This document shows positions 1-35,343 of a DNA stretch of 35,343 nt, piece after piece; position 1 is the first letter of the stretch, and each line of letters opens with the position of its first letter. The stretch comes from Balneolia bacterium. Lineage in GTDB: Bacteria; Bacteroidota; Rhodothermia; Balneolales; Cyclonatronaceae. Where the stretch lies: NCBI GenBank assembly GCA_003566635.1, contig PXCK01000197.1, positions 1 to 35,343 of the forward strand, given 5' to 3'. Made by a program: the position numbers and the translations under genes. The notes under the pieces are model-generated. The model was not told where the DNA came from and ran no database searches. It saw only the letters and a list, made by a program, of their open reading frames with translations.

Positions 1-160
1 CCTCGTAATAATCTCTTCGAAGTACAACCTGCATCCATCTATCGGTAACATCTAATACGTCGGCCGTTTCACCGACTAACATTTGAGTCACCATTTCTGC
101 CTTGTCTGATTTATCAGCTCTGACTGGCACTATTCCCGATTGTGCTATTACACACTTCAT
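1..160 (-). CDS. C40 family (NlpC/P60) peptidase, N-terminal part only
   Basis: This is a 53-codon partial gene that starts with ATG at 160-158 and leaves the window at base 1. The visible residues match the first SH3-like domain of Bacteroidota C40 peptidases: an early cysteine, the VPVRADKSDKAEMVTQ pattern, then DRWMQV and RRDYYEG at the edge. Such enzymes usually carry one or two SH3-like domains before a Cys/His peptidase domain that cleaves peptidoglycan stem peptides. The catalytic domain lies outside the window, so the assignment rests on the domain start alone. There is no signal peptide in the visible part, which is common for this subgroup. Confidence 0.72.
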   Translation of the reverse strand, partial: MKCVIAQSGIVPVRADKSDKAEMVTQMLVGETADVLDVTDRWMQVVLRRDYYE

Positions 161-424
161 TAGATCTAAGTTTACGTTTTAAAAGAAGATATAATGATAT
201 TTTTAATTCACTTTTGCAATAGATAATTGTAAACTTTCATGTTGAAGGTTATTTACCAAAAGGTTTCTGTTGTTATCACATAAAAAAGCCCACCCTGAGT
301 ACCTCTTATTAACACCCAACTAATACTTTTTTAGAAAACTAAAATTTAAATATTATATACCATAAGAATAGTCACATACATAAGCTCGGGAGTCAGAAAA
401 AAGAACAATTCTTAGGCCTATTTA

Positions 425-625
425 CACCCTCACCCCAGCCCTTTCCCAAAATTTTCACGATACAGATAGATATATCTTAGTGGGAGAGGGAGTTTGATTC
501 GAAGTATGACAAAATACGTGGCTCGAAAAATTCAAAGATATATTACTTTGGCTTAGATTACCTTCTCCCAAATAAACCTTAACCACGAAATCCCAAGTTA
601 ATTTGGGAGGGTCAGTGTGATGGTG
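425..625. repeat. MITE-like nested inverted repeat
   Basis: The outer arms are imperfect inverted repeats of about 28 bp: 425-454 begins CACCCTCACCCCAGCCC, and the reverse complement of 598-625 begins CACCATCACACTGACCCT. Inner arms at 480-492 (TGGGAGAGGGAGT) and 561-573 (CCTTCTCCCAAAT) can pair with the outer arms or each other. There is no coding capacity between them. The layout fits a small non-autonomous element or a decayed family of intergenic repeats; mobility is inferred only from shape. Confidence 0.45.
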
Positions 626-754
626 AAGTACCGTGCAAATATTCAAAGATTTTTTTAAACGATAAAAAAAATAGACAAAACTCAAGTTTAACACCCAATT
701 TACACCACATAGGATATCTAAGTCATTGACTTTTAACATCCAAAAATTATTCAC

Positions 755-790
755 ATAAAAAAAGCCCGCTACACAAAGTACAGCGGGCTT
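755..790 (-). terminator. Rho-independent terminator of the M28 peptidase gene
   Basis: Read on the minus strand, a 9-bp perfect stem (AAGCCCGCT at 790-782 with AGCGGGCTT at 770-762) closes an 11-nt loop and is followed by a run of T. It starts 23 bp after the stop codon of the M28 peptidase gene. Confidence 0.88.
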
Positions 791-812
791 GAAAATGTTT
801 AGAAAACAGAGT

Positions 813-2450
813 TTAATCGGTTACGATAGTAAAACCATCTTTCCTTGGTAAAATCTCATCAAGCATAGCTGTATGGTATGCAAAGGTCGCAACGATAACT
901 GCATTACGAACTAAGTCTTGCTCAACAAGACGCTCGTAGGTATCCATATTTGAGTGGTGACTAAGTGTAAAATACTCCAAAGGATCCTGAATAAACTGAA
1001 AACCGGGAATTCCTACTCTATCAAAACTAACGTGGTCGGTACTACCGGTATTTGCCCAGGTAACCGTGCTTGCATCCCAATCAGAAAACGGAGTCAGCCA
1101 TGTTCTGAATAGTTCTCGTAGCGCTTCATTTTGCTGAAGGAAGATACCGCGAATCTGACCAGATCCATTATCTACATTGTAATAGGCTGAAATTTTATTA
1201 TAATCTTCAGTTGCACGAACAATTGTACTTTGATATTGGCTTCCCTCAATGGTTCCATAATGATCACTTACATACTCCCTTGAGCCATGCAGACCTTGCT
1301 CTTCCCCACTCCATAAAGCAATACGTATTGTACGTCGGGGTTGAACGCCAATTGTAGAAAGAATTCTCATGGCTTCCATCATTACTACAGAACCGGCTGC
1401 ATTATCGGTAGCACCTGTAGCAGCATGCCATGAATCGAGGTGGGCACCAATAATAACTACTTCATCGGCTAAATCCGGATCACTACCTTTTATCTCCCCA
1501 ATAGTGTTCCATGCCATAAGGTTATCTTCTTGAAATTCAACCTGTAAATCCATCTCCAGCGTTACATCTACACCATGCTCCAACATGCGGAAGATTCTTC
1601 CATAATGTTCGCGTGTTAAAGAAATTTGTGGAATTGATTGTGGAGCATCCATATCGTGTGGTCTTGGTCTTTCAGCCCAAGGTGTACCCGGCTCCGATGG
1701 TAATGTAGCACCTGAAATAGCAATTTGGCCACCAAACCCTCTGTAACTTTGGTCTATAATCGCTAAAGGTTGCTCTTCAATCAAAAACTGCGCACGCTCG
1801 TAGGCATCTTGTTGGCGTGCTAAGACAGCAGCAGAAGGAGTACCACCTGGACCACCCGATGTTGGCTGTTGGGTTGCGTTTGCAAGTTGGAGTAAACGCT
1901 CTGTAGTATTACGTGTGGCAATAGGATTCCAGGACGGCTCGGCTTCAGCAGGCTGTTGAATCAAAACAAATTTACCTTCGAGTTTTCCTCTGTAATCATC
2001 TAATGTATGATTTTCATCTAATCGAAGATAAACCACCTCGCCACTAACCGGACCGTCATAACCCACAGACCAAGCTTTTGGAAATCCGGTAACCGGAAAA
2101 TATCCGTACTCAGATTGAGCATGCATTGAAAAACGCTTTAGTTCCCATCCACGTCCAAATGGTCCCCATTCATGATAATGAACATCAAGACCAAAGCTTT
2201 CAAGTTTTTCTGCCGTCCACTCATTTGCACGGTACATACCTGCGGAATTAGTTAATCTAGGACCAATTACATCGGTTAAGTAACTGGCCATATTCATAAG
2301 CTGGCTGTTTTCAATACCCTCTTCGACTATTTTCTCAACTACTTCCATATCAACTGTTGGGTTATCAATTGATTGGGCATTAATAAAAATTGTTCCGGTA
2401 AAAATAAAAGCAAGTATTGATATGCCGATATATCGTAAAGCGTTTTTCAT
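813..2450 (-). CDS. M28 family zinc peptidase, exported
   Basis: A 545-residue secreted metallopeptidase. Residues 1-26 form a signal peptide (hydrophobic core ISILAFIFTGTIF, likely cleavage after INAQ). A protease-associated-like insert lies roughly at 130-245, and the M28 catalytic domain at about 310-530. The expected co-catalytic zinc ligands are visible: H337 in GAHLDSW, D349 in TDNAAG, the E383/E384 pair in SGEEQGL, D427 in NVDNGSG and H498/H499 in SHHSNMDTY. Architecture and motifs resemble carboxypeptidase Q/PGCP-like members that release amino acids from peptides in the periplasm or outside the cell. The exact substrate cannot be read from sequence. It is a single-gene unit with its own terminator downstream. 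The ATG at 2450 directly precedes a good signal peptide, which supports the start. Confidence 0.9.
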   Translation of the reverse strand: MKNALRYIGISILAFIFTGTIFINAQSIDNPTVDMEVVEKIVEEGIENSQLMNMASYLTDVIGPRLTNSAGMYRANEWTAEKLESFGLDVHYHEWGPFGRGWELKRFSMHAQSEYGYFPVTGFPKAWSVGYDGPVSGEVVYLRLDENHTLDDYRGKLEGKFVLIQQPAEAEPSWNPIATRNTTERLLQLANATQQPTSGGPGGTPSAAVLARQQDAYERAQFLIEEQPLAIIDQSYRGFGGQIAISGATLPSEPGTPWAERPRPHDMDAPQSIPQISLTREHYGRIFRMLEHGVDVTLEMDLQVEFQEDNLMAWNTIGEIKGSDPDLADEVVIIGAHLDSWHAATGATDNAAGSVVMMEAMRILSTIGVQPRRTIRIALWSGEEQGLHGSREYVSDHYGTIEGSQYQSTIVRATEDYNKISAYYNVDNGSGQIRGIFLQQNEALRELFRTWLTPFSDWDASTVTWANTGSTDHVSFDRVGIPGFQFIQDPLEYFTLSHHSNMDTYERLVEQDLVRNAVIVATFAYHTAMLDEILPRKDGFTIVTD

Positions 2451-2878
2451 ATAATTTTGGATTAATTGAAGTTTAGATAATGATTTACAATTTAACCGAT
2501 GCCATCCAAAAAAGTTGAAAAAAGAAGTTAAGGAAAACGTAAAAGAGTGGTGAGATTGTATGACGTGTGAAGGGAATCAATGTGTGATAAGGTTTTTCGC
2601 ATTGAGCGAAGCATATGCGTTATTCGGGATCTTCCGGTTGCGAAATGAGGAAGCCGTGTTCAGGGCTTGTTGTCTTATTTGAAACTACAGAATCGGCTTT
2701 GGATCAGGACTGGAAGATCCTCACCTGTAAACCGGGACTTGCGCGCATAAAATGATTGCTCCGCTTATCATTTTTGCGGGATGACGGTTCTTAGTTGTTT
2801 GTTGGTTTAGTGTATCCTTTTCTTTTGGTTCGTCCCGGTAATTCAACCCATCGGGATGAACATATATTACCCTACATA
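2451..2878. other. 428-bp non-coding stretch with repeat-like sequence
   Basis: No credible gene. From about 2575 to 2815 the base composition rises in GC and the sequence has the patchwork character of intergenic repeats. It shares the GAGCGAAGC string with the 28-bp array near the right end of the window. Its 2794-2809 stretch is an exact 16-base reverse complement of 35324-35339. An inverted repeat at 2828-2837/2852-2861 (GTTCGTCCCG/CGGGATGAAC, one G-U pair) lies 17 bp beyond the next gene's stop. It could act as a weak terminator on the minus strand, but no T-run follows. Confidence 0.45.
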
Positions 2879-5134
2879 TTAAAAAGCATCAAATAATAAC
2901 CTGACTCGCTCATCTATTTCGGAGAAAAACCGAGATTCGAGTAAGTCATTCATCTGGCGAGCATCAAGTCTATCAGCATGTTGTAGTACAAAGTAGCGAA
3001 TACGAGGGTCTCGGTCTTTCGCAAGTTCAGGAAAGACTTCATTAATTGCATCCTGCAATTCATAATTTACCAGCATTTCGAGTCCTGTTTTTCGCATCAA
3101 ATAAGGAAAATCACCTAGAATTATTTCAACTGTTGTATCAACAGCTACTACCATATCACCCATTCTGAATAATTCACGAATAACCGCTGCTTTGACTTGT
3201 TGCGGACGATTCCCCAGTAATATATCTACAGCTATATCAAAGAAGTCATCTTCATCACCTATAATTCTAAGTGCCGTTACAGCAGCAGCAGCAGCTTCGG
3301 TATTTGAAGATTGCAGGGCGATATTTTCAACAGCCCGAATAGCATCTGCATTTCCTTGATAGTTCATCAACGCATCTACAATTGCAACCAACTCTTTGTC
3401 TCCGGCATCGGATATCATACTGATAAACGTTTGTTCCGTTCCCTGCGCCGCACCAATTAAATCACTTGTACTGCGAATAATTGTAGCGCGTACTTCTGAA
3501 TTATCCTCTCGTCTTAAAAAATCGCTTAAAGCAAGTTGTAAATCCGGTTCATCTCTGAATCGGGACAAATTCATAGCAGCATGTGAGCGCATTTCAGGAG
3601 ACTGGTCATTTCTTAGCTGGTGCAACCACATGTCCATTTCTTTGATTTCAACAAATTCGATACCGGTTTTGACTTGGCTCCGATCAACTTTCACATTTTG
3701 TGGTCGATTGCTAACCGATAAGGAAAACTCGCCTCCATTTCTGAAAACTGTCAATGGGCGCTCTTCACTACCTCCACGAAACTCTGCAATAAGGGGTATA
3801 GTTATACTGTCGCTATCAACCCGGCCTGCAGGACTTACAATCAAATTGATTCTATTTTCGGCACCTATGTAATCTATTGCCAAATCTACCACTACAATTG
3901 AGTCCGGTTCTTCTGTCTCAAAATCTTCTCTTTCGGGCATTTCCAAAGCTGGTATTTGTCCGGTTTGAGTATAAAGTCTGTTTACTAAATCATCCCACAC
4001 TAAGATTCTGTTACCAGAGCGGACAAATTCCTGTCGTTCGTTCAACATCGTTCTTCTAACAACAAGTGGCAACTCAGTAAAAGCAGACAGATGATCAAAA
4101 CGATTAGCCATATCAAATGCATCTAAATCGTTATTCGTATTCGGTAAAAAACGAGTATCTAAAGTTATTTTAGGCTGATTACTTTCCGCTTCAGCTGCTA
4201 ATGCCATCAAAAATGCCGGAGATGTTTTGGCAGATTCAAGATCTCTGTTCAACACTCCGAACCACTGTGCATCAACCAAATTATTAATTTGGGATTCGAT
4301 ATTTCCGGCGTTTAAATATGCTAAACCATAACCTGCATTAAATGGAATTGTTTGCCAGTAATGATCATCTAAAATAACCACGCTAAATCCGTCAAATGGA
4401 TATTCAAAGCGTAAGTCACGCTGGATATTACCAATAGCCGAAGCTGTATGGCGCAAAAGTTGATTTCGGTTAACTGCTTGATTAGTAACCGAAGTTGTAT
4501 AAACCCTCACCGTTTTAATACCGGATAGTGCCTCTTCGAAGGTTAAATCTCCGGTAACAAATCCAATCTTATTAGATGGAACCGGCACGTCTGATCGCCA
4601 TTGCTGAGTTCTTGATCCATCTTCATTATTGATTTGGCGAACGAAATTCCCGGGAGCGATTACCTCATAGCCCGCCGGAACCCGCATATTCAGCTCAAAG
4701 TTGAAAGAAAACCACTGGCTGTCAATCGTCGGAAACCATCCCCTGTTTAATCCGTTTTGGGTGGAAGACATAAAAACACCTTCATGCGTTTGAATGATGC
4801 CATTACCGTTTGTTGATGAATATTCAATCTCAATGGTTCCTCTTGCGCTTGCTTCAACTCTTAGAGTATCACCAGAAACTTCAAATTCACTTTCTTCACC
4901 ATTCACTAAAACGCTTCTGAAATCTAGTTCATGACCAAGAAGTATAATCTCGGTGGCATTTTCATGGAAAGGCTCTACAGTATAAACCGCTGTTCCGCTA
5001 ACATTAGCTGTTTCTACATTAAGAGCCAGATCAAGTTGAAGATTCGTGATATTGAAATCAACTGGTGATTGTTTAGCAAAAATAGAGCAGGTAAACAGTA
5101 TAAAAATAATTACAAACGGTAAAAATGATTTCAT
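2879..5134 (-). CDS. M1 aminopeptidase-like pseudoenzyme with C-terminal HEAT-like repeats, exported
   Basis: A 751-residue protein with a signal peptide (residues 1-20, ending CSIFAK). The N-terminal beta-rich region (about 25-200) and the following region follow the gluzincin (M1) plan. However, the zinc motif HEXXH-QWFG is replaced by N285-L-V-D-A289-QWFG: both histidines and the glutamate are lost while the QWFG tail remains. The upstream GAMEN-like exopeptidase motif is also missing (GYGLAYLN at 268-275), as is the downstream glutamate motif. Residues about 495-751 form helical HEAT-like repeats. It is therefore probably a non-catalytic relative acting in the periplasm, perhaps as a binding or scaffold protein. 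Its ATG overlaps the stop of the upstream phosphatase gene by one base (TGATG), suggesting coupled translation. Family placement is by eye; loss of the zinc motif is directly visible. Confidence 0.75.
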   Translation of the reverse strand: MKSFLPFVIIFILFTCSIFAKQSPVDFNITNLQLDLALNVETANVSGTAVYTVEPFHENATEIILLGHELDFRSVLVNGEESEFEVSGDTLRVEASARGTIEIEYSSTNGNGIIQTHEGVFMSSTQNGLNRGWFPTIDSQWFSFNFELNMRVPAGYEVIAPGNFVRQINNEDGSRTQQWRSDVPVPSNKIGFVTGDLTFEEALSGIKTVRVYTTSVTNQAVNRNQLLRHTASAIGNIQRDLRFEYPFDGFSVVILDDHYWQTIPFNAGYGLAYLNAGNIESQINNLVDAQWFGVLNRDLESAKTSPAFLMALAAEAESNQPKITLDTRFLPNTNNDLDAFDMANRFDHLSAFTELPLVVRRTMLNERQEFVRSGNRILVWDDLVNRLYTQTGQIPALEMPEREDFETEEPDSIVVVDLAIDYIGAENRINLIVSPAGRVDSDSITIPLIAEFRGGSEERPLTVFRNGGEFSLSVSNRPQNVKVDRSQVKTGIEFVEIKEMDMWLHQLRNDQSPEMRSHAAMNLSRFRDEPDLQLALSDFLRREDNSEVRATIIRSTSDLIGAAQGTEQTFISMISDAGDKELVAIVDALMNYQGNADAIRAVENIALQSSNTEAAAAAVTALRIIGDEDDFFDIAVDILLGNRPQQVKAAVIRELFRMGDMVVAVDTTVEIILGDFPYLMRKTGLEMLVNYELQDAINEVFPELAKDRDPRIRYFVLQHADRLDARQMNDLLESRFFSEIDERVRLLFDAF

Positions 5135-5910
5135 CAGTCGTTTTCTTTAATAATGTTTAAAATGGTTTCTTTCCAATCGGGGTGGCACGAAAAGCCGTTT
5201 CCACCATCAATACGGGCATTGCCTTGCAAATCAGTAAATGATCCGCCGGCTTCAGTAATTACAGGCAATAACGCTGCTGCGTCCCAAATATTTAGAACCG
5301 GGTCGAGCATAATATCGGCTCTGCCGGTGGCAACCATTAAATGACCGTATGCGTCTCCATAGGTTCTGTAGGTTTTTACCCTATTCATTAAGGCATGAAA
5401 GGAGTTTTTATAACCGAATTCATCAAAATATTTCACATCGGAAGTCATCATACTGGCACTTTCCAATTTATCGAGTGGTCGAACAGAAGTGCGTTCACCA
5501 TTGAAAAAGCATCCACCACCCTTCCAGGCATATACCATTTCATCCATGAATGGTGCATAAATCACTCCAATAACAGGTTCATCATCAATTGTGATGCCAA
5601 TTAGGGTAGTGTAAAGCGGAATACCGTGAACAAAACCAATAGTACCATCAATAGGGTCTAAAATCCATTTAACTGATGCATCCTTTTTTTCGGTTCCATA
5701 CTCCTCACCTATAATCCCATGTTCAGGAAATTTTTGATTGATAAGTCCTCTCATTGTTTGTTCCGCCTGCCTGTCTGCGACCGTTACAGGAGAGTCGTCT
5801 TCTTTTCTAATGACATCAAACTTTTTGCGAAAATAGGTTAATGTTTCAGCCCCTCCGGCTTTGGCAACATCAACCGCAAATCTTGTAAGTTCTTCAAGTG
5901 ATATATTCAT
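5134..5910 (-). CDS. Inositol monophosphatase family protein, possible histidinol-phosphatase
   Basis: 258 residues, the usual length for this family of Mg2+-dependent, Li+-sensitive phosphatases. Metal-binding signatures are present: GEE at 68-70, D85-P-I-D88-G-T and W209-D210 with EAGG at 220-223. The GIIGEEYG and NIWDAAALLP surroundings resemble the HisN branch that dephosphorylates histidinol phosphate, but inositol-phosphate or 3'-phosphoadenosine-phosphate hydrolysis cannot be excluded. No other histidine gene lies in the window. It is the first gene of a two-gene unit; its TGA shares one base with the ATG of the M1-like gene. The partner is exported while this protein is cytoplasmic, so a shared function is not obvious. 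Confidence 0.82.
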   Translation of the reverse strand: MNISLEELTRFAVDVAKAGGAETLTYFRKKFDVIRKEDDSPVTVADRQAEQTMRGLINQKFPEHGIIGEEYGTEKKDASVKWILDPIDGTIGFVHGIPLYTTLIGITIDDEPVIGVIYAPFMDEMVYAWKGGGCFFNGERTSVRPLDKLESASMMTSDVKYFDEFGYKNSFHALMNRVKTYRTYGDAYGHLMVATGRADIMLDPVLNIWDAAALLPVITEAGGSFTDLQGNARIDGGNGFSCHPDWKETILNIIKEND

Positions 5911-6216
5911 AAATAAATTAGTGACAGCCTAAAGTTTTGTCTTCAGAACGTAAAATAATGATGAAACCAATGAATTACCCGAAAAATGCCTAAACTTTTT
6001 TGCCTTTATAAAAGCGCTTTTCTGTTGCATATACATAAATTATTAATGTACAAACACCAAATTGCCTAATTTTATATTGACAAACACGAAATTAATTGCA
6101 ATCTTTGGGTTACTTAGTTCTTAATTATTCTTCGTTATTGGTATTAATTAAGATTTTAAGCTTGATAACAGTCGAATCAAATAAAGAGATGTTCCCGGAA
6201 GAGAGCATCTCTTTTT
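5911..6216. other. 306-bp AT-rich intergenic region
   Basis: Separates the arginine operon from the phosphatase gene; both are on the minus strand. It should contain the phosphatase promoter, but I could not place one with confidence. It also holds the argJ terminator at its right end. Two short direct repeats of the form ACAAACACnAAATT lie near 6050-6095. Confidence 0.5.
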
Positions 6217-6218
6217 TT
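6185..6218 (-). terminator. Terminator of the arginine operon
   Basis: A 10-bp stem, AGAGATGTTC (6185-6194) with GAGCATCTCT (6203-6212), one G-U pair and an 8-nt loop. It sits directly after the argJ stop, which shares bases with the A/T tract. On the minus strand the hairpin is followed by TTTATTTG. The T-run at 6212-6218 on the plus strand would also let it work in that direction. Confidence 0.8.
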
Positions 6219-7425
6219 ATGTGGTATATTCGGCGTTTATTCTAATATATTCGTAGCTCAAATCACATCCCCAACCTACAGCCTTAGCATCTCCATCATT
6301 CAAATCAAGGGTGATTTTAATAGATGTGGATTTCATCATATTTTTGAGTTGCTTTAAGTTGGCTTCTACGGGCTGACTGAATTTCAATAGCTGGACATTC
6401 TTTCCCTTCCCGGTGCCAAAATACAAATCGATACTATCAGCATTTAAAGGAACACCGGAGCGACCAGCCGCAGCTATTATTCTTCCCCAGTTGGGGTCAC
6501 GACCAAAAATGGCTGTTTTTACCAAAGAAGAATCTGAAATCGTTCGGATAATCTTTCGCGCATCATCAACCGTTTTAGCACCTTTAACAACATACTCAAT
6601 TAACTTTGATGCACCTTCTCCGTCAGAAACAATTAACTTTGCAAGGTGATGACACAAACTCGATAAATTCTTTTTGAAGATTTTATAGTCCTGGTTTTCA
6701 GTTGTGATACGTTCATTACCGGCAAGTCCGTTGGCTAAAATAGCAACCATGTCGTTTGTGGAGGTATCTCCATCAACAGTAATCATATTAAAGGAGTCAT
6801 CCACTACTTCTTTAAGCGCTTTATCAAGTAGGGAGGGCTCAATATTTGCGTCGGTAACAATAAAGGCAAGCATGGTTCCCATATTCGGGTGAATCATACC
6901 CGAACCCTTTGCAACAGCCCCCATATTTACTTTTTTGCCGTTCAACTCAAAACTAACAAATCCTTCTTTTGGAAATGTATCGGTTGTTAGAATGGCAGAT
7001 GCCAAAAAAGAACCTGCAACTTTACGGTCAGATATTTTTTTAGCATTATCACGAATTCCATCTACTACTTTTTCGGTGGGAAATTCTCTACCAATTACTC
7101 CGGTAGAAGCAATAAGCACATATTCTTTCGGGATGTTAAATTCCTTAGCAGCAGCGTCTATCATGGCAAGTGCTCCTAAGCGACCCTGTTCACCCGTGCA
7201 TGCATTGGCATTTCCGGAGTTGATAACCACAGCCTGTATAATCCCGTCTTTCATCTGTTCGCGACTAACCTTAATGGGTTCGGCAACGATTTCATTTTTG
7301 GTGAAAACGGCAGCAGCAGAAGCCGGTTTTCTGGAATAGATTAATCCAAGGTCTCGCCTTTTACTTTTAACCCCGGTATGAGCACCCCAAAACTGAAACC
7401 CTTTTACATCTGCAATATTATTCAT
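6217..7425 (-). CDS. argJ: Bifunctional glutamate N-acetyltransferase / ornithine acetyltransferase
   Basis: 402 residues. ArgJ moves the acetyl group from N-acetylornithine to glutamate, recycling it in the cyclic arginine pathway; bifunctional forms also use acetyl-CoA. The precursor cleaves itself before a nucleophilic threonine. Here the site reads KGSGMIHPNMG183-T184-MLAF: the threonine is kept, and the residue before it is Gly rather than the more usual Ala. Other family blocks are clear, such as VINSGNANACTG (67-78) and FGRDPNWGRI near the C-terminal part. It is the last gene of argB-argD-argC-argJ, 15 bp after argC and just before a terminator. Because no argA or argE is in the operon, the cyclic route is the likely one. 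Confidence 0.96.
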   Translation of the reverse strand: MNNIADVKGFQFWGAHTGVKSKRRDLGLIYSRKPASAAAVFTKNEIVAEPIKVSREQMKDGIIQAVVINSGNANACTGEQGRLGALAMIDAAAKEFNIPKEYVLIASTGVIGREFPTEKVVDGIRDNAKKISDRKVAGSFLASAILTTDTFPKEGFVSFELNGKKVNMGAVAKGSGMIHPNMGTMLAFIVTDANIEPSLLDKALKEVVDDSFNMITVDGDTSTNDMVAILANGLAGNERITTENQDYKIFKKNLSSLCHHLAKLIVSDGEGASKLIEYVVKGAKTVDDARKIIRTISDSSLVKTAIFGRDPNWGRIIAAAGRSGVPLNADSIDLYFGTGKGKNVQLLKFSQPVEANLKQLKNMMKSTSIKITLDLNDGDAKAVGWGCDLSYEYIRINAEYTT

Positions 7426-7440
7426 AGCATAAATTACGGT

Positions 7441-8472
7441 TTATGGACATACAGCGGGTAAAGTTAACCCTTCTGTTTCTGGGAATCCACAAAGAATATT
7501 CATGTTTTGAACTGCCTGTCCTGCAGCACCCTTTACCAGATTATCAATAGCACTTACGGTAATAACCCTGTTTGTTCGCTCATCAAAAGTAACATAAATA
7601 TCACAATAATTAGTACCACGAACGTACCTTAGCTGAGGTGTATGGTCTCTTAAGCGAATAAACGGTTCATTTTGATAAAACTCAGCGAATATTGATCGAA
7701 GTTCTTTTTCATCGATCGGCTTGGTAGCCATACTATATGTGTTTGTTAAAATACCCCTGTTTAAGGGTAACAAATGGGGCGTAAATTGTATGGTTGGACG
7801 CTCTCCCAACGAACGCTCCAACGTAATTTCAATTTCCGGCGTATGTCTATGCGTTTTTAACCCATAGGCGCTAAAGTTGTCTGCTACATTAGGATAATGC
7901 GTGTTATCCTTTGCCGATGCACCGGCTCCTGTTGTACCCGATTTTGCATCTACCACGATCGTTTTAGTATCTATCAATTGATGTTTGACAAGCGGAGCCA
8001 ACGGCAATATGGTTGATGTAGGATAACAACCCGGATTGGAAATTAATTTGCCGGATTTAATTTCATTTCTGAATAATTCAGGAAGTCCGTAAACCGCTTC
8101 GTTTAATAGATCAGGTTTTACATGCTTTTCTCCATACCAGCATTCATAAACATCGGCATCAGGTAATCGGAAATCACCGGATAAATCAATAACCGGACAT
8201 GGCAATGGATGATGTTCGGCTATAAACCCCATAGAAACTTTATGTGGCAGCGCAAGAAAAAGCACATCCAAATCGGAAAAATTCAAATCATTAATAGATG
8301 TGAAAGACAAATCGAAAAGTCCGGCAAATTGGGGGTGTACGTCCCGCAGATGCTCCCCGGCTCTGCTTTCGGAAGTTAAAGCTGTAAGATTTATTTTCGG
8401 ATGATTTGCAAATATGCGAATCAATTCCGAACCTGTGTATCCAGTTGCACCTGCAATTCCAACGTTTATCAT
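7441..8472 (-). CDS. argC: N-acetyl-gamma-glutamyl-phosphate reductase
   Basis: 343 residues. The enzyme reduces N-acetylglutamyl phosphate to the semialdehyde with NADPH in arginine synthesis. The Rossmann loop GATGYTGSEL (8-17) opens the protein, and the catalytic cysteine is C149 in SNPGCYPTS. The His-containing HRHTPEIE block further on matches the family. The ATG overlaps the argD stop by four bases (ATGA), and argJ follows 15 bp later, so the genes are almost certainly co-transcribed and translationally coupled. Confidence 0.96.
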   Translation of the reverse strand: MINVGIAGATGYTGSELIRIFANHPKINLTALTSESRAGEHLRDVHPQFAGLFDLSFTSINDLNFSDLDVLFLALPHKVSMGFIAEHHPLPCPVIDLSGDFRLPDADVYECWYGEKHVKPDLLNEAVYGLPELFRNEIKSGKLISNPGCYPTSTILPLAPLVKHQLIDTKTIVVDAKSGTTGAGASAKDNTHYPNVADNFSAYGLKTHRHTPEIEITLERSLGERPTIQFTPHLLPLNRGILTNTYSMATKPIDEKELRSIFAEFYQNEPFIRLRDHTPQLRYVRGTNYCDIYVTFDERTNRVITVSAIDNLVKGAAGQAVQNMNILCGFPETEGLTLPAVCP

Positions 8473-9662
8473 GATTTAGCCTGTTCTTTTCTTTCTTCGG
8501 TTATACTTTCTACTACTGCTTCCGCCACAATTTCTAACTCTTCATAAGTGATATTTAGAGCGGGCACCAAACGCACTACGTTTGATGCTGTAACGTTTGC
8601 TATCACACCTTTTTCTAACATGCGCATGGCAACGTTAGAACCGGGGAAATTAAGTTGTACTCCGTTCATCAATCCAACACCTCTCACCTCTTCAATTCCC
8701 GGTTCGATGGTCATTTCGGCTTGAATTCTCTCTCTCAGCCATTTCCCTTTTTCTTCGGCCTCTCTGGCAAGGTTTTCTTCTTCAATTACTTTAAGTGTGG
8801 CAAGACCTGCAGCGCAAGCAAGCGGATTCCCACCAAAGGTAGTTCCGTGCTTTCCATATTCAATAACATCTGCTACTTTTTCTGTCGCGATAATTGCACC
8901 AATCGGGAAACCGCCACCAAGTCCCTTTGCGAGGGTTACGATATCCGGGACAACATCAAACAATTCATAAGCAAAAAAGTTACCGGATCGGGCAATTCCA
9001 CATTGAATTTCATCAAAAATCAAAAGGGCATCGTATTCGTAACATAATGCCCGAAGCTCATTCATGTAGTCTTTATCAGCAACGTGAATCCCGCCCTCAC
9101 CCTGCACAGGCTCGATGAATACTGCTACCAAATCGTCGTTTGCGTATTCTTCTACTGCTTTCAAATCGTTAAAAGGTACCTGCACAACACCGGAAAGCAT
9201 TTCACCGAATCCCTCCTGATATTTTTTTTGTCCCAATGCCAAAGCACCCATACTCCTGCCGTGAAAAGCTCCGTTCATGGTTATCATCGGACCTTTTTTA
9301 CCTTTTTTCTCAGCAAATCTCCTGGCAATTTTAATGGCGCCTTCAACAGCTTCCGTACCGCTGTTTGCAAAAAATACACGATCGTGATTGCTTAGGTTAA
9401 TTAACTCACGAGCCAAGTCTACCTGTGGCTTTGTTGTAAAGAAATTAGAAACATGCATTAGCTCAGAAGCCTGTACTTGAATAGCTTCCACCACTTTTGG
9501 GTGGCAATGACCAACATTGTTTACGGCAATGCCTGCTAAAGCATCTACATATTCTTTTCCTTTGTCATCCCAAACACGGGAACCATACCCTTTAGTGAGT
9601 GTTACAGGATATCTCTTATAGGTTTTAAAATGATACTGAGCGTCTTGTTGCTTTATATCCAT
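8469..9662 (-). CDS. argD: Acetylornithine aminotransferase
   Basis: 397 residues, class III PLP-dependent aminotransferase. It converts N-acetylglutamate semialdehyde to N-acetylornithine using glutamate. Visible landmarks are SGTEAVEGA (101-109) for cofactor phosphate binding, D217 in IFDEIQCG for the pyridine nitrogen, and the Schiff-base lysine K246 in TLAKGLGGGFPIGA. Some relatives act on ornithine, succinylornithine or LysW-linked substrates. Its place between argB and argC makes the acetylornithine role by far the most likely. It lies 21 bp after argB and overlaps argC by four bases. Confidence 0.94.
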   Translation of the reverse strand: MDIKQQDAQYHFKTYKRYPVTLTKGYGSRVWDDKGKEYVDALAGIAVNNVGHCHPKVVEAIQVQASELMHVSNFFTTKPQVDLARELINLSNHDRVFFANSGTEAVEGAIKIARRFAEKKGKKGPMITMNGAFHGRSMGALALGQKKYQEGFGEMLSGVVQVPFNDLKAVEEYANDDLVAVFIEPVQGEGGIHVADKDYMNELRALCYEYDALLIFDEIQCGIARSGNFFAYELFDVVPDIVTLAKGLGGGFPIGAIIATEKVADVIEYGKHGTTFGGNPLACAAGLATLKVIEEENLAREAEEKGKWLRERIQAEMTIEPGIEEVRGVGLMNGVQLNFPGSNVAMRMLEKGVIANVTASNVVRLVPALNITYEELEIVAEAVVESITEERKEQAKS

Positions 9663-9683
9663 ATAATTTTTAAAAATTAATGT

Positions 9684-10502
9684 TTAATCGATAGTAATTT
9701 TTGTTCCGGAAACAGGCTTCCCCTGTAGCTGAGCTTTAAGATCTTCGGGCTTGGTACCGTTAAAAATATGAGCCTCTTTCACTCCAGATTCTAAAGCTTT
9801 TTGGATGGATTCAAGTTTAGGTAACATACCACCGGAAGCGATAGTTTTCATAAACACTTTTAGCTCACTTAAAGTTGCTGTTGGAATCCGTGAATCCGGA
9901 TTTTTGATGTCCTTATACAACCCATCAACATCGGTTAAACTTACATACGATTTAACCTTTAAAGCCGCGGCTAATTCACCGGCAAATATATCTGCATTGA
10001 TGTTGTAGTCATATCCATCCATGCCAATTGCTACAGGAGCAACAACCGGCAGAAAGCTATTTTGTAATAAAATTTCGATTAGCTTGGTATCACATGCCGA
10101 CACGTTACCTACATACCCGATATCATTTTCGGTTTCATCAACATTATGATATCGTTTTACTGCTTTTGCAATTCCACCATCTTTCCCCGATAGCCCAACA
10201 GCCGATACCCCGGCATTGTTCAGTAGCCTTACCAACATCCCGTTGACCTGACCACGTAGTGCCATTTGAACATATTCCATAGTTTCGGATGTTGTTACCC
10301 TTTGACCATCAATAAATTCACTTTTAATTCCGGCAAGATTCAACATTTTATTAATGATAGGTCCACCCCCATGAACCAACACAACCGGATTTCCGGAAAT
10401 GTGTAACTCAGCTATGGCTTCAATCACTTTAATTTGGATTGATTCATCTGTCATGGCATTACCGCCATACTTAATAAGTACTGCTTGTTTTAAAATATCC
10501 AT
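9684..10502 (-). CDS. argB: Acetylglutamate kinase
   Basis: 272 residues, amino-acid kinase fold. It phosphorylates N-acetylglutamate with ATP and is the first gene of the operon. KYGGNAM (12-18), LVHGGGPIINKML (42-54) and VSLTDVDGLYKD mark the phosphate-binding, substrate and nucleotide regions. Many ArgB proteins of the cyclic pathway are feedback-inhibited by arginine and carry an extra N-terminal helix. This one starts almost at the first strand (MDILKQAVLIKYGG), so arginine inhibition is uncertain. A 10-bp perfect inverted repeat lies in its leader, 12 bp before the start codon. Confidence 0.95.
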   Translation of the reverse strand: MDILKQAVLIKYGGNAMTDESIQIKVIEAIAELHISGNPVVLVHGGGPIINKMLNLAGIKSEFIDGQRVTTSETMEYVQMALRGQVNGMLVRLLNNAGVSAVGLSGKDGGIAKAVKRYHNVDETENDIGYVGNVSACDTKLIEILLQNSFLPVVAPVAIGMDGYDYNINADIFAGELAAALKVKSYVSLTDVDGLYKDIKNPDSRIPTATLSELKVFMKTIASGGMLPKLESIQKALESGVKEAHIFNGTKPEDLKAQLQGKPVSGTKITID

Positions 10503-10514
10503 CTGTAATTATTT

Positions 10515-10544
10515 TTGATTGATAATAATTCGCATATCAATCAA
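10515..10544. promoter_or_regulatory. 10-bp perfect inverted repeat in the argB leader
   Basis: TTGATTGATA (10515-10524) and TATCAATCAA (10535-10544) are exact reverse complements separated by 10 bp, the near arm ending 12 bp upstream of the argB ATG. The spacing of one helical turn suits a dimeric DNA-binding regulator, and the sequence could also fold as an RNA hairpin covering the start region. It does not match the classical ARG-box half-site closely. Regulation by arginine is an inference from position. Confidence 0.5.
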
Positions 10545-10737
10545 TATCAACTATTTAAATGAGATTTATAATGATTTAACCCAAAATACGCACTAGCTTT
10601 CACTTTGCTGGATCTTATTACTTGTTATTTTATGATTTACGAAAAATATATTATTCAACAAACATGGATATACCAAATGTTTATTAAGTAATAAATTCGC
10701 ATAATAATGAACCGGTTGAATATTAAGTCTTCGGTTA

Positions 10738-10761
10738 AATGAATACGTAACTTTATTCATT
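10738..10761. promoter_or_regulatory. 8-bp inverted repeat resembling an ARG-box half-site pair
   Basis: AATGAATA (10738-10745) and TATTCATT (10754-10761) are perfect inverted repeats with 8 bp between. The TGAATA/TATTCA halves recall ArgR operators (TGAAT...ATTCA), though the spacer is wider than the usual ARG box. It sits about 75 bp before the class V aminotransferase and 235 bp before argB. Confidence 0.35.
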
Positions 10762-10834
10762 CAAGATAAATTACATTAATAAGCATTGAAATAAGCTTTA
10801 TTTGTTCGTATTTAAAGAAAATTTAAATTGATTT

Positions 10835-11998
10835 ATGATCCCATCTGATACCATACGTTCTGAATTTTCTTTTTTGAGTGATGATATTATCTATCTCAAC
10901 AATGCTGCCATTGGTCCCTTGCCGGATCGAGCAGTTGAAGCGGTAAACAATAGCCTCAAAAACAGAATTACCCACAAAATTGACTCCTTTGATGATGACT
11001 TGGAGGCTATTGAAGGAACAAGGCAAAAAATTGCGAACCTTATTAATGCCGAATCCTCGGATTTAATTTGCTATACCGCCAATACCACAGATGCCATTAA
11101 TATTCTGGCAAACGGTTTCCCGTTCAAAAACCGTGATGAAGTTCTCATTCATCCCGCGGAGTTTCCAACAAATGTCTATCCCTGGTTAAATCAAAAAGAC
11201 AAAGGGGTTCATGTTAGATTTCTACCCGATGATAGCGGTCGTATTCAGGTTGATACCATAAGACAATACCTGCGTCCGGAAACCGCCGTTCTTGCAATTA
11301 GCGCAGTTCAATTTGTTAGTGGATACCGTGCTGATCTAAAGGAAATAACACGAATATGTCATGACAATGGCACAAAAGTTTTTGTTGATGGTATACAGGC
11401 ACTTGGGCAATTAAAGGTGGATGTTCAGGAATTGGGCATCGATGCTCTATCAACCGGCGGCCACAAATGGATGCTTTCCCCTCAGGGTATTGGTTTCTTA
11501 TATATGAAACCTGAAACTTTAGCTTCTCTTTCACTTTCTAAGCCGGGTTGGTTATCACCGGAAGAGCCGTGGGATTTCTTTAACTACAAGCAACCTGTTA
11601 AATCGTGTGCCCGCAAATTTGAAAGCGGAACTTATAATCTTCCGGCTATATATGGCTTAAGCTCAAGCTTAGACCTTTTTCTACTTTACAAATCTCAAAG
11701 TATTGAAGCACATATACTTGAGTTATCACAATTTGTAAAAAAGGAAATGGTAAATGCAGGCTTTACCGTTTATAGTGATGTAAAACCTTTTTATCAAAGT
11801 GGTATTTCAACTTTTCTAATGCCTGATACATTTAATTCGTTAGAAAATGATATCACAACAACGGTAAACACTATGGGTCTTCATATTTCGGAAAGAAATG
11901 GAAAAATCAGAATATCGCCCCATTGTTATAATACAAAGGATGAGATTAGGAAAGCTGTTGGTATATTACAGGAAATTATTTTGAATTATGCCGTATAA
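10835..11998 (+). CDS. Aminotransferase class V-fold PLP enzyme (cysteine-desulfurase-like)
   Basis: 387 residues. The NifS/class V fold is shown by LNNAAIGPLP near the start (21-30), D185 in KVFVDGIQALG for the PLP ring nitrogen, and the Schiff-base lysine K211 in STGGHKWMLSPQGIGFLY. The protein lacks an obvious catalytic-cysteine loop of true cysteine desulfurases (the corresponding region reads KPVKSCARKFESGTYN around 255). It may therefore be a desulfurase, a selenocysteine lyase or an isopenicillin-N-epimerase-like enzyme. No Fe-S assembly genes are nearby. It overlaps the following YihY gene by 11 bp, so the two are probably co-expressed although no common pathway is evident. Confidence 0.85.
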   Translation: MIPSDTIRSEFSFLSDDIIYLNNAAIGPLPDRAVEAVNNSLKNRITHKIDSFDDDLEAIEGTRQKIANLINAESSDLICYTANTTDAINILANGFPFKNRDEVLIHPAEFPTNVYPWLNQKDKGVHVRFLPDDSGRIQVDTIRQYLRPETAVLAISAVQFVSGYRADLKEITRICHDNGTKVFVDGIQALGQLKVDVQELGIDALSTGGHKWMLSPQGIGFLYMKPETLASLSLSKPGWLSPEEPWDFFNYKQPVKSCARKFESGTYNLPAIYGLSSSLDLFLLYKSQSIEAHILELSQFVKKEMVNAGFTVYSDVKPFYQSGISTFLMPDTFNSLENDITTTVNTMGLHISERNGKIRISPHCYNTKDEIRKAVGILQEIILNYAV

Positions 11999-12923
11999 GT
12001 ACATTTACAGTAAAGTTAAGTTTGTGCTCAATGAAATAAAAGAAGTTGTAGTGCAGACTATTACCGAATGGCTCGATGACAATATGATGTTGCATGCCGC
12101 AGGATTGGCATTTTATACTATTTTTAGTATTGCACCATTGCTTTTAATAATCGTTGCCATATCGGGATTTTTCTTTGGTGAGCAAGCAACTGCCGGTCAA
12201 TTGAGTACATTCCTGGTTGAAAGTGTTGGACCTGAGTTGGCAAAAACTATAGAAGGTTTTGTGGTAAGTGTTTCCGAGGCACGTTCGGGTATTGCTGCAA
12301 CTCTTATCGGTACCGGAATTCTTTTATTTGCTGCAACTACCGTAATTACCCAACTAAAAGAATCCTTAAACGCCATTTGGAACGTTAAGGCTAAAGATGG
12401 TCAAGGTATCAAGATGTTTTTCCTGAACAGACTTTTGTCACTCGTACTTATCATCATTTTTTCACTTACGCTAATCGCAACAATTTTTATTGATGCCTTT
12501 TTATCATTAATTGCCCCATATCTGGAAACCATATTACCTGATAATCTCTCATATTGGACGTTAATAAACAACTTAATTTTTCTGGCGGTTGGAACTATAT
12601 TGTTTTCAATCATTTATAAAATGTTGCCTGATATTAAAGTGAGGTGGTCAGATGTGGTAGTGGGTGCATTTGTAACAGCACTTCTTTTTCTACTGGGACG
12701 AAACCTTGTAACATTTTATCTAGGCTCAGCTGCTACCACTTCAACCTACGGTGCAGCAGGTTCTTTTGTAATTTTTTTGATATGGGTTTATTACAACATG
12801 ATGGTAATTTTTCTCGGCGCTGAATTCACCAATATTTATACCAAGCGGTACGGTTCGAAAATAAAACCCGGTAAATTTGTGAGGTGGCGTCAGGAATCTC
12901 CTTCGCTTGATTCTTCTAAGTAG
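11988..12923 (+). CDS. YihY/BrkB family inner-membrane protein
   Basis: 311 residues with about six membrane segments (near 36-62, 95-120, 140-165, 180-205, 215-240, 250-275). Family signatures are the N-terminal HAAGLAFYTIFSIAPLLLI block (36-54), the LNAIWNVKAKDG motif (about 126-137) and the C-terminal YGAAGSFVIFLIWVYYN segment. The family was once misannotated as ribonuclease BN; its function is still unclear, with transport or envelope roles proposed. The ATG lies inside the end of the preceding gene. Its 3' end overlaps the opposite-strand glycosyltransferase gene by 34 bp. Confidence 0.9.
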   Translation: MPYKYIYSKVKFVLNEIKEVVVQTITEWLDDNMMLHAAGLAFYTIFSIAPLLLIIVAISGFFFGEQATAGQLSTFLVESVGPELAKTIEGFVVSVSEARSGIAATLIGTGILLFAATTVITQLKESLNAIWNVKAKDGQGIKMFFLNRLLSLVLIIIFSLTLIATIFIDAFLSLIAPYLETILPDNLSYWTLINNLIFLAVGTILFSIIYKMLPDIKVRWSDVVVGAFVTALLFLLGRNLVTFYLGSAATTSTYGAAGSFVIFLIWVYYNMMVIFLGAEFTNIYTKRYGSKIKPGKFVRWRQESPSLDSSK

Positions 12924-15058
12924 GTGGTGTAAAGCGGAAATCCGAAAAGCAGGGATTTAAGCAGGATTTCGAGATCTTTCCAAATAGTGTATGTTTGCAA
13001 ATAATGCATTTCATATCGCTGTTTTTCTTCTTCCCGAAAAAGTTTTTGCTCGTTGATTTGTCTTAATCCTGTCAACCCTGGTTTATAAAAAACAAACCTA
13101 CCCTGCCTTGATGGAATGATAGGAGAACCTACTAAGCTAAACTCACCTATCAAAATATGAAATAGAAAACTGTAGAAATTTTCTATCTTGCATTTCTCAA
13201 GTGGATAAGATACTTCATGCTTAATAGTCGTAGATGAATCTACGTAAACAGGTATCGTTCTTTTTTTCTTTTTCCCTGTAAAAATCTTTTTAAAGAAAAC
13301 CGGGATGGATAAAAGGATGATGAGAAAAAGCGACCCGAAAAAATCTAAGTTTCGTTTTAAAAATTTGTTCCATGCAGTTTGAGTGGGTAATTCCAGATCA
13401 ACTACCGGTATGTCATCAAAATATTCAACATTCGACTTTCCGATGATATAATCCATAGAACCGGGTACTACTTTGCAAACCACATCCTGATCTCTAAGCG
13501 TTGTGAGTGTTTTTAGAACCTCGTCATGACTAATTGAATTCAGCAAAAATATGATTTGATCAACGCCTTGATTTTGAACAATTTCCGAAATTTGACTAAC
13601 ATGGCCTAAAACGGGTACCCGCTCAACATCTTCCTGAGAAGTTTCGGAGCTTGCAGTCAAGATGCCCTTAATTTCGTAATTCCACTCAACTTCACTTCTT
13701 ATTTTTCTAATTACATCGGCTGTGGTTTCACCATATCCAACAACCAAAATTTTTAAACTTGCTAAACGGTCTTTAGCTTCGGCTTTTTTACCTTTTAAAG
13801 AGATATAGGTAAACCTATATAGTGGTAAAACCAATGACAAACTAACAGCACCGGCAAGTAATACAAGTCTCGAAAATGCGAAATCGCGAAGGAAGAATGT
13901 AATACTTACGACAGCAATAAACGTAAAAAAGAGTGTTTTGAGAAGTGCGCTTATAGAATTCAGATTTTTGCTATAGAGTGCATAATACTTACCATAAAGC
14001 AGGAAAAAAGCTGTCAATAAAAAATTGACCATAAAGAATGGTATGTTATAATTAACGGGTAATTCCGATATAGGAATTTGGAACCGTATCAAAAACATTA
14101 TAACGATGATAATGTTAATGGTGAGTACATCAACTAACGGGCGCAGCGTTTTTTGGAAAAGCGTTAAAAAATAGGAAACAGCCGATTTTAAAAAGATGCC
14201 GGTAATTATAATGACCCGAAAGAAAAACGTATAGCCATAATTGTAATGCTTATCGAAAAACTGGTATAGTGCTTTATTAAATGTGGTTATGTATCGAAGA
14301 TTATCTTTCTTTGTACTCTCTCCTTTGTAATGAATGATACTTGTTTGGGGCAAGTACATAATCTTGTACTCTTTAAGTCGGGTTCGGTAGCACAGGTCAA
14401 TATCTTCCCCGTACATAAAGAAGCGCTCATCAAATCCATCAAGCTCTTTTAAAAGGGACGTTTTGTAAAACATTAATGACCCGGAAAGCACCTCAATTTC
14501 TGCAGGCTTATCTTCATCCAGCCACCCCATGTAATAAGAACCGAATTTTTTATTCTTCGGAAAGAAAGTGGTGAGTCCTAATACTTTGTAAAGAGCCGTT
14601 AGAGGTGTTGGTGTAGATCGTTTAGACTCGGGAGCGAAGGTACCATCAGGATTTAGGATTTTGCAACCGCAAGCACCACATTCCGGATTTTTGTTCATGT
14701 AATCAAACAAAGTAGTAAGCGTATTTTCACTTATCAGTACATCCGGGTTTATTAAGAGCGTGTACTTCCCTTTTGCCTGCCTAATTGCTTGATTGTTTGC
14801 TCTGCCAAAACCAACATTTTCTTTGTTAACGATGTATATAGGGTTTGGAAAGCGTTCTTTTAAGAAAGGAATGGATCCATCTGTTGAGTTATTATCAACA
14901 ACAAATATTTCGAGGTTCAACCCATGCCGTGCGCGCTCAATGGAATGCAGTAAATTCGCCAAATATTCTTTAACGTTGTAGTTTACTACAACAATTGAAA
15001 TGTCAATATCTGTTGATTTTACTTCTTGCACGAACTGATTATAAGTGGTTTTTAGCAC
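12890..15058 (-). CDS. Glycosyltransferase family 2 fused to a degenerate polyprenyl-phosphate sugar transferase
   Basis: 722 residues in four parts. Residues about 18-260 are a GT-A glycosyltransferase of the rhamnosyltransferase-like type (SIVVVNYNV, VVDNNSTDGS, INPDV with D106, LSGSLMFY, FMYGEDIDLCYR). About 270-420 holds several membrane segments. About 435-555 is a Rossmann-like domain (KILVVGYGETTADVI) like the middle domain of WcaJ/WbaP-type proteins. About 565-715 is the C-terminal sugar-transferase region, with membrane helix and SLVGSP...KPGLTGLRQIN. The stretch that should carry the catalytic KFRSM...DE motif is replaced by an unrelated segment (595-640), and PRP is altered. It probably acts in surface polysaccharide synthesis with GT2 activity only. 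The start is GTG; an in-frame stop lies shortly upstream. No other polysaccharide genes are adjacent. Confidence 0.8.
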   Translation of the reverse strand: MLKTTYNQFVQEVKSTDIDISIVVVNYNVKEYLANLLHSIERARHGLNLEIFVVDNNSTDGSIPFLKERFPNPIYIVNKENVGFGRANNQAIRQAKGKYTLLINPDVLISENTLTTLFDYMNKNPECGACGCKILNPDGTFAPESKRSTPTPLTALYKVLGLTTFFPKNKKFGSYYMGWLDEDKPAEIEVLSGSLMFYKTSLLKELDGFDERFFMYGEDIDLCYRTRLKEYKIMYLPQTSIIHYKGESTKKDNLRYITTFNKALYQFFDKHYNYGYTFFFRVIIITGIFLKSAVSYFLTLFQKTLRPLVDVLTINIIIVIMFLIRFQIPISELPVNYNIPFFMVNFLLTAFFLLYGKYYALYSKNLNSISALLKTLFFTFIAVVSITFFLRDFAFSRLVLLAGAVSLSLVLPLYRFTYISLKGKKAEAKDRLASLKILVVGYGETTADVIRKIRSEVEWNYEIKGILTASSETSQEDVERVPVLGHVSQISEIVQNQGVDQIIFLLNSISHDEVLKTLTTLRDQDVVCKVVPGSMDYIIGKSNVEYFDDIPVVDLELPTQTAWNKFLKRNLDFFGSLFLIILLSIPVFFKKIFTGKKKKRTIPVYVDSSTTIKHEVSYPLEKCKIENFYSFLFHILIGEFSLVGSPIIPSRQGRFVFYKPGLTGLRQINEQKLFREEEKQRYEMHYLQTYTIWKDLEILLKSLLFGFPLYTTYLEESSEGDS

Positions 15059-15156
15059 TTGTGAAAATACTAAATCCCATATTCAATGAATAAGCCAAAT
15101 AAAAAGATTTGTGGGTGGGGTTTGATAACTAAAGCAGGGATATTAATTAGTTATTT

Positions 15157-15510
15157 CTAATCCTCGAGGTCTAAAATTATTTTGATATTTTCTTTAACTC
15201 GCTCTATTAATACTTCTGGTATATCACCAATTTTCTTAAGTAACCGTTTATTATCTATAGCTCTTAGTTGGTCAATCATTACATCAGAGTCTTGGTTAAC
15301 TTTTGCTACTCCTTTTTTTAAATGAACCCTCAAGATCCGACTCTCATGCTTAACGTTGGTAGTAATAGGACAAATTAAGGTTGAAGGGTGGACTTTGTTA
15401 AGAAAATCTGATTGTACAACTAAGACAGGCCTTGTTTTACCTGCTTCAGTTCCATAAGATGGATTAAGGTCGGCAAGCCAAACTTCGTACTTTTTAGCTT
15501 TCATATTCAT
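15157..15510 (-). CDS. MazF/PemK-family endoribonuclease toxin
   Basis: 117 residues, the typical size. The MazF/PemK fold is shown by YEVWLADLNPSYGTEAGK (8-25), R27 in TRPVLVVQ, CPITT (47-51) and VMIDQLRAID (77-86). These positions include the conserved arginine and threonine/serine used for RNA cleavage. Family members cut mRNA at short motifs and are held inactive by the antitoxin. The gene overlaps the upstream antitoxin gene by 17 bp, the usual tight coupling. The toxin appears intact. Its sequence specificity cannot be read from the sequence. Confidence 0.9.
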   Translation of the reverse strand: MNMKAKKYEVWLADLNPSYGTEAGKTRPVLVVQSDFLNKVHPSTLICPITTNVKHESRILRVHLKKGVAKVNQDSDVMIDQLRAIDNKRLLKKIGDIPEVLIERVKENIKIILDLED

Positions 15511-15727
15511 CTAACATTTCAAACTCATTGAGTACTTTCATAGATTCATCCCGTACAAGTTTGGACTCTAATGCTAGCTGCTTAGAGATTATTTTTCTTC
15601 TTTGTATTCTATTATAATGCTGAATAGCTTCGTTAATGTAACGATTTCTTGGTTTCTTGATTTTTTCAAGTAACTCCTCAGTTTCTTGATAGACTGTATC
15701 GTCTAATTTTAAAGACAATGTTTTCAT
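15494..15727 (-). CDS. Antitoxin of a MazEF-like pair, ribbon-helix-helix type
   Basis: 77 residues. The N-terminal MKTLSLKLDDTVYQETEELL pattern, then KKPRNRYINEAIQHYN, fits a ribbon-helix-helix DNA-binding domain (about 1-45). The charged tail (46-77) would wrap the toxin. It precedes and overlaps the toxin gene by 17 bp. Repeated ACTAAAAG sequences immediately upstream are a likely autoregulatory operator. Identification rests on context and fold pattern, since antitoxin sequences diverge quickly. Confidence 0.82.
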   Translation of the reverse strand: MKTLSLKLDDTVYQETEELLEKIKKPRNRYINEAIQHYNRIQRRKIISKQLALESKLVRDESMKVLNEFEMLDEYES

Positions 15728-15734
15728 ATAGAAT

Positions 15735-15768
15735 CTTTTAGTGTTTACTAAAAGTATATACTAAAAAG
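15735..15768. promoter_or_regulatory. Probable operator of the toxin-antitoxin pair
   Basis: CTTTTAGT (15735-15742) and ACTAAAAG (15747-15754) form an 8-bp perfect inverted repeat. The palindrome AGTATATACT (15753-15762) overlaps it, followed by another ACTAAAAAG (15760-15768). Three half-sites of one motif ending 8 bp before the antitoxin ATG match how ribbon-helix-helix antitoxins bind tandem sites. The region probably overlaps the promoter. Confidence 0.6.
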
Positions 15769-15808
15769 ATACAATCAAAATTATTTCTTTATGGATACTG
15801 TACTTAAT

Positions 15809-16756
15809 TTACCCTTTCACCCCAACATGCATGAGTGCATCGCCGGCATTTATTACCGGTGTTTGATTAAGACCAATTACATAGCCGGAGTGCTTGGCTT
15901 TAACTTTGAATTCAGATTCACCATAAGGATCGGTAATAGTACCAATAACCTGATTCCGCTTAATAAAATCACCCGGATTAATGAAGTAATGAAATATTCC
16001 CGAATATCTTGCGCGTAGCCATGCACTCTCGTCAAGACGTATGCGCTCATGATAAACCTGTGGTGCTTGTTCAATCATGCCCAACTTTTGCATTACACGT
16101 AGCGCGCCATCAATTCCTTCCTGAATAGCATCCTTATCAAAACGTTGGGACTCTCCCCCTTCATAAACTATAATAGACTTACCTTTTGATGCAGCAGCTT
16201 TACGAAATGATTTATCAATTAAAGGTGAATTTAATGTAAAGGGTGCTGCAAAAGCATCAGCTAAAAACTCGTTATCCTTATTGTCAAAAACCATTCGAAT
16301 CTGTGGATAATTTGTAATATTTGCGCCTCCTGTATGAAAATCAATCCCATAATCAATCTGAGGAATAATATCTTTCATTAAAACATGAGCTACTCTTCTT
16401 GCAAGTGAGCCTGTATTTGAACCCGGAAAACTTCGATTCAAATCTTTGCCGTCGGGTAGATAACGGGCGTTTTGAAGGAATCCATAAATATTCACTATGG
16501 GGATTGCAACAATTGTACCTGCAACAGGATGAAGCAGCTTATCTTGAATCATTGTACGCAGAATTTCAATTCCATTTAGCTCGTCTCCATGTAATCCTGC
16601 AGTTAGTAACAAAACCGGACCGGGGTTTAAACCCCTACGCACCAGCACAGGCAAATCGATATTTGTATGCGTTGGAAGTCGGGCAATTTGTAAATCTATC
16701 CTTAATTCCTGACCGGGAGCTACCGTTGTTCCATTAAATTTAATTGATCGGGCCAT
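15809..16756 (-). CDS. Succinylglutamate desuccinylase/aspartoacylase (AstE/AspA) family zinc hydrolase
   Basis: About 315 residues from the ATG at 16756; a TTG three codons up (16762) would overlap the ligase stop and is less likely. M14-like zinc site: H and E in AGLHGDELNG and H in DFHTGG (H58, E61 and H143 counted from the TTG), the substrate block DLNRSFPG, and the catalytic glutamate in VYEGGES. A small beta-barrel follows (about 240-315). The family removes acyl or amino-acid groups from N-acyl amino acids or from peptide ends. It is the last gene after a retropepsin-like protease and a RimK-type ligase, 2 bp after the ligase stop. It could trim or recycle what the ligase adds; the substrate is unknown. 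Confidence 0.85.
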   Translation of the reverse strand: MARSIKFNGTTVAPGQELRIDLQIARLPTHTNIDLPVLVRRGLNPGPVLLLTAGLHGDELNGIEILRTMIQDKLLHPVAGTIVAIPIVNIYGFLQNARYLPDGKDLNRSFPGSNTGSLARRVAHVLMKDIIPQIDYGIDFHTGGANITNYPQIRMVFDNKDNEFLADAFAAPFTLNSPLIDKSFRKAAASKGKSIIVYEGGESQRFDKDAIQEGIDGALRVMQKLGMIEQAPQVYHERIRLDESAWLRARYSGIFHYFINPGDFIKRNQVIGTITDPYGESEFKVKAKHSGYVIGLNQTPVINAGDALMHVGVKG

Positions 16757-16758
16757 TA

Positions 16759-17685
16759 TCAAATACCAATTTTATCTTTGGTTGCTTTTTTGGGAGTAGA
16801 TTTAATCGTTACTTCATGTTTTTTTTCTAAATAGGCAATTATTTTATCTGCAATATCAATTCCGGTCGAGGTTTCTATACCTTGTAGTCCTGGAGAGGAG
16901 TTAACTTCCATAACCAATGGGCCGCGATTGCTTTGTAACATATCAACACCTGCTATACCAAGCCCGAGCGATTTCGCAGCTTTCACTGCTGTAGATTTTT
17001 CAGCTCTTGATAGTTTAACCGGTTCTGCTGTACCACCTCTGTGAAGATTCGAACGGAAGTCACCTTCTTGCCCGGTGCGTTTCATTGCTCCCACAACCTT
17101 GCCGTCAATTACAAATGCACGTATATCAGTTCCTTTGGATTCTTTTATAAATTCCTGAACCAAAATATTCACTTTTAATCCGTAGAAAGCATCAAGTACA
17201 GATTCTGCCGCTTTTTTAGTTTCAGCTAAAACCACACCTATACCCTGAGTACCTTCCAAAAGTTTAATAACCAAAGGTGTACCACCAACCATTTTTATCA
17301 AATCGTCTTTGTCTTTGGGTTGGCGTGCAAAACCGGTAATGGGCATACCAACCCCTTCACGCGCAAGAAGTTGCATACTCCTAAGTTTATCGCGTGACCG
17401 CACAATAGCTTGTGACTCAACAGCTGAAATAATTCCCATCATTTCGAATTGGCGTACAATAGCACAGCCGTAAAAGGTTACAGAAGCCCCAATACGTGGA
17501 ATTACTGCATCAATATCAACAAGCTTTTCACTATTGTAATGTATTTCGGGCTTTGATTGCTCAATGGATACATAACATTTCGTATGATCAATTACCCTCA
17601 TTTCATGACCACGCTTTTCACCGGCTTCAACCAGTCGCCTTGTTGAATACAAGTTTTTATTTCGTGATAATACAACAATGTGCAT
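16759..17685 (-). CDS. rimK: RimK-type ATP-grasp alpha-L-glutamate ligase
   Basis: 308 residues. RimK adds glutamates to the C-terminus of ribosomal protein S6 in Escherichia coli; relatives make other peptide tags or oligopeptides. ATP-grasp elements are clear: [15 protein letters not shown] (141-155), [19 protein letters not shown] (174-192), the RSNLHRGG loop (211-218) and the metal-binding MEVNSSPGL (259-267). The family-typical [10 protein letters not shown] lies at 64-73. The C-terminal 20 residues are lysine-rich. It sits between a retropepsin-like protease gene (2 bp upstream) and an AstE-like hydrolase gene (2 bp downstream). The symbol reflects the family; the true acceptor here may not be S6. 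Confidence 0.88.
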
Positions 17686-17687
17686 GG

Positions 17688-18122
17688 TTACCTTTCTAAA
17701 TTAGATATATTAAATTTTGATACATCAACAATGAATTTTCCTGATATGGCTTTTCTGCCCAATAAAACCGGATATACCATATTTGTACGGTCAGCCAAAG
17801 AGAATTCGGCCATATATTTCTTGCCATATAGAACCATAGTCGTTTTTATAATGACTCGCTTTTGAGTATGGCCGGAACTGGATTTTATTTTTTTTATACG
17901 AACTACCGGTAATTCAAACTCTTTATGATTGTATTGCGGATGACCCGGATCTAACAACTTAAACCGCACCATTTCTTTGCCGTCAGATTCAAAAAGCTCT
18001 ACATCGTGGCAATGCAAAGCCGAGGTATATGCGCCTGTATCCACTTTCGCATCAACATTTTGCAAATCTAAATCCGGCAGGCTTATTTCCTCTCGTCGTC
18101 CAATTACTTTTTTAGTTTTCAA
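17688..18122 (-). CDS. Retropepsin-like (RimB/PF05618) protease associated with RimK
   Basis: 144 residues. The active-site DTGA is at 28-31 ([14 protein letters not shown]), and the family's [15 protein letters not shown] block is at 121-135. Databases often name the family ATP-dependent zinc protease, but the fold is that of a single-domain aspartic protease. In Pseudomonas the RimB member acts with RimK on glutamylated S6. Start is TTG at 18122, directly after an in-frame stop, with no ATG before the active site. First gene of the three-gene cassette, 2 bp before rimK. The cassette promoter should lie in 18123-18260, divergent from miaB. Confidence 0.85.
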
Positions 18123-18306
18123 TCAATTCAATTCAGTGAATAATTCATGCAAAAGATAATCACCAAACACCCCCTAAACAACAATATTATAATTGTTAAA
18201 AAATCGATTTACTATACCCCAAGAACACAAAAGTTCTTAAGCCTAATTATTCGTATATTTATTGATTAAACTAATTAATCCCCACAAATCCAGATATATT
18301 TTAAAC

Positions 18307-19680
18307 GTGGAATCCAAAAAATTCTTTATCGAAACCTACGGATGTCAAATGAACTTTGCCGATACCGAAATCGTGCAATCTATTATGACCGAAAGAGGTA
18401 TGAAACCGGCTGATGACGCAGAAGCAGCAGATATCATTTTTATTAACACTTGCTCCATTCGCGATAATGCTGAACGTAAGGTTTGGGATAGGTTAAAATA
18501 TTTTAAATCCCTAAAAACCAAGAAGCATCAAGATAAGGTTGTTGGTGTTTTGGGGTGCATGGCAGAGCGTATTCGGGAGAAATTTCTTGAAGAAAAAAAG
18601 CTGGTTGATTTAGTCGTAGGTCCTGATGCCTACCGTGATATCCCACGTTTGCTTGCCGAAGTTGAAGACGGTAGAAAAGCCGTTAATGTGTTACTATCTC
18701 TGGAGGAGACCTACGCGGATATCACCCCTGTTCGGGTTACCGGAAACGGAGTTACTTCTTTTGTTTCTATTATGAGGGGTTGCGATAATATGTGTTCATT
18801 CTGCGTTGTGCCATTTACACGCGGTCGTGAAAGAAGTCGCTCAGCCGACAGCATCATTCAGGAAATTCAACAACTAAGTGACAACGGTTACAAAGAAGTG
18901 ACTGTACTAGGACAAAACGTAAACTCTTACAAAGCCGATGGTGTTAGTTTCGCTGATTTGATGTACCGCGCCAGCATGGTTAATCCGGAAATGCGCGTTC
19001 GTTTCTCAACATCTCACCCAAAGGATTTTCCGGACGAACTTCTACATGTAATCAATGAGCGTCCAAATATTTGTAATTACATCCATATTCCTGCTCAAAG
19101 CGGTAGCAGTGAAGTGTTAAAAAGGATGCGTCGCCCTTACACACGGGAAGAATATTTAGAATTGATTGATCATATGACGAATCTGATTCCGGGTGTGTCC
19201 CTCTCAACCGATATTATCACAGGTTTTTGTGGAGAAACGGAAAAACAACATCTGGAAACCATGTCACTTATGGCGCAGGTTCGTTACGACTTAGCGTATA
19301 TGTTTGCCTATTCCGAGCGAGAGCGAACATTGGCACATCGCAAGTACGAAGATGATATCCCTGAAGAGATTAAAAAGCGTCGACTATCCGAAATCATCGA
19401 TCAACAGATGAACATTCAAGAGGAAAACAATCTTAAGGAAGTTGGAAAACGTCATTTGGTTTTGGTTGAAAACACCAGTAAGCGTAATGAGAACCAGTTA
19501 TCCGGTAGAACCGATACGAATAAAATGGTTGTTTTTGATCGTTTGGATTTTGTTCGTGGTGATTATGTGGAAGTTGAAATAACAGGAAGTACTTCTGCTA
19601 CGTTATTTGCAAAACCTATTCGAAAGAGTTCTATTCAAGAATTTTACGCTGCTGAGACTACAGCTTTACCAACTGTCTGA
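18307..19680 (+). CDS. miaB: tRNA-2-methylthio-N6-dimethylallyladenosine synthase
   Basis: 457 residues from GTG at 18307, chosen because family members begin with a short lead into KKFFIETYGCQMN. A TTG at 18262 would add 15 unconserved residues. MiaB is a radical-SAM enzyme that adds the methylthio group at A37 of tRNAs. The auxiliary-cluster cysteines C13, C49 and C84 sit in the N-terminal domain. The radical-SAM cysteines C159, C163 and C166 are in MRGCDNMCSFC, followed by VVPFTRGRERSR. A TRAM-like domain ends the protein (about 380-445). It leads a plus-strand unit with a sigma-54 activator 24 bp downstream, then lptE. Confidence 0.94.
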   Translation: MESKKFFIETYGCQMNFADTEIVQSIMTERGMKPADDAEAADIIFINTCSIRDNAERKVWDRLKYFKSLKTKKHQDKVVGVLGCMAERIREKFLEEKKLVDLVVGPDAYRDIPRLLAEVEDGRKAVNVLLSLEETYADITPVRVTGNGVTSFVSIMRGCDNMCSFCVVPFTRGRERSRSADSIIQEIQQLSDNGYKEVTVLGQNVNSYKADGVSFADLMYRASMVNPEMRVRFSTSHPKDFPDELLHVINERPNICNYIHIPAQSGSSEVLKRMRRPYTREEYLELIDHMTNLIPGVSLSTDIITGFCGETEKQHLETMSLMAQVRYDLAYMFAYSERERTLAHRKYEDDIPEEIKKRRLSEIIDQQMNIQEENNLKEVGKRHLVLVENTSKRNENQLSGRTDTNKMVVFDRLDFVRGDYVEVEITGSTSATLFAKPIRKSSIQEFYAAETTALPTV

Positions 19681-19704
19681 TATCTTAATATTGGAGAAAT
19701 AAGT

Positions 19705-21003
19705 ATGGCTGATGTAAAAAAACAAATTCAGGAAAAATTTGGGTTGATAGGTGAATCCGAGGCCCTAAAAAAAGTTCTGGATAAAGCTGCCCAAGTTGCG
19801 CCAACAAAAATCAACGTTTTGCTTAGGGGTGAAAGCGGTGTTGGTAAAGACGTTATGGCTCGGGTTATTCACGGGCTGAGTGATCGTAAAGATCAAAAAA
19901 TCGTTATTGTAAACTGCGGAGCGATACCTGAAGGTATAATTGAAAGCGAATTGTTTGGTCACGAACGGGGATCGTTTACCGGAGCCGAAGATACGCGTCA
20001 GGGTTACTTCGAAATGGCCGATGGCGGTACAATTTTTCTTGATGAGATTGGTGATACACCCAAAAATGTTCAGGTTAAACTTCTTCGAATTCTCGAAAAC
20101 GGCGAATATTATCGTGTGGGCTCAAGTCAGGTTCGAAAGACCGATGTCCGTATCATAACGGCAACAAATCGAGACCTTTGGAAAGATGTAGAAAACGGAA
20201 ACTTCCGCGAAGATTTATACTACCGCCTCGATACCGTTACCATTCACTTACCCCCTCTCCGTGAACGTCAGGATGACATCATCCCTATATTTCATTCCTT
20301 TGTTAAGGAATATGCTCAAAAATACGATTCCATTTTTCAAGGGTTTTCTGATGAAGCCAGAAAACTACTGATTTCCTACAGATGGCCCGGTAACATTCGT
20401 GAACTCAGAAACGTGGCTGAGCAGTTGGTCGTTTTAGAAAAATCGCAATATATCACACCGGAAATTCTCCAAAAATATCTGCGCGGACGCCAACGAGAAG
20501 GCAAAGCCGACAACCTCCCCATTCCATCCTTCTACAAAAAGTACGATACAGAGCACGACTCCGACCATGAACGCCAATTAATGTATCGTGCGCTTATTGA
20601 ACTGCGAACTGAAATTGCCGAGATGAAAAAAATGCTCGGAACTCTGGTTTACTCCAACATTAAAACTGAGGGTTCTGGCGAAGTAAAACCATACAAGCTT
20701 CTTGGCACCGGTAGTGTTGATATTGATGACCTAAACATTGGTAAAGAAATATCATTGGGAATAAGCCGTCCCGATGGATTTGAGTCTCAGGATGCTCACC
20801 ATGAAGACATACACGATGATGAAGCACCGGATAATGACATATTCTCTGATCCTAAAAGAATTCCTTCTGTTGAAGAAGCCGAAAAATATCTGATTAAAAA
20901 AGCATTGGATAAATTTGAAGGAAATCGTCGTAAAGCAGCCGAAACATTGGGCATGAGCGAACGAACACTTTATCGTAAACTTGATCAGTACGAATTGATT
21001 TAA
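19705..21003 (+). CDS. Sigma-54-dependent transcriptional activator without a receiver domain
   Basis: 432 residues. It starts directly with the AAA+ domain (about 12-260): Walker A GESGVGKD (42-49), the sigma-54-contacting loop as GSFTGA (89-94) rather than GAFTGA, Walker B TIFLDE (109-114), the FREDLYYRL arginine block (167-175) and WPGNIRELRN (227-236). A low-complexity, Asp/Glu-rich linker (about 265-385) with a short helical segment follows. A Fis-type helix-turn-helix closes the protein (about 395-432, ...NRRKAAETLGMSERTLYRKL). With no receiver or sensor domain it is probably controlled by expression or by a partner protein. The order miaB - activator - lptE is, as I recall, conserved in Bacteroidota. 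Spacing to lptE is 2 bp. Confidence 0.92.
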   Translation: MADVKKQIQEKFGLIGESEALKKVLDKAAQVAPTKINVLLRGESGVGKDVMARVIHGLSDRKDQKIVIVNCGAIPEGIIESELFGHERGSFTGAEDTRQGYFEMADGGTIFLDEIGDTPKNVQVKLLRILENGEYYRVGSSQVRKTDVRIITATNRDLWKDVENGNFREDLYYRLDTVTIHLPPLRERQDDIIPIFHSFVKEYAQKYDSIFQGFSDEARKLLISYRWPGNIRELRNVAEQLVVLEKSQYITPEILQKYLRGRQREGKADNLPIPSFYKKYDTEHDSDHERQLMYRALIELRTEIAEMKKMLGTLVYSNIKTEGSGEVKPYKLLGTGSVDIDDLNIGKEISLGISRPDGFESQDAHHEDIHDDEAPDNDIFSDPKRIPSVEEAEKYLIKKALDKFEGNRRKAAETLGMSERTLYRKLDQYELI

Positions 21004-21005
21004 AA

Positions 21006-21518
21006 ATGAAACTCGCTCGCAACATAGCTTTACTTATTTTTGCTACAATTTTGTTAAGTGGGTGCCTGCGCTACAGTTTTACGGGTGTATCAATCCCATC
21101 GGACGTAAGCACAGTATACATCCCTTTCTTCCCTGACAACTCTTCAAGCGGGCTTTCATTTTTAACTGATGATTTAAACGAAGCCCTTGTTAACCGTTTC
21201 GTAAATCAAAGTCGTTTGCGTTTAGTAAGCAATGAAAATGATGCCGATATTATTTTGGACGGAGTAATCATGAGCTACCAAAACAGGCCGTTTAGTGTTG
21301 CAGGTGATGAACGTGCAAACCTTAACCGGGTTGATATTAATGTAAGAGCATCATTCAAATACCGAACTGAAAACGAGCCCGAGTGGGACAAAAACTTTAA
21401 TGGTGTTTTTGAATTTGACCCCAATGAAGACCCGATTGATGGCGAGCGTCAGGCTGTAAATGAGGCCATGCAGCGAATAGCCCAAAATATGTTTAATGAC
21501 GCCTTAGGAAATTGGTGA
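21006..21518 (+). CDS. lptE: LptE family lipoprotein (LPS assembly)
   Basis: 170 residues. The signal peptide ends in a lipobox LSGC with C20 as the lipidated residue. The body, beginning YSFTGVSIPSDVSTVYIPFFPDN, fits Bacteroidota LptE-like proteins that plug LptD at the outer membrane for lipopolysaccharide export. It is only 2 bp after the sigma-54 activator, so likely co-transcribed with it and miaB. In related genomes secG often follows; here a minus-strand gene overlaps the last 15 bp. Sequence conservation in this family is low, and the call leans on context. Confidence 0.8.
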   Translation: MKLARNIALLIFATILLSGCLRYSFTGVSIPSDVSTVYIPFFPDNSSSGLSFLTDDLNEALVNRFVNQSRLRLVSNENDADIILDGVIMSYQNRPFSVAGDERANLNRVDINVRASFKYRTENEPEWDKNFNGVFEFDPNEDPIDGERQAVNEAMQRIAQNMFNDALGNW

Positions 21519-22217
21519 AACAGTCATCAGAAACTGCGGATATAACCCATCTACCAAATTGTTTGCATCAATTTCTACCGAATTTACAAATGGTTCAATT
21601 TGTCGAACATCAAAACCGGATTTCTTGATATTAAAAGTTAAATCCCCCGCAAAAAAACCGGATTGCAACCAGGTAGACGGCATATTATGACTGGAGGATA
21701 TTAGAATTTTTTTCTCACTATCACTTATGTCATTTGTTTTATTCAACTCCTCGGCTATTAGCATTCTTCTATTGCTGATATCGTTTAATAAACAGGAGAA
21801 TCTAACCGTTTTACTTTTTTCTACCCCATTTGAAGAAGCACTCTCAAAAAACCATGGTACTGTATATTTATCCTTAGAGATATATATGAATGCAACAAGA
21901 TCAGGTTCGTCAAACCTAGGAAATGTTCTCAGGTTCGTTTTATAACCACATGAATGGATTGCAGACCTAAGGAGTGATATCATCAATCCAGCTGAAAAAT
22001 AAGCATCAAATTCTCGGTTGAACTCATCGGGCAGGTATGTTTCTTTCTTAAATAATACTTCCAAAACATCGCCACGGAAATGAATCTGGCAATGGGGTTC
22101 AATACCCAACTCTACCATCTTTTTTTGAACAAAAGAGGTTAATGCTTTCATTTTCTGCGAAAATGATTCACCGTTCAATGTCAACTTTTTAAATAATCTT
22201 TGAGATAAAACATCCAT
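21504..22217 (-). CDS. Uncharacterised protein, possibly nitroreductase-fold (Acg-like)
   Basis: 237 residues from ATG at 22217; a TTG five codons earlier (22232) would overlap the YceI stop by four bases. No signal peptide or membrane segment. The middle segment FSAGLMISLLRSAIHSCGY followed by PDLVAFIYI resembles the helix and strand that precede the FMN site in Acg/Rv3131-type nitroreductase-like proteins. I do not see flavin-binding arginines, and the protein is shorter than that family. The function should be regarded as unknown. It follows a YceI gene by 11 bp in the same direction and overlaps lptE on the other strand by 15 bp. Confidence 0.55.
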   Translation of the reverse strand: MDVLSQRLFKKLTLNGESFSQKMKALTSFVQKKMVELGIEPHCQIHFRGDVLEVLFKKETYLPDEFNREFDAYFSAGLMISLLRSAIHSCGYKTNLRTFPRFDEPDLVAFIYISKDKYTVPWFFESASSNGVEKSKTVRFSCLLNDISNRRMLIAEELNKTNDISDSEKKILISSSHNMPSTWLQSGFFAGDLTFNIKKSGFDVRQIEPFVNSVEIDANNLVDGLYPQFLMTVSPIS

Positions 22218-22228
22218 GACACACCTAA

Positions 22229-22870
22229 TCAATTCGAGCTTGCCCTGCAGATCTTTGTTCTGCTGTTAGAGAGAAAAAAAACCTCCAATTCATCATGGGC
22301 TCTAATCAAGCCAAACATAGCACTTGGAGGTTCTATCCCGAAATCTGTCATTTTTATTTTTTTGGAGCCTTTTAGAGTAAATCGATTTAACTCGCAAGGC
22401 TCAACATCAACCATTACATTTATATCTTTACTTACGCCTGCTACAGTTAACACACCTTTTACGTCCAGCTGGAATGGTGCACATTCAGGATCAAGATTGG
22501 TAACAAGTCGAGCTGACTTGTAACTGAATTCTATGGATGGATAAATCTCTGCTCTAAGTGCGCGATAAAAGTCACGATTCATTTGGCGTCTGCCGCAATC
22601 AAAATCAAAAACCGGAATCTTTATCCTAACTTCACCATTGTTGTTATTTGTCAGTTCAGACGGATCAGTAACATTGGTACTTTCTATGGTGGCATACCCA
22701 ACAACCTCCAAAGCTTTACAATAAATATCGGCCACAGTGGAGGAACCTTCAATCCAAATCAAGCTCTCCTCTTCAATCAAAACAATTTCATTTTGAGCCT
22801 GTATTTGTACAAAAGCAATACCAAATAAAATCGGAAAGATTATTATCGCTTTTGGGATGAAGGTTTTCAT
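22229..22870 (-). CDS. YceI-like domain protein, exported
   Basis: 213 residues, signal peptide 1-25 (IIIFPILFGIAFVQIQAQ). The lipocalin-like YceI pattern is present: IWIEGSSTVADI near the start, the IEFSYKSARLV strand, LTVAGVSKDINVMVDVE and the C-terminal FGIEPPSAMFGLIRAHDELEV. The family binds isoprenoid or lipid-like molecules in the periplasm; some members work with respiratory cytochromes. Four or more cysteines occur in the mature part, unlike the neighbouring paralogue. It is 51 bp downstream of the other YceI gene and 11 bp before the uncharacterised gene, suggesting one transcript. Confidence 0.85.
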   Translation of the reverse strand: MKTFIPKAIIIFPILFGIAFVQIQAQNEIVLIEEESLIWIEGSSTVADIYCKALEVVGYATIESTNVTDPSELTNNNNGEVRIKIPVFDFDCGRRQMNRDFYRALRAEIYPSIEFSYKSARLVTNLDPECAPFQLDVKGVLTVAGVSKDINVMVDVEPCELNRFTLKGSKKIKMTDFGIEPPSAMFGLIRAHDELEVFFLSNSRTKICRASSN

Positions 22871-22921
22871 AGTTAGGCCTACGTTTTGTTTTTGATATGC
22901 ATATTGCCAAACACTTTAGAA

Positions 22922-23548
22922 TTAATTAGCTGTTAACACTAATCTATATTCGATTTCAAGGTCTTCACTTGCACGAATTGTACCTAACATAGCCGATGGA
23001 CGGTCGATGTTAAAATCGCTGAATCCCATTTGTTGAGTACCCGAAAATACAATATCGCCATTTTCCATTAACTCACCTACTAGGGTTAAAGTTACGTCTC
23101 TGCTCACACCTGCTGCAGTTATAGTACCTGTAGTTTCAATTTCAAAACGCGCACCTTCTGATGTAGTATTTGGTGTTAAAACCGCATCATTAAGCGTGAA
23201 AGTGATTTCGGGGTGTTGTCCTTCTTTCAGGTAATTATGGATATTTCGAGTCATTCTATTACCTGCATCTGAATCGATATCTTTAACCGGAATAGAAAAA
23301 TTTTGGAGAGTAAAAATACCGTTTCTTGACTCATCAAGATTTTTAAGAGTTTCAAAATCAACAGTAAAAGATGCGAGAATAGTATTTACATCAGCATCCC
23401 AACTACCTACGGTTGAACCGCCATTTATGGTCATAGTGCTTTGAGCATTGTCTAATGTATATGTTACGGTTACAGGAGGTTCAGTTGCAGTTACAAGTGC
23501 AATTGCCGGTATAATTAAAAGCGCGATTAGTGATTTCAGGATTTTCAT
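22922..23548 (-). CDS. YceI family protein, exported
   Basis: 208 residues, with a signal peptide of about 20 residues (LIALLIIPAIALVTA). Typical YceI strands are seen: YTLDNAQSTMTINGGSTVGSW, HPEITFTLNDAVL, TGTITAAGVSRDVTLTLVGE and FSDFNIDRPSAMLGTIRASE. The mature protein is cysteine-free, in contrast to the paralogue downstream. The two genes look like an old tandem duplication that has diverged strongly. A terminator separates it from the outer-membrane gene upstream, so its promoter is probably within 23549-23610 or it receives read-through. Confidence 0.9.
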   Translation of the reverse strand: MKILKSLIALLIIPAIALVTATEPPVTVTYTLDNAQSTMTINGGSTVGSWDADVNTILASFTVDFETLKNLDESRNGIFTLQNFSIPVKDIDSDAGNRMTRNIHNYLKEGQHPEITFTLNDAVLTPNTTSEGARFEIETTGTITAAGVSRDVTLTLVGELMENGDIVFSGTQQMGFSDFNIDRPSAMLGTIRASEDLEIEYRLVLTAN

Positions 23549-23568
23549 AGTCTTATCTATTTTAAGAA

Positions 23569-23596
23569 AACACCCGCCACTTGGTGACGGGTGCTA
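23569..23596 (-). terminator. Terminator after the outer-membrane barrel gene
   Basis: On the minus strand CACCCGTCAC (23593-23584), a 3-nt loop and GTGGCGGGTG (23580-23571) form a 10-bp stem with one G-U pair, followed by TTTTCTT. It lies about 18 bp after the stop codon of the barrel protein gene. Confidence 0.85.
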
Positions 23597-23610
23597 AGGG
23601 TTGTTCTTTA

Positions 23611-24879
23611 TTAGAAACTGATTACAGCTTCTAGCATAAATCCGCTGAATTCAGCATCATTAAATATTGAGTTTGCATTGAAGCCGCTATATGTTTGATT
23701 CACATATTCAACTTTTGCAAGTACGTTTTTGGTTAGGAACCATCCGCCACCAATGTTCAATCTTGTAATATCAATGTCATCACCTTGGTTGGTTTCACCG
23801 GTTACATGGTTAATTCTGGAACCTACATAGAAACGCTCGTCATTGCCAAAACGATACAGTAACTCTCCACCAAACTGCTGTACAGTTCTTCTATCATTTT
23901 CAGCTTGTGCTTTACCTGAAGCATTTTCATACAATCCAAAGAATTCGATACCACGATACTTAATAAACGGGTTGATCATAAATGCTGTAAGTTCGTTAGA
24001 AAATGCAGGATCAAATCTTGGTGTTCTGAACTCACCGGGATTTTCTGTAAGAATATTATAATAACGAGCACCAGCACGATCACCGGCATATAAGTATGTA
24101 CGGTTTGATTGGCCGGTATGGTAAACAGAACCGGTTAATCGAACTCTCAGGTCTTCATCAATCTGACGATCGAAACCGATCTTACCAACAAGAGACACAT
24201 GCGTTTCTAATTGATCTTCCGCAACTAACCTAACTGATTGATTTAACTTACCATTTGTAATACCAATCATACCAATGAAGCCATTTCTCTGATAATAAAT
24301 TTCACCACCAACCTCTGTAGTGAATGCATCCATTATATAGTTACCAACAAATGGGTTGAAAATAGTTTGGGCATTATCACTTCTTCTGAAATGAGCATCA
24401 CCGTAGTTGATTTCCATATGGCCCACTTTAATTGTAACATAATCCATTATGTCAGATAAAAAGTCTTCCTGAATGAAATCTAAGCGATCTACCTGCATGT
24501 AACCACCTTTAACATAAGGTTGAGCATGGTGGCGGGAAGATAGATAAGTTCTCAAATGCATACGTAAACCTCTGTGTAACTGAACATCTATATCAAGGTT
24601 TGATGTTGCAAGGTTGAAATTCGGGCCAATATCAAAAATTGGAACACCACCATTGCTGTGGTCTAATGCCTGGAATTGCAGGGTGTTAGATCCACCTATA
24701 CGAACATTTACTCCATCAAATTCAACATCGGTTGATTTTGGCGTTTCAAAAACGTTGATACCTGTTTTATCCGGAGCTCTAAAGTATTGTAAATCTCTTG
24801 CGAATTGAGCTTCTGCACTGATAGTTACAAGAGCTATCGAAAAGATGAGAAGCGATATTTTAATGATTATATTTTTCAT
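23611..24879 (-). CDS. Outer-membrane beta-barrel (porin-like) protein
   Basis: 422 residues from ATG at 24879; an upstream in-frame start at 24945 would place 22 polar residues before the signal peptide and is rejected. Signal peptide MKNIIIKISLLIFSIALVTISAEAQ. The mature part alternates polar and hydrophobic residues with many aromatic strand ends (YVTIKVGHMEINYGD, FYVGSRINHVTG, NVLAKVEYVNQTYSGF) and ends in phenylalanine, the usual outer-membrane targeting signal. The length suits a 14-18-strand barrel. I do not recognise the substrate; phosphate-selective-porin-like proteins are the nearest picture. It is the first gene before two YceI genes, but a terminator lies between. Confidence 0.75.
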   Translation of the reverse strand: MKNIIIKISLLIFSIALVTISAEAQFARDLQYFRAPDKTGINVFETPKSTDVEFDGVNVRIGGSNTLQFQALDHSNGGVPIFDIGPNFNLATSNLDIDVQLHRGLRMHLRTYLSSRHHAQPYVKGGYMQVDRLDFIQEDFLSDIMDYVTIKVGHMEINYGDAHFRRSDNAQTIFNPFVGNYIMDAFTTEVGGEIYYQRNGFIGMIGITNGKLNQSVRLVAEDQLETHVSLVGKIGFDRQIDEDLRVRLTGSVYHTGQSNRTYLYAGDRAGARYYNILTENPGEFRTPRFDPAFSNELTAFMINPFIKYRGIEFFGLYENASGKAQAENDRRTVQQFGGELLYRFGNDERFYVGSRINHVTGETNQGDDIDITRLNIGGGWFLTKNVLAKVEYVNQTYSGFNANSIFNDAEFSGFMLEAVISF

Positions 24880-25149
24880 GATATTTGTTATTTGATTAGA
24901 AATAAATTGAAATAAAAAAACTCTTGTTAATTGAGCTTTTAACACTACTGCCAGTTAACAATCATAATATCATAACTTTATTAGATTATTAATGTAGGCT
25001 TTAGTCTGTTTGATTTGTAGGGGCATTTTGACAGACTTTGTAGGGGTTTTCCTTACATGAAATACGAATGGTTGTATATGATAAAAACCTAAGTAGTCTA
25101 AATAAATCAAGCTGTTATAAAACCTTCTAACTCGCAAAAACTTAGCTAC

Positions 25150-25218
25150 CATCCCCCGAATTGGCTACGCCAATTCGTACCCTCCCGGTAAACCGGGGTA
25201 GGCACTTCAAAGGGGGAT
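25150..25218 (-). repeat. Composite palindromic repeat, copy 1 (long form)
   Basis: Outer ATCCCCC/GGGGGAT ends enclose the hairpin GAATTGGC-TAC-GCCAATTC (25158-25176) and a second hairpin CTCCCGGTAAACCGGGG. The flank on the right (25219-25248) shares the TAATTATTATT-type leader with other copies read on the minus strand. Orientation is given by that leader and by the GGGGGATGGT trailer. Confidence 0.8.
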
Positions 25219-25309
25219 ATTCTTACATTCAATAATAATAATTACATACGAGTATTTCTTGGATGTTTTTTTAAAACTCAAAAGCTTGAACTATTTCATA
25301 GACATTAAA

Positions 25310-25360
25310 ATCCCCCTTTGTAAGGGGGAAGAGAGCGGCGCAGCCGCTCGAGGGGGATGG
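25310..25360 (+). repeat. Composite palindromic repeat, copy 2 (short form)
   Basis: ATCCCCCTTTGTAAGGGGG, then GAGCGGC-GCA-GCCGCTC (a perfect 7-bp stem), then GAGGGGGAT. The CCCCC run can pair with either G-run, giving two alternative folds. The trailer GGCACGGAAGGTTG leads straight to the 3' end of the DUF559 gene. Confidence 0.85.
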
Positions 25361-25393
25361 CACGGAAGGTTGTTTCTGGGAAAGTGACTGAAT

Positions 25394-25774
25394 TCACTTG
25401 GAAAGTTTTAAGACCCAACTTTCGATCTCACTTTCAACATTGTCAATGTCATTAAGTACTTCCTCATCAGAAAACCTTATAACAGTATAACCTGCTTGCT
25501 CTAATTGGTCTTGTCGATCTAAATCTTTTTGGTAGACTTTGTCAAACCCATGTGTATACCCATCTACTTCAATGATAAGCATTAGCTCTTTGCACATAAA
25601 ATCAGCTATATAATTTAATACCGGACGCTGCCTTAAAAACTGGTATCCATGCATTCTTCTGGCTCTTAGCACTTCCGACCATAGCTTGACCTCTGCTAAT
25701 GTTGCGTTATTCCGCAATTCTTTAGCATATGATTTTAGGTCTTTGTTGTAGTGGCTATTCTTCTTTGGTTTCAT
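25394..25774 (-). CDS. DUF559 endonuclease-domain protein (Vsr-like fold)
   Basis: 126 residues, a complete single-domain member of DUF559, which belongs with the very-short-patch-repair-like restriction-endonuclease fold. Likely active-site residues: E28 in NATLAEVKLW, D58 in NYIADFM, E69 and D71 in IIEVDGYTH with H75. The block GYQFLRQRPVLNYIADF is typical. It stands alone, with no methyltransferase or helicase, and sits between two inverted copies of the composite palindromic repeat (25310-25360 and 25848-25896) whose trailers face the gene. A second repeat pair 250 bp away encloses a decayed copy of its 3' end. The arrangement suggests the nuclease travels with, or acts on, the repeat. 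No function is proven for solitary DUF559 proteins that I know of. Confidence 0.88.
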   Translation of the reverse strand: MKPKKNSHYNKDLKSYAKELRNNATLAEVKLWSEVLRARRMHGYQFLRQRPVLNYIADFMCKELMLIIEVDGYTHGFDKVYQKDLDRQDQLEQAGYTVIRFSDEEVLNDIDNVESEIESWVLKLSK

Positions 25775-25847
25775 CGGGTAATGTATTAGTTGGTTTCGGG
25801 TAATTTATAGCAATTTTTAGACTTAATTGACCTTAAAACCTTTGACC

Positions 25848-25896
25848 ATCCCCCTGGATTGGCTGCGCCAATCCTTTCCCCCTTACAAGGGGGGAT
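25848..25896 (-). repeat. Composite palindromic repeat, copy 3 (short form)
   Basis: The same element in inverse orientation: ATCCCCC, hairpin GGATTGG-CTGCG-CCAATCC, then CCCCCTTACAAGGGGGG and AT. The central stem sequence differs from copy 2 but pairs equally well, which is compensatory change. Its trailer (25820-25847 read on the minus strand) points to the DUF559 start. Confidence 0.85.
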
Positions 25897-25985
25897 GCTT
25901 TTATGTTATAAAATAATATATACTTATGTGACTTATAGTAACTTTTTTTTAAAACCAGAACCCTTAATTAATTATGCACCTATAA

Positions 25986-26034
25986 ATCCCCCTTTGTAAG
26001 GAAGCGGAGAGCGGCGCAGCCGATCGAGGGGGAT
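25986..26034 (+). repeat. Composite palindromic repeat, copy 4 (decayed short form)
   Basis: Same design as copy 2, but the first G-run is damaged (TAAGGAAGCGG) and the central stem has a mismatch (GCCGATC instead of GCCGCTC). Its trailer GGCACGGACGGTTG leads into the DUF559 remnant, exactly as copy 2 leads into the intact gene. Confidence 0.82.
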
Positions 26035-26069
26035 GGCACGGACGGTTGATTTTGGCAGAATGAATGAAT

Positions 26070-26160
26070 TCAATTGGAAAGTTTCACTACTAAACTTTCA
26101 ATTTTACGCTCTGTGTTATCTATATAGGTCAGTACTTCTTCGTCTAAAAACACTAGTAGT
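26070..26160 (-). pseudogene. Remnant of a second DUF559 gene (3' end only)
   Basis: Translated on the minus strand, 26146-26070 gives FLDEEVLTYIDNTERKIES followed by LVVKLSN and stop. The intact neighbour ends FSDEEVLNDIDNVESEIES, WVLKLSK, stop. Upstream, similarity continues for a few codons with a small deletion and then is lost (a stop at about 26170). The remnant sits between repeat copies 4 and 5 in the same relation as the intact gene to copies 2 and 3. So a whole repeat-gene-repeat unit was once present here and most of the gene has been deleted. Confidence 0.8.
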
Positions 26161-26223
26161 CCTTTATACTAAATGTGTTTTTGGAAATTTAACGACTTAT
26201 GAAGCCTCAAAACCTCTAGCACC

Positions 26224-26292
26224 ATCCCCCAAATCAGCTCCGCTGATTTCTCCCTCCCGGTAAACCGGGACTTCGCTCTTCAAAAGGGGATG
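26224..26292 (-). repeat. Composite palindromic repeat, copy 5 (long form)
   Basis: ATCCCCC, hairpin AAATCAGC-TCC-GCTGATTT (26231-26249), then CTCCCGGTAAACCGGG and a closing GGGGAT. It has the same extra CCCGG hairpin as copy 1. Trailer on the minus strand: GGGGGATGGTGCTAGAGG, then TTTTGAGG. Confidence 0.82.
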
Positions 26293-26338
26293 TGTTTACG
26301 TTAATAAATAATAATTACTTATAAATACAAAAATGACC

Positions 26339-26376
26339 TTATTGTAGTTGCAATTCATGAATTGCAACTACAATAA
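26339..26376. repeat. 38-bp perfect palindrome
   Basis: TTATTGTAGTTGCAATTCA (26339-26357) is followed by its exact reverse complement (26358-26376) with no spacer. It ends 25 bp after the response-regulator stop codon (read on the minus strand), where it could act as a transcription stop. GTAGnnGCAATTCATGAATTGC-type palindromes recur in many bacterial genomes, to my recollection, so it may belong to a repeat family. Confidence 0.75.
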
Positions 26377-26401
26377 AAGTCTCAAAATGAATCCCAAATT
26401 A

Positions 26402-27046
26402 CTATAACTCCTCTACCCATTGGATTGCGAGGCGGGTAATTTCGTGACTACTGTCCAATCCCATTTTTTCTTTGATTCTGCTTTTGTAGGTTTCTATGGT
26501 TTTTACGGATACGTGCATTCTTTCGGCAATATCACGGGTTGATACGCCCCTTCCCACGTGTTCAAAAACTTCCAATTCTCTATCGCTAAGAACTTCGAGC
26601 GGACTTGCATCTATAGGCTTGGTATTGTTCATCATATTTTGAAGCATACGAGTACTTACTGCCTCACTAACATACATTCCCCCATTGAATATCTTGTGCA
26701 ATCCTTTAACAAGCACCTCTCCTGCTTCCTGTTTCATAATGTAACCGTTTGCACCTGCTCGTATTGCGCGTTCTGCATATAGCTCTTCATCATGTCGGGA
26801 AACGATCAATATTTTAAGATCAGGCAATAATCCTCTCAAACGCTTCACTAGTTCTATGCCATTCATTCCTGGCAAGGATACATCTACTACAGCGGCATCG
26901 GGATTAATTTCACTAATTCTCTTTAGCGCTTCTTCGGCATCAGATAATTGCTCACACACTTCAAAACTGGCTTCTTCCTCAAGCGTTAATGCTATACCTT
27001 TTCGAATTAAGGGATGATCATCAACTAATAGTATCCTTTTTCTCAT
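26402..27046 (-). CDS. NarL/FixJ-family response regulator
   Basis: 214 residues. Receiver domain 1-120 with acidic pocket D9-D10, phosphoacceptor D55 (VVDVSLPGMNG), S83 and K105. A LuxR-type helix-turn-helix occupies about 150-205 (LSDRELEVFEHVGRG, then STRDIAERMHVSVKTIETY). It is a DNA-binding output partner for the kinase immediately upstream; its ATG overlaps the stop of the kinase's ATPase fragment by four bases. All phosphorylation residues are intact, so the regulator can work even if the kinase is damaged. Targets are unknown. Confidence 0.94.
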   Translation of the reverse strand: MRKRILLVDDHPLIRKGIALTLEEEASFEVCEQLSDAEEALKRISEINPDAAVVDVSLPGMNGIELVKRLRGLLPDLKILIVSRHDEELYAERAIRAGANGYIMKQEAGEVLVKGLHKIFNGGMYVSEAVSTRMLQNMMNNTKPIDASPLEVLSDRELEVFEHVGRGVSTRDIAERMHVSVKTIETYKSRIKEKMGLDSSHEITRLAIQWVEEL

Positions 27047-27450
27047 AAAAACCCTGCATTTTTAGGGATGAGACAGGTTACTATAGCACCCGAATCTTTC
27101 CCATTTATAAAATCAATTCTTGCCCCAATTAATTGCGCACGAAACTCCATTATTCGAACTCCAAGCCCGTTATGAGATCGCCAATTGCCTACAAAACCAA
27201 TTCCATTGTCAATAATTTGAACGCGTATAAACTTATTCAACTCAATAATATTAACAAGTACTTTTGTAGATTGCCCATGTTTAACCGCATTATTGATACC
27301 TTCCTGAATAATTCTGTACAAATGTTCTGCCGATGAATGATCTACCAAATTAATCTCGGCACTTGCTTTAAACTCGCAGTCAACCCTGAACAATTTTCGT
27401 GACTGACGGATTAACTCTTCAATAGCTGCATTAAAACCACCTCTATCCAA
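27043..27450 (-). CDS. Histidine kinase, separated ATPase domain
   Basis: 135 residues from a TTG at 27450; the same frame is open from 27513, directly after the TAA that ends the upstream part. It holds the HATPase_c domain: N-box EGINNAVKHG (50-59), G1 box DNGIGF (81-86) and G2 NGLGVRIM (94-101). With the upstream part it makes one normal PAS-HisKA_3-HATPase kinase, in the same frame. The residues just after the stop, SLIKEADEYSRGLARGL, are the usual continuation of the dimerisation domain. Whether it is made as a separate polypeptide, by read-through, or not at all cannot be told. It overlaps the response regulator by four bases. Confidence 0.8.
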   Translation of the reverse strand: MDRGGFNAAIEELIRQSRKLFRVDCEFKASAEINLVDHSSAEHLYRIIQEGINNAVKHGQSTKVLVNIIELNKFIRVQIIDNGIGFVGNWRSHNGLGVRIMEFRAQLIGARIDFINGKDSGAIVTCLIPKNAGFL

Positions 27451-27513
27451 ATCTATCTTGATGAGTCCGCGGGCAAGGCCTCTTGAATATTCATCAGCTT
27501 CTTTAATTAACGA

Positions 27514-28878
27514 TTAGATCTCTTCTACCTCGGTTGCGAGGGTATGACTTTCACCACGAAGTTTATTTTCAATTCGTTTTGTGAGCATACCAATTCCGCT
27601 AAGCATTTGTCCCAGGCCATCATGTAAATCCTGACCAATTCTGTGGCGCTCATGTTCACTTATACGCATCACTTCTTGTTCAAGCTTTCTCTGCTCACTA
27701 ATATCCCGAACAATTCCGGTAAACATTTTTTTTCCATCAACAACAAACTCACTAACGGCGAGATACATAGGAAAAACACTGCCATTCTTTCTTTTGCCGG
27801 ACACTTCTCTGCCTATACCAATAATTTGGCGTTCCCCCGTGTTTTGATACCTTCTAATATATTCATCATGCTCTTCGGCATAGGGTTGAGGCATTAATAT
27901 TTGAATATTTTTCCCTAAAACTTCCATCTCTTTATAACCAAAAAGCATTTCTGCCGCTCTATTAAATGAATCTATTGCCCCCCTTTCATCGATAGAAATA
28001 ATGGCATCTACAGTAGTATTTAAAATGGTACCGGCACGCTTCTCACTTTCGTGAAGCGCTCTTGTGGTTTTCTCTCTGGTATAAGTTGTTGACAAAATAT
28101 CGGAGCAGATTCTTAAAACAACTTTGTCAACTGATATGTCTGCTGCTTCAGCAATGTATTCCAACCTTAAAACGCCAATTGTTTCTGTTGGTGAGTAAAT
28201 TGGAGCACATAAATAGTTTGGCTTGCCCGGCTCAAATTCTTTGCAATTTACAATGGTATCACCACATTCAATACATTCCTCGTACTCATTTTGATTTTGA
28301 ACCCGTTGATTTATGTTATTCTCAACGAGTCCTTCTTTAGTTATTCTTTGAACAAGAATTAACTCATGCTCTTCATTATAATTAAGCAAAGAAACCGACT
28401 CGGCTTGGTAAAATTTTTGGAGTTCAGAAAGGAGCTTTTGTGTTATTTCGCTCTCAGCAGTAATATTTAATGCTATTTGTGTGATACCGTGAATTAACTC
28501 CAAACGTTTGAGCACATTCTCCGTCTGTGTTCCACTTTGTTTTCTGTTAAACCTCACTAATACGGACTCAACAAAGCTAACAAGCTCAGTTGTATTTGAC
28601 AGGTCAAGTGTATAAAAAGTGGAAGTATCATTTTGTAATACATTTTTTTGAGGCGAATTAACCCAGTGAATCACACCGTTGCTACCAACTTTTAATGATA
28701 ACACTCTGGCTTCCTGTTCGGAACAACCAAAAGCAACAATGCACTTTGTCTCTGAACCTGATATGGTATTAAAATCTTTTACATCATCAACAAAAGTCAG
28801 TTCAGATAAAGTATATCTCTTTTCTTGTTTAACAGTCTTTTTTAAATTCTCGGGTGCTTTAAAAGCAATAAATTTCAT
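27514..28878 (-). CDS. Sensor histidine kinase, sensory and dimerisation part (ends at an in-frame TAA)
   Basis: 454 residues, cytoplasmic, no membrane segments. An N-terminal region of about 110 residues is unrecognised and followed by a GAF-like domain (about 125-265, with a CIECGDTIVNC segment that has three cysteines). A PAS domain follows (about 278-395, DAIISIDERGAIDSFN, then GKNIQILMP). Next is HisKA_3 with the phosphoacceptor H419 in ERHRIGQDLHDGLGQ. The frame stops with TAA (27516-27514) after EVEEI, 35 residues beyond H419, and the ATPase domain continues in the same frame. A single base change could produce this TAA from a sense codon. It pairs with the NarL-type regulator downstream. 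The signal may be redox- or ligand-related; not determined. Confidence 0.82.
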   Translation of the reverse strand: MKFIAFKAPENLKKTVKQEKRYTLSELTFVDDVKDFNTISGSETKCIVAFGCSEQEARVLSLKVGSNGVIHWVNSPQKNVLQNDTSTFYTLDLSNTTELVSFVESVLVRFNRKQSGTQTENVLKRLELIHGITQIALNITAESEITQKLLSELQKFYQAESVSLLNYNEEHELILVQRITKEGLVENNINQRVQNQNEYEECIECGDTIVNCKEFEPGKPNYLCAPIYSPTETIGVLRLEYIAEAADISVDKVVLRICSDILSTTYTREKTTRALHESEKRAGTILNTTVDAIISIDERGAIDSFNRAAEMLFGYKEMEVLGKNIQILMPQPYAEEHDEYIRRYQNTGERQIIGIGREVSGKRKNGSVFPMYLAVSEFVVDGKKMFTGIVRDISEQRKLEQEVMRISEHERHRIGQDLHDGLGQMLSGIGMLTKRIENKLRGESHTLATEVEEI

Positions 28879-29010
28879 AAAATTGTTTATTCAACACATC
28901 AATTTGAATATTTTGCTTAGAATTTAACGCATATCACTGAAAACAAAAAAAGGTTGTAGGTTAAAATTTGGAAATGCTAAATTGATATTGACATTTTTAA
29001 TTACATATCC

Positions 29011-29874
29011 ATGAAAAACCCATCTAAAAACATAAGTAAATCGGATGTGCTGTATGCACTTTTACTATTTGTAATAGTAGTTATAATGGCTATTTGGGTC
29101 GGACAACAGGCTGCCGATGGTAATATTACCATTTTACTGGTTTTTATAGCCGCCACGATTACTGCTCTGACTACCGGGTTCGGCGCTTTTCCTTTTATTT
29201 TTTTCAAGAACATCAATAAAAACTGGCTTGTATATGGCAATGCCCTTGCTGCCGGGCTGATGCTTGGCGCAAGTATAGGGCTGGTTTATGAAGGATTTGG
29301 AATTGCTGATGTTTCCATGCCCGGCACTCGAACCATTATCGGTTTATTACTCGGAGTCATATTGGTTATTCTTGCTCACAAAGCTTTGGACAGTCGTAAA
29401 GACGAGTTTTCTATTGGAAAAATTAAAGGTGCAAATGCCATTAAAATGCTGATGATTGTGGGTATTATGACCGTTCACTCTTTTGCTGAGGGAATAGGCG
29501 TTGGTGTTGCCTATGGCGATAGTACAACTTTTGGTGTTTTCATAAGCGTGGCTATTGCCATACATAATATTCCGGAAGGACTGGCTATTAGTTTAATTCT
29601 AATACCAAGGGGAAGCAGCATTAAAGAAGCTGCGGGTTGGAGCATTTTCAGCAGTTTACCCCAACCACTTATGGCTGTTCCCGCCTTTATGTTCGTTCTC
29701 ACGTTCAAACCATTTTTACCAATCGGTTTAGGACTTGCCGCCGGAGCCATGTTTTGGATGGTTTTCAAAGAATTGTTACCAGAAGCATTAGCCGAAATTC
29801 CAACATCAAGAGCCTGGGCTATGATGATTCTTACCGGTCTTGGAATGATTCTTTTCCAGCTTTTAATTCATTAA
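29011..29874 (+). CDS. ZIP family metal transporter
   Basis: 287 residues, eight predicted membrane helices. The two metal-binding helices are clear: H156-S-F-A-E160-G in TM4 and H185-N-I-P-E189-G in TM5. These are the M1/M2 sites of bacterial ZIP proteins that import zinc, and in some cases iron or manganese. It begins a short plus-strand unit; the PLP enzyme gene starts 35 bp downstream. No metal-responsive operator was recognised in the 132 bp upstream. Confidence 0.93.
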   Translation: MKNPSKNISKSDVLYALLLFVIVVIMAIWVGQQAADGNITILLVFIAATITALTTGFGAFPFIFFKNINKNWLVYGNALAAGLMLGASIGLVYEGFGIADVSMPGTRTIIGLLLGVILVILAHKALDSRKDEFSIGKIKGANAIKMLMIVGIMTVHSFAEGIGVGVAYGDSTTFGVFISVAIAIHNIPEGLAISLILIPRGSSIKEAAGWSIFSSLPQPLMAVPAFMFVLTFKPFLPIGLGLAAGAMFWMVFKELLPEALAEIPTSRAWAMMILTGLGMILFQLLIH

Positions 29875-29909
29875 AATCACTTTTAATAAAAATCACCATC
29901 TTAAACAAA

Positions 29910-31016
29910 ATGATTACCATTCCTACTCTTCTTCTTGATGAAAAGCGCTGCAAAGCGAATATTCTTACAATGGCAGATAAGGCAAAGCGATTAGGACTTG
30001 ATTTCCGTCCGCATTTTAAAACCCATCAATCTCTTGAAATAGGCCGATGGTTCAAAGAAGTTGGAGTTGATAAAATCGCGGTATCATCCTTTGATATGGC
30101 CATGTATTTTTCTAAAGAGTGGGATGACATCACCGTAGCCTTCCCTGTTAACATTTTGGAAATAGACAAGATCAACGACCTTGCAAAACGAGTAATATTG
30201 AATCTTTTGGTTGAATCGAAAGATTCAATAGAGTTTTTAGGTAAGAATGTTGAAGGTGAAGTTTCTCTCTTTATTAAGATTGATGTAGGCACTAACCGAA
30301 CCGGAGTTCAACCTGATAATCATGATGAAATTTTTTCATTAATTGAATTGATTCAAGGTTTTGACAACCTCCGTTTTAAGGGGTTTCTAGCGCATACCGG
30401 CCACACCTATCAATGCGATGGAGAATCAGAAATTAATGCAGTTCATAATAAAGCAATTTCTATATTAAGTACTTTAAAGCATTGCATATCAGACAAATAC
30501 AATAATTTTATAATCTCGCTTGGTGATACCCCTGCATGCAGTGTTTCAGAAAATTTTGAAGGAATTGACGAGATTCGTCCGGGTAATTTTGTGTTTTTTG
30601 ATGTGAACCAATCCTACATAGGCTCTTGCCATACGAATCAGGTTGCCGTAGCGATGGCTTGTCCGATTGTTTCGGTTCATCCCGACAGAAACGAGATAAC
30701 AGTTTATGGCGGTGGTATTCATTTCTCAAAAGACCGACAGGATACACCTGAATATGGCACCGTTTATGGACTGGGAGTAGAAATGGACGGTGAAACATGG
30801 AGAGATGTAATTGAAGGAATGTACGTGCGGAAACTATCACAAGAACACGGGGTGATTAAAGTCCCGGCTGAAATGGCGGCTCAACTCAAACCCGGTAATT
30901 TAGTTTATGTACTCCCTGTCCACTCCTGCATGACAGTTGACTTAATGCAGGCATACTTAGAGGTACGCTCGGGGAAGACAATTTCGGCTCGTTATAAAAC
31001 GTATTTGGCGGAGTGA
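29910..31016 (+). CDS. D-threonine aldolase / D-serine dehydratase-like PLP enzyme
   Basis: 368 residues from ATG at 29910. The frame is open further upstream inside the ZIP gene, but those codons are the shadow of that gene and the family starts right here (ITIPTLLLDEKRCKANI). The fold-type III barrel domain has the PLP lysine K37 in RPHFKTHQS. The C-terminal D-serine-dehydratase-like domain ends with the metal pair H338-S-C340 in VLPVHSCMTVDLMQAY. The family cleaves D-threonine or D-3-hydroxy amino acids, or deaminates D-serine, using a divalent metal next to the cofactor. The zinc importer just upstream could supply that metal, which is suggestive only. Confidence 0.9.
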   Translation: MITIPTLLLDEKRCKANILTMADKAKRLGLDFRPHFKTHQSLEIGRWFKEVGVDKIAVSSFDMAMYFSKEWDDITVAFPVNILEIDKINDLAKRVILNLLVESKDSIEFLGKNVEGEVSLFIKIDVGTNRTGVQPDNHDEIFSLIELIQGFDNLRFKGFLAHTGHTYQCDGESEINAVHNKAISILSTLKHCISDKYNNFIISLGDTPACSVSENFEGIDEIRPGNFVFFDVNQSYIGSCHTNQVAVAMACPIVSVHPDRNEITVYGGGIHFSKDRQDTPEYGTVYGLGVEMDGETWRDVIEGMYVRKLSQEHGVIKVPAEMAAQLKPGNLVYVLPVHSCMTVDLMQAYLEVRSGKTISARYKTYLAE

Positions 31017-31144
31017 GTTAAAATTTTTCTAATAGTCTGCTCAACGCACAGACTCTGAATAAGCAAAAATAGTCTGAGTATGTCAGACAAGTTTCACAGT
31101 TTTTTCCCTTTGAAACAGGCTGCTATTTCCAACCAATGAAACCA

Positions 31145-31208
31145 ACCTTTACGACGCACAGACTCTGTGTAACTCTGCGTTTACCTCTGGGAACTCTGTG
31201 TTTAAAAA
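31145..31208. repeat. CTCTG-rich interspersed repeat
   Basis: A run of phrases built on ACTCTGTG / ACTCTGCG / CCTCTGGG / ACTCTGTG, each about 15 bp apart, ending in TTTAAAAA. The ACGCACAGACTCTG start also occurs at 31044-31057. Similar wording recurs in intergenic DNA of many bacteria as I recall; origin and role are unknown. Confidence 0.45.
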
Positions 31209-31420
31209 TAGTAACGGTGATTAAAGTCAAACTCAGGTCATCACATTCTTGGTCTGTTTTTGCCATTTGGGAAGTTGCTAAAATACTCTACCCAATCATT
31301 CTATTAACCATTAATGCCGTTAACCCGAATTATTCACGAAAGTTAATAATTTAAATTTTATACTATTGAAAATATATGATATAGCTAAATACTACACTTA
31401 CTCAAATTTGGGTGTGGTAA

Positions 31421-31545
31421 AAATGCTGCAAAATTTCCATGCTAGCTTCGTTGAAGATGAAAAAGTCATGCTCAGGGTACTAAGGTACCCTTCCGCAGAT
31501 TTTCCACCTTCGCCTTGCTACCAAGAAAATTTCTTGGTGAATAAT
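31421..31545. repeat. Long imperfect inverted repeat (about 50-bp arms)
   Basis: The centre is AGGGTAC-TAAG-GTACCCT (31474-31491). From there the left arm (GAAGATGAAAAAGTCATGC) matches the reverse complement of the right arm (GAAGGTGGAAAATCTGC) with few changes. Pairing continues outward through TAGC and AAAATTT to the ends. A second small palindrome ACCAAGAAA-A-TTTCTTGGT (31520-31538) lies in the right arm. The element could fold as one long hairpin. It lies about 60 bp before the ettA start. Confidence 0.65.
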
Positions 31546-31608
31546 CCAGGTTAAGCCAATATTTCCGTATTTTGGGCAAAAATAATCCATTCATCTAATA
31601 TTTCTACT

Positions 31609-33282
31609 TTGAGCGACCAAAAAATTATTTTCTCGATGGTTGGGGTTAGTAAAATTCACAAACCTAACCGCACAGTATTAAAAGATATCTACCTTTCTTT
31701 CTTTTACGGAGCCAAAATTGGTGTTCTCGGTTTAAACGGAGCCGGCAAATCAACCCTGCTTAGACTCATAGCCGGAGAGGACAAAGATTATCTCGGTAAT
31801 ATATCTTTCCAGAAAGATATCACATTCGGATACTTACCTCAGGAACCCGAGTTAGACCCTGAGAAAACCGTTCTTGATATTGTTCAGGAAGGTGTGGCTG
31901 ATACGATGAAACTTCTCAAAGATTACGAGGAAGTAAACCTTGCATTCGGTGATCCTGATGCCGATTTCGATGCTCTTATCACAAAGCAGGCCAAACTTCA
32001 GGAGAGGATTGATCAAATTGACGCGTGGGATATCGACAGTAAACTTAATCAGGCAATGGATGCCCTGCGTTGCCCTCCCGGCGATACCTCAATCAAAGTA
32101 CTTTCGGGTGGTGAAAAACGCCGTGTTGCTTTGTGCCGTTTGCTACTAAAAAAACCGGACGTTCTTTTATTAGACGAGCCTACAAACCATTTGGATGCCG
32201 AATCGGTAGGTTGGTTAGAACAACACCTTGCAAGGTACGAAGGTACCGTAATTGCCGTAACTCACGATCGCTATTTCCTTGACAATGTGGCCGGGTGGAT
32301 TCTGGAACTCGATCGTGGCGAGGGAATTCCATTTAAAGGGAATTATACATCCTGGCTGGAGCAGAAATCTGCACGATTGGCTCAGGAAGAAAAAACTGAA
32401 TCTCAACGCCAAAAATCATTGAAACGTGAGCTTGAATGGATTCAGAAAAATCCAAAAGGACGTCAGGCCAAGAGTAAGGCAAGGATTACATCTTATGAAA
32501 AGTTACTTGCCGAACAGCAGGAAAAGCGAAATGAGGAAATGGAAATCATCATCCCTGCAGGTCCGCGTCTTGGCGACAAGGTAATCATTGCTCAAAACCT
32601 CAAAAAAGGATTTGATGAAAAGTTATTATTCGACAACCTGGAATTCAGTTTACCTCCGGGTGGTATCGTTGGGGTTATTGGTCCGAATGGTGCCGGTAAA
32701 TCCACCCTATTCAAAATGATAATTGGTGAGGAGACGCCGGATTCAGGAATACTTGAATTGGGTGAAACCGTTAAACTGGGTTATATAGATCAAAACAGAC
32801 CGCTCGATCCTGCAAAATCAATATGGGAAGAGATTTCAGGTGGTCAGGATATTATCAAACTAGGTAACAGAGAAGTTAATTCCCGTGCTTATGTAGCTCG
32901 CTTTAACTTTAGCGGATCTGATCAGCAGAAGAAAGTTACCGAGCTTTCAGGTGGAGAAAGAAATCGTGTCCACATGGCAAAAATGCTCAAAGAAGGCGCA
33001 AACGTTTTATTACTCGATGAGCCGACAAACGACTTAGATGTTAATACGCTCAGAGCTTTAGAAGAAGCCTTATTAGAGTTTGCCGGATGTGCGGTAATCA
33101 TCTCCCACGACAGATGGTTCTTGGACCGTATTGCAACTCATATTCTCGCTTTTGAAGGCAATAGTGAAGTGGTATGGTTTGAAGGAAACTATCAGGAATA
33201 CGAGGAAAATCGCAAAAAACGCCTGGGTATAACCGACGACCAACCAACTCGTATTCAATACAAAAAACTTATGAGGAACTAA
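31609..33282 (+). CDS. ettA: Energy-dependent translational throttle protein EttA (ABC-F ATPase)
   Basis: 557 residues. Start is TTG at 31609, supported by the family N-terminus MSDQKIIFSMVGVSK. Two ABC domains: Walker A GLNGAGKST (41-49), signature LSGGEKRR (from 165) and DEPTNHLD (189-196); then GPNGAGKST, LSGGERNR and LLLDEPTNDLD in the second half. Between them is the linker with the KNPKGRQAKSKARI motif that reaches the ribosome's P-site tRNA. No membrane domain is present. EttA gates the first peptide bond depending on the ATP/ADP ratio. It opens a unit with the DUF1569 gene (2 bp) and queG. Confidence 0.95.
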   Translation: MSDQKIIFSMVGVSKIHKPNRTVLKDIYLSFFYGAKIGVLGLNGAGKSTLLRLIAGEDKDYLGNISFQKDITFGYLPQEPELDPEKTVLDIVQEGVADTMKLLKDYEEVNLAFGDPDADFDALITKQAKLQERIDQIDAWDIDSKLNQAMDALRCPPGDTSIKVLSGGEKRRVALCRLLLKKPDVLLLDEPTNHLDAESVGWLEQHLARYEGTVIAVTHDRYFLDNVAGWILELDRGEGIPFKGNYTSWLEQKSARLAQEEKTESQRQKSLKRELEWIQKNPKGRQAKSKARITSYEKLLAEQQEKRNEEMEIIIPAGPRLGDKVIIAQNLKKGFDEKLLFDNLEFSLPPGGIVGVIGPNGAGKSTLFKMIIGEETPDSGILELGETVKLGYIDQNRPLDPAKSIWEEISGGQDIIKLGNREVNSRAYVARFNFSGSDQQKKVTELSGGERNRVHMAKMLKEGANVLLLDEPTNDLDVNTLRALEEALLEFAGCAVIISHDRWFLDRIATHILAFEGNSEVVWFEGNYQEYEENRKKRLGITDDQPTRIQYKKLMRN

Positions 33283-33284
33283 TA

Positions 33285-33731
33285 ATGGACTTGAATGAAA
33301 TAGTTTCGAAAATTGACAATCTTGAAGAAAAAACTCCGGCTCAGTGGGGTGTAATGACGGCTCAGCATATGGTTGAGCACCTGATTGATACGCTGTACAT
33401 TAGTTCACGCCCAACTGATATTGAAGCTTTCAATCCACCTGAAAAACAAGGGGTAATGAAGAAGTTTTTATTCAGTGACAAACCGATGCCTCGCAATTTT
33501 AAGAGTCCGGCTATGGACGAAGCTCCAAAACCACTCAAGTACGATTCCTTTGAGAAAGCTGTGGATGTTTTCAAAGATCTGTACGATCAATTCCATACCT
33601 ACTTTAAAGAAAATCCGGATGCAAAACTTACTAATCCGGCTTTTGGGGATTTAGATTACAACGAGTGGAAACAATTCCACAAAAAACATATCACCCATCA
33701 TTTTACGCAATTTGGATTGATTGAAGATTAA
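33285..33731 (+). CDS. DUF1569 / DinB-like four-helix protein
   Basis: 148 residues. The WGVMTAQHMVEHLIDTLYISS motif near the start (about 21-41) and WKQFHKKHITHHFTQFGLIED at the end carry histidines at positions expected for the metal site of the DinB-like bundle. The family belongs to the DinB/YfiT superfamily, some members of which are thiol-dependent metalloenzymes, but this subgroup has no settled function. It is 2 bp after ettA and shares one base with the queG ATG (TAATG), so it is translated with both. Confidence 0.75.
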   Translation: MDLNEIVSKIDNLEEKTPAQWGVMTAQHMVEHLIDTLYISSRPTDIEAFNPPEKQGVMKKFLFSDKPMPRNFKSPAMDEAPKPLKYDSFEKAVDVFKDLYDQFHTYFKENPDAKLTNPAFGDLDYNEWKQFHKKHITHHFTQFGLIED

Positions 33732-34672
33732 TGAATACCCACCTTCTTACCAATTTGGTTAAAGCCGAGGCTAATCGTCTCGGTTTTGAAGGGTGTGGGA
33801 TATCAAAAGCCGGCTTTCTTGATGATGAAGCACCTAAACTCGAGCAATGGCTGGCTAACAATATGCATGGTGAAATGAAATGGATGGAAAACCATTTCGA
33901 CAAACGACTTGACCCAAGAAAATTAGTACCGGGAGCGAAATCTGTTATAAGTGTACTGTTAAGTTACCATCAACCTGAGCTGGCTGAGAAGCACAATGAA
34001 AATCAATCCAACCTAAAAATCTCAAAGTATGCTCTCGGTGAAGATTATCATTTTGTGGTAAAGGATAAGCTCTACGAACTCTTTCGTTTTATTGAAGAGC
34101 AAGTTGGTGAAATTAATGGTCGTGTTTTTGTTGATTCAGCACCGGTTATGGATAAAGTTTGGGCGGTTAAATCCGGATTGGGTTGGATGGGTAAGCACAC
34201 CAACGTGCTAAACAGAACGGAGGGCTCCTGGTTCTTCCTGGGTGAAATTATTCTGGATGTTGAATTCGAGTATGATGGCCCCATTACTGATCATTGTGGC
34301 ACTTGCACCCGCTGCATAGATGCATGCCCTACGGATGCCATTGTACAGCCTTACCTTGTGGACGGTAGTAAATGCATTTCTTTCTTTACAATTGAGTTGA
34401 AGGATGAAATCCCAACCGAATACCACGATAAATTGGGAAATTGGATTTTTGGATGTGATATTTGTCAGGATGTATGCCCCTGGAACAGAAAGGCGAAACC
34501 CGGATCAGAAAACCGGTTGTTTGCCAGAGAAGACTTTTTAGACAAAGGTCTGGAATATTGGGATGAACTAAACCTTGACGAATTCCGCAAGCTTTTCAAG
34601 AAAAACCCGGTCAAACGAACAAAGTTTGAGGGTTTAAAGAGAAATATTAAAGCTGCAAAGAAAAATATTTAA
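33731..34672 (+). CDS. queG: Epoxyqueuosine reductase
   Basis: 313 residues. QueG carries out the last step of queuosine synthesis, reducing epoxyqueuosine in tRNA with cobalamin and two 4Fe-4S clusters. Catalytic D135 is in VFVDSAPVMDKVWA. The cluster cysteines are C189, C192, C195, C199 (CGTCTRCIDACP), C215, C242, C245 and C249 (CDICQDVCPWN). All are present. Compared with the E. coli enzyme the C-terminal HEAT-like extension is short. It is the last gene of the ettA unit and a second tRNA-modification gene in the window besides miaB. No other queuosine genes are nearby. Confidence 0.94.
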   Translation: MNTHLLTNLVKAEANRLGFEGCGISKAGFLDDEAPKLEQWLANNMHGEMKWMENHFDKRLDPRKLVPGAKSVISVLLSYHQPELAEKHNENQSNLKISKYALGEDYHFVVKDKLYELFRFIEEQVGEINGRVFVDSAPVMDKVWAVKSGLGWMGKHTNVLNRTEGSWFFLGEIILDVEFEYDGPITDHCGTCTRCIDACPTDAIVQPYLVDGSKCISFFTIELKDEIPTEYHDKLGNWIFGCDICQDVCPWNRKAKPGSENRLFAREDFLDKGLEYWDELNLDEFRKLFKKNPVKRTKFEGLKRNIKAAKKNI

Positions 34673-34687
34673 GCTATCTACGTGTTT

Positions 34688-34718
34688 CACTTCGTGGAAA
34701 GCGCATTACCACGAAGTG
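34688..34718 (+). terminator. Hairpin after queG
   Basis: CACTTCGTGG (34688-34697) and CCACGAAGTG (34709-34718) form a perfect 10-bp stem with an 11-nt loop, 15 bp after the queG stop. No T-run follows, so it may instead be the edge of the neighbouring repeat array, whose second copy also ends in ACGAAGTG. Confidence 0.4.
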
Positions 34719-34792
34719 CCCCGAACGAAGCGATTCCCGCGAAACGACACCTATGAATAGTCGTAAGTCATTATAATTTAATAACGTACAAA

Positions 34793-34841
34793 ATCCCCCT
34801 TTGTAAGGGGGCAGAGAGTGGCGCAGCCGCTCGAGGGGGAT
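34793..34841 (+). repeat. Composite palindromic repeat, copy 6
   Basis: ATCCCCCTTTGTAAGGGGG, CAGAGAGTGGCGCAGCC, GCTCGAGGGGGAT, with leader TTATAATTTAATAACGTAC on the left and trailer GGTACTGAAGGTTTTGAGG on the right. No DUF559 gene or remnant follows it. Confidence 0.85.
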
Positions 34842-34977
34842 GGTACTGAAGGTTTTGAGGTTTGGGAAATGGTTATATTGATATGACGTTGCTGCAGGCT
34901 TATGTGCCCCGCATTAAAATACGGGGTTATGATATCCGGTATGCCTACGGCGTTTAGGTTTTGGTGGTAGTTATTCT

Positions 34978-35007
34978 GCTAGCCATGGGTTTAAACCCAT
35001 GGCTAGC
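34978..35007. repeat. 30-bp perfect palindrome
   Basis: GCTAGCCATGGGTTT is followed immediately by its exact reverse complement. It lies between the two duplicated units and ends one base before unit 2 begins. Palindromes with AGCCATGGGTT text are scattered in other genomes as I recall, so it may be another repeat family. Confidence 0.8.
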
Positions 35008-35038
35008 TGTAAGTTATTATTATTTATCAACGTACAAA

Positions 35039-35087
35039 ATCCCCCTTTGTAAGGGGGCAGAGAGTGGCGCAGCCGCTCGAGGGGGAT
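35039..35087 (+). repeat. Composite palindromic repeat, copy 7
   Basis: Identical in its 49-bp core to copy 6, with one changed base in the nearby trailer (GGTACTGGAGG). Leader TTATTATTATTTATCAACG on the left. The identity shows that the duplication is recent. Confidence 0.85.
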
Positions 35088-35343
35088 GGTACTGGAGGTT
35101 TTGAGGTTTGGGAAATGGTTGTATTGATATGAGTTTGTTGTAGGTTTATGTACCCCGCATTGATCCGAGCGAAGCGATTCCCGTGAAACGCCCCGAGCGT
35201 AGCGATTCCCACGAAGTGCCCCGAGCGAAGCGATTCCCGTGAAACGAAATAAGGGGTTATGATATCGGCCATGCCTACGGCATTTGGGTTTTGTATTAAA
35301 AAGCGATAGGTAGCCATCATAAATAAACCAACAAACAACAAAG

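Follow-up and report, generated by a model that had tools for sequence, protein, structure and literature searches.

A short gene for a DUF559 protein lies between two inverted copies of a palindromic repeat in the window (the whole 35,343-nt stretch of Balneolia DNA analysed here), and a remnant of the same gene lies between two further copies. This arrangement raises the question of whether gene and repeats form a unit that moves, and whether the nuclease has a part in the movement. An earlier note, made from the window's letters without database searches, had suggested a REP/RAYT-like system with DUF559 as the enzyme. Our analysis supports this suggestion and adds elements that were absent from the note: the BoxC (triplex-type) identity of the repeats, the reach of the pairing across phyla, the probable REPIN-like doublets and the insertions in frame into coding genes.

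A DUF559 gene between inverted repeats

The window contains seven copies of the repeat, on both strands, with a hairpin core of 49-77 bp (Table 1). The core word ACCATCCCCC is matched 10 times with at most one mismatch, against 1.2 matches expected, a count that none of 100 shuffles attained. Both repeats that bracket the intact-looking gene point their GGGGGATGG arms at it. The note's description of this bracketing, with trailers facing inward, of a second pair around a remnant of the same gene and of seven copies in all was borne out, with its plus and minus labels swapped; its repeat length of about 115 bp was not, because the copies have 175-370 bp in common (at 87-98% identity) and the repeated segment is thus longer.

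Table 1. Positions of the unit, its decayed neighbour and the repeat copies in the window
Feature	Position	Strand	Remarks
Unpaired repeat copy left of the unit	25146..25222	+	Core 25148+
Complete repeat-DUF559-repeat unit	25308..25898	-	591 bp
Terminal triplex-type repeat, 3' side of gene	25308..25362	-	Core 25361-; CCCCC hairpin, linker hairpin, GGGGGATGG arm towards gene
DUF559 (PF04480) gene, EDxHD-type nuclease (predicted)	25394..25774	-	126 aa, looks intact; PF04480 match E 1e-32
Terminal triplex-type repeat, 5' side of gene	25844..25898	+	Core 25845+; inverted relative to the 25308..25362 copy
Repeat, one end of decayed neighbouring unit	25983..26038	-	Core 26037-; 77% over 168 nt
DUF559 remnant in decayed unit	26076..26201	-	C-terminal 44 residues; 50% identity over 44 aa, E 2e-5
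Repeat, other end of decayed unit	26220..26294	+	Core 26221+; longer CCCGGTAAACCGGG linker hairpin
Unpaired repeat copy	34792..34845	-	Core 34844-
Unpaired repeat copy	35038..35091	-	Core 35090-; tandem duplicate of the 34792 copy plus flanks, 90% over 167 nt

The source draft genome holds 35 CCATCCCCC sites, against 6 for a reversed control pattern, and 17 of them are full repeats outside the window. A third inverted pair, on contig C61, encloses a short DUF559 remnant (18 aa, E 0.012); only one DUF559 gene in this genome is above threshold.

Three other features of the window were recorded. A short-repeat array, CCCCGAGCGAAGCGATTCCCGTGAAACG, occupies 34705-35247 beside the two solo repeat copies; a perfect 38-nt palindrome, TTATTGTAGTTGCAATTCATGAATTGCAACTACAATAA, lies at 26339-26376 between the decayed unit and a response-regulator gene; and a MazF/PemK-type toxin gene (PF02452, E 3e-28) is found at 15157-15510 on the minus strand.

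The pairing is specific, oriented and crosses phyla

We examined 80 relatives of the window gene from other species with a detector for the C-arm/loop/G-arm/linker/G-arm motif, which in the window picks up true copies only. A repeat lies within 300 bp of the gene at 71 of the 80 loci (89%), against 3.0% of 338 control ORFs, and on both sides at 55% of the loci against none of the controls; of 115 flanking repeats, 110 have the third arm turned towards the gene. By an independent score, the flanks form an inverted repeat scoring at least 30 at 66% of the 80 loci and at 0.4% of 501 control ORFs. The motif also occurs within 350 bp of 30 of 40 stand-alone DUF559 genes sampled across the phylum without regard to their likeness to the window gene. 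By eye, the pairing was recognised in E. coli (ycjD), Neisseria gonorrhoeae, Sinorhizobium, Sphingobium, Azospirillum, Deinococcus, Picosynechococcus and Pseudanabaena, and in Sphingomonas inside a transhydrogenase operon. The association of DUF559 with the repeats is therefore specific, oriented and shared between phyla, and the finding that the note had named as a refutation, DUF559 genes occurring mostly without the repeat, is contradicted by both samples.

The note's second possible refutation, a repeat copy number unrelated to DUF559, was tested only in part. Among 396 genomes of the wider group, at least five copies of one motif form are found in 14, and 13 of these carry DUF559, against 184 of the 396 overall; the clear exception, G162, is rich in repeats and lacks DUF559. 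Motif counts of one to three per genome show no association with DUF559 within the window's class. The phylum-wide C5/G5/G5 pattern represents a single sequence type of the repeat and is a weak test at the level of genomes. E. coli strains without ycjD still retain repeats. We found no report tying DUF559 or ycjD to repeats in the open-access literature that we searched; subscription papers and preprints may differ.

The repeats share the build of BoxC/PIT/TM elements

Each repeat consists of three blocks, in the order C-arm, loop, G-arm, linker, G-arm (Y-loop-R-linker-R'). This is the build of the BoxC/PIT/TM intrastrand-triplex repeats; that the DUF559-flanking repeats themselves form a triplex is an inference, as triplex formation in vitro has been demonstrated for TM_ECO only (PMC4666352). 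In E. coli, CCCTCACCCCAACCCTCTCCC..GGGCGAGGG follows ycjD and CCCTCGCCCC..GGGGAGAGGGTTAGGGTGAGGGG lies on its fabI side. These flanking sequences are the BoxC/PIT/TM_ECO repeat, and ycjD is itself a repeat-DUF559-repeat unit. TM_ECO, which folds into an intrastrand triplex in vitro, is a marker of variable loci (Holder et al., PMC4666352). Repeats of this type are associated with genomic instability, and the same authors state that no transposase or integrase remnants were ever found around TM sites (PMC4666352). Inverted pairs in E. coli always join one type A and one type B copy (PMC4666352); likewise, two end types are combined in several DUF559 units and in the doublets of genome G191 described below.

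Among 159 distinct motifs from the studied loci, third arm and hairpin stem covary in mirror order. When the bases 3' of the third arm are set against the inner stem, A goes with A in 79 of 93 motifs at the first position, C with T in 42 of 44 and T with C in 11 of 12; at the second position, G goes with G in all 74 and A with T in 41 of 52. Mutual information reaches 0.80 at the first position and 0.75 at the second, where shuffles gave at most 0.11 and 0.12, respectively. Watson-Crick pairing of the third arm on its 5' side was considered and dropped, since that side shows no covariation. Mirror covariation is what an antiparallel third strand would require, and neither direct nor Watson-Crick pairing predicts it, a reading that rests on inference from sequence alone. 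The independent changes are fewer than these counts, because the motifs belong to few families.

At nine loci, the two flanks of one gene come from different repeat families, and the mirror rule is nearly always obeyed; the T..A/AG type is always upstream at these loci and the G..C/TG type always downstream. The window copies follow the rule as well (CCCCCTT..AAGGGGG / GGGGATG). They fold well, have a long linker hairpin and may adopt a fold other than a triplex. The foot of their hairpin reads ATCCCCC / GGGGGATG, and in other repeat types TGG and AGG.

Gene-less doublets and the whalefall-1 family

Genome G191 carries 43 repeats of the whalefall-1 type, including 12 inverted doublets spaced 86-92 nt apart. 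The ten doublet sites that we examined have a total length of 142-144 bp with variable middles, and each joins both end types of that genome's 565-bp DUF559 unit. By analogy, these gene-less doublets of constant length are probably REPIN-like derivatives of the unit.

The Rfam family RF01762 (whalefall-1) resembles the DUF559 repeats in its build of two hairpins plus a third arm, and is annotated as a non-coding RNA ('Y' for RNA, whalefall metagenome only; PMC2864571). It matches above its gathering score at four places in two Balneola contigs, with 54-63 bits (L076:4862-4917 and 5387-5442; L081:4843-4898 and 5366-5421). The window repeat at 25844-25898 (+) reaches 26 bits, below the gathering cut-off of 37. 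In at least two genomes, then, the whalefall-1 'RNA' is the DUF559-associated repeat, and the family as a whole is more plausibly a mobile DNA repeat than a non-coding RNA. The best Rfam matches in the window were miRNA models, which we discarded as they model any long inverted repeat.

These matches also bear on the possibility that the repeats are ordinary structured RNAs or terminators whose nearness to DUF559 is incidental. RF01762 matches at gathering score, miRNA-like matches and well-folding hairpins speak for it. Against it, a repeat lies near only 3% of control genes, copies are found within coding sequence and on either strand, with as many as 43 in one genome (the figure for whalefall-1 in the window's order), and all four gathering-level RF01762 matches bracket DUF559 in inverted orientation. 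We regard this explanation as all but ruled out.

Filled and empty sites support mobility of the unit

The note had proposed comparing orthologous loci for presence or absence of whole units, and such differences are seen at hemE-hemF and metH. Of 12 genomes from one genus, four carry the unit at the hemE-hemF joint and six lack it; G251 could not be scored, and G398 has only a peptide and a DNA stretch resembling a decayed repeat. At filled joints, the translated repeat DHPPAPPSKGDS links the DUF559 gene in frame to hemF. DUF559 precedes the coproporphyrinogen oxidase gene hemF in G275:C9 (L163), G151:C34 (L157), G287:C39 (L164) and G349:C2 (L158), and in the first three is read as an in-frame N-terminal extension of hemF. 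On the hemE tree, the filled G275 is sister to the empty G397, and at least three changes are needed in all.

Long DUF559 reading frames proved to be in-frame insertions in metH (L103, L105, L111, L113, L121), leuS (L096, L099, L120), hsdR (L101, L104, L109) and restriction-methylase-like genes. The translated repeats serve as linkers (PPSGAGGAGK, PPAPKGGVK and similar), DUF559 is flanked by host domains, and the in-frame copies show no intein family. In the genus of G325, the insert is present in 8 of 55 metH-bearing genomes; in about 47, the native linker, SKQAGDKQGN or a near variant of it, is in place. The filled G325 is placed among empty relatives (MetH branches of 0.003-0.03), and its metH flanks are 91-93% identical at the DNA level to those of the empty G501 and G453, right up to both joints. 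The insert is best read as a gain, because a deletion that restored the conserved native linker is unlikely. The third arms of the in-frame metH copies face outward, not inward.

Filled alleles of metH and hemF could have spread solely by ordinary homologous recombination between species, without movement of an element. The insertion site is identical in several species, and the DUF559 proteins of the closest filled relatives are only 73-74% identical, so that the events may be old. However, the filled G325 matches its empty relatives up to both joints as two empty relatives match each other, with no visible exchanged tract, and various host genes and many intergenic sites are used. We therefore consider recombination alone unlikely. 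That the repeat-DUF559-repeat unit is mobile is well supported by the filled and empty sites, an inference made without a transposition assay.

No target-site duplications were found at the units, whose outer flanks are complementary instead of directly repeated. At 42 units with both ends (e.g. L067, L080, L052 and L057), they take the form TNT...ANA; the variable N bases of one locus complement each other in 72% of cases against 35% expected, a pattern that is not a target-site duplication.

E. coli was dropped as a model of mobility, as there is no clean unit insertion at the ycjD locus. The gene occupies a single place (sapF-fabI), where other lineages have the eef operon instead (PMC12817139). 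At E. coli ypfG-tkt (L205-L207), we observed a solo BoxC-type repeat that is present or absent between strains with identical flanks, a REP-like fragment standing in its place.

The repeat type follows the resident gene

A tree of 91 DUF559 proteins shows 8 changes of repeat type, where shuffled labels give 23.7. Shuffling within host order gives 16.5 changes, with a minimum of 10 in 300 shuffles. DUF559 phylogeny follows repeat type beyond host order, with the caveat that physical linkage alone would hold a gene and its flanking repeats together. We also scanned 50 genomes for three repeat types (AT, GC and AG), for which reversed control patterns gave 0. Genomes whose DUF559 units have AT-type ends hold 141 AT, 0 GC and 4 AG repeats; those with GC-type ends hold 3, 85 and 21, and those with AG-type ends 16, 4 and 88, respectively. 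The repeat type of the resident unit thus predicts the type scattered across the genome. As at most two counted copies per DUF559 gene are its own ends, it is the scattered copies that match.

The most serious rival is that another enzyme, such as a Y1/RAYT transposase, moves the repeats and that DUF559 is cargo caught between two of them. Y1 enzymes are known to move REP sequences. Proteins of this family (PF01797) occur in 42 of 45 repeat-bearing genomes tested, which is why we take this rival most seriously, with 11 matches in the window's own genome; the repeat-rich G162 without DUF559 fits it too. On the other hand, DUF559 is usually bracketed by repeats, while at the places that we compared no Y1 gene came within 300 bp of one. 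Repeats are also present in three genomes without Y1 proteins (G405, G406 and G434), and cargo would not be one single nuclease family in at least four phyla. We judge this explanation unlikely.

DUF559 is predicted to be a Vsr/homing-type nuclease

Seven residues (E28, D58, E69, D71, H75, D84 and R100) are identical in all 18 relatives compared, which come from several phyla. A structure model of the protein (pLDDT 86) has two solved relatives among its matches, NGO0050 of Neisseria (3hrl, E 2e-7) and the homing nuclease I-Bth0305I (3r3p, E 9e-4), both of which were also found by sequence search. The model has a Vsr-like PD-(D/E)XK fold with the invariant E, D, H and D present, and DUF559 is on this basis predicted to be a Vsr/homing-type (EDxHD) nuclease; there are no cleavage or binding data. 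YcjD was earlier placed in the PD-(D/E)XK superfamily and recognised as Vsr-like (PMC1189080). That the nuclease recognises the repeat, as the note had inferred, remains an inference, as does cutting.

A reading as a defence gene was rejected. PADLOC gave only a weak homing-endonuclease match (E 6e-6) and a methyl-directed restriction endonuclease match at 0.005, and PHROGs only families of unknown function.

DUF559 could also act in repair, as a Vsr-like nuclease that processes the repeat's hairpin or triplex and protects the genome, the linkage being kept by mutual tolerance without transposition. Its likeness in fold and motif to Vsr-type nucleases, the SOS response in cells without a methyltransferase that is described for Caulobacter VsrA, which has a DUF559 domain (PMC12907096), and the instability linked to the repeats (PMC4666352) favour this view. 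However, it leaves unexplained the inverted bracketing, the recent in-frame gains in metH, the gene-less doublets of constant length and the several units per genome, and we find it very unlikely.

A proposed mobile element

We propose that the repeat-DUF559-repeat unit is a small mobile element of about 450-600 bp, RAYT/REPIN-like, whose movement is driven by its EDxHD nuclease. This is the reading we favour as likely, and the role of DUF559 in it is inferred without cleavage, binding or transposition data. Several observations given above weigh against it: the missing target-site duplications, the repeat-rich G162 and the E. coli strains that have repeats but no DUF559 gene or ycjD, the wide occurrence of Y1 proteins, the effect of physical linkage on the tree, the outward third arms in metH and the lack of association at low motif counts. 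The ends of the element would be inverted BoxC-type repeats, capable of forming a hairpin or an intrastrand triplex, and its sole gene would encode the Vsr/homing-type nuclease. The nuclease would recognise the folded repeat, either extruded or single-stranded, and cut at or near the folded ends. Repair or re-joining would then insert at another place either the whole unit or a derivative without the gene, first doublets and then single repeats. Since insertion would also spread gene-less derivatives, the solo repeats would be non-autonomous offspring, like the REPINs of RAYT genes.

A bolder version is possible, and we lean slightly against it: a widespread class of transposable elements with ends that an EDxHD nuclease recognises as intrastrand triplex DNA. 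Such elements would give rise to BoxC-type repeats across bacteria and could insert in frame into essential genes because their ends can be translated as flexible linkers.

BoxC/PIT/TM repeats have been known for decades in E. coli and other bacteria and are tied to genome instability, with enzyme and mechanism lacking; YcjD/DUF559 is now a candidate partner. As ycjD is present in E. coli BL21, the question can be tested at once. If the proposal is true, orphan BoxC repeats gain an enzyme, and the unit is a previously unrecognised mobile element in many phyla, based on a homing-type nuclease instead of a transposase. It would account for the odd DUF559 insertions in MetH, LeuS, HsdR and HemF, would turn one Rfam 'RNA' family into a mobile DNA repeat, and would provide natural evidence for selection on a triplex-type DNA structure.

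Comparison with known systems

The units do not meet the criteria of classical insertion sequences, as they carry no DDE, Y1 or serine transposase, only DUF559, and have no direct target-site duplications. They resemble EDxHD homing endonucleases such as I-Bth0305I in nuclease fold and sequence and in having one site filled or empty in conserved genes. Homing endonucleases of this type are carried by a self-splicing intron or intein, or stand free by their target. In contrast, neither intron nor intein is involved in the DUF559 units, the inserted part is retained in the protein, both ends carry inverted repeats, many sites are used, and copies between genes are enclosed by repeats.

Rickettsia palindromic elements and other in-frame palindromes insert palindromic DNA in frame in coding genes and are not known to carry an enzyme, whereas DUF559 units put a whole nuclease domain between translated repeats. 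BoxC/PIT/TM_ECO repeats are, like the DUF559 repeats, three-block Y-R-R sequences, intergenic, dispersed and variable between strains (PMC4666352). They were described without an enzyme; in the present case the repeat forms the inverted termini of a DUF559 unit.

The REP/REPIN and RAYT system shares with the DUF559 units its dispersed palindromes, a mother gene bracketed by inverted repeats, many solo copies and inverted doublets, and the co-diversification of gene and repeat. It differs in its enzyme, a Y1 HUH protein (PF01797) instead of an EDxHD/PD-(D/E)XK-type nuclease (PF04480), and in the GTAG/CGTC tetranucleotide at the foot of the hairpin, in place of which the DUF559 repeats have a third arm.
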